Assembly: GCA_001599915.1 (NCBI GenBank)
Contig: BCIG01000021.1
Span: 310,001 to 374,000, forward strand
Reading direction: 5' to 3'
Source of the DNA: Symbiotaphrina buchneri
Taxonomy: Eukaryota > Ascomycota > Symbiotaphrinales > Symbiotaphrinaceae
DNA length: 64,000 nucleotides
This document shows positions 1-64,000 of this stretch, piece by piece. Made by a program: the position numbers and the translations under genes. Within the stretch, counting starts at the first letter, position 1. Every line of letters starts with the position of its first letter. Below the pieces are notes generated by a model. It saw nothing but the letters and a program-made list of their open reading frames with translations, was not told the origin of the DNA and did no database searches.

Positions 1-354
1 GTCCTAGACTGCGTCATAGCTATCTTCCCCATTCACAGACATCTCATCGACACAGTCCCATCCACTTCCTTACGCTCCTTACGCTTACCGTTGGCGACTG
101 CCTTATGTACTGAGAACATCATCCTTGCTGTTACTTCTGGTAGTGTGCGTCTGTCACTTGTTTCATGGTCTAATATACTGACAGCCTCCTCTCCCAGCCC
201 GGACGCATTCGCAACGCCTGATCGTCCAGAGGTTTTAGCCACAGGACTCAACGCCATTTCTTCACGGATCTGGAGCATAAGAACGATATTCAGATGCACT
301 CATAGCCTTGACAGTCTGGTCATCTCTGAGTCTTCGTGACTTAATTTCTCCGGA
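1..354. other. Upstream region of the HECT ligase gene
   Basis: No gene is supported here. The stretch is mildly pyrimidine-rich and contains only short frames with no recognisable protein signal. It presumably holds the promoter and 5' leader of the large gene that starts at 355. Confidence 0.5.
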
Positions 355-3300
355 ATGGGGAGAATTAAGAAGACAGCTGGGACAAAACATGATGCTACCT
401 TGGTACATCTCCCCAGCATCGCATCGACTGCTCCCTCACTAACAAATACTCCAGTTTCCAGCACTCACCGACTTCCTTCACACCTGCGTCAGCATCCCGT
501 TATATCAGCTCCCAGCCCACTTGTCATCGTTTCCGCGTCGATGGCCCTTCCCTAGAGGCGACCTCTATAACTGGATCCCTCTGCTAGATCGGTTTGATAC
601 GATATTGGAGCTCTTCAACAAGGAGTATGGTCTCACCGAGGGCCCTCAAGTTCAATCTTTTGGTCGAAGACTTCTGGTCAAGGGTGACGGCACCGACGTT
701 GCAGCGGCACAACAAGCGGAAATAAGTGAGCAGCAGCTAGAGGATGCAGGCTACGGAGCAGAAGGAGACAGAGAACTGGTTGAAGCCATCTTAGGCTTTT
801 CAGTTGTGCTTCTCGAAAACTGTTCGAACAGGAGTCTATACGCTAGCAGTGGTCACCTGAACGATATTCTCAACTCGACCTCTCTAACACTGATTGCTTC
901 TGCGCTGCGCCTGGGTGTCCGACTAGCCCAACGTTACCACGCATCCCGGCAACGCTCGGCAGGCTCTGCTCAGACTATCAATACGAGTTTGCTTCAGGGC
1001 CACTACAATATCAATCTCGACAAGGTACAGAAACTCGCTGCGCCTTTTGTTAGGTCACTACCGCCGTCATTCGCCTCAAGAGGGGTGTCTGCTCCAACAA
1101 CGCCGAGCGCCAAAGGCAAAGAAAGGGGTGTTGTATTCGATGCCCCGCAGATGAACCCCTCTGCTACAGTAAGCGCTTCGAACTTAGTGGCGCTAGCCAA
1201 GGAAGAGAGCCCTCTTACAACCCAATTTTCCGATAACAGATTAGGAGATGAAGAGCATACGACGCATAGCGCATTAGGCAATTGGTGGGAAGACTGGGGT
1301 GGTGTGTGGATGACCTACTATGTCAGTCCGCCAACATCCTTGGACGATGGAAGCGGAATATCTGCTGTCAGCGCAGGGGTGGGCCCAGTCGTGACGTCTC
1401 CGGGAACACCGACGCCCAGCAGGAGGACTTCAGGGTTCGGGTCACAGCAATCGCAAAGGCAACGCCGCTTGTCGAATACGGACGATACCCCCAGCACACC
1501 CTTTGTGAAAGCAGAAGACTCCTCATCCACCACAACTGCGAAGACTCTCGAGATACCATACGAGAAGGTCTCGACTATCCCAACAATTGAGATATTGAAA
1601 AGTGCTGTCAGCACTTTACCGAAAGAGTCACACTATGACCTTCTCGCACGACTGCGGGTGGCGTGGGCATTGTCGACGTCTCTTGAAACACGCCGCCAGA
1701 TCTTAGCTATTCGGCTCCTCGCCATCACCAATTTGGCGTATATCTACCCAGAGACAATGTTTCAGCAGAAAGTCCTACAACAAGATTTGGATGAGCCACG
1801 TCGGCTGCAGCTGCCTTATCAGCTAGCTGAGCTTGTCCATTCTCACAGTGGTTCTGGTCTTGGCGTCCCAAGAGGGATACAAACGTTGGCAGTAGGGGCT
1901 CTGGAGGCGTTGACTAAACATAAATCAAAGGCTGCAGATGTTTGTGCTGCTCTGGGCGTGAATGTTAATCACGGGATACTCCTATATGTCCTGCGTCGTG
2001 CGGTTGCTGAGTTAGCCAGCGACGATGCTGAGTCAGATACCCTGGAGGAGGATGAATATCGCGACGCACTGTTCTCGCTCCTTGCAAGCCTCCCCACTGC
2101 TACTCCTCGGACTGGTGAGGCTCTGGTCTCAGCTGGATTACTGTCCATTCTAGTAGACATACTGTCTATCCGGACGTTCAAGGCAGAACGCAACTATCAC
2201 AGGGTTCTCAGTTTTCTAGATGGATTTGTCTACAATGTCCGTGACGCCTTCCAAACCCTCACCAACGTGAAAGGACTGGATGCAGTGGCTGATCTCACAA
2301 CCTACGAGGTGGAGAGCGCCATGGCCCTTGACCGAACCACGGCAGGTATGCCGGCAGAATATCGGACCCAGACGATCGACTACCAGATTCCATACTTTCA
2401 GCAGCAGACGCTACGGTGGCTTTTTAAGTTTATCAACCACATGATGTCTCATACTGGAGGTAGCTTTGACCGAGAGCTGAGAAATCTGATCGACTCGCCT
2501 CAGCTGCTTCGAGCTTTGCGAACAGTTATTGCGAATGCTCAAGTATTTGGTGCTGTGGTTTGGAGCAGTGGTATTAATATCATGAGCAACTTCATTCATA
2601 ATGAGCCTACGAGTTATGCAGTCATCGCCGAGGCGGGCTTAAGTAGACAGTTTCTCGAATCCATCACCGGGAAAGAAGTTACGATCCCAGAAGAGCCCAA
2701 GAAACCTGGCGAGGGCTCTGAGGACACTCCCACGACAACGGCTGAAGAAGGCACTAGTCGACGGTCGGGCCCACGGATTGCCCACGGGCATTCAGAGACA
2801 CGTTATAAAATCCTTGAACCGAGGGTCGGGCCCCTTGCTCAACACATCTTGCCACATGGTGATGCCATAGCTACAGTGCCTCAAGCATTTGGAGCCATAT
2901 GCCTGAACTCCGCGGGCATGAGGCTATTTCAGGCGTCGGGTGCCCTGGACAGCTTCTTCGAGGTTTTCGAAAGCGCTGAACACGTCAAGATCATCAACGC
3001 GGAAACGGACCTTGCTGGTATTCTTGGCAGTTCCTTCGATGAATTGGTCCGACATCATCCACAATTGAAGTCAGATGTCATGGGTTCTGTTTTGGCCATG
3101 GTCGTCCGAGTCGGTCAGATGTGTAGGTCCAAAGCCCGGGAAAAGGGGGTTGGCACTAAGCTTTGGACTGAGGACGACAATGGTAATCTAACAGTAGCTG
3201 GCGGTCTGGCTGCTCTGCAGGGAGAGCAAGGGCCTTTCCATCGGAAAGAACGAGACGCTCTGGCAAAAGCTAAAGAGCAAACAATTCCTAGAAGAAATGA

Positions 3301-6300
3301 GGACGTTGAAATGAGCGATGTTTCGGCTGCCAAGTCGGCTTCTCAGTCCGTCGACTCGAATGGCTATCCTAGAGAAATCGTCGAAAATGAGGAAGAACCG
3401 AACGTCTGCACCTATATCGACGTCGCACTCAAGTTTCTCGCTGGATTCTTTAGCAACCAAGCTCTCTGCTCCCAATTTGTGGAGTCAGGCGGGGTAGAAT
3501 ATGTCCTTGATCTGACAACTTTGCCAAGCCTTCCCTACGACTTCAACAGTCATTCAGCCAGTCAATCAACAGCGAGGGTCATACAGATGATGGCGGAACA
3601 GAAACCACACCTTGTCTTGCCGTCCGTAATCAGACGCGCACAGAAAGCCGCGGACGCTCTACAACCATTTTCCGATCACGATGGTGAAAGCCTTTTCTTT
3701 GGACCCCTCACAACCCTACGGGAAGGTACGAGGCCATCTCCTTCTATGCATGCTCAAGGAGAGCGTGATGTCAAAGCCAACGGTACCCGGTATGCCAAGT
3801 CTCTGGTCACCGTTCATACTCTCTGTAATGTCGTGTATGAATGCTTCTCGCAACCGCAGTACAACCAGCGGTCAAGCCAGACTGTCTTCCACCAGGTGAA
3901 TCTCACCGACATGTACGTCAGGCTTACTCGGAGTCTTGGAAAGCTGCACCGTGCGTGCATCTGGGAGGAGGTGTTGTTGCAAAAGACTATTCCTGAACCG
4001 TGGCGGGAAGCTACAAGAAGTGTTGCCGGCGGAGGGGTTGATGGAACAGATGATGTGTTAGGGCTGATCCGACATCCACAACAGGCGTTCCATGCTGCGG
4101 CGACTGCGGCAAACCCCTCCTCTCAGCGTCCAAACGGTGGTTCTAACTCCACTGAAGGCGAGAGAAAGGCTAAACTTGAGCAAGATGAGAAAACTGCTCC
4201 ATTCAAAAATATTCGCACCTTGCAATACCTACTTAGTCAGGTGCCCGAAGCCATCACAGCTTTCTTCCAAGGTCTTGGAAAGATTCTCGTTGCAAAACGC
4301 CAACCAGAGTCGTACCACAAGCAGAATGCTGTTATGGTGGCTGAGGCTATTGCGGAAGCGCTTCTGGATCAGCTACGATTCCTGGCGCCCGAAAGGAGTA
4401 CTTCTGCACAGGACAGGTATTCATACTGGATCGTCACCTTGAGAGCCATATCTCATCTCATGATCGAGGGCCCTATTGAGCGACCACATCCCCAGTGTCT
4501 CACTCTGGTGCTGCAGGCTTTCAAATCTCTGGGTGGCTTTGAGGCAATCAAAAAGATACTTGATGTTTTCTACAGCGAAGTACAATCGACAGCTCAGTCT
4601 GATGATACACAGAGTAGCGAGGACAATTCCGTGCGTCTAGCTGCTTATGGCGGGATGAAGATAATACTCACGATGTTTGCGCAACTGACCACTGCACGGA
4701 ATATAGTCGAAGCCAGTCAGACTGTGGCGATAACATCCAGGGAAAGAGACAGGGACAAGCCTGATTACTTTTCACCAGCCCAGTTCATGGTCGAATTGAG
4801 GATGGCCGTTCTCCCAACAGTTCGGACGCTGTGGGAGTCAGATTTTATGGATAAAGCGGACAGCTCTATCGTCAAATGTGTGGTCGACATACTCCGCACA
4901 GTGTTGCTCGCCGAACATGAACAGGGGGCTTATCGACGAGCGGATAAAGTTCCCAACAAGGACAAAGCACCTTTCAAGCCATGGAAGGAAACGCCGTCTT
5001 TACTTAGTCAGTTGACCGATCGTGGAGTCGATGTCGACCTAGCGAAGGAAGCTCTTTATCGCTGCAACAACAACGTACCCATGGCGAGAGAATATTGCCA
5101 GATTCAAAAAGATCACATGCGTGTCTCCCGCAATCCAATTCCTGCATATGAACTGGAGGCTCAAACTTCCGATGCACGACAGCCGGATACAGACCAAATG
5201 ATTCCAAGTGTAGGTGCTGAGGCTACCATGGCACCGCCTCCTGGACCAAGTGGGCAGTCCGTGCTTCTAGACAATGCGTTGGTCGAAGTTGAAGAAGCGG
5301 AGGGCGACGGAACTCCCGGTTTAAACGAAACGCCACCTCCACCGGCCCCCGGAATTCCAAGAGACGAAGACTTTGGGGAGGATCAAAGTCTCCTCGCAAT
5401 GAGCATTGACAATATTCTGGGCAATCTCGGCCCGGGTCTTAACCGACCGTCGGCAGGTGACTCAGGTACTGCTGGCAATGACAGTGTCTCTCCCTCACCG
5501 ACCCGGGTCAACGCTACAGAAGCCGGACGATTACCTGGGCTGGTTACGGTGGACGACCTCGATAGTGAGCGGTCTCTTGTACGACGAAACCTTATCGACC
5601 GCGCCCTTGACGTGCTTAATGTCCACAGTGATGTCACGTTTGAGTTGGCGGAGCTTATCAGCGCTGCTGTCGCGAAGTCAAGTGATGTTTCGGCAATGCG
5701 CAAAGAAATTGGTGAGACACTTGTACAATCTCTCCAGTCCCTTCAGATGGACGAAGATTTCAGACCAGCAGGCAAGAAAGTGGCGGCCTACGCACATCTC
5801 TTGGCATTGATCATTCAAGATAAGGAGTTCTTTGAAGCCACTCTCGAGGAGCTCAAGGAGAATTATTCCATGTTCATTGCCTTCATCAAGATATTTCCCG
5901 ACCAGCCTATTGATGAACCATCCCCCTGGATTGGTCAGGTATTGCTAATATTAGAGAGGCTACTTGCTGAGGAGGCCCAACCTAAACAAATCAAGTGGAC
6001 ACCACCTACATTGGATAACCCACGTGTGCCTAGCCCTATCGCAGAATACCAACCGCTTATCTCTATGGGAGAAAAGAATGAGTTGCTTACAGCAATTCTC
6101 GAAGTTCTTCCTCGGGTAGGCAAAGACGAGTCCCTTGCTTTGTCGGTCATCCGGACGTTAGTGATCCTCACAAGACAAAGACAACTGGCTGTGAAGCTTG
6201 GTGAAAAGCGCAACATGCAACGCTTATTCTTGATGATGAAGCAATTGGCTGGTAGGGTCAATGAAAAACTGCAGAGTGCCTTCATGCTGGTACTGCGGCA

Positions 6301-9300
6301 CATTATTGAGGATGACGAAACGATCAAGCAGATCATGAAGAGCGAAATCAAGGCCATGTTCTTGGGCAGACAGCAGCGAAACACAGACACTAATGGCTAC
6401 GTCAGACAGATGTACCATCTTGTGCTTCGTGCACCCGAAATTTTCGTGGAAGCCACTGATGAGACACTCAAGCTTGTGCGATTCGATGTCAGCCAGCGAC
6501 CGCAGATGCTGGCTTTGAAGGAGGACAAACAAGAATCCAAGAACCAAGAGCCTGCTTCGACATCTGTCTCATCAAGCGATACAAACAAGGGGGGCTACGA
6601 TCAGGAAGAGGTGAAACTCACAACTGAAGATGACAAGGATGTGTCACGCAAGCCCAAGGCTACGGAGATCAAACCGCCTGTTGTGGAAAATCCTGACGGC
6701 GTCATACACTATCTTTTGTGTGAGCTGTTGTCTTACAAGGACGTCGATGACAAAGATCCCGCTGCTACCAAAGAAGCACCGAAAGAAGAAGTACCGGCTG
6801 TTACGAACGAATCTGGCGGAGATGGTGCTAGCTCCTCGACTGCCAGTGTCGCCAATACTGATGGGAAGAAGACGGACAAGCCTGAATTCAAGGCTGACGA
6901 ACACCCAATCTACATCTATCGCTGCTTCCTTTTGCAATGTCTCACCGAATTGCTCTCTTGCTACAACCGCACCAAGATTGAATTCATAAATTTCTCTCGG
7001 AAAGCGGATCCACTTGCCGCGACGCCTTCCAAGCCGCGATCCGGTGTCCTCAACTATCTGCTTAATGCACTCATCCCAGTTGGTACCCTTGCACATTCGG
7101 ATGACATTTCTTTTCGGAAGAAATATGCCACATCCAACTGGGCGATATCTACGATCGTCGCCCTGTGTTCCAAAACCGGCGAGCGAGGTTACGAACGCTC
7201 CCGGGGTGTCATCGGTACCGAGGAAGAAACCGATCTTCTTTTTGTCAGAAAATTCGTCCTGGAGCATGCCTTGAAAGCTTATAAAGACGCTTGCATTTCA
7301 AATGAAGGACTGGATGAGAAGTATGGCCGGATGTTGAACCTTGCGGACCTCTTCAACAGGATGTTGACTGGAAAGCCCAATTCTGGAGGCAGCAACATCG
7401 CTGCTGAGATGCTCGTCTCCTCCCAACGACAGCTTGCTAGGATCATGTTTGAGAAGAATTTTATCTCCGTCCTCACCAGTTCAATAGCGGATATCGACTT
7501 AAACTTCCCTGGGGCAGAACGCGCCGTCAAGTACATCCTTCGTCCACTCAGGCTTCTGACTCAGACAGCCCTGGACCTGAATGAATCCTCAACTTCTACT
7601 ACTCCTGGTCAGACGGATGAAGACGAGATCTCCTCCGCAACTTCGGTCTCCGATATTGACGATGGGCGGGAGGAAACTCCAGATCTGTTCCGCAACTCTA
7701 CCTTAGGAATGTTAGAACCAGGTAGGGAGGACGAAACAAGCTCAGAATCTCTCGATGGTATGTGTTTTCTTGACTATCCGGTGCCGAGCTAATGAAAATA
7801 CTAGAAGACGATGATGAGATGTACGACGACGATTATGGGGACGAGATGGACTACGAAGAAGAAATGGCCGGTGATGACGATGAACCCGTCAGCGACGAAG
7901 ATGAAGACATCGAAGGTATGGGTCCCATCGAAGGAATGCCGGGTGACGTCGGGATGGATGTTGAGGTTGTAATCGATGGTGATGAAGACGAGGACGAGAT
8001 CGACGAGGAGGACGAGGAAGATAGCGAAGATATTGACGAAGAAGACCTTGACGCTCAAGATGAGGATACCGGGGACGACAATGGTAGCCTTGACGATGGG
8101 GAAGATGACGAGTGGGAAAGCGAAGAAGAGGATGAAGATGCATACGACGAGGGAGGGATTCACCAAGGTCCCGATCATCGGCACGATACACCAGCACTAG
8201 AGACGATAGTACGTGCACTTGAAGGCAGCGCTGGCGATATGATTGAGCAACTGGAGGGTGATCTGGATATGGAGTTAGACCCAGAAGGATATATGGAGGA
8301 TGATGTCCAAGACGAAGAAGAGGACGATGATGATGACGATGATGAAGATATTGACGGGGACGATGCAATATATGAACCAGACATGGAGGATGATGATCAC
8401 GGCATGACAAATATACCGTGGGGATGGGATGCCGATGAGCCTGTCATGACAAGAGGTCATCATCATCACCATATTCATCGTGGTCCTATTCCTTGGCCAT
8501 ACAGCCCTTGGTCGACTTTACATGGCGGACATAGAGATATGATGGTACCCTCATATCGATCTCACAGACCTGGGGCTGGCCGAGGGACAGAAGATGGTGT
8601 CAATCCTTTACTTCAGCGGAGTGGTAATAATCCCGGTGCCAGTGCTGCAAGGGCTTCTCATCCAGAAGGGATGAGTGATTGGGTCAATGTGTTCGATCGC
8701 GATCACGCTGGCCGAGGGATCATCTCTGCAGACAGTCCTGTGTCTCTCATAAACAGTTTGATCACAGCAATGGGGCAAGCCGGCGCTGGCGGCTTTGGGG
8801 CGCTTCCTCGTCATGGTGGTGCCCTTCATTTCCATATCACTGGCGGTCCGGGCGGGATACTACCGCCGGAAATTCAAGGCATTCTTGGTGCGAGGCGTCC
8901 GCCACCAGAGCCATCGCGCCCGTCTCGTGACGATCCGGCCCAGGCGGTAAGCTTCGTTCCAACGGTAACGGCGAACAGATGGCAGGAAGAGGCTCGCATT
9001 CTCTATGGCACTGGCTATGTTGATAAGGCACAGAACATCATAAACTCCATATTACGGGTCCTGGTCCCGCCTGCTATCGAGGAAGAGAAGCAGCGACGGG
9101 AGAAGGCCGCCGAGGCAGTACGCAAGGCCCAGGAAGAACAATCAAGACAAGCTGAAGAGGAGCGGATAGCCAGGGAGAAGGCTGAGAAAGAGGCAGAGGA
9201 ACAGCGGAAAAAGGAAGAGCAGGAAGCAGCGGAAAGAGCAGCCGCCGAAGTGGAAGATGCAGCGTCGCGGTCTCAGCATGATACGGCGGAACAGATTGAA

Positions 9301-12300
9301 GGTGATCAAGCCATGGAAGGTGTTGAACCTACAGGTACCTCGAGCTCTTCCGGCCCTGCTCCGGCTGCTGGCCCATCTGAGCCAAGGCCCCGTGTCCACA
9401 CTACGATCCGGGGACGGCAGCTCGATATTACTGATATGCAGATCGACCCGGAGTACTTGGAGGCCTTGCCTGAAGAACTTCGAGAGGAGGTCATCATGCA
9501 CCAAGTAGCTGAGCAACGCTCGCAAGCAGTAGCTGCTGGTGAAGAACCAACCGATATCAGTCGTGAGTTCCTGGAGGCTCTTCCGGCAGATATCCGTGAG
9601 GAGTTACTGCAGCAGGAGGCACAAGATCGTCGTCGTCGTGAACGGGAAGAAGCTCGTCGAAGAGCTGCAGCCAGCGGCGCGGCACCTGCGCCTCGTGCAG
9701 AAGAAATTGACACCGCTAGCTTTCTGGCCACTCTCGACCCCGGTCTCCGTCAAGCTGTTCTGCTAGATCAGGACGAAGAAATGCTGTCTCAGCTTCCCTC
9801 CTCAATTGCTGCTGAGGCTAGAGCGTTGGGTGGTGACCGCCGTCTGCACCAGCTAATGGATATGCCTCGAATCCACCGCGGCGGACGGGGCGCTGAGGAA
9901 CAAGGATTGGATATCGAGCGGGGCGACAAAAAATCACATCGTACGCAGGCGATCCAAATGTTCGACAAGGCTGGTATAGCGACGTTGCTTCGACTTATGT
10001 TTGTTCCTCATCAAGGTAGCATCCGGCACACCTTGCACGGCATACTACAAAACGCATCTGAGAACCGCCAGAACCGCGCTGAAGTGGTTAGCCTGTTGTT
10101 GTCAATCCTCCAAGATGGCAGTGCCGACATAATGGCTGTGGAAAGAAGCTTTGCGCAGCTCTCACTACGTGCTAGACAGCCTGCGCACCAAAAGACTCCA
10201 CAGCCTGTCAAGCGCACTTTCTCCGAGCACTTCCCGCCAGCCAACACTGAGATGTCCCCTCAAATGGTGATCCAGCAGTGTCTCAGCGCATTGGTTTATC
10301 TGACCCAGTATAATCCACATATTCCTTCCTTTTTCTTGACTGAACATGAACCTACAGTCGGTCTCAAGAACCGCGCAGCTCGAAAAGGAAAGGGAAAGGA
10401 GAACAAAGCCAGTAGATACGCACTAAACTCGTTGCTTACCCTCCTCGATAGGAAGTTGATCATGGAGAGCTCAAACGTCATGGAGCAGCTCTCCAGCCTT
10501 CTTAACAGTATTACGCATCCTTTGACTATGCTATTCAAGAAAGAAAAGGAGGCGGCCGAAGTCGCCAAAACAACAGAGAATCCTGCTAAGGACCAGGCTG
10601 AAGATGAGACATCACAAAATGCCGAAGCAATAGCTACAAACCCCTCTGCAAGCGGGGCTTCTGAGGTCGCTGGTCCAGAACAGGAAAAAGGGGAGATCAA
10701 GGAACCAACTGATGATCGGTCGAAGAAGTCGCGCACTTTGGTACCACCGGTCGTGCCTGAACATAATCTCCGCTTGGTGATCAATATTCTTGCTGCTCGT
10801 GAATGCACGGCTAAGACCTTCCGAGACACTCTGTCTACGATCAACAACCTGTCTGCTATCCCGGGAGCGAAGGAGATCTTTGGGAACGAGCTCATCAGAC
10901 AGGCCCAGGATCTGGCCCAGTCAATCCTTCAAGATCTTGATGATCTTATTGACCAGATTAGATCTGCAAAATCTGGTACAGACGTGCAGGGTGTTGCTCT
11001 CGCCAGGTTTTCTCCGGCGAGCTCGGATCAAGCTAAATTACTGAGGGTCCTCACCGCTTTGGATTATCTGTTTGATCCGAAGAAAGCTGACGTGAAGGAT
11101 ATACCCGAATCCGGTGAGGTTGAGAAGATGAAAGGCGATCTCCTCACCATTCTTTATGAGAAGCCCGCCTTTGCAACTTTGTGGAGCAAACTCAGCGAAT
11201 GTTTGGGTGCAATGCGCCAACAATCCAATATGCTCAATGTCGCCACGATCCTCCTTCCACTCATAGAAGCTTTGATGGTCGTCTGCAAGAACACCACCTT
11301 GAAGGACGTCTCTTTGTACAAAGGCTCTCAGAAGGAGCTCGCCGTATCGACGCCGCCTCCGGAGTCCCGGATGGAAACGCTCTTCTTCAATTTCACGGAG
11401 GAACATCGAAAGATTCTGAATGACCTCGTCCGACAGAACCCAAAGCTTATGAGCGGCACATTTTCCTTGCTTGTCAAGAATCCGAAAGTTCTCGAGTTCG
11501 ACAACAAGCGGAACTATTTCACTCGTCGTCTTCATGCTAGGACTGAGACAAGGCAACCTCAGCCACCGCTCCAACTTCAAGTTCGGCGAGACCAGGTCTT
11601 CCTGGATTCTTTCAAGTCGCTCTACTTCAAGACAGGGGATGAGATGAAGTATGGGAAGCTCAATATCCGTTTCCATGGCGAAGAAGGTGTCGATGCCGGA
11701 GGCGTTACAAGAGAGTGGTTCCAGGTGCTCTCAAGGCAAATGTTCAATCCTGACTATGCGCTCTTCATTCCTGTCGCTGCGGACCGTACGACCTTCCATC
11801 CAAACCGCCTCAGTTCCGTAAATCAAGAACATCTGTTATTCTTCAAATTCATTGGGCGTGTCATTGGCAAGGCCCTGTATGAAGGCCGCGTTCTCGACTG
11901 CCATTTCAGCAGAGCTGTTTACAAGCGTATCCTCGGAAAACCCGTCTCCATCAAAGACATGGAGACTTTGGATCTTGACTACTACAAGTCCCTCATCTGG
12001 ATGCTGGAGAATGATATCACTGATATTATCACTGAGACCTTCTCTGTGGAAACCGAAGCATTCGGCGAGATCCAAATCATCGACCTGATAGAAAATGGCC
12101 GCAACATTCCTGTAACCGAGGAGAACAAGCACGAATATGTCAGGCTCGTGGTCGAGTACCGGCTGACCGGGTCTGTCCAAGAACAGTTGGAGAATTTCCT
12201 CCGAGGTAAGACTACCTACAGTTATCGAGATTGCCACATGCTAACATTCGCAGGTTTCCATGACATCATCCCCGCCGAGCTGATTGCCATCTTCAACGAG

Positions 12301-12748
12301 CAGGAACTGGAACTGCTGATATCCGGCCTTCCAGATATCGATGTGGATGATTGGAAGAACAACACCGAATATCACAATTACTCTGCGTCTTCACCTCAGA
12401 TCCAATGGTTCTGGAGGGCAGTAAGATCCTTCGACAAAGAGGAACGTGCTAAGCTGCTGCAATTCGTCACTGGAACAAGCAAGGTGCCGTTGAATGGATT
12501 CAAGGAATTGGAAGGCATGCATGGGTTCAGTAGATTCAACATTCACCGAGACTATGGGAACAAGGACAGATTGCCAAGCTCTCACACGTGTTTCAATCGT
12601 GAGTTCTCTATGGCTTCTTCGGCAACTTCATTTGGCTAATATCTTCCTGCTAGAACTGGATCTCCCTGAGTATGAGAGCTACGAGGTCCTCCGTGAACGC
12701 CTCTATACGGCTATTACTGCAGGGAGTGAATACTTCGGCTTTGCCTAG
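355..12748 (+). CDS. tom1: HECT-type E3 ubiquitin ligase, Tom1/HUWE1 family
   Basis: This giant ubiquitin ligase transfers ubiquitin from an E2 to substrates through a HECT cysteine; in yeast Tom1 acts in mRNA export and removal of excess histones and ribosomal proteins. I read five exons: 355-402, 455-7757, 7805-12205, 12254-12598 and 12654-12748, giving about 4063 residues. Exon 1 encodes MGRIKKTAGTKHDATL, the conserved start; the 52-nt first intron has a CTAAC-type branch site. The N-terminal half is helical armadillo-like (DUF908/DUF913). A UBA-like segment lies near residue 1530 (about 5000-5100). A very acidic Asp/Glu stretch begins at exon 3, followed by a charged coiled coil and DUF4414-type repeats (EYLEALPEELREEV, about 9450). 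The HECT domain fills roughly the last 370 residues, and the catalytic Cys sits in HTCFNQL, split by the last intron. The 48-nt intron 12206-12253 is a multiple of three without a stop. Confidence 0.95.
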
Positions 12749-13535
12749 TCAGGTTTGCCTTGTAGATCAATGGGATCTGGTCGCCTGCGGTATTGCTTGT
12801 TTGCATTGACAGGATGCATTGTGATGGACAAATTCATGACGGCGTCTGCTCATTTCATGTATCCGATTGGAGTTGTGGGAGACTGGCTTGGCCCAGGTGC
12901 ATTCGCGCAGAGAAATACGCAAGGCACGCGCAGGAAGCTGGCAAGCAAGGCCGCCGGATGGTGGACAGACGAAGTGCAGGTCGTCTGTTTCTCGTTCTCG
13001 GCCTCCTCTTACCAGCAGTCTTTTCGTCTTTCTTGATTCTGTATGTAACTTAGCTTACTTCGGCCACTTATCGCTACGGCTACGGCTCGAGTTGAACTGA
13101 ATGAAATTGAATCAAACCGATCCCACCCGAGGTTTCCGAGCGGAAACATAGAAGTTACTTTGCAATTCGCGGGTCCCTTGGAGATTTGACAGGAGGCTCC
13201 TACTGAGTCATATGAAGTACGCCCGGGGTATTCCGTAAGGTAGATTAAAGAGGGGCTTTTTGGGGAGGAGGGAAAGCTACGAATTCCGTCGGGACGGCGA
13301 ACGCCGTGTGACCGTGATGGTCCAACATTTTATTTTCTCTTGATGCATCCTCTCCTGTTGAACCGTTCCAACCGGTGCCCTTGTATCCATATGCGAGCTG
13401 TCTGTTTCCAATGGGTTCAACCCAGACCATAGATCGTCGCTCTTTTTAGCAGCTCGTCTCCATCTTATCCCGCCGTATCTCTCCATCTTTTCGGAAGACA
13501 TCGATAAATATTCGAGTCATAGATTCATTGTCGGC
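12749..13535. other. Intergenic: 3' end of HECT ligase gene and PRPP synthetase promoter
   Basis: Both flanking genes run on the plus strand, so this 0.8-kb gap should hold the terminator of the ligase gene and the promoter of the PRPP synthetase gene. A TATA-like AT patch lies at about 13502-13512, just upstream of the start codon. No coding frame here has a convincing start, splice sites or family resemblance. Confidence 0.4.
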
Positions 13536-14738
13536 ATGGCGACCAACGAGATCAAATTGCTTTCGGGCAATAGTCACCCCCAGTTAGCAAAGCTGGTCGC
13601 AGACCGGTGAGTTCTGTTCCAGTTTCGTGGATGTATAAAAAGGCTCACGATATGGCTACAGTCTTGGAATCGAGCTGACAAGGGTGATGGTCCTTCAGTA
13701 TTCCAATCAGGAGACTTCTGTTACAATTGGAGAATCGGTTCGGGACGAAGATGGTACGCTCGTGGCCGGCAGCTTTGACCGTGCTCAGGGTAGTTGCTAA
13801 ATTATGAATGCGCGTGCAGTCTTCATCCTACAGTCGACCGCACCGGGCGACATCAATGATGGGCTCATGGAACTTCTCATCATGATCAATGCCTGCAAGA
13901 CTGCTTCAGCACGCCGTATCACCGCAGTCATCCCCAATTTCCCATACGCTCGCCAGGACAAGAAAGACAAGTCCCGAGCTCCGATATCCGCAAAGCTGGT
14001 AGCCAACTGTCTGCAGACCGCCGGTTGCAACCATGTCATTACTATGGACCTGCATGCTAGCCAGATCCAAGGCTTCTTCAATGTGCCTGTGGATAATCTC
14101 TATGCAGAGCCTAGCACCCTGCGCTGGATTCGGGAAAACCTCGACGTCTCAAAATGCGTCATTGTCAGCCCTGATGCCGGTGGTGCGAAACGGTAAGTCT
14201 GCGGAACTTGACCTCTGGTCCTTTTACAACTTCACAAAGGCTAATTTCAATGCTTAGTGCCACCTCGATCGCGGATCGCCTTGATCTCGGCTTTGCCCTA
14301 ATCCATAAAGAACGGGCGCGGCCCAACGAAGTGTCACGTATGGTGCTCGTCGGTGATGTACAAGATAAGATTGCGATCATTGTGGATGATATGGCGGACA
14401 CCTGTGGGACGCTGGTAAAAGCTGCTGAGACCGTCATGAACAACGGAGCCAAGGAAGCATTGGCCATTGTCACACATGGGATTCTTTCTGGGAGGGCTAT
14501 TGAAAATCTCAACGCGAGCAAACTCAGCCGCGTGGTAGTCACAAACACTGTGCCGCACGAGCACAAAAAGGAACTGTGCGACAAGCTTGAAACGATTGAT
14601 ATATCTCCCACGGTAGGTGTCTACGTCCTATAAGAGCGAATTGGTTGTTAACTATGCGAGCAGCTTGCCGAGGCTTGCCGCCGTACGCACAACGGCGAGA
14701 GTGTCTCTTTCCTTTTCAGCCACGCTCCGATCGAATGA
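13536..14738 (+). CDS. prs: Ribose-phosphate pyrophosphokinase (PRPP synthetase)
   Basis: It makes PRPP from ribose-5-phosphate and ATP for purine, pyrimidine, His, Trp and NAD synthesis in the cytosol. Five exons join cleanly in frame: 13536-13606, 13662-13753, 13820-14192, 14258-14612 and 14664-14738, giving 321 residues, the normal length of the short, insertion-free PRS class. The start [18 protein letters not shown] matches the family, as do the catalytic-flap region ([10 protein letters not shown]), the [11 protein letters not shown] segment and the PRPP-binding loop [10 protein letters not shown] near residue 219. The last exon ends with [11 protein letters not shown], the usual C-terminus. 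Fungi carry several PRS paralogues, so which one this is cannot be settled here. It is convergent with the ribosomal protein S6 gene, about 290 bp away. Confidence 0.95.
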
Positions 14739-15029
14739 TATGCTAGCCGTACACTATTCCTCATTCTCTGGTATGGGCGGCGTTAAGGTACCGGAGGCGC
14801 ATTGACCACATGGGCGAGTCTGCATGTATGGCACATCAGATATAAGACTGTTTGTAGTCGTGAGCTTCAGTTATTTTAGAATCTTGCAATGCATTGATGC
14901 TTTAATTCCATTTCGTGACACCCTCGAGAATTTTGCCACAGGCACCTAGGAGCACACCGAACCCGCCTTTCTCATTCCCTCACGGAGAGTTCACTTTGAT
15001 CATTATCAACCAGTACCGACGCCCAACAT

Positions 15030-15998
15030 CTACTTCCGCATAGATGACGCCCTCCGCTTCCTCAGCTCGGTTCTCTTTGACTTCTCTTCGTGGACACGCT
15101 TGGCAAGGATTTGGGCGTACTCGTTCTGGATTTAGGGTCAGTAGAGCTCTTCGCGGAGGGCAGACAAATAAACGTACAGCAGCGTCCTTGGCAGCCTCAG
15201 CATGGCGGCGCTTCAGCGCAATGCGGTGACGCTTGTGTTGCAGACGCTGAGGTGTAACCAGACGTTGGATACGGGGAGCTTTGGTGTAAGGCTTCGCACC
15301 CTCCTTCTTGGGCTGGACCTCGCGACGGATGACGAACTTGCGGACCTGTTTTATACCATCGTCAATGTTTGACTCCTCCAATAATTCGTCACCGCGGAGG
15401 AAAGAGAAAGGTGACCCACATCATCTTCCTTGGTAAGGCCGAAGAATCGCCTGATCTTGCTTGCCCTCTTGGGTCCAAGACGTTTGGGGTGGACGACATC
15501 AGTCAGTCCCGGGATATCCTGCTCGCCCTGTTTGACGACTGCGAGAGCCAAAACCGAAAGGTCGGGCGCCACAATGCAACCACGCACACTCTTGCGTTTC
15601 CGCTCACCAGTGCGGCGAGGGCGGTAGCAGCTATGACCATCTGAGAGAAGAAGGCGGACACGAGTGGGATGCATGACACCCTGTTTCATGGGGAAACCCT
15701 GCTTGTCGTTGCCTCCGGTGATCTTCAAGATGTAGCCCTTCCACTCATCGCCCAGACTGTCGCCGGGCACTTCCTGGCCCATTCCTTGAGAGATCCAGTC
15801 AACGAAACCGCCGCGAATATGACACGCGATCCGGCGCGAAGAGGACTTACTCTTGTCCATGAAGATCCTGAGACGACGGTCCTCGTCGACCTCGATGAGC
15901 TTCTGCGACCCATTGGCCCTATATTGAGTATTAGCGGATACCCACGAAGTAAGAAGCCAACCAGGTGAGTCTCACGGGTAGGAGATATTCAACTTCAT
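15030..15998 (-). CDS. rps6: 40S ribosomal protein S6 (eS6)
   Basis: A structural protein of the small ribosomal subunit and target of S6 kinase. Reading the minus strand, exons are 15976-15998, 15851-15918, 15420-15784, 15178-15345 and 15030-15125, giving 239 residues. The start MKLNISYP is on a 23-nt first exon. Exon 3 carries the hallmark [14 protein letters not shown] and [20 protein letters not shown] segments, and exon 4 has [20 protein letters not shown]. The last exon ends in the basic [10 protein letters not shown] tail with the Ser residues phosphorylated in S6. All introns are 50-74 nt with standard signals. Many introns clustered toward the 5' end is common for fungal ribosomal protein genes. 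The identification is secure; the only uncertainty would be an additional intron in the 5' leader. Confidence 0.96.
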
Positions 15999-16725
15999 GG
16001 CTGCCGGCTGTGGTCGTGGCCGTCAGGAAGTCAACGATATCGCCGTTGTCTGTGGTTGTCGGTCAATGGTTCCTTCGGTGTTCGTTTTCGAGAATTGCAG
16101 GTGTGGCCGCCCAACACAGTAAGCGAGCATGTGCAGAGGGCTCCTGCTAGGTCAGAGCCCTAACTCTGCCTGGACCACAAACGCAGACGCTGCTACGTAG
16201 GTACATCATTAGATAGGTGACTAAGCGGACCCTAAGAACCGGGGAACCACTTGGTGAACATTGAACCTTCAACGCCCTCTAAGGTACGAAGGTATTAAGA
16301 TACTGCAACAACCAAAACCACATGGGGGCAGAGCGTCACTTTCTATCAATCTTCCATGGCTGTGGACGAGCTGCGAAGTACTTTTTCTATTGTGTCTGGC
16401 GTAACTTTTGCTATTCTGGATCACGTTGCAATCCCTCCCAGATGCCTAGTCCGCAAAGAGATGCTTGAGACTTGTGCACCTGTCCTTCTCCGACTTGGTA
16501 AGTTGCCGTAATATGAGCTACCCGGCCCTATTATGTGCATAGTATGCAATAGATATTTCTCACTTCCCGGTGGGATGATATCGTCCTACTACACGAAGTC
16601 AACTTCATGCTTTACGTAGCATCGTGCTCTCGCACTTCAGGAGTATCGAGCCTTCCCACGTCCAATACCTTTAGCGTTGCCAATTGTTTGTCGTCGCATC
16701 TCAGTGGTCGTTGGCGTCGGCGAGC
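15999..16725. other. Promoter region of ribosomal protein S6 gene; no gene seen
   Basis: This 0.7-kb stretch lies between the start of the minus-strand S6 gene and the stop of the minus-strand Ctf8 gene, so it should contain the S6 promoter and leader and the Ctf8 3' end. I found no frame with a start and recognisable product, and no clear repeat or RNA gene. Confidence 0.4.
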
Positions 16726-17160
16726 TCAGCCCACCGGCTCAGGTCTCTGGGAGAACAGCACCTTCCACTTCACAATTTCAACGATTTCAAGCTCTTCAGC
16801 TTCATCGGCCTCGGTGCGTTCCCTCTTACGCAGGACTGCCATTGGCTTTGGAAGCTTCTTCACCTCTCCCGTAAGTCTTTGGTGCTTGCCCACGTAGAGA
16901 TACACACGCTTCATCCAAGCAGTGTCGTCCGCACTTCCAGCAAGAGCATCATAGTCCGGAAACACTAGGCGTCCAACATCTGTGCCGCCCTCCACGACAG
17001 ACGATCCATCAGTCTGCGTCGTAGAACTGGGCAGGTTGATCGTGCCCTGGATCTCCAGAAGAGCAAGACCGCTAGGCGTCCGGAGCAGGGATGGGAGAGG
17101 ATTGCAGTGGGGTGCCGGGTTTGAGAAGTTTGACGTAGTATGCAATGGAACAGACGGCAT
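16726..17160 (-). CDS. ctf8: Chromosome transmission fidelity protein 8 (Ctf8)
   Basis: Ctf8 is a small subunit of the Ctf18-Dcc1-Ctf8 form of replication factor C, which loads PCNA and supports sister-chromatid cohesion in the nucleus. I chose the ATG at 17160 (MPSVPLHTTSNF); a GTG two codons upstream is in frame but is not a start in a fungus. The single-exon frame gives 144 residues. The family core is visible as GLALLEIQGTIN (about residues 33-44), then GRLVFPDY, the KRVYLYVGKHQRLTGEVKKL segment and a C-terminal IVEIVKWKVLFSQRPEPVG. The last segment ends right at the stop, as expected for this small protein. It is divergent from the transcription-factor gene at 17522, with a 361-bp gap. 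Confidence 0.85.
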   Translation of the reverse strand: MPSVPLHTTSNFSNPAPHCNPLPSLLRTPSGLALLEIQGTINLPSSTTQTDGSSVVEGGTDVGRLVFPDYDALAGSADDTAWMKRVYLYVGKHQRLTGEVKKLPKPMAVLRKRERTEADEAEELEIVEIVKWKVLFSQRPEPVG

Positions 17161-17521
17161 ATCCACTGTGATAATCGCTGATCAACACAAGAGCATGGGA
17201 TATAGCTTCGCATGATCAGTTGATAGGTGATGATAGTGTCGCAAATGTGGCTCTCATGCCGCGTGAGGCGCGACGCGTCTCGGCGTGCAGGTGCGTGATT
17301 GGACCCGGCGGGAAAGTGCCGAAGTACAACCATGGCTTGACAGAAACCAAGCTTGAGTCGCAATAAACATCATGAACGGTGCTAGGAGTTATTCTTTCTA
17401 ATGACATTTTCTTCTATTATTCAGACGCCTGACCTATCAAAGCCAGCCTCGGCGGCATTTACTACTCTTATCCTCACAAGAGCTATTCCCTGCATGCTAA
17501 CCACATCCCTGGTCGCAGTTC
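17161..17521. promoter_or_regulatory. Divergent promoter between Ctf8 and Zn2Cys6 factor genes
   Basis: The two flanking genes start facing away from each other, so both promoters must share this 361-bp gap. It contains a mixed GC-rich centre (about 17230-17310) and a pyrimidine-rich stretch near 17410-17520 leading into the transcription-factor start. No specific operator could be recognised. Confidence 0.4.
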
Positions 17522-19775
17522 ATGTCGACCATCAACGCTGATTATGACGGCCGGTACAAGCATTTAGAAGAAATACATCGCCCCTATCGCTCGCACAAGG
17601 TTCGTGCATGCGATAGATGTCGGCGGCGGAAGACGCAGTGTAGGGTTGACCAGCCCGGTCAACCATGCTCATCGTGCCGCAAACAAGGCCTTGAATGCCT
17701 TTACAAAGAGAGCTATGTGGAAGCTGTACATGGTGCCAGTCACGGCAACGAAAGAAGTCAACTTATGCGTCTTGCTCGAGCTGCACCTGGCCATGTCCGG
17801 AGAACACGCCGGCGGCACGGTCCATCGGAGCTTGACGGATATGATAATGTGCCCCGCGATCTTCAGCCAGAGGCATCAACTGCTGCAGGAAAGAGGAAGC
17901 GGTACAATAATGGGGCAGACATAGCAGGTTCTGGCTTGCGGGCCAATGTTTCAGAGACAGACAATCAAGCCGCCCACATCCTTGGTCCTGTTATGGCTCG
18001 TGAAGCTCAGATCATCGGGAAATCAATGTCATTCAGTCGCCCCAGTCGCAGCTTGGCCCAACCGAATCCATATCACTACTACTCTGATGACCCGAGTGAG
18101 CCTGTGCTCTATATGACAGTTCCAAAACGCCGGGTAGGTCTACGAAGGACGTCGGCGGGTCTGAAGCAACTCCAGATCCTACAAAACATTCTCGGTCCAA
18201 ACATAACCGCGGTTGTTGATCTGTAGGCTGTTGTTGTACGCAATTCTAGACTTGGCATGTTAATCAGGAAACAGCTATTTTGACAGAATCAATCCCTATT
18301 TCCCGGTTCTCGACGAAGAGCCTTTTTGCCAACCGCAGAGGGACTCAGAGAAGCTTCCACCAGCACTGCTGTGCCATGTTTATGCATCAGCACTGATTTA
18401 TTGGGAGCATTCGGCGGACTTGTTGCCCCATTATCAGCCAGATATGACATTTGCCTGGACTCTAGGCACTGAGACTATGAATGATGACTTTTTGGCTCCT
18501 AGCATGTCAACCATCTTGAGTGCTCTTCTGAATCTGAATGGAAGACCATCATTGTCCATCATCGGAAATGCCACACTCTTGGGTAGAGCTGTAGCCCTTG
18601 CTCATAGCCTCGGCCTCAACAGGAATCCGAAGAACTGGAAACAGACTACTGAGAAAGACAAGGCAGAGAGAGTGAGAATATGGTGGGCTGTTCTGTACCA
18701 TGACAGATGGTGACTAAACGGACATTGTAACCCTTTGTACATACAACTAACGGTTTCTAAGGGCTAGTCTTGCTTACGGCATACCCCCTCATATCAGTCG
18801 TCCTCATTATGATGTGCCTCTTCCGTCTGTGACCGAGCTGACTCCGTCCGCGACATGCGGGGCGACAGAAAGTCATGGTGCGCAATGTTTCATAGCCCTC
18901 TGCCGTCTGACCGAAGTTCTTGGAAGGGCACTGCCACTCATATACGATCTCGAAAGCAAACCTTTGGAGGATAGTCTGGGTTTACTTCGAGAGCTACATG
19001 CCGAGCTCGACAATTGGCGGGATTCTCTGCCCGAGCAACTTGCTCTGTCGGACACCCACTTAGGTCCTGTTCCTAAGGATGATGTTTGTAATTTGCATCT
19101 GTCATTCTTAGCAATCAAGATGCTGATTTCCAGAATTGCACTATGTGTGAGTCTCTTCTTCATCCTGCAGGCGGCATCTAACATTCACCAACATGGCATT
19201 GCGCTAGGAAATCTCACGTTCTGAGAGAGGCACGAGAGAAGAGTTGTACGGATACTACCAACAGATGGCTGTTCAGCAAGCTCGAAGCGTCGTCATATTT
19301 GGGACAGCACTAAAAAAGCATCACCTCAGAGAATTTTGGGTCCCATGTAAGCATGTGTGACTGAGCAAAGAGACGTAGCTCATGTCGCCCAGACAGTGCC
19401 TATCATTTTGCGGCTGCTATAACGCTTCTTCTGCGCTGCGCCTGCGAGCTGCACGATCCTACACAAGCCGACGAGTGCCTCGAATGGGCCCAGTCACTTA
19501 TGCGGCGTCTGCAAGAGGCCAAAGAGGAGAATAGTTGGGATCTCGCAGATGTCTGCCTTATTCAATGCGAAGAGATCATGAGTCGAGTGCGGCTACATGG
19601 ACGAGGTGCACTCCAGTCCGTTCTTAGCACCAATCTGCAGGGAATGGATGCTGTGCCTGCTGGCAACGGGTCAGACCCTACGTTGACCGAGCAGCCTGGG
19701 GTAGCAGATGATCTTTCGACACTCTTTCCCAACTTGTGGGATATGTTCCCTGAACAGTCAGAAGAGGCGGTCTGA
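17522..19775 (+). CDS. Zn2Cys6 transcription factor with fungal_trans domain
   Basis: A pathway-type fungal transcription activator or repressor. Five exons read in frame: 17522-18222, 18275-18709, 18762-19146, 19208-19346 and 19393-19775, giving about 680 residues. The N-terminus carries a complete binuclear zinc cluster with Cys at 30, 33, 40, 49, 52 and 59 (spacing 2-6-8-2-6). After a basic linker, the middle homology region begins with YFDRINPYFPVLDE in exon 2 and contains LLGRAVALAHSLGLNR and RVRIWWAVLYHDRW, the usual fungal_trans signatures. Exons 3-5 are helical and contain REFWVPYSAYHF. The target is unknown; the next gene downstream on the same strand is a Gfo/Idh/MocA oxidoreductase, which makes it a candidate target. 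The intron 2 acceptor and the exon 3/4 junction were chosen by frame continuity and could be off by a few codons. Confidence 0.85.
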
Positions 19776-20491
19776 CAACCCGTTGAACTGGAAGCCGCGA
19801 TCGTCAGCCCTGAAGCAGTGGTGTGGAGATCCAATGTCGAAGTAGGGAGCTTCATACAGTAAGTAATTCGTATTCTCACCCGGTCCTCGTCCCTAGAAGG
19901 CTGAAATCTCCGCGTTTGCTTCGGAAGAATTGGAGGGCTTGGCGTGGGGGTAGCCAAGTCCAGGTGGAACCGGAATTTGGGGAATTCCCTCCCGAGGCAA
20001 GTTTTTCCGACGGTGACCTTTTCCGGAAGGAAATTAAATCGCGGAGCACCCGGCGAGCCAGGAGTTCCCCCGTTCTGCTACGATACGAAGTATAAAGAGC
20101 GAATCCATACCATTCATCGTTTATTCCGTACCCCGCTCAAATAATTCCCAAGTCGCCCGCATATAAAACAAACTTCTCTCGCTCAGAAACTCACAAAGAA
20201 GGCTGCTGCCAGCCTCTGTGAGTCTACCTCTCTGGAGAGCACTTGTACGTAGACATATCCAGGCCCCTTGCGTTCATTATCTTGTCGTTGCAAGAAGATC
20301 TCGCGGACAAGTCGACTGACGACTTAGTTTTCCCATGTCTGTAGATCTATCTTTCGCCTTGCGACCCCGACTAAGGCCATTCCATCAGCAACGTTAGTAC
20401 ACTCTTGCTTTGGCGCTGCAAAGATCTGAATTAATCTGTCCTGCAGCTCCTTGATCCTTTGCATCTTTGTTTCATTACTCTTTTGCCCGTC
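19776..20491 (+). promoter_or_regulatory. Promoter region of the Gfo/Idh/MocA gene
   Basis: A TATA box (ATATAAAA) begins at 20161, about 330 bp before the start codon, followed by a CT-rich stretch typical of fungal core promoters and a long leader. An inverted repeat lies further upstream at 19972-19988. No coding frame here is supported. Confidence 0.5.
19972..19988. repeat. Inverted repeat GGAATT-N5-AATTCC
   Basis: Two perfect 6-bp arms, GGAATT and AATTCC, are separated by TGGGG. It lies about 500 bp upstream of the Gfo/Idh oxidoreductase start and 200 bp downstream of the Zn2Cys6 factor stop. A dyad of this size could be a binding site for a dimeric regulator; that role is inference. Confidence 0.4.
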
Positions 20492-21597
20492 ATGGCACGA
20501 AAGCTGAAGATCGCTTGTGCCGGCCTGGGTCGTATGGGAAAGCGCCATGCGTTGAATCTGCTGAACCGCACCCCTCGAGCCGATCTCGTTGCAGCTTTTA
20601 CGCCAGACGACACGGAAGCCCAATGGGCCAAGGCCAATCTGGAGGGCGTCACCATTTACAATGACTATGAGACGATGCTCAAGCATCCTGGGCTGGAAGC
20701 TGTGTTGGTAGCTTCAGTGACCACGGTACATGCCGAACAAGCCATTAAAGCTATTGAAGCAAACAAACACGTCCTCTGTGAGAAGCCGCTCTCTACGAAC
20801 ATCCAAATCGTGTGTATAACCCGATCTCTCTGGATTTCTCTGTCTGACAGTCACAGTCACAATCGGTTCTTGATGCTGCGAAAAAGAAGCCCCACCTAAA
20901 GGTCATGTGTGGGTTCTCGCGCCGATTTGATGCTTCCTACCGTGACGCCTGGGAGAAGATGGATAGTGGCTTGATCGGCAGACCGTCCGTATTCCGCTCG
21001 CAGACCTGCGACAAGCTCGATCCCAGCGGCTTCTTTGTAGCGTACGCGAAATTCTCTGGAGGCATCTTCGTTGACTGTTCCATTCATGATATAGACCTTT
21101 GTCTGTGGTTCTACGGCGAGGATTCGCAGGTCAAGTCCATTTCCGCGGTCGGTATCACTGCCGTGGAGCCAGGCCTCCGGAAGCATAACGACCGCGACAA
21201 TGCTGTCGGAGTTGTCGAGTTCTATGGGGGAAGGATTGCTTATTTCTATGCTTCCCGTATGATGGCGTCCGGGCAGCACGATATGACTGAAATCATCGGT
21301 ACCGAGGGCAAACTCAGTGTTAACGCAGAACCTCAAAGCCATCTAGTCAGCGTTTGGGAGGCGACTGGCGTCCGGCGGGAGATTCCTGCCGACTATTATG
21401 GCCGGTTTGAGATGGCTTTCGTGACGGAAACTAACGAGTTTACGGCTGCATGCCTTGACAATACCAAGGTTCCCGTGAAACTCAGTGGTGCGGTTAAGGC
21501 AGTCGCAATTGGCTGTGCTCTGCAAGAGTCTCTCATCACCGGGAAAAAGATATTTTTCGATGAAACCGGAAGCAGGGTGGAACAGGCGGTGTTGTAG
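20492..21597 (+). CDS. Gfo/Idh/MocA-family oxidoreductase, inositol 2-dehydrogenase-like
   Basis: An NAD(P)-dependent dehydrogenase of the family that oxidises myo-inositol and other sugars. Exon 1 is 20492-20809 and exon 2 is 20857-21597, giving 352 residues, the normal length. Start MARKLKIACAGLGRMGKRHA contains the Rossmann GxGxxG; VLCEKPLS carries the conserved Lys of the EKP motif, and VDCSIHDIDLCLWF carries the His/Asp region of the active site. The acceptor is ambiguous: AG at 20850 and AG at 20856 both keep frame and differ by two residues; I prefer the second because the CTGAC branch site is only a few bases from the first. It may relate to the inositol-related enzymes at 37.9-41.4 kb, but the actual substrate cannot be read from sequence. 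Confidence 0.88.
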
Positions 21598-21812
21598 CGG
21601 ACTGGCTTGAAGTCCCACGGGCTGTTAGAGAGGTCGTAGACCAAAGCAGGACCATATTTAGACCATATGATTGGTATATATTGAATTGACAAGAGCACAT
21701 AATAACATCAGATTACTCCGTCCCATGCTTTCACTGTCCTGAAACTCCCACATGATGCAAAATGCAATACAAAGCAAACTCAACAGACCACACATTTCCT
21801 CACACCGGTACA

Positions 21813-22392
21813 CTAAGATTTATTCGCTGATGCTCCACCATCAGCTACAGTATCCGGGTTGATGGCCCTGTGAGGAGGCGAAGTATTGGTGTTCATTGTC
21901 CAAAGGCTGTCCGTCTTTTGCTTGTACCATTCCCTGAGCTAGAAATCACGAAACCGAATCAGTAACCCGTTCCGAAAGAGGAGACAGCGCAACAGCGTAC
22001 CCCCTTGAACATCGTATCTTCGCGACCCCAGTCCATGAACAGAACGCCATACGTCAATATGACTACCGCCGAGAAAAGAATTAGGACTTCATTCAGCAGT
22101 AATCCGTAGCTTGAGACTTACAAGCGGCGCTTCCCCATTGCGCAATTTTGACGCCCTTCGTCCAGCCCGGCCTCGCCCATTTTAGTTTCGTACGTCGTCG
22201 ATATCGCCGCTCCAGACGGAATTGATGTTTTTGACTGAGCTGCGAGAAGTCGGGTGGCCACGGTCTTTTCGCTTTGTAGGGGTTGTTCTGGATCGTCAGG
22301 ACGGGGGTAGGTCGTGGGGCGCCCAGTGATGCTTCCTGTGAAGGCGGAGCAGACGACGGGGGTGATGAAGGATGAGAAGAAGAGGCGCCCAT
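21813..22392 (-). CDS. Conserved fungal single-pass membrane protein of unknown function
   Basis: I do not recognise a named family. Three minus-strand exons join in frame: 22122-22392, 22001-22062 and 21813-21938, giving 152 residues. The N-terminal 35 residues are Ser/Pro-rich and low complexity. A strongly basic segment follows (LERRYRRRTKLKWARPGWTK), then one predicted membrane helix spanning the exon 1/2 junction (AQWGSAAFILTYGVLFMDWG), then a short hydrophilic tail. The basic-then-hydrophobic order suggests an N-in single-pass protein of an internal membrane, possibly mitochondrial. Splice sites are standard (59- and 62-nt introns) and the protein reads like a conserved hypothetical of Eurotiomycetes. 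It is divergent from the leucyl-tRNA synthetase gene. Confidence 0.7.
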
Positions 22393-22809
22393 GGCGTGCG
22401 TATTCTAGAGTGTTTGCAGTTATCTGGGTGGAGCAGTGCTGAGCCGTGTTGGAATTTATGAGGCTACTTTGTACCTGAGATAGGGCTCAGGGATGGCTTT
22501 TATAGAGTCGGTGATGTGTGACGGCATTGGTGGGCGCCGTTTTTCTCGCTCCATCGCAGGCTCACCGCCTACACCCCACAGCGACGGACCCTCCCACGTA
22601 GCTTGGAGAGACGGCACCGGGAAAGGTGAACTCGACATCCAATTACAGGGGCACACGGCAGGTCAGAGTTTTTGCTTGAGCGTGACGCCCTCGACGTTTA
22701 GTTTCCTGCGCGGCATCACTGTTGGGTGACTCACGCGCCCCATCTTCTCCCGCCATAGCAGAAATTGAACTTTTCTCTTCACCCACTTTAGCTCTCGACG
22801 ATCCCAGCC
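22393..22809. promoter_or_regulatory. Divergent promoter: membrane protein and leucyl-tRNA synthetase
   Basis: A 417-bp gap between two gene starts that face away from each other. A pyrimidine-rich tract (about 22740-22800) precedes the synthetase start. No other gene or repeat is seen. Confidence 0.45.
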
Positions 22810-25800
22810 ATGGCGGCAGCAAAGGTCACTGCTGAGGCGCTCGATCCAAGCAATGCGTCTAAGAAGACATTAAAAATCGAGAACGTGCGTATTGGATGTT
22901 TCACTAAATTGTGCTTGCTTGCTGACCATTGCTTTCACCGTCTAGACCGACAAGCGGGATACGCTGATCGCAATTGAGAAGAAATATCAAGAGATATGGC
23001 GCGAGAGCAAGGTCTTCGAAGCCGATGCACCTTCAACGTCGGAGGTGCCTCTCCATTCCATTTCAGCTGCGGAACTTCGGAAGAGGCACCCCAAGTTTTT
23101 CGGTACCATGGCATATCCCTATATGAACGGCACTCTACATGCGGGTCATAGCTTTACAATGAGCAAGATCGAGTTCCAGACTGGATTTGCCCGTATGGAG
23201 GGCAAGCGGTCGTTGTTCCCACTCGGTTTTCACTGCACCGGTATGCCAATCAAGGCTTGTGCGGACAAACTTGTCCGAGAAGTCGAAATGTTTGGCACCG
23301 AGTTCGAGCGATGTCCGACAGATGAAATCACTGAAGGAGGGGCGGAACAAGATGACGTAGCTCCAACACCAACCCAGGAAATAACAAAGGAGGATGTGAC
23401 GAAATTCTCTGCAAAGAAGGGCAAGGCAGCAGCGAAGACGGTGAAGATGAAATATCAGTTCCAAATTATGCTCGCTCTTGGGATACCGCTCAAAGAAATT
23501 CATCGCTTTGCTGACCCGCAGTACTGGCTAACCTTCTTCCCTCCCCTTTGCGAACGAGACCTGAACAACTTCGGCGCAAGGGTGGATTGGCGAAGGTCAA
23601 TGGTGACAACGGACGCTAATCCCTATTACGATGCATTCGTTCGGTGGCAGATGAACCGTTTGAAGGAGCTTGGAAAAATCAAATTCGATAAGAGATATAC
23701 CGTGTATTCGCCAAAGGATGGGCAACCTTGCATGGACCACGACCGAGCAGAGGGTGAAGGCGTAACGCCACAGGAGTATACTGCCCTCAAACAGAGGGTC
23801 ATCGAGTGGGCACCTGAAGCCAAGAAGCTTGTGGAGCCAAAGATTCCGGAAGGCGCAAATGTCTACTTCGTTCCAGCGACCCTACGACCGGAAACGATGT
23901 ATGGCCAGACGTGCTGTTTCGTTGGCCCGAAAATCACCTATGGAATTTTCCGAGCATCGGATCATGAGTACTACGTTATCACTGAGCGAGCTGCAAGGAA
24001 TATGGCCTTTCAAGGTATTTTTGAGGAGTGGGGCAAGGAGGTCGCGCCTGTTGTGACTTTCCCTGGTTCTGTTGTCGTTGGTACATTAGTACACGCACCG
24101 TTATCGGTGCATACTCAGGGCGTCCGTATTCTTCCAATGGAGACCGTAAGTGCCTCCAAGGGTACTGGTGTCGTGACTTCCGTACCTTCGGACAGCCCCG
24201 ACGACTATGCTACTGTTACAGACCTTGCCAAGAAAGCCGATTATTATGGCATCAAGAGGGAGTGGGCGGAGTTACAGATAATACCGATCATCAAGACTGA
24301 GTCTTACGGTGACTTGACCGCCCCGTACCTGGTCAAGAAGATGAAGATCAACTCACCGAAAGATACCAAACAACTTGCTGAAGCTAAGGACGCAGCATAT
24401 AAGGAAGGCTTCTACAAGGGTATAATCCTTGTAGGGGAATTCAAGGGCGAGAAAGTCGAAATAGCGAAGGAGAAAGTGCGTCGTCAGCTCGTGGAAGCTG
24501 GTGATGCCTTCGAATACGCTGAACCGAATGGAAAGGTGGTCAGTAGATCCGCGGACGAATGTGTGGTCGCTTTCCTGGACCAGTGGTTCTTGAACTACGG
24601 TAAAGAAGATGCAGAATGGCAGAAGACCGTCATAGATTATGTTTCAGCTGATGATGGTTTATACACCTTCACAAGCGAGACTAAGAATCAATTCCTACAG
24701 ACTTTGGACTGGCTCAATCGTTGGGCTTGTGCCAGGACATACGGTCTAGGGTCAAAACTTCCCTGGGATCCGCAATTCCTGGTGGAAAGTCTGAGTGACA
24801 GTACCATATACATGTCTTACTACACAATTGCGCATCTGCTACATCTTGATATTTTCGGCAAGCATGTCGGGCCTGCAAACATCAAGGCTGAACAGATGAG
24901 TGATGAGGTTTGGGACTACATATTCACGCGCCGAGAACTTGGAGACGACCTTATAAAGAGTAGTGGCATCCCGAAGCAAACTTTGGAAACTTTGAGGAGA
25001 GAATTCGAATACTGGTACCCCATGGATGTGCGAGTCTCTGGGAAGGATCTTATCCCTAACCACCTCACCTTCTTCCTATACATTCATCTTGCGCTCTTCC
25101 CACGGGAGTATTGGCCAAAGGCCGTTCGTGCCAATGGACATCTTCTCCTCAACGGTGAAAAGATGAGCAAATCGACCGGTAACTTCATGACGCTCGATGA
25201 GACGGTCAGGAAGTACGGTGCGGATGCCAGCAGAGTAGCTCTCGCTGACGCCGGCGATGGGATTGAAGACGCAAACTTCGAGGAGGCTGTTGCCAACAGC
25301 AGCATCCTGAGGCTATATACTCTCAAAGAATGGTGCGAAGAGATGGTCAGGGAGGCACCAAACCTACGCACAGGCTCTAGCCAGGGATTCTGGGACAAAT
25401 TATTCGAGAACGAGTTGCGCGGTCTGGTTCAAGAAACCAGAAAGCACTACGAAAAGTAAGGACCCGCTCCATACCTTCTGGCAGTTGAGACTGACCATAT
25501 CAGCACCAATTACAAGCTAGCCCTAAAATCCGGGTTTTATGACTTCACGAGCGCCCGCGACTTTTACCGTGAAGTCACACATGCTGCGGGCGTCGGTATG
25601 CATAAAGAACTTGTTCTCCAATATATCGAACTTCAAGCTCTCCTTATCACGCCAATCGCTCCCCACTGGGCCGAATATATCTGGCTCGAGGTGCTTAAGA
25701 AGGTGCGTACCACTTTATCCGTGCAATAGTGATATCACCTGAGGTATTAAGTTTTTTTCAGCCTTCGACAGTCCAAAACGCTTTGTACCCTGTCCTCCCT

Positions 25801-26379
25801 GCAGCAGACCCTGGTCTTTCCGCTGCACGTGATTACGTCCGCAACACGTCGTCAAATATCACCTCAGCCGAAGCCAATCAGCAGAAGAAGAAGGACAAGG
25901 GCAAGGCGATTGCCTTCGACCCTCGCATGCCAAAGAAGCTTACCATCTATGCTGCTGCAGCATATCCCTCCTGGCAGGCTAAGTACATCGACCTGGTCCG
26001 GGAGGCGTTTGACTCTATTTCTCTCAATCTAAACGAGAAGGAGCTCAACCCCAAGGTCGCAAAGATGGGTGAGATGAAGAAGGCGATGCCATTTGTGCAG
26101 GGCTTGAAGAAGCGGTTACTTGGAGGCGAAAAGCCCGAGAGCGTCTTCGACAGGAAGTTGCCCTTTGATGAGTTCGAGACACTCCGTCAGATGGCACCTG
26201 CTCTAAGGCGGACGACAGGTTGTAAGATCGTTGAGATAGTAGCTGTGGAGGAAGGCGGGAAGGGTGGGAAGATCGTCAAGGAAGATGGAGGCTTCGGAGA
26301 GGAGGTACCACTGGGCAGTAAGGCGGACGCTGCGATACCAGGTCAACCTGTGTTTGACTTTGCAAACATTGAAGCGTAA
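22810..26379 (+). CDS. cdc60: Cytosolic leucyl-tRNA synthetase
   Basis: It charges tRNA-Leu with leucine in the cytosol and, in yeast, also senses leucine for TORC1. Exons 22810-22884, 22946-25455, 25504-25702 and 25762-26379 give 1133 residues, typical of the archaeal/eukaryotic-type enzyme. The start is MAAAKVTAEALDPSN. The class I HIGH-type motif reads HAGH in NGTLHAGHSF (about residue 90), and the KMSKS loop is intact in GEKMSKSTGN (about residue 763). The CP1 editing domain includes PATLRPETMYGQT and the GTGVVTSVPSDSPDD segment. The C-terminal part contains LITPIAPHWAEYIW and a Lys-rich linker. It ends 162 bp from the convergent SDR gene. Confidence 0.97.
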
Positions 26380-26540
26380 AAAGAGGCATATGGGGGCTTT
26401 GGCATGAGTTTCTAGACTTGCGATAGACCTGTATCACGAGTACTAAAGATTGAGTGCAGCTGATGATTGATCCGAAAAAGATATGGCAAGCACTTTCAGG
26501 CAGAAACTTCAGCTCCATGTTTTTGATGTATATACTGGAA

Positions 26541-27476
26541 TCAGCCATCGACGTACTTCCTCCAGTCATGCACATCCTTATAGCCCAATACCTCTCGAAT
26601 CTTTCTATTACTGAGAGGAGCCTCCCATTCGCCCATTTTTCTCGTGATAGGCACATTGGGACATGCCTTCTTCAAGAATTCCTCGGTGGGGACGTCCGTA
26701 GTGATGGTATCGTTGGTCGCGTTGAACACTTGGAAGTTCAACCCATCCTTCTCGACGCATAGATGGCAGATCTGGCCCAGATCTCTGGCATCTATATAAC
26801 TCCATGCGTTTCTCTTCCTCGTTTCGGGGTGCTTCACAAAGCTAGGGAAGTCCCTCGCGTACTCATGTGGCTCGATGACATTGCCAATGCGCAGCGCGTA
26901 GATGTCCGCCTTCAAGCGTCTCGCGAAGGTGCGCGCTGTGCGTTCACCGCACAGCTTGCTCAGCGCATACGAGTCCATGGGATCACAGTCGTAGTCCTCC
27001 TCCAGCGGGAAGCTGTGGTAGTCGCTGTCGCCCTGGGCAAAGCAGACGCCGTACGTCGTCTCCGAGGACGCGATGATGATCTTTTTGATGCCGAGCTTGC
27101 AGGCGGCCTCGATGACGTTGTATGTGCTGGTGACGTTGGCGCGGAAGGTCTCGTTGTCGGGCACCAGCATGTTCCGCGCATAGGCGGCGAAGTGGATGAC
27201 GGCGTCTGGCAGGGCAACGGGACCCTCGGTGGAGAGATCGCGCTCTGCGGCGTACTCGTCCATGTTGAAGTGCGTTGAGAGTGCATTGAAGACTTGGCCA
27301 CTGTCGGTCAGATCCGTCTTCAGGGTATAGACATCTGGGTTCAGCCCCTTTCCGTCGGGATTGGGCACAGGGACGAGGTCGAGGTTCAGGACCTGATGTC
27401 CTTTAGACAGCAGGTAGGGGATACAATGGCGGCCAGCTTTGCCAGAGCCACCTGTGAACACGATGCGCTTGCCCAT
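26541..27476 (-). CDS. Extended SDR: NAD-dependent epimerase/dehydratase family
   Basis: A single-exon 311-residue protein of the extended short-chain dehydrogenase family, which includes UDP-sugar epimerases and uronate dehydrogenases. The N-terminus has the cofactor loop FTGGSGKAGRH; VIHFAAYARN follows, then SSETTYGV with the catalytic Ser/Thr region and YALSKLCGE with the Tyr-x3-Lys pair. The sequence WSYIDARDLGQICHLCVE is the usual motif near the substrate pocket. Length and order are complete. The overall look (short protein, no sugar-nucleotide C-terminal extension) resembles uronate dehydrogenase-type SDRs more than UDP-galactose epimerase, but the substrate is not determinable here. 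It is convergent with the leucyl-tRNA synthetase gene. Confidence 0.85.
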   Translation of the reverse strand: MGKRIVFTGGSGKAGRHCIPYLLSKGHQVLNLDLVPVPNPDGKGLNPDVYTLKTDLTDSGQVFNALSTHFNMDEYAAERDLSTEGPVALPDAVIHFAAYARNMLVPDNETFRANVTSTYNVIEAACKLGIKKIIIASSETTYGVCFAQGDSDYHSFPLEEDYDCDPMDSYALSKLCGERTARTFARRLKADIYALRIGNVIEPHEYARDFPSFVKHPETRKRNAWSYIDARDLGQICHLCVEKDGLNFQVFNATNDTITTDVPTEEFLKKACPNVPITRKMGEWEAPLSNRKIREVLGYKDVHDWRKYVDG

Positions 27477-28082
27477 TTCGCTTCTATATCAGCCTGACCG
27501 GGATTGACAATCAAATTGTGTGATGTGTAGAGCGAAGATGGTTTTTAGGGAATCCCCAGATTGAGATGCGCTTCGGTACGGACGAAGAGGGTTGCTCGGC
27601 ATATTGAAAGCCGAGTGGACTTGGTCTTGTGGGGAAGGGGAGCCACTTGCAAATGGAGGTGTCATCATCGATTGAGGCGTGCCAGTCAGGGAGTGATACG
27701 GGACTTTAGACAGAATGATCTCCAACGGAGCCGATGACGCTGGCGCCGGCACATTTTAGAGCTGATTTTAGATTTTAGCCGGTAGTTCAGTTAAAGCTTA
27801 ACTGTGGCCCAAGCAGCTGGATTGTCCGTTGAACTGGCTTGCCAGTTAAGGTACCAGTCGGGTATCGAAGGGTAATGCTCCACTGTTTCGACTCAAGCCC
27901 AACAAGAGAGGGGGACCGTATCTGAACCGTGCAGCTGAACGAACCTCTGATTCATATAGACACGATAATGATATGCTCGAGACCTAGAAACGCCTAACAA
28001 TGCACATGACATCCAGCACCAGCCTGGCATTCCATCACCGGCCACTCCATACAAGGTCCCCAGGCGCCCTGAAGCCTCCTAG
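27477..28082. promoter_or_regulatory. Promoter of the epimerase-type SDR with two inverted repeats
   Basis: The SDR starts at 27476 on the minus strand, so its promoter lies here. Two short inverted repeats occur close together: CAGTTAA/TTAACTG with a 3-bp spacer at 27788-27804, and AACTGG/CCAGTT with a 4-bp spacer at 27832-27847. Their arms share the AACTG core. They may be binding sites for a dimeric regulator; no function is shown by the sequence alone. Confidence 0.35.
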
Positions 28083-28409
28083 ACCTATGCCCCCTCTAGT
28101 GCCCTCATTGACCGGCCTCTTGCTGACCCTACCCTGGCTCTTCACTCCCTGAACGACCTTCTCCAGCGCGGTTTCGACCACTACCCCTCCTACAATCATT
28201 TCCGAGAGTGTCGCATGCAGAACCTCAAAGTTGAAGATCAGATCCAGCTCGCACACATTCTCGAACAATGCATCAAGTGCTTCCACAAACACCTGAATGA
28301 GATCCAGCAGAGCAAGCGGAGATTCAGTAGAGGTACTGATGATGATAAAGTAGAGAGTCGCGTAGTGGCGGTAGGTTATGAGGGACGGGAGGTCATTGTG
28401 AGGTTCTGA
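28083..28409 (+). pseudogene. Orphan coding-like exon, possible gene remnant
   Basis: A plus-strand open frame of 108 codons begins directly after a good acceptor (CTCCTAG at 28076-28082, which also supplies an in-frame stop upstream) and runs to a stop at 28409. The translation looks like real protein: DPTLALHSLNDLLQRGFDHY, then a Cys/His-containing helical stretch with LKVEDQIQLAHILEQCIKCF. I cannot place it in a family; it has the helical feel of the C-terminal part of a fungal regulator. No convincing upstream exon with a start codon is present within reach. It may be the surviving last exon of a decayed gene, or a real exon whose 5' part I failed to find. Confidence 0.3.
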
Positions 28410-29128
28410 AGGTGTTGTCGAGCGCGAGTTATTGGCTAGTAGAGGAGGGAGTCTAGGATATATTATCAGTCCACGTTCGAAAGGAAGGAAGGCTGAGCTG
28501 CGCGTACGGGAGGAAGTTGCAGGCAGAGTTCGGCCGGATCGAGACCAACGTGAAGATCTCAGATATCAACCTCTGCTGGACGCTGGTAGCCTGATATCAT
28601 CTTAGTATATGGTGGCACAATAGAAGCATGCATGAAGCCCACCAGCTGTGTGTAGAATTTCGTCAACCTCGGTTGACCAGAGTTATTGAAGACAAGCACC
28701 GCATTGATCATTGCAGCGCCCCGGGAATGCGCAAAAGCACCAGTACAGATAGAATCAGACAATCAGGCACTGTTCCTGCGAGGAATAGGACAGATTCTCG
28801 CACTGTCTTTCTTTGCTTGTTCTGTCCGGGAGTACGAAAGCGTTGTCCTTCGTAGGATACAAATGCATGCGAGGCAAGGAGGGTTTATCGGATTATCGAT
28901 ACCGGAACAACAAATCATCCGATTTCTGTGCTACCGAGCTATGACCATATCGTGGAGAAGCTCTCAGCACGTCAGTGGATACGTGAATGCTGCGCAACTA
29001 CAGTACACCAGCTGCTATTCCAACACTCTTGTGAGACCATGCAGTGATACCCTCTCCTCGCACCATCCGTCAATAGTCTTCAACGACAACCGTCGACCAT
29101 TTCTTCCCACCACTCACAGCTCTCCATC
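28410..29128. other. Intergenic upstream of frataxin gene
   Basis: A 0.7-kb stretch with no supported gene. A short frame near 28500-28590 looks weakly protein-like and could belong with the orphan exon upstream, but it is not connected by clear splice sites. The last 100 bp should hold the frataxin promoter. Confidence 0.35.
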
Positions 29129-29878
29129 ATGTTCACTCGTCCATTGTTGAAGCAAACTCTCAGGAGCTCGGCTTATCGAGCGTCTGCTTCCCTTACAAAG
29201 TCGAAGCTTCCTCTCACAAACGCTCACAAGTTCTATGGAGCTTGTCCAACCTCAAGTCAATTGATTGCCAAGCGAGCTGCGGCCTTCCATAGCAGCGCCA
29301 TCCACTCCGCCGGCATTTTCCCCAACAGCCCTGATTCAGGTCCCGATACGAAGGCTACGGATGCTGCTGTCGATCCCCGTGACGATCCGAATGATCGGCC
29401 TGCTGCCGAGCAGCTCGAACCTACCGACGTCAGCACTGAGCAGTACCACCAGATCGCTGACATGTATCTTGACGCCCTAGTCGCCAAGTTTGAGGCACTG
29501 CAGGAGGCTCGTGAAGATGTGGATGTCGAGTACAGTGTAAGTGCATTTCACCATTTGTTCTATTCTCACCTGCATTGATTTGCCCACTCTCTCTTGTGAA
29601 TCACCGGCTGATACTCCCAGGCTGGCGTTCTTACTCTCACCTATCCGCCTCGCGGGACCTACGTCATCAACAAGCAACCTCCCAACAAACAGATCTGGCT
29701 TTCCTCACCCATTTCCGGTCCAAAGCGCTACGACTACATTGTCAAAGGCGACGGTCAGCATGAAAAGGAGGGTGGTGGCCAAGGCCAATGGGTTTACTTG
29801 CGCGACGGATCAACCCTGGACGAGCTCGTGAAGAAGGAGATCGGAGTCGATGTTGGGTTGGAATCTCCCGAGGTCTAG
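29129..29878 (+). CDS. yfh1: Frataxin, mitochondrial iron-sulfur assembly factor
   Basis: Frataxin stimulates Fe-S cluster assembly on the Isu scaffold and binds iron in the mitochondrial matrix. Two exons, 29129-29536 and 29621-29878, give 221 residues. The first ~75 residues are rich in Arg, Ser, Ala and Lys with few acids, as expected for a mitochondrial presequence. The frataxin domain begins around residue 100: the acidic first helix ([20 protein letters not shown] and the EDVDVEY segment) and then the beta-sheet with [18 protein letters not shown] and the signature [16 protein letters not shown]. The intron falls in phase 0 between the first helix and the sheet. It is convergent with the Dph3 gene. 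Confidence 0.95.
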
Positions 29879-30484
29879 ACGGTGTGACTGAAGGATGTGA
29901 CCGCTGATTGTTGGTCTAGGAAATGGGACGATGAGATCATCAGAGTCTGGCCTCATCACTGGTAAGGACGGGATGTCGCTCGCAATGTATCGCAAATCAT
30001 CTAGCTATTCCGCTAGTTCTACCTTCTCTAGCGAGGATTGAGTTGTAGACAAGTGGAGCAAATTTTCAAGCAACTTTCTTGACAAAGTCTCCCCAACAGG
30101 GCAGCGGCTTCTCTGACTTGTCTGGTGGTCCCTAACCCAAACTTTGATAACCGGCAACCCAATGACATGCTCCAAGGCATATATCGTTAGTGCCCTCTCA
30201 CGGAGAACGCCACCTTCTGCCCGAGCCACCACGCTGCACCTTCTTCGATGTAGGGCCAGTTCTCTTCTGGTCGTCCCATTCAACAGCTGAAGCAGCTTGG
30301 CTTTGACTGCTCCATGACTGCGCCATTCCAGGACGATCGCCATATTAGGTTCAGATAGATAGTCGGGAGCAACATCTGCAGAGCTGCTGCTATCTTGTCC
30401 TCGCGGGCGACGCCCAGCTTGACAACTCGGATTATCCAAGCCGCGGAGTAAATTCTCTTTCCTGTCTACCAGCACCTTTATCGC
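29879..30484. other. Intergenic between convergent frataxin and Dph3 genes
   Basis: This 0.6-kb gap separates two stop codons facing each other. A 156-codon minus-strand frame (30005-30475) is open but begins with GTG, not ATG, and its translation resembles no family. I see only 3' regions here. Confidence 0.4.
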
Positions 30485-30859
30485 TCACGCCGCCACCGCT
30501 ACGGGAGCAGGCTTCTTCTCCTCATCGCTGCCGTCCTTTGGCAAATCGTCCTGTACGTAGCAAACGGATTAGTTCCCCCATCCAATCACCGCCTACATAA
30601 CGTTTAACTCACCACATCGAAGATGACGCGGATCATCAACGAGCAGCCGGGGCACACGGCGATATCCTCGCCGTCCCTTAGATCTCCCAGACTGATCTCG
30701 AACCGATCTCCGCATGGGCATGGAAAGTGGTAGAGTTCCAGGGTTGGGTCGAAGGTCATATCCTCGATCTCGACCTCATCGTAGCTGTGGGAGATGGTCA
30801 GCATGCGACATGGGCTGGCAAAACGGGTTTGGCGAAGGGGCATACATATTCTCCGCCAT
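30485..30859 (-). CDS. dph3: Diphthamide biosynthesis protein 3 (CSL-type zinc protein)
   Basis: Dph3 is the small iron/zinc-binding electron donor for the Dph1-Dph2 enzyme that starts diphthamide synthesis on elongation factor 2; it also serves Elongator. Minus-strand exons are 30846-30859 (only 14 nt), 30613-30784 and 30485-30550, giving 83 residues. Spliced, the start reads [17 protein letters not shown], the conserved N-terminus. The CSL zinc site shows as CPCGDRFEI and [14 protein letters not shown], with four Cys ligands. The C-terminal tail [14 protein letters not shown] is on the last exon. Without the two introns the frame would look N- and C-terminally disordered, so the tiny first exon is easily missed by gene finders. 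Confidence 0.93.
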
Positions 30860-30898
30860 TTTAAGCGCTCTCAGGAGGAACAGTAGCAGTAATAATGG

Positions 30899-31408
30899 TC
30901 AAGGAATGCGTTGAGACTGGAGCAAAGCCAGTGACGACAGCGTGGGCATGAAAGACGGATCCCTTTGACACTTGGTACAAGAACAAAAAGTTGTGTACGG
31001 GAGACTCCAGGAAGTTTTTGGGATCACGTGAAGTTCGCAGAGCTGACTAAGGTACTCCGAGGAGCACAGTGGAGGAGAGCGTGGGGTAAAGATCAAGCTA
31101 AAATCACTCTCAGTTTCAGCCTTGCGGATCCACTGCATGGCACTACGACGCATCCTCGCAACCCTGTCAACATGAAAATGTGTAGTGCAGTTACTTGAAC
31201 TTTCAAAGTCATTCTCTAACATTTCCATGTTCAAGTGTGCCTCTGATACCATTGACAGTCAGTCTCGTCTTCGCTCCAATCAAAAGAGACGGGTCAATGG
31301 AGCGACAGTCTGTCAATAACAATGGGAATAGCTCACCAGAAACGATCCGTCATGGATAGGGAGCTTTGTGTTGTCGCCTGAGAGGGGTGTGAAGCTGCGC
31401 CGTGTCAT
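30899..31408 (-). CDS. Possible small gene, unknown function
   Basis: Weakly supported. An ATG at 31408 opens MTRRSFTPLSGDN and reaches a GTGAGC donor near 31336. A frame from about 31242 to 30899, in the same phase, could follow after an acceptor (TATCAGAG), with a CTGAC-type branch site upstream. The second part includes MQWIRKAETESDF and a Cys cluster FCSCTKCQRDP near its end. I recognise no family. The gene would sit head-to-head with Dph3 with almost no promoter space, which argues against it. It could equally be a chance frame. Confidence 0.2.
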
Positions 31409-31459
31409 TTTGCGCGATAAGCTGCGTCGCTCTCTGGCTGGACTGCCCTCTCTCTGGGG

Positions 31460-32501
31460 TTAGTTACTCATCATAACACAGACTGGCGTAACGATGGCTC
31501 CTATCGTCATCCCGGTCTCGATATCTCCTGCTGTTTTGAATGTCCTGGCGGTGGTCTGCAGGTCCTCTGCGATATTCGTGATGTCCCTCCTGTCGACACA
31601 TGCATTTTTGGCATGCTCTAATTCCATTATCCGCTAGCAAGATCCATGGTGGAGACCTGGACTGGTCAATTCCGACAGCTACGTGATGTTTTAGGAGGAT
31701 ACTTGCTTTCTACAGATTGGGCAATAGCTAGCCTCAATCCTCTCGTACTTCACGCGGTGCTGACAACGGAACGGCTTCCCTCTATCCATCCTGCGAGTGC
31801 CCACGATTTGATTTCGAGAAGATTGCACGCTGGTTGGTGGAGTTGACGGTTGCGAGGCAGGTTGTCTAGGTGCAACTGACTCGATCTTCCCAGGCTCAAG
31901 ATCATCGGAAGTGCTGGCTGTTGTAGGGAGTCCACGCTCAGGTAAGATTGTTGACATCACATCAAGGAAGCTGTTTCCCGCCACTATCCTCGTCAGCTAA
32001 ACGGCATCTGTGATAAGTCCTGGGACGAAGCTTACCTTCCGCATCTGCAACAGGATCGGACGAGTTGTCATGGAGAACTTCCTGCGCCTCAGCAGACTGT
32101 TCGAGGGTAACATCAGCACGCTCATCAGCAGAAGCTTCCTGAGGGACGTTAGCAACATTCAGCAAGGAATACACTGGTTCGGATAGTACAGAGGATAGAT
32201 TGACGCTCGGGCTTTCCGCCGCTTGAACACTCGAGCTTTCCGCGGCTTGACCACTCGAGCTTTCCGCGGCTTGACCACTCGGGCTTTCCCCAGCTTGAAC
32301 ACTCGAGCTTTCCGCGGCTTGCCCACTCGGGCTTTCCCCAGCTTGACCACTCGAGCTTTCCGCGGCTTGACCACTCGGGCTCTCCCCAGCTTGACCACCT
32401 GAGCTTTCCCCAGCTTGACCCCTCGCAGAGCTCGAGTCCTCCAAGCCTTCTTCTGTGTTCCACAAGTCGGAAGCTTTGGGCCGGCGCTTTCTTTCCGCCA
32501 T
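31460..32501 (-). CDS. Hypothetical protein with 8-residue tandem repeats and a Cys motif
   Basis: No known family. Exon 1 is 32036-32501 and starts MAERKRRPKASDLWN; exon 2 (31691-31983) follows in phase through a 52-nt intron. Exon 1 contains nine copies of an 8-residue unit of the type GQAAESSS/GQAGESPS (residues 28-99), Ser/Gln/Ala/Glu-rich and surely disordered. Exon 2 ends with a compact Cys/His segment, FRCQHRVKYERIEASYCPIC, that could bind zinc. A third exon, 31460 to about 31618, joins in phase if a weak GTATCC donor after RKQ is used; it adds a helical stretch (MELEHAKNACVDRRDITNIA) ending at 31460. If not, the protein stops at 31691 (about 252 residues). Existence of the gene is moderately likely, the third exon less so. 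Confidence 0.45.
32205..32420. repeat. Coding minisatellite, nine 24-bp units
   Basis: Nine head-to-tail 24-bp units (216 bp) with GAGCTTTCC, GCGGCTTGA and CCCAGCTTG variants lie in exon 1 of the hypothetical gene above. Every unit keeps the reading frame and encodes eight residues. Units alternate between two types (AAES and AGES cores), which suggests growth by duplication of a two-unit block. Copy number is likely to vary between strains. Confidence 0.85.
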
Positions 32502-33582
32502 CTTCTACCGAATCAACAGAAGTATCTGTCACCTAATGGACGGGTTAAGAAGATAAATGAACCAGCACTTTAGAGGGGGCCAGTCGACGTTGTGAGAGGG
32601 TGACTGGCGTTTTGATTGATTGCTCGTCCCAGTAGAGAGGCCACGCCAAATTGCTCGGCGGGCGACCATACATCCTCGGCGTCCGGGTGAATACCAGACA
32701 ACCTGGGACGGCATACTTGGAGCGAACGATTCTGATCTAGTTCTAATTAAAGATGACGGAGCAGATCGGTGTCGATTGGTCCGGTGAACGGTTGATCAGT
32801 TTGGAACGGCTATCCTGTGTCTGTATGACAATAGACTGTATATAACGGACTGCATGCTCATATACTGTGCTACGATTATGCGGGAGTGTGGAGTTGACTA
32901 ATCTGATGTCAGTTGTTTCGCATGCTCCTTCTATCAGCTTCATTCTAGAGGTCAGGAGGGGCAATCATTCTGATTAGCAGGCAGCATGTATTTATTTGTT
33001 CTCTGCCCATATATATTTTGCACAGGAACGGACAGTACAGTCAGGCCTCAAAATATGAATGTAGTCCCCAAGTAGCAAAAGACCCCTGAAGACCCCTGAC
33101 TACAAGGAATCTTATGCGGTTCGATCCAGTGACAAATTGGACAGCAGAGTGGAAAATGAATGACAATCATCGATCTCATCTTGCAACATCAGGGCACTGG
33201 CATCTCGTTGGAAGTTGGGCTTATTCACAATAAAAATAATCTACGACTAACTGCGATGACTTGCCAGGGCCAAACGCGATAGGATGCAGTGACTTTGACT
33301 CACTTCCCTGGGATTGACAGTTCCTTAGCCTTGCCGATCAGGGGCCTCGGATCGGCGCCACTGCACGTGGGAGGGGTCGTGATTGGCGCGATTGGACCAG
33401 AGTACACCCACCGTATCTGCCCAAATAGCCATGCACGTCATACCTCAGCTCGCTCAGTTCGACTGGGATTGCCCTTCTTGAACTTCTTATCTTTGAAACC
33501 ATCCTTATCCTTGCTCCTTCTCCGCAACACTCCTCCCAGATCTCACCAATTGGCACAGAACCGTTGACCAGTGAATTCCAAA
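32502..33582. other. 1.1-kb intergenic region between divergent small genes
   Basis: The gap separates the start of the minus-strand repeat-protein gene from the plus-strand 69-residue gene. It holds AT-rich patches (about 32740-33060) and a short direct repeat of GACCCCTGA near 33080-33097. A CT-rich tract (33480-33570) precedes the downstream start. No gene is supported. Confidence 0.4.
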
Positions 33583-33845
33583 ATGTCGACTCCTGCACCA
33601 GCATCCTACAACGGTGACGAAAAGCAGCGCTCCCTCTTCCACCACGAGGCCAAGAAACATGAATGCCACCATTATATGCGCACGTATGGTGGGCAGGTCA
33701 GTGGCATTTCGCGGATATCGTTAGTCATGCAGCTGATGGAATAAAATAGCTAGCAAATGCTTTCGTGTGGGGCATGGGAACGACGTTGGGCGCGGATGTA
33801 GCCAATACTGCGGTGGGAGATGTGAAACAGTGGTGGAGGCATTGA
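33583..33845 (+). CDS. Small conserved hypothetical protein, glycine-rich C-terminus
   Basis: I recognise no named family. Two exons, 33583-33696 and 33750-33845, give 69 residues starting MSTPAPASYNGDEKQRS. The middle is rich in His and Lys (FHHEAKKHECHHYMRTY), then comes a short segment with small residues and GxxxG-like spacing (LANAFVWGMGTTLGADVANT) that could insert in or lie on a membrane, ending in VKQWWRH. The 53-nt intron has a CTGAT branch site and is in phase 0. The start context, splice sites and compositional order look real, and small proteins of this type are found across Pezizomycotina. The alternative is a spurious pair of short frames. Confidence 0.55.
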
Positions 33846-34262
33846 GGCAATCGATCCCTTCATTTCAGCCGTTGGAAGCACAGGCGACAGTTGCGACCGC
33901 GGACCGGCATGCGCGGAAGTCATCTGCTAGAGGACGGTTTTCTCCCAATCTTGTGATATGGGCAGGCCAAACACATGGATTAGACGATGGCACGTTTTAC
34001 GGACTAAGGAAGAGATCAACCATCCCTCCCGGCGATTATGGCAGCAGACAGATACTTGTCCGCAAGAAAGCTTTGGATTATTTATTCTTGAGGAGAAGAT
34101 TTAACCGGACGCTCAGCCGGTCGAGCGTCTTGGATCAACAAAGAACAATGATATGCTCTTCCTTATGATATCTACACTATTCTGCAGCCCTCTATGGTCC
34201 CACATCTCACAAATTTCTCCTCCCCGGCTTGGGTTATACACTCTGAGCTCCAATGCACTTGT
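33846..34262. other. Convergent 3' region
   Basis: A 417-bp gap between the stop of the 69-residue gene and the stop of the minus-strand Zn dehydrogenase gene. An overlapping plus-strand frame (33767-34168) has no ATG in good context and no family resemblance. Nothing else is seen. Confidence 0.4.
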
Positions 34263-35560
34263 TTATACATCTGTCTCGTCAGACTCGATCACAACTTTCA
34301 GCACCAGTTTGCCCTCCGCATCGGCGGTCTTCCCTGCCATTTCAAAGGCACTCTTTACCGTGTCCTCCTTCAAACCTCTGAAACGATGTGTAACCAGTTT
34401 CTCGAACTCCGGCACCGTCTCCTCCTCCTTTCCAGGTATTGGCTGGCCGGCCCGTGACACAATCGAGATCCCTTCACCGTATGTGTTTGCATAACGGAAT
34501 ACCCCTACTAGATCAACTTCCCTCAAGGCTGCTGCAGAGATAGGCAGTGTTTGAATTGGCGTCCCCATACCAATCATCAACACGCGCCCACCGGGCCTCG
34601 CAGCATACATAGCGGCCTGTAAGCATGCTTCCACTCCCGTGCACTCGAAGACTGCGTCGAACAGGCCAATTGCACCACCATCCTTCCGCTCCACATCGCC
34701 AGCTATTCCAGCTACTTCCCTTGCAATCTCCAGCTTCTCTTCAATTGTGGTGCCCCGCTTTCTGGGCACTACGAAGCCCCTATGCGCGAAGCCGTTCTTG
34801 ACAGCGAAGTCCACCCGGCCGGCATCAATGTCTGCAATCACAACAGTGCTGCCTTTCGGCGATTTCACCTTCGCCATGGCTGCAGCAAGTAATCCTACCG
34901 CCCCTGCTCCCAAAACGAGCAAGCTCAATGGACCTTCATTGGCTTTGGCCAGGGCATCTAACTGGGCCCTCCTTATGGCGTGGAGTGCCACCCCCAACGG
35001 CTCCAAGAGTGCCCCCACTGCGGGAGAGACGCTCTCGGGCAGCTTGTAGCACCATTCTCCCGGGTGGTTGATGGCTCCTTGCAAGGTACCCTGGAAATGA
35101 GGAAAGCTCTTGCCCGAGCTCCGGAACCGCATCCCACTGCAGATGTTGTATCTTCCCTCCTTGCATCGTGCGCAGTTTCCGCAGGGCAAGCCCACTTCAA
35201 GGGCGACGCGATCGCCAGGGGCGAACTTGGAAGTCAAAGAGGAGCCGACAGCAAGTACGGTCCCGCTGGATTCGTGGCCTAGGGACAGGGGTTCGCGAAG
35301 GAGAATATCGCCATTGGCAAAGTGGTTGAAGTAATGTAGGTCGGAGCCGCAGAGACCGGTGTGAGTGACGTGGACTTGGAGCTCGGTTGGGGATGGAGGA
35401 GGAAGGGCTCGCGATTCCTGTGTAATTGTGAGCGCCGCTTCAAAGAACTGGGAGGTCTGGCACTGCATACAATGGCCAGGGTCTTAGGCGCCTGTAAGAC
35501 CGAGGCGGTTATTGTGCGGGGTTTGGACTCGACGGAAGGGGAGATAGCTGCGGGAGACAT
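34263..35560 (-). CDS. Zinc-dependent sorbitol/L-idonate-type dehydrogenase (MDR family)
   Basis: A medium-chain polyol dehydrogenase. Exon 1 (35471-35560) encodes MSPAAISPSVESKPRTITAS to LAI; exon 2 (34263-35417) continues with ESRALPPPSPTELQ; together 414 residues. The 53-nt intron restores the usual N-terminal beta-strand, which would otherwise be lost. Catalytic zinc ligands show in GLCGSDLHY and GHESSG; the structural zinc site is intact in CGNCARCKEGRYNIC; the Rossmann loop is GAGAVGLL. The family oxidises sorbitol, xylitol or L-idonate. Its divergent partner is a gluconate-5-dehydrogenase-type SDR, and myo-inositol oxygenase lies 3 kb away, so L-idonate 5-dehydrogenase (the GluE step of Aspergillus D-glucuronate catabolism) is my preferred role; xylitol or sorbitol dehydrogenase is the alternative. 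Confidence 0.85.
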
Positions 35561-36010
35561 GGTGGGAGATGATGGTTGAGGGATGTCTCATGCAAGCGGA
35601 ACGAATAACCAATATATTGTTAAAATATGCTTCCAAGAAAGCAACTTTGTCAGTCAAGAGAACAGAATTTCGTATCAAATTATCGCGGTGATGATGTCTT
35701 TCCGAGCCTTGATCCCACAACAATTCATTAAATGGTGGTGAATCAAAGGACATGATCCTGTAGGCTTTTGTACCCCCGCGGGGTGAACTTCCTTAGATTT
35801 GTAGCATCCCGCAACATTGCATCCCACCGGCGTCACGCTAGGCCGACCACCGAGCGAGGGACTGACGATGGCGTGGGGTGACTGTGGGTCTGTGCGCGTT
35901 TCTTCTTCCTCATCATGCGGCAGCTGAGCAACCGTGACGATGGCTTCTTAAGATAAATACAGGGGCTCTCCTAATTATCTGGCCTCATCTGATTGTGTGA
36001 ATGCGAAACA
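35561..36010. promoter_or_regulatory. Divergent promoter of Zn dehydrogenase and KduD-like SDR
   Basis: A 450-bp region between two gene starts. It has an AT-rich part near the dehydrogenase (35600-35720) and a GC-rich part near 35820-35900. CCGGCGTCACG at 35827-35837 matches a sequence in the myo-inositol oxygenase/AKR promoter (39346-39356) at ten of eleven positions. A TATA-like AGATAAAT patch lies near 35951, just upstream of the SDR. Shared control of both genes is likely given their arrangement. Confidence 0.5.
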
Positions 36011-36952
36011 ATGGCATCTCTTCAACAGCTCTTCTCTCTCGAGGGTCAAACCGCCCTCGTCACCGGGGGAACGCGGGGCGTCGGGCAAGCCATGGCTGTT
36101 GCCCTGGCGGAAGCTGGCGCGGACGTCCTCCTGGTGCAAGTATAGCTTCCTACTCCTCAATCCAGACTATAATAGACTGACAAGTGGTATCGCCAGAGAG
36201 ATCACTCCAAAACACAGACAAAGTCGCAAATTGAGGCACTGGGCCGCAAAGCCACCATCTACACGGCGGATCTGGCATTGCCGGAGTCCGTCAAAGCAGT
36301 TACGGAAGCTATCTTCAAAGATGTACCGCGGGTGGACATCCTGCTGGACTGTGCGGGCATCCAGCGGAGACATCCCAGTCATCTTTTCCCCGACGATGAT
36401 TGGAACGAGGTACGTCCCAGCGCTTGTTGGTTTGAGTCTTCTTTCTGGACTCGGCTCGCGCCCGCATTCATATGCGTAAATGGCTGCTGACACAGTCTCT
36501 CGCAGGTCCTCCAAGTCAACCTCACAACACCCTTCCTCCTATGCCGCGCCGTGGGCGCTCACATGCTCAACCAGCCGCCGCACCCCACTACATCGCGGCG
36601 CGGGAGTATCATCAACATCGCCTCGCTCCTCTCCTTCCAAGGAGGGATTACCGTGCCAGCCTACGCCGCGTCCAAAGGCGGGGTGGCGCAGCTTACCAAA
36701 GCCCTCAGCAACGAGTGGGCCGGCAAGGGCATCACGGTCAATGCGATCGCGCCCGGATATATTGCGACCGAGATGAATACTGCGCTGATGCATGATGATG
36801 CGCGGGCGACGAGCATCTTGGCGAGAATCCCGGCTGGCAGATGGGGGAGTCCAGAGGACTTTAAGGGTGTGGTGGTGTGGTTGGCGAGTAAAAGCGCGGG
36901 GTATGTGAGCGGTGAGGTGGTCACGGTTGATGGAGGTTGGATGGGTCGGTGA
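36011..36952 (+). CDS. SDR, 2-deoxy-D-gluconate 3-/gluconate 5-dehydrogenase-like
   Basis: A classical short-chain dehydrogenase that interconverts keto-gluconates and gluconates using NAD(P)H. Exons 36011-36139, 36197-36409 and 36506-36952 give 262 residues, the normal classical SDR length. Visible motifs are TGGTRGVGQ (cofactor loop, residues 18-26), DCAG in ILLDCAGIQ (NNAG equivalent), [11 protein letters not shown] with the catalytic Ser, YAASKGG with Tyr and Lys, and [13 protein letters not shown]. The closest family by feel is KduD/IdnO. With the neighbouring Zn dehydrogenase and MIOX, reduction of 5-keto-D-gluconate to D-gluconate (the GluF step) is a plausible job. This is inference; 2-deoxy-gluconate or 2,5-diketo-type substrates are alternatives. 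Confidence 0.88.
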
Positions 36953-37862
36953 TCTGGTATATATCATGCTGGTCTGGCTTTAGGGTAATATAAACAAAAA
37001 CACCTTTAGAGATGTCAATTCTGATCCAATTCATGCCATACCATGCTGGCCTGGTCCCATAAGCGGTCATCTCCAAGCAGGCACCCAGCGAACACAAACA
37101 CACAACCCCTGAGTACCCCTGAACTACGGTAGCAAGCACCCAACATCCAGTCCAATACTCCACCCTCCATCAAGATCCTCCCATTTACCTTAATTCTGCC
37201 TCCTCCACCAGGCCCATCCCTTCCCCATCTCTCCACTCACAATTTTTCCAAACCAATTTCCCCACGGTCCTCTACTTCGTACACAAGCGGGCCATGACCC
37301 CCACGTCTTCTCGGGCCGCATGACCGAAGGAATTCCTTGGCGCGGTTTGTTGCTGGACCCCTGGAGTGCCCCGCCCGCGGGGAAAGTTGCCTTTTTGGGA
37401 TGCCGAGCCAGAAATAGTACCCACCCGGGTGCAGTAACTGGGCTGGCCACTCATAGCCCGTTGATTTCCATGCAGCCAGATGGCCAGGTTGATCCGTCTC
37501 CCGGGTATGGGAAATAGAGGGCAAAAATTGGGAAGTAATGAATGAGGCAGAGTCTTGAGTGGTACAAAATACCATCAACGAATTGTTGAAAGGGTAAAAG
37601 TAGGGTAAGCCAGGGGACCAGCACGTCCAGAGGGAACGTCTGATGTGATTACCAGAGCTACAGTTCTTGGACAACCAGTGTAGTGAGAGACAACGAAAAA
37701 TGATTTATTCTTCCAACATATCTTATTCGCTAACAAGGTCATATCCTGATAATTTAGGTATACTTTAATGGTCCATAATGAACATAATCCAACGTACAAC
37801 GCCAAAACATAGCAACCCAATGTCCTTTGAAAAGATTAATCGATAACTATCGGCATTTGCAT
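36953..37862. other. Convergent intergenic region, 0.9 kb
   Basis: It lies between the stop of the KduD-like SDR and the stop of myo-inositol oxygenase. A minus-strand frame of about 145 codons (37237-37674) lacks any family resemblance. No RNA gene, repeat or mobile element was recognised; 37680-37830 is AT-rich. Confidence 0.4.
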
Positions 37863-38877
37863 CTACCACCGCAAAACCTTGTTGGGGAAGTACTCATCGA
37901 TGAGCTCCAGGTAGTAAGGCTGTTTCATCATTAGCATGTCACTTGGTCTCTCGAAGGGAAGCAGTCGAACGAACCTTGAGCTCCTCTACGGTAGGTACTT
38001 CATCGCTCTTGGAGTACAAGTCGTAGGGGTTGAATGCCTTGACAGCCTCCAACATCTTCTTGTCATGCTCGTTCATGAAGTAGCGATAAGCACCAGCATT
38101 GTGCCAGGGGTAGAAGCTGTGGTAGCGGATCATAGCCAGCGCCTCATCCGGCAGAGTCGATTGCTCCTTGACGATATGGTACAGGTACTCATCATGGCCC
38201 CAGCTGAGCATGACCTTGTCGAGACCACAGCCCTCGCTGTAGATGCCATACTTGGTGCTGTAGATCGGATGGTTGTAGTCCTCGTTGCCTTTAAAGGTAT
38301 CTGGATAGATGATACGCTCATCAAAGGCGCAGCCCACAGGGAACGTGTCGCCGACGACGTCCCACTGACCTTCCGCGTCGAAAAAGAAAAGGAGCTTGCC
38401 AAGATCATGGATGAGGCCAGTGAGCTGCATCCAGCGAGGCTTGCCATCGCGACGAATGGCTTCCGCCGACTGTAGCAGGTGCTCAATCTGTGAGAGCGAG
38501 GTGTCCGGGTCAGATTCGTCGATGAGTGTATTCAGTTTCTCCATGGCCTCCCAGATAGTCATGTGAGCACGGGTCTTGCTGTTGAAGCTGTGGCGGGCTT
38601 TGAGGTTGTATGCCACGGTCTGTTTCTCGTGCTGCTCGCGATAGAAGTTCTTGACGCGGTAGCACGCATCTTCGAATTGCCGGAACTGCGTCTTGTCTTT
38701 GTTCGCGTCGAACTTGGATTGCTCATAGAGATCAACTTCCTCGGCCGTGGCCGTGCCTTGCTTGACTTTGGCAGCAGCCTTGAGGACATTAACCTTGTCG
38801 ATATCGTCGGACACAGCCTCAAGTTCTCTGCCGTCGCGGCGGGTGTTGAAGGTCTCTTCAAGCATTGCAGGTGCCAT
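37863..38877 (-). CDS. miox: myo-Inositol oxygenase
   Basis: This di-iron enzyme cleaves myo-inositol with O2 to D-glucuronate, the entry to inositol catabolism. Exon 1 (37975-38877) encodes MAPAMLEETFNTRRDG onward; a 55-nt intron leads to the last exon (37863-37919), PYYLELIDEYFPNKVLRW, the hallmark C-terminus; total 319 residues, normal for the family. Iron ligands are visible in the family motifs: the His of ARHSFNSKT, HD in GLIHDLGKLL, HDEY in LSWGHDEYLYHIV and the RYHSFYPWH segment, with a late Asp. The substrate region PVGCAFDERIIYPDTF is intact. It is divergent from an aldo-keto reductase across a 1.3-kb promoter and close to two other sugar-acid enzymes, which points to inducible growth on inositol or uronate. 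Confidence 0.96.
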
Positions 38878-39112
38878 TTTTGCTAATAAAATTAAGATGC
38901 AGAAACTGGGTATCTTTGAGGAACAAAAGGATAGGAAGGAATCTTGAAGTAGAGGTTCAGAGATATGTGGATGAGAAGAAATCTATGTCGAGATCTGGGG
39001 GGAGGAAGGGTTATTTCTACTCCAAGGGACTTGCTTCAAGATAATAATGGAAAACCATTTCCAGGCAAGTACATCAAGAAAAGTTCCTTCGCAGATTGCC
39101 CACACAACGGAC

Positions 39113-39138
39113 AGAGAGAGAGAGAGAGAGAGAGAGAG
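39113..39138. repeat. (AG)13 microsatellite
   Basis: Thirteen uninterrupted AG dinucleotides lie about 235 bp upstream of the MIOX start. On the MIOX sense strand this is a CT tract, a common feature of fungal promoters and leaders. Confidence 0.95.
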
Positions 39139-39268
39139 GGACACTAGTGTGGCACTCCCCATGCTGGAGCATAGCGGAGTGGAGATCGAGACAAGAGCAA
39201 CTCTGTGGCCACTGCCACTCATCGTTGATGCATTCCATCAATGCAAAGCCCTGAATTAGCTCCTTCCC

Positions 39269-39351
39269 CGCCGGATCAACTTTCGATATTAATTAGTATC
39301 GACCCACAGGGACCTCAGGCCGTGGGGTCTCAGATAGCGGTCGATCCGGCG
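39269..39351. repeat. Nested inverted repeats in MIOX/AKR promoter
   Basis: Outer arms CGCCGGATC (39269-39277) and GATCCGGCG (39343-39351) are perfect 9-bp complements 65 bp apart. Between them is an 18-bp near-perfect palindrome, CGATAT-TAATTA-GTATCG (39284-39301), with one mismatched pair. The outer arms each contain CCGGAT or its complement, resembling half-sites of zinc-cluster factors. Confidence 0.6.
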
Positions 39352-40200
39352 TGACGTGGAAAGACTCTGACCCATGAGGATCCATGATTGGACCCGTGCT
39401 TGACCGTTTATTGTCATGGTGCGAAACTCCGGAGCTCTTCCAGGCCTCAGACATGGTGCATGAACGCGGCCGGGGCGCCTAGCGCAAACAGCGCGGAAAA
39501 TCTCTCGCCCTGGCGTCCATCAACCCGCAAATCACTGCCCGATGCAGACGTGGGAGCTTCCGTAGCGTAAGCCACACGGAATAACTCGCACCGTGACCCA
39601 GCGTCGGCATCCTAAAATAGGAAAGTTTCGGCGTCATGCCTGGCCCGGAATTCAAGTTTTGAAAGGGGAATCTCAGCGCTGATACCGGAAAACCACTCCC
39701 GAAAATTACAAACGAGAGTTCCAAATCGTCAACTTCAAGAAACTGGTTGGAGTTGGCGTCATATCTCCTGACTACCCCATGCGACAGAAGGCAAGGGGTT
39801 CGATATGAGAGAGAAGGAACGAGTGAAAGGCTCGATGTTGTTATTCTGAGGGTGAACCTCAGGAGCAATCACATCTGTAAGTGCAAGTACAGGTGTAAAA
39901 CCATAAGGTGTGTACTCCGTGCACCACACCCACTTCGGTGGGACCGGAGCGCAATAACGTTTTCGAGCATCTTCCGGCAGGGACAAATATTTCTCCTAGC
40001 TCCCGTCCTGACACCGGAACAATTTTTGCCAGCGCCGGTCCCGGCCCCACGCACTTGTTGTAGATATCGTCATAGGCGCTTTGCAACCGCCGGATTCACT
40101 GTACCAGAATCTTCTGTTCTGCAGCTACGAAGTGTACAGACGACCGACATTAAACGGCAATTCAGAGTCATAGAAAAGCATTTTTTCTGCCAAAACCATC

Positions 40201-41362
40201 ATGGATCGCTGCCCTGTTATGTCCGGCAAAGGGCCCGAAGCAATTCAGAAGTCCCTGCAGGAGACACGGTTGCCCGCCGATGTCAATCCCGCATCTCACA
40301 TCCCCACCGTAGACGCGGTCAATCTCCCTCTACCCCTGAACAATGGCACCGCTATTCCTGCTCTTGGTCTAGGGACGTGGCAGTCGGATCCAGGGAAGGT
40401 CAAGGAGGCTGTTAAATACGCTCTATTGAACGGCTATCGGCACATTGACTGCGCATACGTCTATGGAAATGAAGCCGAGGTCGGCGAGGGCATCAAGGAA
40501 GCCCTTGCTACTGGAAAGGTCAAGCGGGAGGACATTTTTGTGACCACGAAGTTGTGGTGCACCTATCATTCGAGAGTTATGGAGAACCTGGAGAAGAGCT
40601 TGAAGTTGCTGCAGCTGAATTATGTGGACCTATACCTCGTTCATTGTAAGAATTTGTGTTTAAGTAGCATGCGACGGGCGTACTGCTAACGATAAAATCT
40701 AGGGCCTGTACCAATGAACCCGAAAGGCAACGACGAGAAATTTCCAAAGCTCCCAGATGGCAGTCGTGATATCCAGAAAGATTGGAGACACACAGATACA
40801 TGGGCGGAGATGGAAAAGCTCCCGGGAACTGGTAAGGTCAAAGCAATCGGCGTCTGCAACTATAGTGTTCCGTTCCTCGAAGAGCTTTTGTCCAAAGCGA
40901 AAATCGTACCCGCTGTCAACCAGATCGAAAACCACCCATACCTACCACAACAGGAAATTGTCGACTTTTGCAAGGAAAAGGGTATTCGCATTACGGCATA
41001 TAGCCCTCTGGGTAGCACTGGGGGCCCGTTGATGCAAGACATGGCTATACTGGGGATTGCAGGAAAGTGGGGTGTCAGTCCGGCCTGTGTTCTCCTGAGT
41101 TATCATGGTGAGTGATCCCCTACTTGCAGTCGCCGTGCAGACCAGCCTAATCTCCGTGACAGTCGCTCGGGGCAGCGCGGTTCTCGCCAAATCAGTGACA
41201 CATTCGCGGATAGATGCGAACAAAAAGATCATCAAGCTGGATGATAGGGATATGCAGACCCTGGAGCAGGTTCATAAGAAGAGAGGTATCACGAGATATG
41301 TCTACCCAGCATTCGGCGTAAATATGGGATTCCCAGACAGGCCCGATGGGTTGAAGCTATAA
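40201..41362 (+). CDS. Aldo-keto reductase, candidate D-glucuronate reductase
   Basis: An NADPH-dependent carbonyl reductase of the AKR superfamily. Exons 40201-40645, 40703-41107 and 41163-41362 give 349 residues. The barrel signature [15 protein letters not shown] begins near residue 50; the catalytic Asp and Tyr are in [12 protein letters not shown], the Lys in VTTKLW and the His in LYLVHW, which is completed only by splicing intron 1. The second AKR signature region [14 protein letters not shown] and [12 protein letters not shown] follow; the cofactor-binding end has [14 protein letters not shown] in place of the common IPKS form. The N-terminal ~40 residues are an extension beyond the barrel; an ATG at 40219 is an alternative start. 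Divergent pairing with MIOX suggests it reduces D-glucuronate to L-gulonate (GluD step); glycerol dehydrogenase-type activity is the alternative. Confidence 0.88.
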
Positions 41363-41720
41363 GTTGGCAAAGCATAATAAAAAGAAGCGTGTAGTAGATG
41401 TCGATCTGCGAATATCAATTCATTTACACGCCCAATGTGTTGTCTGTCTGAGTCTACCAATGCATGCTGCTCACTTGGCTGTCCTGATACGCTTATGGAT
41501 AGTTTCGGCGGACGAAGGAACTTTGAAGATGCATGAAGGAAGGCTAAGTCGTCATTGAACACGAATTCAGTGCATGAATTACTAATGCACATCTCTGTTT
41601 ATATGAAAGCCCACGAGGATCCTCTTGTCACTTGTGAAGTAGGAATATCCAGACATTATTTTTCGTGATACAGTTCATCTCTCACTGACTGTTCTCAAAG
41701 ATAAATCTGCCTGACTATCA
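41363..41720. other. Intergenic, AKR to SDR
   Basis: A 358-bp gap between two plus-strand genes; it should hold the AKR 3' end and the promoter of the next gene. No TATA box or repeat stands out. Confidence 0.4.
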
Positions 41721-42919
41721 ATGAGTCCGGCCATATTCCTGTAAGTTGCACCACTGTAACTTCGTAGCCCCTCGGCTACGGCCGCCCCAGGTCAGACGTC
41801 GGACAAAAGAAGTTCCGCTCACTCGTATCCTAGGACCGGCGGAACGGGATATATCGGCGGCAGTGTCTTGCACACGCTGGTTGAGCACAACCCGGAGTAC
41901 GACATTACAGTCCTTCTCCGGAAGACCCCCGATGGCTTTTCCAAACGCTATCCTCATGTACACATAGTTACTGGTGACTATGACAGTGCCGATGTGCTGT
42001 CAGACGCCGCATCCAAAGCCGACATTGTCGTTCGTAAGTCTCGACCACCTACCTGCAGGCAGCCTGAAGATCAATTGACCTTTGAAATGCAGATTGTGGT
42101 AATTCCGACCATGAAGCATGCGTCCGAGCCTTGATTGCGGGCCTGCTGCGCCGGAAGGAGCAGTCGTTCCTAATACATCTCGGCGGGACCGGCATAGTCT
42201 CAGACTGGCACGATGACAGATACCGCGGCGAGCTCAACCCGAAAGTATGGTCCGACGTCGACGACATCGATGCCATCTGGTCTCTGCCTGATGATGCCTT
42301 TCACCGCAATGTGGACAAGATCATACAAGAGGCGGCCGAGAAGCATGGGGACAAGCTGAAAACGGCCATTGTCTGCCCCCCTGATATCTACGGAAAGGGC
42401 AAGGGCTTCGTTCGTACACAGAGTGTATGCATACCTGGCTTGTACAATGAGATCCTTAGAGTCGGTGCGCCGTTCTACACGGGTTCCGGCGCCAACACGC
42501 GGTCCTGGGTTCATATCGATGATCTTATGAAGGTGTACCTGAAGATAGTGGAAGCCGCAACAAATGGTGGCAGTAATGCTGATTGGGGCAAAAACGGCTA
42601 CTATTTCACGGCTAGCCAGGAAACGAGTCAATATGATCTTGCTAAGGCAGCTGGCAAAATACTGAAGAGTCATGGGCTCATTCAGACAGATGAACCCAAG
42701 CAATTGCCCCTGTCAGAAGTCGACGGCATGTTGGCTTATCTGGGCTACCCGCATATTGGCACCTACATGTTTGCCTCCAACTCTCGTACCCGAGCAGACA
42801 GGGCGAGGAAAGTCCTCGGTTACGAGCCGGATGCACCGAGTATTTGGGATACCATGGAGGCGGACCTTCTTGCAGCACACGACAATGCGCGCAAGATCGA
42901 TGTGAGCACTGCAGTGTAA
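41721..42919 (+). CDS. NAD(P)-binding atypical/extended SDR, NmrA/epimerase-like
   Basis: Exons 41721-41740 (20 nt), 41834-42033 and 42093-42919 give 348 residues. The first intron splits the start MSPAIFL from TGGTGYIGGSVLHTL, the Rossmann loop; without it the protein would lose its first beta-strand. Later motifs include DIVVHCGNSDHEACV, LIHLGGTG, PPDIYGKGKG and RSWVHIDDLMKVYLKIVEAA, typical of extended or atypical SDRs that act on small metabolites. There is no classical YxxxK at the expected place, so catalysis may be lost or altered, as in NmrA-like sensors. It sits in tandem behind the aldo-keto reductase and could belong to the same pathway or simply be adjacent. The substrate is unknown. 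Confidence 0.82.
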
Positions 42920-43176
42920 ATCCCTGTGGCAGTATTTTTCAGAACTCCGATGCACCAGAACCTCAAGAGTGGCTGCTTAGGGAACTCCTTAGGAACTCAA
43001 TATCCATTGACCGCCGCGCAGTGGTAGGAAATGGGGTATTTAATGAGGGATATCTATGCTGTTCGACCTTCACAGAACGTCGTATAATGCAAAACCGAAT
43101 ATAGCGTTCCAGCGGGGTATTAGTGATACCAATTATACCAAACTCCTGAACCCAAGGTGTTGAAAGCCTCCAAAGC

Positions 43177-43810
43177 TCAATCGGTAGGGCGTCCACCGCG
43201 TTCTACCAAGGTATAACCCTCCTCTAGGGGCGTAGTAGGCACCATACAAGGCACACTGGATTCTGCAGATCCGGCTTGTGTTGTCCGCTGTGGTGCACTG
43301 TGTGCAGATTCTGTCTCGTCTTTGGGTGCTTCGCGAGCTAAGGGGCTAGTGGGACCATTACCCTCGCCATTCCCACTGAAAGTAGCTCCCAGAGGTTTCC
43401 GCCGGTGAGGACTGTTACCGCTGCCTCTGCGACGGATTGTAGATGCTGTTCCTGTCTGCTTCTGCTTCAAGAGCTCTTCGGTCTGTCGCAGCCGTGCTTC
43501 GAGAGCCTCAAGCTCCTGGGCGTGTGTTGACACAACCCGCTTCCTGGTTTGCTCTTAGTGCTGAGCTCTGTCCTATTGGAGCCACAGATAACAAAAACTT
43601 ACTTGTCCTCCACAGACTGTGATAAATCGACCAAGCTACTGTCCAGTTGGAAGGCATCTTCTAGCAAGGCGGAAAAGTTTCGCGCCATGGTACTGCGCCA
43701 GCCGACTGGTTAGTGCTTCTATCCTCCACTGTACTGCAAGGGCAGACATACGATTGAGGCCGTCCATCTGGTTTCCAGTCTTTGTTCAAGTCTCTCTCGT
43801 CATCAGACAT
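43177..43810 (-). CDS. Small coiled-coil protein of unknown function
   Basis: I recognise no family. Three minus-strand exons, 43752-43810, 43603-43692 and 43177-43543, splice in frame to 171 residues starting MSDDERDLNKDWKPDGR. The middle (about residues 21-80) is helical with heptad character: NFSALLEDAFQLDSSLVDLS then QELEALEARLRQTEELLKQK, a probable coiled coil. The C-terminal half is Ser/Thr/Gly/Pro-rich and disordered, with a basic RRRGSG..HRRKP patch, ending TPLEEGYTLVERGGRPTD. Both introns have good donors (GTATGT, GTAAGT). A coiled coil plus disordered tail suggests an adaptor or complex subunit, but no partner can be named. It is divergent from the bromodomain gene. Confidence 0.65.
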
Positions 43811-44466
43811 TTTGGAAGCTCGAAAGGCTTATTCGACAAGAGCCTTTTGATCTGTCACAGGTTGAGTTGTCGATAAGCGGGGGACTGTGCCCCTGAAGCT
43901 TCAGGCGATAGATAGGTAGCTGCGATATCCAAAACTGCTTGGGTGCGCGTACAAGTGACCAACGCACCACCAACGCAGCCAAGGGTTGATTGTACACGTC
44001 CAATGATTGCAAGTTAGACTGATATCAAGGAGGAGGACAGGTCTAATTTGAGGCCTCCCCCTTGCTGCCGGCCAGAAGCATTATGGGATCATTACAATGT
44101 CTGGGGAAAGGGAGGCGGTAAACAAGAGCATGTGGCCCGTGCTTTGGAGCTAGTCCTGGACGAGCAGTCGCCTGCTTCTCCCCCTTACTCTCACATTTCG
44201 AAAAGTCACGTGTTATTTTGATTCTGTTCACCTTCGAATTGATTCAACGCGCGCCAGTGGGAAAGCAACACCACCGCCAACACAGTCTCCGAGACTTACC
44301 GAACACCATAGAAAGCAGTCACTACTGCTGTTGAGCTTATAGCGCATGGCGGACAACTTTCGGAGTCCTTGGTGATACATTCATGCTGCTCGGGAACGGC
44401 GCAGGGGAGGAAGGGGTGCAGACGATCACAGGATTCCTCGTGTCGGTGCTCGCACGGTCAGATATA
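43811..44466. promoter_or_regulatory. Divergent promoter: coiled-coil protein and bromodomain protein
   Basis: A 656-bp gap between two starts. An in-frame ATG at 44383, upstream of the chosen bromodomain start, could extend that protein by 28 residues. No other gene is supported. Confidence 0.4.
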
Positions 44467-47400
44467 ATGGCCTCGGCAGCTTATACCCCACTGGAATCGC
44501 TCCTCCTCTTCCAGTCCCTTGCCGCATATGGTGTTGATCCCCCAATTTTCAGCAGGATATCTGAGTTGTTGAAGGGCAACCCGCTTGTCCAGTCGGCAAC
44601 AGCTTTCGATCCTGGCCGACTGAGTCCCGATGCCTTGAGAGAGCTGTATCTGGGCTTGCTCAAAGAGGAGATAAAAGCTGGTCTTGCTGATGGAGCTGAA
44701 GGCGACAGCTCCAGCGCTTCGGGAGATGCCCAACAAACCTCTAAGAAACGGAAGCTCGCGAGCCCTCCCTCACCGTCTCCGCAAGAAGTGGCACAACAGA
44801 CGGAGCTTCTACCACAATTGATTCCGAGGCTGTATGCTCGATACAAGGAGTCTATAACGAGGGAGATACGAGAGGAGGAACTCAAGTATCAAACTCTACA
44901 GCGAGAGATCGAGGAGAGCGAGCGGCAAGCGGTAGAGGCTCAGCTTGGAGCGAATCTTGCGACTGCACCCACTGCACCATTAGAGAAAGTGGACGACACA
45001 CTCCAAACTGAAAGACCGCCGGTACAGGAACCCGCAGATGGAGAGCCTACGGCACCGCAAGAACCAGCTCCATCAGACGGTCCATTACCACCGGCAGAAA
45101 CTGTGGTCCAAAGGCAGCAAGTTCAGCTTGCGGACGCTGCTGCCGCTCCACAAGCATCCGGTGCCACCCAAACCTCTACAGCTTTCCCTACAGACGTGAG
45201 CTCAGGGGAAGCTCCACGGTCGGACCTGGGTTACGAAGTAGGGAAAGAAGCTGGAGAAGGAGCGCCCACTACTCAAGCAGCTCCTCCTGCGGCTGAACCT
45301 CTGCTGCCTGCTCCTAAGCCTGTGGAAGAGGCAGTCAAGCCTGTAGTCCCACAGATACCGGACCTCCAACATACCCAGCCGCTGTCGTCCGAAGGGAAGC
45401 AGCTGAATCCACCTCTTCCAGAAGCAGCAGCGCAACCCTCCGCACCTGCAACTCCTTTTCAACTTCCCCAACCGCGTCCCTCCATCCACGGTTATAGTCT
45501 TACACCACAGGTACCTGCGGCCCAAGGCGTACCTCATCCGGTAAGGGCGGAAAACCCGACGCCTGGTTCGGCAGCTGTCATACCACCTGCTGCTGGGCCT
45601 GATTATGGATCAAACTCACCGAGCAAGTTCCTGAACATATCCCCCGACCTGTCAAAGCAACATACGCAAACAGCACCTCCTCTACGTCCAAATCAACACG
45701 CTTATCAGCCCTCTCCTTCCCCTGGGCAGCTGGCTGGGACATCGCCCGCCCAGCCAAAAACCAAACGCGAACGCCAGGCAGCCAAGCAGGCGCAGGTGGC
45801 ACCTCCGCCTCCTGGCTTCTACAGTCAAACACCTCTATATCCGTATGCGCCTCAAGTCCAGACACCTATTCCATCCCAGGTTCTACAAGGTCAACAGCCA
45901 TGGCCACCTCACCATTGGCCCAGCCCGGGAGGCATCCAGCTTCCGCCGTTTCAGAGCACTCCAGTACCTCCTCAACAAGATGCAAATCGACCACCACCAA
46001 TTCCACCGCTTGGGAGACCTCCCCCTACAATACCCTACCAGCACTCACCCTACGCTTCTCACCCTGTATATCCTCAACCCGCGGCTTACCAAGGTCCACA
46101 TACTCCTGTGCATAATCCCTTCAACCAACACCCTGGACGAATGTCGCTTAGACTCGATACGTCAGCCACGTCGACCCGATGGAAGGCTTTGGATGCTACT
46201 TCCGTTGGTAGAACACCTGGCTCTCCCGTTCGCCCTGGCCCCGAGGCTGTCAGCCCTATCAGTGAGAGGGCGCCGTCTCTAGAGCCCGAAGCGCCTCCAG
46301 AAGAGAGTACCCCCGTCCCGTCGTCGAGGCAAAGGGTGACTCGTAAGTCGCAGGCAGAAGTTCTGCAGTCGGAAGAACAGACTCCGACAGCGGTGACGGA
46401 AACCTCTGGGGCAAAACGTGGCAGATCAAAGACGGTTCGGGGAGGTCGAACGCAGAAAGCGCGTGGCAGGCCAGCAAGAGGGAGTCCTTCGACTGCCGGG
46501 CGGCGGTCGCCTAGTCACTCAGTCACTTCGGACGTTGACGACAACCCGGATGAGCTGTCTATGGACAATGAAACAATTGCACACCGTAGGGTTAAGAACG
46601 AACCTGTCATGACTCCTTCAGGTCTTCCTACGGATGAAGATAAACAGTTGACTGGACAGAGTACTGCTCGCGGTCGTGGCCGCCCGCCCGCGGCAAGAAC
46701 ATCTTCGGAAGTCGAGACACCCAGACCCGGCCTAAAGCGGAAGCGCAGTCGACCTCCTACTCCAGCGGAGGCGTATTCTGAAAGTGATGGAGCGCCCGTT
46801 CCTTCTAAGCCACAGACGGTTCTGGCTACAAGAAATTTCGCTCGTATCTCTTCTACAATATTGAGCTCCATATCTGGCCACAAGCACGCCTCGATATTTG
46901 CCAAACCTGTAAAGGACACGGTAGCTGAGAACTATCATGATCTTATCTACAGACCGCAGGACCTTAAGTCAATCAAAGCAGCTATTCAAGCTGGCTCAAA
47001 GGTAGTCAACGCCGCGTCCACGGGGACTCCAAGTGCGGAGTCTCCAGGACCTAGCGGAGCAGCTACGGCCGGCGGCAAAGGATCGAGCTTGTATCTGCCA
47101 GTAAGCGAGGATGTCGTTCCGCCGAAAGCCATAGTCAACTCTGCCCAGCTCGAGAAGGAGGTTATGCGAATGTTCGCGAATGCTATCATGTACAACCCTG
47201 ACCCGCAGCGTGGTTTCGGCAGATCCTTCAAACTGCGTCCCGGCGGTAGAGAACCCACAGACGAGGAGGAAGAAGAGGAGCTGGTTGCAGAAGATGAGGA
47301 AGGTCGTATCGCCGCTGACACGCGAGAGATGTTTCAAGTTGTGGAGAAGAGCATCGAGGACTGGCGGGCTGCAGAACGCGCAGTGGAGGATGCGACTCCC

Positions 47401-47547
47401 GGCAGGGCAACTGGGGGAAAACTGAGAGAGGTCCTGCGAGATAGAGACGAGGACGAGGAAGGTGATGAGCTTGCCGCGGAGGAGCCTAAGGACGTGGAAG
47501 AGAGCGATGGCGCTTCGGGAACAGTCAAGAGGCGCAGAAGAGCGTAG
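44467..47547 (+). CDS. Bromodomain protein, NuA4-associated Brd8/Bdc1-like
   Basis: A nuclear chromatin protein, 1026 residues in a single exon. The N-terminus MASAAYTPLESLLLFQSLAA matches the conserved start of this family, so I prefer 44467 over the in-frame ATG at 44383. Residues 30-170 are helical with EEELKYQTLQREIEESERQA as a coiled coil. A long Pro/Gln/Ala-rich disordered middle (about 190-620) is followed by a basic region with AT-hook-like GRGRPP and RGRPAR motifs. The bromodomain is C-terminal (about residues 790-930): a ZA region with SIFAKPVKDTVAENYHDLIY and a BC region with MYNP, whose Asn is the acetyl-lysine ligand. A Glu-rich tail and terminal KRRRRA follow. In other species such proteins sit in the NuA4 acetyltransferase complex. 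Confidence 0.8.
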   Translation: MASAAYTPLESLLLFQSLAAYGVDPPIFSRISELLKGNPLVQSATAFDPGRLSPDALRELYLGLLKEEIKAGLADGAEGDSSSASGDAQQTSKKRKLASPPSPSPQEVAQQTELLPQLIPRLYARYKESITREIREEELKYQTLQREIEESERQAVEAQLGANLATAPTAPLEKVDDTLQTERPPVQEPADGEPTAPQEPAPSDGPLPPAETVVQRQQVQLADAAAAPQASGATQTSTAFPTDVSSGEAPRSDLGYEVGKEAGEGAPTTQAAPPAAEPLLPAPKPVEEAVKPVVPQIPDLQHTQPLSSEGKQLNPPLPEAAAQPSAPATPFQLPQPRPSIHGYSLTPQVPAAQGVPHPVRAENPTPGSAAVIPPAAGPDYGSNSPSKFLNISPDLSKQHTQTAPPLRPNQHAYQPSPSPGQLAGTSPAQPKTKRERQAAKQAQVAPPPPGFYSQTPLYPYAPQVQTPIPSQVLQGQQPWPPHHWPSPGGIQLPPFQSTPVPPQQDANRPPPIPPLGRPPPTIPYQHSPYASHPVYPQPAAYQGPHTPVHNPFNQHPGRMSLRLDTSATSTRWKALDATSVGRTPGSPVRPGPEAVSPISERAPSLEPEAPPEESTPVPSSRQRVTRKSQAEVLQSEEQTPTAVTETSGAKRGRSKTVRGGRTQKARGRPARGSPSTAGRRSPSHSVTSDVDDNPDELSMDNETIAHRRVKNEPVMTPSGLPTDEDKQLTGQSTARGRGRPPAARTSSEVETPRPGLKRKRSRPPTPAEAYSESDGAPVPSKPQTVLATRNFARISSTILSSISGHKHASIFAKPVKDTVAENYHDLIYRPQDLKSIKAAIQAGSKVVNAASTGTPSAESPGPSGAATAGGKGSSLYLPVSEDVVPPKAIVNSAQLEKEVMRMFANAIMYNPDPQRGFGRSFKLRPGGREPTDEEEEEELVAEDEEGRIAADTREMFQVVEKSIEDWRAAERAVEDATPGRATGGKLREVLRDRDEDEEGDELAAEEPKDVEESDGASGTVKRRRRA

Positions 47548-48451
47548 ATAAAATTAACACAGGGATTGCGACTCTGCATTTGCAGGCTGACCCTGGGCCT
47601 GTTGGGGTGATCAACACTTTTGTGTCAGGTTGGACATAACCATCGTATCAGCATTGCATGTGACCATTCAGCAGTGCAAAGCGTAGCCTCTGTGCCTGTG
47701 TCCAGAATTCCGACTCCACCTGTCGAAAGTTCCCTTTATCCCATCGATGTTCTGTGTCAAGATGTTGGCAGCTGTCAGTTCGGGCGAGGCAACCTTATGT
47801 CATCAGCTCGTATGCCCCGCGACCCCTATTTTACCCCTTTCAATGGGACAGCTACTTGTTGACACGAGTATGCTATCATTGATATAACCCCGAAATTCAC
47901 ATAGTGTTGCAGGAGGTATCTCCATAAGAGACTGACAATAACAGACACAATAAGATTGCAAGGGGTGCTTAGAGTGCAGTACCACTCTTAGTTGATGCAG
48001 GCTATCTAAGTTGTCTAAGTTATCCGAGTTGTCTAAGTTATGGAAACGATATTCCTTGTCTACGCTTTCTGGGCCTTTCTAAGTTTGGTGTAGGCATGTC
48101 TTCCTGATCAAGATCGTATCAGGAGCAACCCATTCCCGTGATCACCTCTTCAAAGAAAATGTCTTCAGGGCCCTTCTTCATTTGTTCTTGATCAACGTGG
48201 CCATGACATCTTCGTGCCTTTATATTACTCAAGTAGAACCTGGGTCAGTATAAATGACTGTGGATCGGCTCGGTACATGCACTGCTGAAATAACTGGCTT
48301 ATATCAAGTCTAATGACATTTACTGCTCAGCCTCGGGGGATTATATGTTTTCATTCACCAGATTCAAAAGTCAAGAATTTGCATAACAGTCGAGCATATG
48401 CACACGCCAACTATTATTTCTGGTCCTCTGTCCTGAAGAAATCATCAACAG
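47548..48451. other. Convergent intergenic region with short tandem repeat
   Basis: No gene is supported in this 0.9 kb. A short tandem repeat with an 18-bp period occurs at about 48004-48043, where TTGTCTAAGTTAT appears at 48011-48023 and 48029-48041, preceded by a diverged partial copy. The rest is unremarkable and moderately AT-rich. Confidence 0.45.
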
Positions 48452-48649
48452 TCACCCGCCAGCATACTCCGTCAGAATATAGTTGATCCAGTCCGGGGAC
48501 ACCGACCGGCCAGACAGAACGATTATCATAGCGATGATCTCCTCGATGTTCATGTCGTTACGATAGCTCTCCAGTACAAAGTCGATCCAGGTCTGTGAGA
48601 ACCACCGGCCTGGTGATTGGGGAATTGGATTGTCTTGGGGCCAAGGCAT
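48452..48649 (-). CDS. Putative 65-residue protein with internal duplication
   Basis: An intact small frame with ATG at 48649. Two halves resemble each other: TWIDFVLESYRNDMNIEEII and DWINYILTEYAGG share W-I-[DN]-[FY]-[VI]-L-x-[ES]-Y spacing, each a short amphipathic helix. The composition is protein-like rather than random (acidic, aromatic, no Cys). No family is recognised. It stands alone between convergent 3' regions, with 329 bp before the Mak5 stop. It could be a genuine small protein, the last exon of a larger one, or chance. Confidence 0.4.
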   Translation of the reverse strand: MPWPQDNPIPQSPGRWFSQTWIDFVLESYRNDMNIEEIIAMIIVLSGRSVSPDWINYILTEYAGG

Positions 48650-48978
48650 GTTGACTTTTATGTTCGTCGATATTTGAAGGGCTTTGTGTGCGGAAGCTGC
48701 AGGTCGTTAAGGGTTGTCAAGGGTGAGTATCTCCTGTTCTCATTAGATGTTGCTGTATCTTTATCTGTTGCAGGAGAACTTCAGAGGTAGGTGGAAAATG
48801 GCCTGCTTGATATATTTTCGACAGCAGGAACACGACGCAGCATTCGTGCACGTAGTCAACGTGAGGACTACGCGTACGAATCTTGACCACATAAGCCCTG
48901 ACGCACATCATCACACATGACATGTTGTGGAACGCAGTGTTCAACAAAGTGTTGCACAAGACCGGATAATGACTGGGC
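48650..48978. other. Intergenic, small ORF to Mak5 3' end
   Basis: A 329-bp gap; it should carry the promoter of the 65-residue ORF and the Mak5 3' region. No motif is identifiable. Confidence 0.35.
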
Positions 48979-51476
48979 TTAACGCTCGAAATCCAGGGGA
49001 TCCACGGTTCCCAAGAATTCTCCATCTCTTCTGCCCTCAAGCAGTTCCTGCAGATCCACCCTCCCACTGGTGAGGTACCGCTCACTTACGCCAACGTTGA
49101 TCCTCTGCGCCAGCAGTCCCTTCAACTCTGCCCTCAAGCCACCCAGCTCTGCCTTTGTTAAAGACCTCGCCTGCTGCTCAGCTTTCTTCTTCCCGCCCCC
49201 TCTTCCTTTTCTCGTCCCTGCCTGAGTCTCGAATTCGTCACTGTCATACTCCACTCCGAGCTCCTCGGCGGCAGTCCGCAGCCAGTCATCTTCATGGCTC
49301 TTCTTCTCCTTCGCAAGTGAAGCATCAGCAATTTTTTTTGCCAGAGTGACTCGTGGCTTCAGCCGTGAAACGACACGTCTGTCCAGGTCTAAAGACCGCA
49401 TATAATAGGTGCTCTTGCTACCTCCGGCATCGGCGTGGACCTTGGCGACGAGTCTCCTCACACCCACCACTTCCTCTGGGCTACACAGCAGGACACTGGA
49501 CCCAGAACTCTCGGCCCGCGCAGTCCGCCCTGAGCGGTGCACATACATGTCCGCTGTGCGCGGTAGGTGATAGTGCACGATAAGTTGTACGCCTTTGATG
49601 TCGAGGCCGCGCGCTGCTACATCAGTCGCAATAAGGATAGAGCCTGTCTTGCTAGACTCAGAGAAGCGTTCGACAGATCGAAGACGAGCCTTTTGAGGCA
49701 TCTGAGAGTGAAGGGCTAAGGCTGGGAGGTTGAGGTTCTGCAAGAAAGGTGTGAGTCGACGGACCGAGGAGATCGAGTTGGTGAATATTAGAGCCCTAGT
49801 CCTGGGGTAGTAGAGCAAGAGAGCGTAAAGATATAGGTCCTGTCGAATGATCAGTCATGTAATAGGAGACCACGGAATTCTCACACTGACATTCTCCAAT
49901 GCCGCACATTCCACAAGCCCCTCCTTCAGTCCTTCCGCCATTTGAGAGACAGGGTTGACATCAATAAACTTTGGTTTGTCCTCACGAAAGTTCAGCTTCT
50001 TGAGCAGATATTCCATCGACTCCTTCTGGCTCATCAAGTCTCCTCCAGGTTTACCCTTTCCAGCAAGCTTTTGCTGGAGGCCTTTGTGGAAGGTAGCAGA
50101 AAAAACAAGCGTCTGCCTTTCCCTCCCTATTTCTGAAGCTTGACCATTGAAGCCCTCAGAGCCTTCTTCTGCTTCTTCCCGGTCAAAAACATTTAGAATC
50201 TCTTCCAGTTCCTTGAAATGGCCCTGACTGAGAAGTCGATCTGCCTCATCTACTACCAGGAACTTGACCTTCTTCAGCCAGTCAATTAGGCCATGGCCAG
50301 AACTGATGACCTCCCATAACCGGCCAGGTGTGGCAACAATCACATCCGCATTCCTCAAAAGTCTCTGCTGCTTTTGCAAAGCAAGACCGCCTGTGACCGT
50401 GGCAATCGAGGGGACATCGAAGGTAGAACTAGAGCATAAAGCTGTCAGATGGGCACCAAGCTGATGCGCCAGCTCTCGGGTCGGGGAAAGTATGAGTGCG
50501 ATTGCGGGATGTCGTGGCTGATCTTCTGAATCCGTGCTCGGCTTGAATGTCCTTTCCGCTTTTGTCTCTAGGTAGTGTTCGAGGATAGGTATTCCAAAAG
50601 CTAGGGTCTTTCCAGATCCAGTCGAAGCCTTTCCGATGACATCCCGTCCTGCTAGAATTTCCGGAACAGCAGCAGCTTGAATCGGTGTAGGCTTGGGAAA
50701 CTTCAACTTTGCCAGTGAGGAGAGTGTCTCTGGAGATAGGTTGAGTGACTTCCACTCAGACACTGCCTACAGTCAGTTATTGCCCATTCCAATTCTTCGC
50801 AATACCCTACCGTCTGTCTCGTCCTCCATTGCTTCTTCTTCCAGGGCAGCAAATATCCCCTTGGGCGAGGCCTCAGTTTTTGCTGCTGCATCCTTTCCCT
50901 TTTGTTTCTTTGTCTTTTTCTCCTTCTTCACTGCGTTTGGTACAGCTCCACTTGCACCCTTTTCTTCCTCACCGAGGGTCTTCGCCGTAGTACCATCGAG
51001 AGTAGATTGCTCTTCATCCTCTTCTTCTTCGAACCCTTCCCACTCGTCTCCCTCGTCTTCTACCTCCTTTGGCATAACATCCGTATCTAAAGCAACTTGA
51101 TCTTTGCCTTGAGGCCCCTTTCGCTTCTTGGCAGGCTTCTCACCGTTCACCCTCAACTGCATGGGAAATATTAGTCTACAGCTTCATGGACCACCCAACG
51201 TATTCTGCACACCTTATATTGCACTATACCATCTTCCCCTCTTACGACATCGACGTCATCAATCTCTTCGAGCCCGAAAAACCCCTCAGCATCCTCAAGC
51301 TTATCAGGTAGGGGCACGCTCTGCCAGTCCAGCTCATCCAATTTCACAAGCTTCCCGGTAGCCTCGTCTGAGTTGGCACCGGCGGCTGTCCCGCCATTTC
51401 CAATTTTCTGCCGTTTTCGAAATTTGCTAGGCTTCGATTTGCCCTCCAAAGGCCGCTTTCTCTCCAACAAGGCCAT
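48979..51476 (-). CDS. mak5: DEAD-box ATP-dependent RNA helicase Mak5
   Basis: Mak5 is a nucleolar helicase for 60S ribosomal subunit assembly. Minus-strand exons 51213-51476, 50811-51156, 49891-50762 and 48979-49839 give 780 residues. The start [20 protein letters not shown] is the conserved basic N-terminus; an acidic linker with [10 protein letters not shown] follows. The helicase core begins with [13 protein letters not shown] (Q motif region PTPIQAA), then ASTGSGKT (motif I), PTRELAHQ (Ia), VDEADRLL (II), VFSATFHK (III), [11 protein letters not shown] (IV), [13 protein letters not shown] (V) and HRSGRTARA (VI), all intact. The exon 3/4 junction uses a GTCAGT donor, chosen because it keeps phase 0 into [12 protein letters not shown]. 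It is divergent from trm7 with a 225-bp shared promoter. Confidence 0.95.
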
Positions 51477-51701
51477 ATCAGACGTTGTGTAGCGTGCAGT
51501 CAGAGCTGTCGTGTCTGCTGGAAAAAGTTCATGGATCTCCGCAAATAAGCTTTCTTGACTTTCCGGCGCTAGCGGGGACAGCCTTGCACAAAAAGTCGAC
51601 GCACGCCGCGGCGGACGCACCCGTGCATCTCCTGGTCGATCAGCGCCCACAAACGTCGCACTACAAGGAGGGGCGTTAATTACCCGTTCCTCGCACTCGC
51701 A
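51477..51701. promoter_or_regulatory. Divergent promoter of mak5 and trm7
   Basis: Only 225 bp separate the two starts, so ribosome assembly and tRNA modification genes must share control elements here. The trm7-proximal part is GC-rich (51590-51640). No known ribosome-biogenesis motif could be identified with confidence. Confidence 0.45.
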
Positions 51702-52922
51702 ATGGGTAAATCGTCCAAAGACAAGCGTGATGCCTACTACCGGCTGGCGAAAGAGCAGGGCTGGCGCGCCCGCTCGGCATTCAAGCTCCTACAGCTGGAC
51801 GAGGAATTCGACTTGTTCAATGGGGTCACGCGAGTGGTGGATCTATGCGCTGCGCCTGGGAGCTGGAGCCAGGTGCTCAGCAGAGTCTTGATAAAAGGGG
51901 AGAAGTTTGGAAGGAAGGCCTGGGAAGCGCAGCTTGCGGCTGAGAAAGCGGAGGTGCGAGAGGTTATGGCCCAGGTGAGGAACGAGGGGAAATTGCAGGA
52001 TGAGGGCGGGACTGCTACTTCGGTCACTTCGAAAGAGGAGAAGGAAGAGGGGAAAGAGGAGCCACAGGAAGAGACTGATAAGCCCCGACGGGACGTCAAA
52101 ATCGTGGCCATCGACCTGCAACCAATGACTCCCCTTGAGGGTATCACCACACTATGCGCCGACATCACGGCACCCTCCACCATCCCACTCCTCCTGCGCG
52201 CCCTCGATCCCGAAGTTTACACCGCCGACCCCACCTCCAAAACGGCCTCCTCACCCGTCGACCTCGTGCTCAGCGACGGCGCGCCCGACGTCACCGGCCT
52301 GCACGACCTGGACATCTACATCCAGTCGCAGCTGCTCTTCGCCGCGCTGAACCTGGCGCTTTGCGTGCTGAAGCCCGGCGGGAAGTTCGTGGCCAAGATC
52401 TTCCGCGGCCGAGATGTCGACCTGCTGTATGCGCAGCTGAAACTGCTCTTCGAGAGCGTGAGGGTTGCGAAGCCGCGCAGTAGCCGCGCCAGCAGTATCG
52501 AAGCTTTCGTGGTGTGCCAGGGCTTCCGGCCGCCGAAGGGGTTTAAGGCGAGCTTGGAGAACCCATTGGGGTTGCCTACAAATACCTCATCTGCGGAACA
52601 GTCGTTTTCTGCGTCGGATTTAGAGTTGCCCTCGGACTCCACAGGCGGCCAGCGCCGCCTCACAAGGCCCGATGGGATCGTCGAGCTGCACCTCGTGGGA
52701 GAAGAAGAGGAATCTGCCCGCGCGAATCGGTATATTGCACCCTTTCTGGCTTGCGGGGATATCTCGGCCTGGGACGCGGACGCTACATACCATCTGCCGA
52801 AGGACAGGCAGAGTCTTGATCCTGTGCAGCCGCCGACGGCGCCTCCCTACAAGCGCGCCCTCGAGGAGAGGAAGAGAATGGGTGGGGCGTATGGGAAGAC
52901 GGGGAAGACTACGGGGAAGTAG
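51702..52922 (+). CDS. trm7: tRNA (ribose 2'-O) methyltransferase Trm7, FtsJ family
   Basis: Trm7 methylates ribose 2'-O at positions 32 and 34 of the tRNA anticodon loop in the cytoplasm, with Trm732 and Trm734 as partners. Single exon, 406 residues. The N-terminus [20 protein letters not shown] and [15 protein letters not shown] carries the first catalytic Lys. The SAM motif is [14 protein letters not shown]; the catalytic Asp is in [17 protein letters not shown] and the second Lys in GGKFVAKIF; the late Glu lies near [12 protein letters not shown]. Between the SAM motif and the catalytic Asp there is a charged insertion (about residues 90-128, Lys/Glu-rich), which lengthens the protein relative to yeast. 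The C-terminal extension after residue 290 is Ser-rich and then conserved around [15 protein letters not shown]. Confidence 0.94.
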
Positions 52923-53401
52923 GGGAGCAGAATCTTTGTCATTTTGCAAGCATAGCGAGGAGTTCATGTTGGGGGATATGGTTAGAATGAGACATGTCGT
53001 ATAGCATGCACCATGTGTATGGAGCAGCCCATAAGTAGCAATATTTCGAGATTACCTGCTACAGTGGCTATACAATCTACTACGAAACTCGGCCTACGAT
53101 ATCAATGGGATCATAACATGTCAAGTGAATCGGATGAGAATGTGACGGAACCTCGTCCGTGTTTCAGCATTTCATTCAACATGCTAAGTCCGCTACATGG
53201 CAAACGGAGCGCCCCAACACCATGACCGCGCCAAACATGACTGAGCGAGCGATTGGACCTGATGGTCGATTCTTCCCTAACGAGCGATCCATTCCTCAGA
53301 GAAGGGAAGTCAAGAAACGCATTTCACTCGTAGCCGTAGTATGCGGGGCCGGGCCGGGGGAAAGCACGGTACGCCCGACCGTGTTTGCGGCGGTAGCGCT
53401 G
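52923..53401. other. Convergent 3' region, trm7 to SIS gene
   Basis: A 479-bp gap between two stops. Frames across 53296-53400 on the minus strand are GC-rich readings that continue the SIS gene in other phases and look non-coding. Nothing else is seen. Confidence 0.4.
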
Positions 53402-54426
53402 CTAAAGGCAGCTGTCCTGACGGCGCGACAGCACTGACGCCTGGAACGTTTGCACAAGATTTTTGTACATGGTTGATGTATCGAAAAGCCGTGCCTGTCC
53501 TCTCGCGATATCTTTGAGAAGACCCTGCGATAGAGGTCTTGCACAGAGATGTCATCGGGTGCGGTAAGATTGTTCGGCAATGCCCAATCCTAGCTTACTT
53601 CACCCTTCATTTGAGCCAACGCTCCTATCAGCACCGGAGCTTGGCGTAAGCTCTCTCAACTCTGCTCTGGCATTAGCACCAATGGCTCCTCCAGGGTGGT
53701 AGAGTCTAAAGATGTCTTTCTGTGCGCCCTGGTGTATTGACCGAGCCACTGCCATTGCCAGTGCGTCACCCAAAGCCAATGCAACGGTAGTCGAGGTTGT
53801 GGGAGCTGGTACGCCAAATGAATCCGTCTCAGTCTCATGGACCGGTGCGGGGATGAGAACAGCGTTGGGGTCGCTGGCGGTTAGAGGGCAGGCGGCGGGA
53901 TGACTGTGCGATGTCATAGCTATAAGGCCAACTGTAGCAGGAAGATGTGTGATCAGGTCATGCAGCTCGATGGTGCGGCCAGAGAAGGAGATGAGCATGA
54001 CGGTATCATTCTGACATTTGTTAGTTGCCATTGAGCAGTGCCAGAATGAGCTCGGCTTACCGGTCCCACAAGTCCCAGGTCACCATGTAATGCCTCGACG
54101 GGATGTAAGAATGCACTCTGAATGCCGAGGCTATTCATTGTCGCAACCAGCTTGTGTCCGATCTTTCCACTCTTGCCAATGCCACTTATGACCAGCTTCC
54201 CACCAGCCATAACAGACTGAGTGATACGAGTGACAGCATTGGCGAAGCCATTCCGTGCAATGGGATCTGTCTGATAGAGCCGAGCCATGCAGGAGAGGGC
54301 CGTCGCTTCGGTAGTGAGGACATGCACGGCCGTATCTAGGATGTCATTGGGCTCAAGGCCTGCATCACAATCGGTCGCCGGTGGAGTGACCGGAGGCAGA
54401 TTCCTAGTGCCAAAGAACGAGTCCAT
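53402..54426 (-). CDS. SIS-domain sugar-phosphate isomerase-like protein (KpsF/GutQ type)
   Basis: SIS domains bind phosphosugars; the bacterial relatives interconvert arabinose-5-phosphate and ribulose-5-phosphate. Exons 54061-54426 and 53604-54010 are secure and carry MDSFFGTRN, the phosphosugar loop VISGIGKSGKIGHKL, HPVEALHGDLGLV, then MLISFSGRTIEL and TSTTVALALGDALAMAV, all family hallmarks. The C-terminus is less certain. Reading straight on gives a stop at 53600. A GTGAAG donor after NEG and an acceptor at 53538 give exon 53402-53537, adding PLSQGLLKDIARGQARLF and a helical tail, total 302 residues; I prefer this. A third reading through DWALPNNLTAPDD also looks protein-like but lacks a good donor. 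No CBS domains are present, unlike bacterial KdsD. The function in fungi is unknown. Confidence 0.75.
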
Positions 54427-54956
54427 GATTGACCGAGATCTGGAAACCTGGAACTGCTGAAGTACTCTTTTCGAGGGTATTGAGACGTCGGGTATGTGCG
54501 GCGCGAGAGGATTCGGCGACGTTTGTCAGCGAGCAGCGGAGGCAATGCTCCAATGGATTGAGAGGGGACAGCAAAGCAGGCAAAGTCGACTAAAATGGGC
54601 GGAGAGATGAATGAGAGAGAGTAAAGGAGCTCAGCGAGCGGGAGTCAAGAAATACATGTTAAAGTGCTGTTTCTAATGAAGCAGGCAGCATCAGTAGTAC
54701 ATAGTAGCTGACGGGCGTCGGTGGAGCCGATGCAGCGCTGATAAGGAAGGGGGGCAAAATGAGCGACAAAGAGCCGCAGCAGACCGGACTCCAGCGAAAG
54801 TCAAAAGGTCTGGAATTAGGATGGACTGGGCCTAGCCTCCAACCTTAAATGATAAAGAAAGCGTGAAATGATGAGCAGCACAAGAACGTTTCAAGGCAAA
54901 CCTGAAGGCCGGAGCGCGTCTGGCCTTATCGATCGCTCCTCACCGCTGCACCTACG
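54427..54956. other. Intergenic upstream of SIS gene
   Basis: A 530-bp stretch holding the SIS-gene promoter (minus strand) and the 3' end of the putative membrane protein. It is purine-rich around 54590-54660 (GA-type runs). No gene is supported. Confidence 0.35.
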
Positions 54957-55283
54957 CTAGGCTGCCTTGGTAGATCGGCAGGGGCCAGGGTCGTGGCGAC
55001 ATTGACGCTTAAATCCAATGATCGAAGCCAACGCGCCCACGCCCATATTGCCCACAAAGTGATACTCGTACAATGCGAAAACCAATGTTCCAAGGACAAC
55101 GACAGGAAAGAACACTTCGACCACTTCAATAATGATGTGGAATTTCTTTGCTCCTTGACCTGATGATAGCAGATACATCAAGCATAGGAGTACGTACGGC
55201 GTACACAGCAAGAGACCCGGCAAAGATAGCCGCGCCAAGCCCAGCACCCTTCTTCTAATGCAAGCCACCCGCTCGGCGCTCAT
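54957..55283 (-). CDS. Putative small membrane protein, structure uncertain
   Basis: An intact 108-codon frame starts with ATG at 55283. It contains hydrophobic stretches LPGLLLCTPYVLLCLMYLLS and VEVFFPVVVLGTLVFALYEY, then a Gly-rich NMGVGALASIIGF, consistent with two or three membrane passes, and a basic Cys/His tail. However, good splice signals also occur inside: an acceptor (GCATTAG) followed in another phase by KKGAGLGAAIFAGSLAVYA, itself a clean membrane helix, and a GTACGT donor with a downstream CATCAG acceptor. A spliced small mitochondrial or ER membrane protein is therefore an alternative to the unspliced frame. No family is recognised. Confidence 0.35.
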   Translation of the reverse strand: MSAERVACIRRRVLGLARLSLPGLLLCTPYVLLCLMYLLSSGQGAKKFHIIIEVVEVFFPVVVLGTLVFALYEYHFVGNMGVGALASIIGFKRQCRHDPGPCRSTKAA

Positions 55284-55698
55284 GGACTAGACCGCTTTCC
55301 GCCTGCCTGCAATGCACCCTGACTCGCTGCACCGGACGATCCGTCTTAACAACCATTGATGTCACTTGCGCGCGTCGTTCTCCGTTCCATGGCTTGTCAA
55401 TGTCCCACATCTGGTGTTATCGTCACAGTCAAGTCTGAATTTCAAATATGAGAGTAACCAAGCTCGCACGATAGCAATCATTGATCATGGAGTCATGTTG
55501 ACTATCACAAAACCAATACTTGTGCCCGTACGCAACGTACGAAATGTAGCCGAACGCTTGAGCCGTCAGATGCCATGATTATTTCCTTCAACAGCAAATA
55601 CCAGCCTCTCAGTTGGGGTTGGTCTTGTACTATCCTTCTTAAAGCCAGGGATCCTATAAGCGTGATATGGCCGGTGTTCTCCTACTATTCTAGTAGGG
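55284..55698. other. Intergenic, 415 bp
   Basis: Between the start of the putative membrane protein and the stop of the Rec114-like gene, both on the minus strand. An open frame MWDIDKPWNGERRA (about 55415 downward, minus strand) might be an upstream exon of the membrane-protein gene, but it is not joined by strong signals. Confidence 0.3.
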
Positions 55699-57887
55699 TT
55701 AAGCTGGATTTCGGAACTCTAGGCCAATTCGACGCCAACTGTTTTCCATGTCTTCGCACAGTTTGAGGAAATTATCATCCAGGATATGCTGGCAGATCAT
55801 TGTGTCGATTCTCGCCAATCGATCGGCTTCTGACAATGCGCCGTACTCTTCGAGACCCCACAATTCGGCCGCGGACATAAAGCTCTGGAAGCGGCGTAGA
55901 TAAGCCTCCGGCAAGGACGCATCAGCCTGCAGTTGAGACCCGACTGCATCTGTAACCCCAGCCCCCCCGGAATGGGATTCCTCAATGGGCGATGTTATCG
56001 AGTGTCCCAAGTCGCCTTGTTGTTGCGGGTAATTGGCTGCGAGGCCATCAAATATATCAATCTGAGTTCTGGGTGCGATATGATCCGGCAGATGTTCCCG
56101 CGTTGTTACAGGCTTCAGTGGAGCAGCAGAGTCGACACCGGAAGGAACCGCTTTTTGGTCGGCTGCCCGAAGAGACTGATCTGCTGTCTCTGGTAGCTCT
56201 TTCGAACTGACACGCGGATGAAGGCTAGCAGCTTCACTCTGTCCTTGAGGTGTGCCAGTACCAGAATTTTGCAACCTGTTAAGCTCCAATATAGAGGACA
56301 AGCCATTACGCTTGAAAGCCGAGTCAGAATGCTGGACCAGTGAGCTAGGATTCTTCAAGGTTGTGGTAGATGGCTGCGATGACGAGCGGCACTTCGGGAA
56401 CCTTGGCAGGAGTTCTTTTGGCGGAGAAGAAGCTAGAGTCGATGATGAGTCCGACATGACAGATACACCTTGCATAGAGGGAGAGGGTCTTCCAGACTTT
56501 GTTACCAAGTTCGCATTTTCGCTGTGAACTATATAATCGGACCCCGGTCGGGCCATCCTGCGACCATCCAGTGCTGGTCCGGACACTGGCAGAGCGTCAT
56601 CCTTCCGGCCTACCTCTCCACCTTTCTTCCGGTTGGTGCTCCCGCTAAAAGGTAGCTGCCGCCGTGGAGGGAGGATTTGGTTCAAGGTATCACCGTAGAG
56701 AGTTGGAACAGTGACTGGCCGCTGCGGGCTTGAAGGCTCAGAATCTGCAAAACGCTGTGAGGAAGAGGTAAGAGAGCGCGCGAGAAGCGAGGGCGTTAAG
56801 GCTTTTGTCTGAGACGAGGTCAAGAGGCCTGTCGCAGTACCAGAGCTTTGATAGGGACTCCGGTCGGTCAATGCTGGAGTGCGTAATAGCTCCGATGAGA
56901 AGCGGAATGGGTCCAACATAAATGGAGATGTGACAGTCTTTGGAGGGGCGGGTGATGGCAGTGAACTAGTGCCGTTGATATGCTGTTGGCATTCACGCCC
57001 TGGATGCCGTGGTCCAAGACGCCCAGGGGGGTCCGACGCTCGGGTCCAATCTGGAGAGTGCTCCGCCCACGCTGTAGAAGAGGTTGCGGGACTCAAAGAT
57101 TTATCAGCAGTGACGGGACCTCTGCGTGGAAGCGCGACGCGATCTTGTGAATGAGAGATGATCGAGGACGAGCTCTGTTCAGAAGCAGGCTGCAGGGCTG
57201 CTAAAAAGCCAGAGGATGGTACACCAACTGGGTTGGCTGCAGGATCGGTGCTGGCGGTGCCATGTTTTGTGGTCTGCATTGAAGGGAAACCGATTTTTTG
57301 GAGTAATGAGATAGCTAAAATGCATTCACTGTCGGTTGCGAATCTGACCTGGAAGCGGCGGATCTGACAAATCTTAAGTCAAGATCATTCCCAAACAATT
57401 GACAGTCACTGGGTTCCTGACCTGGCCTGAGGCAACCGGAAAGCGGAAAGCAATAGCTGGAGGGCGAAAGATCGCTATGATGCTGTCAGGGGTAATCATC
57501 GGACCTGGCTCCAACTGTCCGGTCGCGGCAGCTTTTTGTATTAGTTCATCCAGGTTCAGGTTCTCCTAAACGACAACAACAACAATCAGGTTTTCTCGTC
57601 CCTGCATCTGCTGTGCCTGGACTGTAGCGGCTATTATCACTCTGATTAGATCTTACCATGGTATGGGACCCGAAGAAGACGTTCAACAGCCTCTGCTCCA
57701 GATACCGCCCATCAGCCTGATGCATACGGCCTCTATCAAGGACGAGGACCATGTCATCTCTGTTTGAGTAGTGTGTCCAGAGGGGCTGAGCCTCGCGGCT
57801 CATGGCACTAGTGGTGGCACAAGAGTATTTTGAGAGTTGAAAAGACGTGAATTGTAAGCTTGAAGAGGAAGCTGTGTTGTGAGACAT
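55699..57887 (-). CDS. Rec114/Rec7-like meiotic recombination protein (putative)
   Basis: Rec114 with Mei4 activates Spo11 to make meiotic double-strand breaks. Minus-strand exons 57657-57887, 57422-57565 and 55699-57363 splice in frame to 679 residues. The first ~165 residues are strand-rich and resemble the Rec114 PH-like domain: LQFTSFQLSKYSCATTSA, DDMVLVLDRGR, RLLNVFFGSHTM, DSIIAIFRPPAIAFRFPVAS and a closing strand-helix IRRFQVRFATDSECILAISL LQKIGFP. The large middle is Ser/Pro-rich and disordered. The last ~60 residues are helical (MICQHILDDNFLKLCEDMEN SWRRIGLEF), like the C-terminal Mei4-binding helices of Rec114. Order and length fit fungal Rec114, but sequence conservation in this family is low, so the name is an inference. 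Confidence 0.55.
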
Positions 57888-58451
57888 CCTAGCTAGACCA
57901 TGGGAGTCTCAAGGATGAACTGGCATTGAGGCAATAACACGCTGGAGAAAAGGAAACAAGACAATATCCTTGCAGAATGACGGGAAGATTGTTGATGAAG
58001 AAATATGGTAAGAGAACGCTGCAGACTTATAGGATGACCAAGGATCAAAGGAAACTACTTGGAATATGTAAGAATATTTTATGATGACAGAATCATGAAC
58101 AAAGGTGCTTCAAGTATTGTGGTAAAGGAAATGAGATCAGAGGAGTTCATATGCTGCATGAAATAGAGGGATGCAAGGGCGCGGCAATCGCCGCCGGCAA
58201 CTTTCAGCTCGGTTGTCACGTCTTTCGCGAGCGCATGGGGAATGCCTGTCACGTAAAGTTTCCTGCCGCTCACGTTGCGACAAATATCCTTCTTCAGCCT
58301 GATCAAGCTGTTGCCGCTGCTCTGCATTGACACCTTCAAATCCGTCGTGCGCTATGTGTTGACCTTTCCTGGCTGATCCGAACCTCTTAGCAAGCGGATC
58401 TGGGTGTGAAGTCTTTGCGTCGACATCGTTGAAGCTTTGCGACTTGCCGCA
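57888..58451. promoter_or_regulatory. Divergent promoter: Rec114-like and Rsc9 genes
   Basis: A 564-bp gap between two starts facing away from each other. Minus-strand frames at 58079-58339 and 58137-58772 are open by chance; the latter runs antisense into Rsc9 exons. An AT-rich segment lies at 57960-58130. No motif is identified. Confidence 0.4.
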
Positions 58452-61324
58452 ATGGCGCCGCCTCGCGGTCAACGCGAACCCTCCATAGAACGTACAACTG
58501 AGTATGAAGAGTTCATAAAGAAGTTGACAGAGTACCATGAGCAGCGAGGGTGGGCTATCATCTGCTGGTTCCATAAATCTACTAACGAGAAGCAGCACGG
58601 TCTTCGAACCAGAACCACGTGTAGGCAATAAGCATGTGGATCTGCTTAAATTGTTCAACACTGTAGTTGAACGGGGCGGGTATGATGTAGTAAGCGCTGA
58701 GAAACTGGCATGGAGAAAGCTGGGGCAGGAGTTCAATTTGGGCAACACGAATCTACCGACGATAGCCTTCACTTTGAAGACGGCATACTACAAGAACCTC
58801 GCGTATGACTACATCGATGGAATAGAGCTTTATTAGTGAATTTCTAATGGTATCTCACAGGGCGTACGAGATATCGACCATTCACAAGAAAACACCACCG
58901 CCAAAGGAAATACTTGAGGACGTGTCTGCCGCGGGAGGCGATCTGCTGAATCGGACGGTGGAGAGCTACGCTGCAACAAGAGGAAAGGGACTGCAGGATG
59001 TGGATGACGGAAGTGACACGGAGCAAAGAACTCCGAAGGAAGAGAAGATGGACCTCGACGAGCCAACCAGCGGTGGGGGAAGAGTCACCAGGGGTCTACG
59101 CCAGGCGCCACCTCAACGAGTCCTGTTCCAACCAGAAGTCTCATCACGGCAAACAAGGCACTCTTCGGGCAATGCTTCTTCCCCTCAGCCTCCTGCTTCT
59201 TCGACAACTGCTTACAACAACCTGGCATCGAATCCTAACAGTGCATCTTTCAATATTGACAAATACGAGCCGAGGGCGCAGATGCCATTGACCCTTCGCC
59301 CCGTGGTCACACCTGGCAATAATCGTTCACTCTTTGAGAAGCTAAGAAAGGAACGCCTCGCGCAAAAGAACGGGATCATCGACTCGAACTCGAAGCAACC
59401 TCACCCCAAAGTTCCTGGTGGTATGCATTTCTCCCATTGTTTGATGGGCAATTGCTGATTGTTCAGATGACTTTCCGGGGCCCAACATCTATCTTCGCAA
59501 CCTCAGGTCATTACAGAGCGGCATATTCGAAGAACAAAGATCAGCTTTGCATCATTTCGTCAAGTACTCCTACATGCAAGGAGAAAAGTACAAGTTCCAC
59601 GAGTTCCCTGGCGTAGCAGAAGCGCTACTGAACAAGGCTCTAGAGGTCACCGGCCTCTTCTACGGTGTCGACTGGGAACTCAACTTTGATGACAACCCCG
59701 CAATGAATGGCTCTAGGACACTCGATGCGGTCCATGGCACTAAAGACATACTGGAAAAGATCAAATTATTCAAAGACAATCCCGTTGTTGATGGGTTGGA
59801 AACTGAGGAATTTACGCACAAGCTTACACTTATCATTGAAGCCACCTTGGTCATCCGGAATCTAGTCATGTCTCCAGACAACGCACATTTTATATCGGGA
59901 CTGCCTACACTACGTGATCTCGTCTGCGTCATCCTGACCCTACCGCCCGTAGGGTCAGTTGTGGAACTGAAACACTACGCCCTGGAAATTGCAGAGCAGC
60001 TCACCATGTATTTCTCACTGGCATCTGATGACCCTCTCTACGTCACCCTCCTCGATCAGCTTGAAAGTTTGGACCGTGGCACCATCATAACGGCTCTCCG
60101 AGCTATTGGTCGCATCTCGATGAATCTGGAGGAAAACAATCGTCTCCGGGATGTGCCAATTTCAACCGTGAAGAGAATCGCCGACTATACATTACTTGAC
60201 GATGAAGAGCTGGTAGGAGCTTCTTTGGACTTCCTCTATCAGTACACTGCGAGTCCCGATAACGTGGAAATTATGACAAAGAGTATTGATCTGGTTGAAT
60301 TCGTGAATCAGTTGGTTCGACTTCTCAATCATGGGGCAACATGGATTCAGAACAGATCTCTCACTAAACCAGCGGTTTCGGACCCTGCACCTACAGAAAT
60401 CCCAGACACTCCCGCAGATTTATTCGAAGAATTACAGAAGTTTGAAGAACCTCAGCGTAGTTCGAAATGGTATGACTCTTCTCACTCTCTACACCATTCG
60501 TCTTCTGCGGTCCTGACATTGTCCACAGGCTTCGCTGCTGCTTTGAAGAGGATCTCAAAGGCGAAGTCACACAGATACAGCTCTGGCAGGCTTATCAAAA
60601 ACGCTTCGTTGACTCCACACGCGCCCTCCTACCAGCCGCTGAATTCATCAAGAATGTCTCCAATACGTTCACCAATGCAAACGCACAAGTCATTCACGGG
60701 CCGCAAGCTAAGTTTATTATTAAAGGCATCCGACCCCGCAAAGTGCCTTGTAATCCAAGCGGCCAGCCTTACCACCGTTGCTTATGGCATGATGAGAATG
60801 GATCAGAATGTGGGGCGTTCGTCTTGACTTCCGAAAAGTTGTTCAACCATATCCTCATTGTCCATTGTGACATTCCACGCACGGAAGACGGGAAATTCGC
60901 ACCTCAGTCCACAGGGAAGACTTATCACTGCCGTTGGCCTGGCTGCAAGAAATTTGGAAGAACTGGCACGGACTCACCGGCCCTGCTCGGACACCATATC
61001 AGGGTGCATCTACCCAGGAGTACGAACAACAGCGATGGCAATAGCCAGCCCGCCGAATATGGAACGTTTGTAGGCCTGATCACTCAGGTAGACGAACGTG
61101 GAGATGCAGCAGGCCTTCCCCTTACCAGCGTCCTGGTACTTCGCAACTTAGCGAGGAATCTGGCGCGGGTCCCTGTGGACGAGGATGGGGATGAGGCAGA
61201 CACGTGGATGAGCCGTGTCTTTAGCCCGATCAAGTCCGAGCTATTCTTTATCTTGACGTACAACAAGGCTCTGGCTCCATATTTGTACGACTTGACAGGC
61301 ATCATCTCCTCTGGCGGGGGTTAG
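58452..61324 (+). CDS. rsc9: RSC chromatin-remodelling subunit Rsc9 (ARID, C2H2)
   Basis: Rsc9 is a subunit of the RSC nucleosome-remodelling complex. Exons 58452-58549, 58596-58802, 58861-59420, 59467-60469 and 60529-61324 give 887 residues. The N-terminal ARID DNA-binding domain spans exons 1-3: [49 protein letters not shown] and YYKNLAAYEI. A disordered linker follows, then an armadillo-like region ([20 protein letters not shown] onward). Near the C-terminus are an [12 protein letters not shown]-like segment and two C2H2-type zinc fingers, [11 protein letters not shown]...H and CRWPGCKKF...HHIRVH. Intron 1 ends in tandem AAGCAG acceptors (58592 or 58595), so isoforms with one extra Ser are possible. 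Homologues favour the second site. Confidence 0.93.
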
Positions 61325-61593
61325 AGGCGTCCATATCAGTATATCATCCCGGGGCATCAAGTCATAGGCGCACGGGAACGTTGTTAACATTACGGAGTCG
61401 TTCACCGAATTTTGCGGTATTCGTGCACTAGAAAGGACTGGCAAGCGTGGAGTTGGTGGGCCCTGGATTTCCGACAAATATCTATAGATTAGCTCCAGTG
61501 ATGGCTGGTGGACGCCACTGAAGTCAAAAAGTCCAATGATGCATCATTAGCACGTCCCAATTCTCAACGACTTGGTATATTTTGGGTGTCCAG

Positions 61594-62577
61594 TTACGTT
61601 CCCGAGACGCTCTGTCTCCCCTTAAACTTCAGGTTCCTCCATATTAGCTGCCAAACGTCCTTTCCGCCACGGCTGGCGGCATCCGCGCCTAGATAAAACT
61701 GCTCCTCGATGGCTCCTCTATTCTCTCCACCTGCTAGTTTGACCAGATTGACAGGCGTCCAACCACCCTTCTGCAAACGCCTAAGCTCGCCATAGCGCGC
61801 CTTCACCAGCTTTGGGCCACCGTACCAATTCATCTTCGAGATGTAGAGTTCTGTCGATGTGGGCAGGTTGCGTACAAACTGGAGCAATGCTTCCCGCGAG
61901 TGCCTTGCTGATAGTGGAAGCTGCAGGTGTACAGTACTAACGAAGGCGCGGGTGGTTGGATGAACGAAGGAGAAGGGAATCAGGCCAGTCACAATAGCTT
62001 TAGAGAAGTAGAAATCTCAGTAAAGATGCAGGAGACGGAGCATGGGTACATAAATGGATGAGAGAAGCGGAACCCAGAACAAGGTCCGTAATTCACTAAG
62101 ACTTACCAATGCCGACCATATGTAAGGGTACATCAGGAGCTTGGAAGTAGGATGGTGCTACCACGAGAGCGGAGAATGCAAACAGAATCACGGTGCTCAG
62201 TTTGAGACATCCAATGAAGACGATTCTCCCTGTGCCAGCATGAAAGACCAGCAGACGCTCAGGGTAGACTTCAAGAATTAGCACAGTCCGTAACAGAGCC
62301 TTCAGCGTGGCGAACACGTACCTGGCTTCCCTGGCGCCTCGCCGACGGATTTTATTTTAGGCGCATCCTCATACGTGCGCCGCGAGGTGCTAAATAGACG
62401 TTTGATAGGCCGCTGATGCTTAACTGGGGATATAGGTTGATTTGCACGAGCAATACATCTCAAAAAAGGCTTCTGGACATAGTGCAAATGACGAATTGAA
62501 CTGAAGGGACGGAGGGAGTGGGTATGCCGCGTATTGCAGAAGAGCAATTTGTAAAGTTGGTTAGTTGGGATTGACAT
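61594..62577 (-). CDS. TMEM70/TMEM223-like mitochondrial inner-membrane protein
   Basis: Members of this family assist assembly of respiratory complexes or ATP synthase. Minus-strand exons 62322-62577, 62107-62268 and 61594-61997 give 273 residues. The first ~75 residues (MSIPTNQLYKLLFCNTRHTH onward) are Arg/Lys/Ser-rich with no acids for long stretches, a mitochondrial presequence ending around RRLFSTSRR-like residues. The family core starts with VYPERLLVFHAGTGRIVFIG, then a first membrane helix LKLSTVILFAFSALVVAP and a second one AIVTGLIPFSFVHPTTRAFV, split by a 109-nt intron. The soluble C-terminal part contains TELYISKMNWYGGPKLVKAR. The joining of exons is well supported by phase and motif continuity; the precise complex it serves cannot be stated. 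Confidence 0.75.
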
Positions 62578-63054
62578 ACTGTGCCTTGCACCCGGAAGCG
62601 GTAGGGCCAAGTGGATGGAGGTCGAGGTCAACGTCGATATAACGCAATTTTCTGTTTGTATGCGTAGCGGAAAGGTCGTCAAGCAAAGACAGCGTTCAGG
62701 GCCGCTATACTATCGAGCTCGCATCACATAGCCATCTATTGACTCGAGTATACCAATGACTGGGTATAAATTGTGTACTGTTACGATGATGCTCCAGACA
62801 CACAGACGATTTTGCGTTCGTCATTTGTTTCCCCAGATTTGGTAAAGTCTTGGCGATATACGAATGAGTGGTGAGTCGTAAATCTTGCCGATCTTTCCAC
62901 TACCAACTCGGACAGGACGAATATGGGGCGGCTCGGAAGTGGACAAAAATTTACAGCATACATTGATCATTGGCATGAAGTAAGGGATCTACGTTTTGAA
63001 TTATACAGGAAGCTCTTCGCTTTGAAGAGGTACAATTGCCCCGGCAGTGATCCA
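62578..63054. other. Intergenic between TMEM70-like gene and complex I subunit
   Basis: Both neighbours are on the minus strand, so this 477-bp gap holds the promoter of the TMEM70-like gene and the 3' end of the complex I gene. A TATAAATT stretch occurs at 62765 on the plus strand. A 60-codon minus-strand frame (62781-62963) shows no recognisable product. Confidence 0.4.
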
Positions 63055-64000
63055 CTATTTCTTCTTCTCCTCTTCTTTCGGCGGCTCCGGCTTTGGTGTC
63101 GGCAACTTGAACTACATGTATGTAAGCAGGACGCTTTGTCGCCACATATCCAGGGTGACTTACAGTATCGGGTGTGCGGTCGTGCCCTGGACCAACCTGT
63201 TCCCAAGCAGATGTGCCACCTAAGAAAGTTAGCATCCAGTATCTGGCCTCGATATCCTGGTATATCACGGAACATACCCTCAAAGTTACGAAGAGCTTGG
63301 GTCATTTCCAAAGGCTCGACCACAATTCTCTTCTTCTCCTCGTCGTAGCGGATCTCAGTGTACCCGGTCAAGGGGAAATCTTTCCGCAGCGGATGTCCAT
63401 CGAATCCGTAGTCGGTCATGATGCGTCGCAAATCTGGGTGTCCAACGAAAAAGACGCCGAACAGATCATATACTTCTCTCTCGTACCAATTCGCCCCATC
63501 ATAGAGATCGGTGATGCTAGGAACCGGCGCTGCTTCATCTGCGTACGTCTTGACACAGATTCTCGAGTTGTAGCGAATGCTGAGGAGGTGGTAGACCACC
63601 TCGAACCGTTGATCGCGTGTTGGATAATCGACAGCAGTGACGTCCGTGAGTTGTGTGTATTCAGCGGCGGTATGGTATTTGAGGAACGTAAACACGGGAA
63701 TGACGCCAGAAGGAGGAATATAGATGGTAAGCTCATCCTTCCACACGGAGAACTGCTGAATGTATTTTGGCAGACATGAGAGGAGGTATTGACCGTAGGT
63801 GTGGAGGCTCTGCGACTTTTCCTCGTACTTGTCTGCCGGGTTGACAATGGGAGCATGCAGTTTACCCAAAGCTGGACGCCATGTTAGCAATTTTAAACTA
63901 CCATACACTATCACAAGCTGACATACGTGGACGTTCCGCAAATCGCATATTGGGCAACGCATCTTGAGACGCAATTGTCTTGTGCCGTATGGAGGTTGCT
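63055..64000 (-). CDS. ndufs3: NADH:ubiquinone oxidoreductase 30-kDa subunit (NDUFS3), 5' end cut off
   Basis: A core subunit of the peripheral arm of mitochondrial complex I. Minus-strand exons seen are 63927-64000 (incomplete, continues beyond the window), 63278-63871, 63164-63219 and 63055-63111. The partial first exon encodes part of the presequence and [16 protein letters not shown]. The main exon starts [20 protein letters not shown] and contains the complex I 30-kDa signature [20 protein letters not shown] followed by [20 protein letters not shown]. The short third exon gives [19 protein letters not shown] and the last [18 protein letters not shown]. All introns are 52-58 nt. The start codon and N-terminal transit peptide lie outside the window. 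Confidence 0.97.

Follow-up and report, generated by a model that had tools for sequence, protein, structure and literature searches.

Linkage of the single myo-inositol oxygenase gene of Symbiotaphrina buchneri to probable enzymes of the reductive D-glucuronate route

In a window of 64,000 nucleotides from the genome of Symbiotaphrina buchneri, we found four intron-containing oxidoreductase genes at positions 34263–41362, which are arranged as two head-to-head pairs. One pair consists of genes for a Zn-dependent polyol-type dehydrogenase (MDR) and an SDR, the other of genes for myo-inositol oxygenase (MIOX) and an aldo-keto reductase (AKR). The best reading of the four predicted proteins is the fungal reductive glucuronate route, and we regard it as reasonably probable that the genes form a small catabolic cluster feeding inositol-derived D-glucuronate into this route. 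The features of the locus and its immediate neighbour are as follows, with the lengths of the divergent regions taken from the gene models:

34263–35560, minus strand: MDR, Zn-dependent polyol-type; exons 34263–35417 and 35471–35560; 414 aa
35561–36010, no strand: MDR–SDR divergent region, 450 bases; presumed bidirectional promoter
36011–36952, plus strand: SDR, KduD-like; exons 36011–36139, 36197–36409 and 36506–36952; 262 aa
37863–38877, minus strand: MIOX; exons 37863–37919 and 37975–38877; 319 aa
38878–40200, no strand: MIOX–AKR divergent region, 1323 bases; presumed bidirectional promoter
40201–41362, plus strand: AKR; exons 40201–40645, 40703–41107 and 41163–41362; 349 aa
41721–42919, plus strand: extended-SDR/epimerase-like gene; exons 41721–41740, 41834–42033 and 42093–42919; 348 aa

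An earlier note on this DNA had proposed the four genes, their families and their divergent pairing, all of which were borne out by corrected gene models and by the Pfam domains of the products, namely ADH_N/ADH_zinc_N (MDR), adh_short/adh_short_C2 (SDR), MIOX, and Aldo_ket_red (AKR). The MDR gene contains an intron of 53 bases (35418–35470), within which the listed ORF start at 35468 falls, and the MIOX gene ends 76 bases past the listed ORF end at 37939. The introns of the SDR gene were picked out of many open combinations.

In the proposed pathway, MIOX would convert inositol to D-glucuronate, which the product of its divergent partner gene, the AKR, may reduce to L-gulonate with NADPH. L-gulonate would be converted via 2-keto-L-gulonate to L-idonate by enzymes encoded elsewhere, before the MDR would oxidise L-idonate to 5-keto-D-gluconate with NAD+ and the SDR would reduce the latter to D-gluconate with NADPH. 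A gluconokinase, whose gene is present at C11 with a score over its cut-off, would pass D-gluconate on to the pentose phosphate pathway.

The MIOX gene was the sole match in a search of the 23.4-Mb genome. Its product contains the MIOX domain PF05153 (E 4e-129, 429.9 bits vs. a curated cut-off of 25) and matched the mammalian MIOX structures 2huo/2ibn. In the alignment to these, all MIOX motifs are kept, i.e. H (SQIEH), HD (LIHDLGK), H (SWGHDEY), H (RYHSF), and D (NPYDLY), whose conserved His and Asp residues we take to be the metal ligands. The gene has the whole domain and the metal-binding motifs in common with fungal and animal myo-inositol oxygenases but differs from them in its linkage to probable downstream glucuronate enzymes, for which a limited literature search yielded no fungal precedent. 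Among the best 80 of at least 575 bacterial MIOX loci, some of them on short contigs, none showed an MDR or AKR match (E 1e-8), a point against the cluster reading, and six showed an SDR match, while nine pattern matches on viral contigs included no MIOX relative.

Assuming random placement, the chance of finding one MDR, one SDR, and one AKR gene within 8 kb of the MIOX gene is ~5e-8, a figure which presupposes independence, concerns families picked post hoc, and builds on counts (4 polyol-type MDR, 3 KduD-like SDR, and 14 AKR loci, with the window gene included in each) that are lower bounds for the large families. The divergent regions gave no common promoter signal. They have two 9-mers in common, fewer than the mean of 5.8 in random window pairs, and TCCNCCAAT, presumably the GaaR-type motif, is absent from both. 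An eye-picked sequence, CCGGCGTSACG, is found once in each divergent region (at 35827 and 39346) and at no other place in the window, but was rejected as a common promoter motif because its 32 genome-wide copies compare with 28 for the reversed control. These promoter results, the gap of ~0.9 kb between the pairs, and the published connection of iddA, the A. niger gluE gene, to the pentose and galactose pathways as well (PMC13158570, available part) would agree with two unrelated pairs lying side by side, of which MDR and SDR would serve an external polyol or hexonate, whereas MIOX and AKR would adjust the inositol level or supply glucuronate for other uses. We consider this improbable, since the joint closeness of the families to the single MIOX gene is hard to expect by chance and their substrates fall into line along one route. 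We prefer a single cluster, whose genes may be co-regulated.

Judging from sequence comparisons, the MDR is probably an L-idonate 5-dehydrogenase of the GluE/IddA type. Its best model in the NCBIfam library, which was built for prokaryotes, is L-idonate 5-dehydrogenase (151.6 bits, far under the cut-off of 469), and its best PDB match is human sorbitol dehydrogenase (201.3 bits). With scores of 201/189/160 bits against SDH/XDH/LAD, it is distinct from three other MDRs of comparable similarity in the genome, two of which are LAD-like (L-arabinitol dehydrogenase; scores against 3m6i of 552 and 555 bits), while the third is XDH-like (xylitol dehydrogenase/ketose reductase; 335/340 bits). Because these three are LAD-like or XDH-like, elimination favours the L-idonate-type reading of the window MDR. 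The protein keeps the Cys, His, Glu, and Glu zinc positions as well as a CxxCxxCx7C motif, and its second strand is followed by an acidic residue (IADID), which would suit NAD+; we take these residues to play the roles ascribed to them. GluE of A. niger is described as strictly NAD+-dependent (PMC5306355, available part).

The comparison with A. niger GluE and GluF covered the termini implied by the published primers, which we translated by hand. The C-terminus of the window MDR (VVIESDETDV) fits [LIV]ESGDD as implied for GluE, the paralogs ending in KSDREE, QSLE, and RGPE, whereas its N-terminus is unlike the MTVNSTE of GluE. For the SDR, the best PDB match is 2-deoxy-D-gluconate 3-dehydrogenase 4hp8, and the score against TIGR01832 kduD is 303.9 bits, under the curated cut-off of 338.85. 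It fits the description of GluF/KgrA, a member of the KduD/gluconate-5-dehydrogenase group with ~265 aa and a C-terminal GWMGR. Both primer-derived ends of GluF fit, with GGWMGR in the window SDR where the gluF primer implies GWMGR. A. niger GluF, a 5-keto-D-gluconate reductase of 265 aa (262 aa in the window), belongs to the same annotation group, was once annotated as 2-deoxy-D-gluconate 3-dehydrogenase, and agrees in its last five residues, the termini being the parts compared (PMC5814732, available part). The genome has a second GluF-like SDR at C19 (66/63/78% by exon, also ending in GGWMGR), which makes the orthology of the window SDR to GluF ambiguous, despite the in-frame TGA in exon 2 of the C19 gene.

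These data also bear on a reading in which the MDR is a dehydrogenase of the sorbitol rather than the L-idonate type, and deoxy-gluconate or another ketoaldonate is the substrate of the SDR. It would account for sorbitol dehydrogenase as the best structure match, for the KduD-type enzymes as best matches of the SDR, and for the misfit of the GluE N-terminus, but we think it rather unlikely in view of the fitting GluE C-terminus and both fitting GluF ends, and of the same wrong annotation once borne by GluF. The reductive-route reading offered in the earlier note is supported in part, through the physical linkage of MIOX, an L-idonate-5-dehydrogenase-like MDR, and a GluF-like SDR, with the GluE N-terminus as a point against it.

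A gluE-type MDR gene oriented head-to-head with another glucuronate-pathway gene is also found in A. niger, where gluE and gluD share 455 bases (Kuivanen et al. 2017, PMC5306355), and the available part of that paper states that the pair occurs in most sequenced aspergilli. The window differs in that the MDR is paired with the GluF-like SDR, not with the 2-hydroxyacid dehydrogenase GluD, and that MIOX and AKR are added; the A. niger-type pair was not reproduced at this locus, which counts against the main reading. A tail-to-tail pair of an MDR and a 2-hydroxyacid dehydrogenase gene at C8:237–239 kb was ruled out as gluD–gluE because its MDR is LAD-like and the A. niger genes are head-to-head with a common promoter (PMC5306355). 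In Neurospora crassa, the iddA ortholog sodh-1 (NCU01905) and gcy-2 (NCU01906), coding for a GCY-named reductase, appear to be adjacent from their consecutive locus numbers; gcy-2 is taken as a galacturonate reductase, and inositol and MIOX are absent from the available part of the account (PMC13158570).

The AKR matched PF00248 Aldo_ket_red only. Its best PDB matches are aldose reductase (246.5 bits) and aldehyde reductase 2alr (239.7 bits), and the catalytic tetrad and the K-S-R NADPH motif, as we assume them to function, are kept. The best-scoring paralog in the same genome is 45% identical, with short pieces of others reaching up to 61%. A search with 2-Hacid_dh_C for the GluC/GluD family of 2-hydroxyacid dehydrogenases gave no match on the window's contig (C21), another point against the main reading, and 12 loci elsewhere, one of which (C24) looks to us like adenosylhomocysteinase. 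GaaA belongs to a Rossmann-fold family. It is the known D-glucuronate reductase, and the available parts of the literature deduce an additional one that is "still unknown" (PMC5814732, PMC4870679). The AKR is a candidate for this missing second enzyme and would use NADPH. The earlier naming of the AKR as GluD was rejected for a mismatch of family, since GluD as published belongs, together with GluC, to the 2-hydroxyacid dehydrogenases (PMC5306355).

The AKR might also act at another step of the same pathway, either converting 2-keto-L-gulonate to L-idonate in place of GluC/GluD or acting on an aldehyde further down the route, with the reduction of glucuronate left to a GaaA-type enzyme. Its best NCBIfam models, the 2,5-didehydrogluconate reductases DkgA and DkgB (209.8 and 162.9 bits, against cut-offs of 425 and 327), stand for ketoaldonate chemistry, GaaA is already known to reduce glucuronate, and strict patterns for GluD-like termini found none in 19 stretches of the 12 2-hydroxyacid dehydrogenase loci. 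We nevertheless assign this variant a low probability because the best structural matches, aldose and aldehyde reductases, have aldehyde substrates, and the 2-keto-L-gulonate reductases characterised in A. niger (PMC5306355, PMC4870679) and in grape belong to the 2-hydroxyacid dehydrogenases, a family with those 12 loci in the genome. The grape enzyme, although titled an AKR, gives the window AKR no support at that step, since its abstract makes it a 2-hydroxyacid dehydrogenase.

Regarding the neighbouring genes, the one at 41721–42919 had been suggested as an extra cluster member, which our results do not support: it matched PF01370 and, weakly, two PDB entries, all of general epimerase type, and no NCBIfam model over its cut-off when the 3' exon alone was searched. 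Its membership is doubtful. New in this analysis is an IolG-like gene, which adjoins a regulator gene in the same window:

17522–19775, plus strand: Zn2Cys6 transcription factor; PF00172 on the first ORF (17522–18226), end read from the reading frames
20492–21597, plus strand: IolG-like gene (Gfo/Idh/MocA); exons 20492–20809 and 20857–21597, acceptor chosen among four

The IolG-like gene probably codes for an inositol 2-dehydrogenase, as suggested by its match to TIGR04380 (263.9 bits; next-best model 96.1) and its best PDB match, inositol dehydrogenase 4n54 (193.9 bits). It is the only close match to this enzyme type in the genome (next match 37.8 bits). This recalls the bacterial iol operon with its inositol 2-dehydrogenase IolG, although the window gene scores under the IolG cut-off of 355 and lies ~13 kb from the cluster, of which it is a possible outlying member. 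More tentatively, the inositol locus may comprise MIOX, the AKR as second D-glucuronate reductase, GluE, and GluF, together with the IolG-like gene and the Zn2Cys6 regulator ~13–17 kb away, the regulator being one that may control both inositol entry routes; we rate this combined scheme as rather unlikely.

Papers of 2016–2017 that describe the D-glucuronate route of fungi lack a second glucuronate reductase and an L-gulonate-oxidising enzyme (PMC5814732, PMC4870679), the latter still missing in the available part of a 2026 paper (PMC13158570). The linkage of MIOX would name inositol as a physiological source of glucuronate and gives the AKR as a concrete candidate for one missing enzyme. Because MIOX lies beside likely glucuronate-route enzymes, the proposed inositol-to-gluconate pathway is easy to test. 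The four-gene set may also be used for producing gluconate-pathway intermediates out of inositol.

We rebuilt the gene models of the cluster by hand-guided splicing in the 23.4-Mb genome (82 contigs), where the window corresponds to positions 310001–374000 of contig C21. Introns in the cluster genes, together with a Zn2Cys6 factor gene, identify the genome as fungal. The spliced models bore out the four oxidoreductase genes of the earlier note, with the families and orientations claimed there, and corrected two gene ends: the Zn dehydrogenase gene starts at 35560, reached across a 53-base intron, and the MIOX gene ends at 37863, reached across a 3' intron. The four genes are linked as two head-to-head pairs, followed by a fifth gene:

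34263–35560, minus strand, Zn dehydrogenase (MDR)
36011–36952, plus strand, KduD-like SDR
37863–38877, minus strand, myo-inositol oxygenase (MIOX)
40201–41362, plus strand, aldo-keto reductase (AKR)
41721–42919, plus strand, extended SDR/epimerase-like gene

The proposed membership of the fifth gene was not upheld, as its matches were only general or weak. The divergent regions of 450 and 1323 bases showed no excess of common 9-mers (2 vs. a mean of 5.8 in random window pairs); they have one 11-base word in common, which was not enriched genome-wide (32 copies vs. 28 for a control). With either strand counted, the MIOX-AKR region (38878–40200) shares a 12-base word, AAAGTTCCTTCG, with the stretch just before the fifth gene (41363–41720). 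Among the papers listed by searches of an open-licence library, judged mostly by title and abstract, none describes a fungal MIOX-glucuronate gene cluster.

The product of 37863–38877 is unambiguously predicted to be MIOX, with a PF05153 match (E 4e-129), matches to mammalian MIOX structures, preserved His/Asp motifs and a single match in a search of the whole genome. Because bacterial genes are 50–61% identical to the fungal protein (all 80 loci among the best 80 of 575), transfer of MIOX between domains arises as a question. These best 80 include genes of Acidobacteria, Planctomycetes, Verrucomicrobia and others.

The genome's only MIOX match lies in the same window as an IolG-like gene with the following surroundings:

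17522–19775, plus strand, Zn2Cys6 transcription factor gene adjoining the IolG-like gene, a possible regulator
20492–21597, plus strand, IolG-like, probable inositol 2-dehydrogenase (TIGR04380 and PDB matches)
26541–27476, minus strand, epimerase-like gene, single ORF with weak GalE similarity, between the two inositol-related places

The best model for the IolG-like gene was TIGR04380 (263.9 bits, under the cut-off of 355), and of its six best PDB matches, five carry the name inositol dehydrogenase and one is called "dehydrogenase". The genome contains no close paralog (next match 37.8 bits), with 14 matches to the Gfo/Idh/MocA family as a whole. If placed at random, two single-copy inositol genes would lie about 17 kb apart with a probability of about 0.15%, a figure calculated post hoc. 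Because a leucyl-tRNA synthetase gene and others intervene, one cluster spanning both places is only a candidate.

The best matches of the SDR were to structures of 2-deoxy-D-gluconate 3-dehydrogenase and to the KduD model, the latter under its cut-off. According to excerpts of PMC5814732, A. niger GluF was wrongly labelled 2-deoxy-D-gluconate 3-dehydrogenase until its assay, and the gluF primers and guide RNA given there imply the start MSAAVASLFSL and the end GWMGR, preceded by Gly, Ser, Cys or Arg. Both the window SDR and a paralog found by genome match end in GGWMGR:

C19:24001–34000, about 5035–6001, minus strand, GluF-like SDR paralog

This paralog, with the N-terminus MALSYPNIFSLEG, is 66%, 63% and 78% identical to the window SDR by exon, and its introns are placed alike. 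Its frame is kept except for one in-frame TGA in exon 2, which may reflect a pseudogene, a sequence error or unusual splicing; the reading frame of the window copy is open. Judged by sequence, either copy may be the GluF ortholog. The gene adjoining the paralog is presumably an enolase-superfamily dehydratase.

The MDR is, by its sequence, a polyol-type Zn dehydrogenase. Its top NCBIfam model was bacterial L-idonate 5-dehydrogenase (151.6 bits, far under the cut-off of 469), and it is distant from solved structures (best 201 bits) as well as from the three other genomic MDRs of comparable similarity (145–185 bits, 34–38% identity; remoter MDRs reached at most 62 bits per piece). Two of these three resemble L-arabinitol dehydrogenase 3m6i (552 and 555 bits), the third ketose reductase (340 bits) and xylitol dehydrogenase (335 bits). 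Low similarity to other L-idonate dehydrogenases is also reported for GluE in the excerpted text of PMC5306355, where the gluE reverse primer translates to the C-terminus [LIV]ESGDD. The window MDR ends in VVIESDETDV, the three paralogs in KSDREE, QSLE and RGPE; the primer-derived GluE N-terminus, MTVNSTE, does not resemble that of the window MDR. The MDR is a probable, not proven, GluE ortholog.

The AKR had been equated with GluD, which is ruled out because GluD and GluC are 2-hydroxyacid dehydrogenases (PMC5306355, PMC4870679, in part). A family search of the genome detected 12 loci of this family, none on contig C21; the 2-keto-L-gulonate steps are not seen in the window. Strict patterns revealed no GluD-like termini in the flanks searched at these loci. 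A gluconokinase gene lies on C11. At about 5000–7440 of C8:232001–242000, an LAD-like dehydrogenase gene stands tail-to-tail with a 2-hydroxyacid dehydrogenase gene. Another such gene and the one following it occupy C28:417646–421188, with an SDR match about 3 kb off. We take the following gene to belong to the malate/L-lactate dehydrogenase-2 family, and this pair may be relevant to the L-gulonate step that is missing. The L-gulonate-oxidising enzyme is described as yet to be identified in excerpts of PMC5814732 and PMC13158570.

The AKR best matched aldose reductase (246 bits) and aldehyde reductase (240 bits). Its catalytic tetrad and its K-S-R motif for NADPH are both retained, at positions whose functional roles we assume. 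Over about 311 residues it is 45% identical to its top-scoring paralog, and lower-scoring ones are up to 50–61% identical in short pieces. Its top NCBIfam models, DkgA and DkgB, suggest that it may instead reduce a ketoaldonate, but both scored far under their cut-offs. The established glucuronate reductase, GaaA, belongs to an NAD(P)-binding Rossmann family and not to the AKRs. Because gaaA deletion blocked glucuronate use incompletely, the authors infer another glucuronate reductase (excerpts of PMC5814732 and PMC4870679), a role for which the AKR, divergently paired with MIOX, readily suggests itself as a candidate. The gene names of the earlier note need correction; the linkage is real, and the linked genes appear to fit the reductive glucuronate route.
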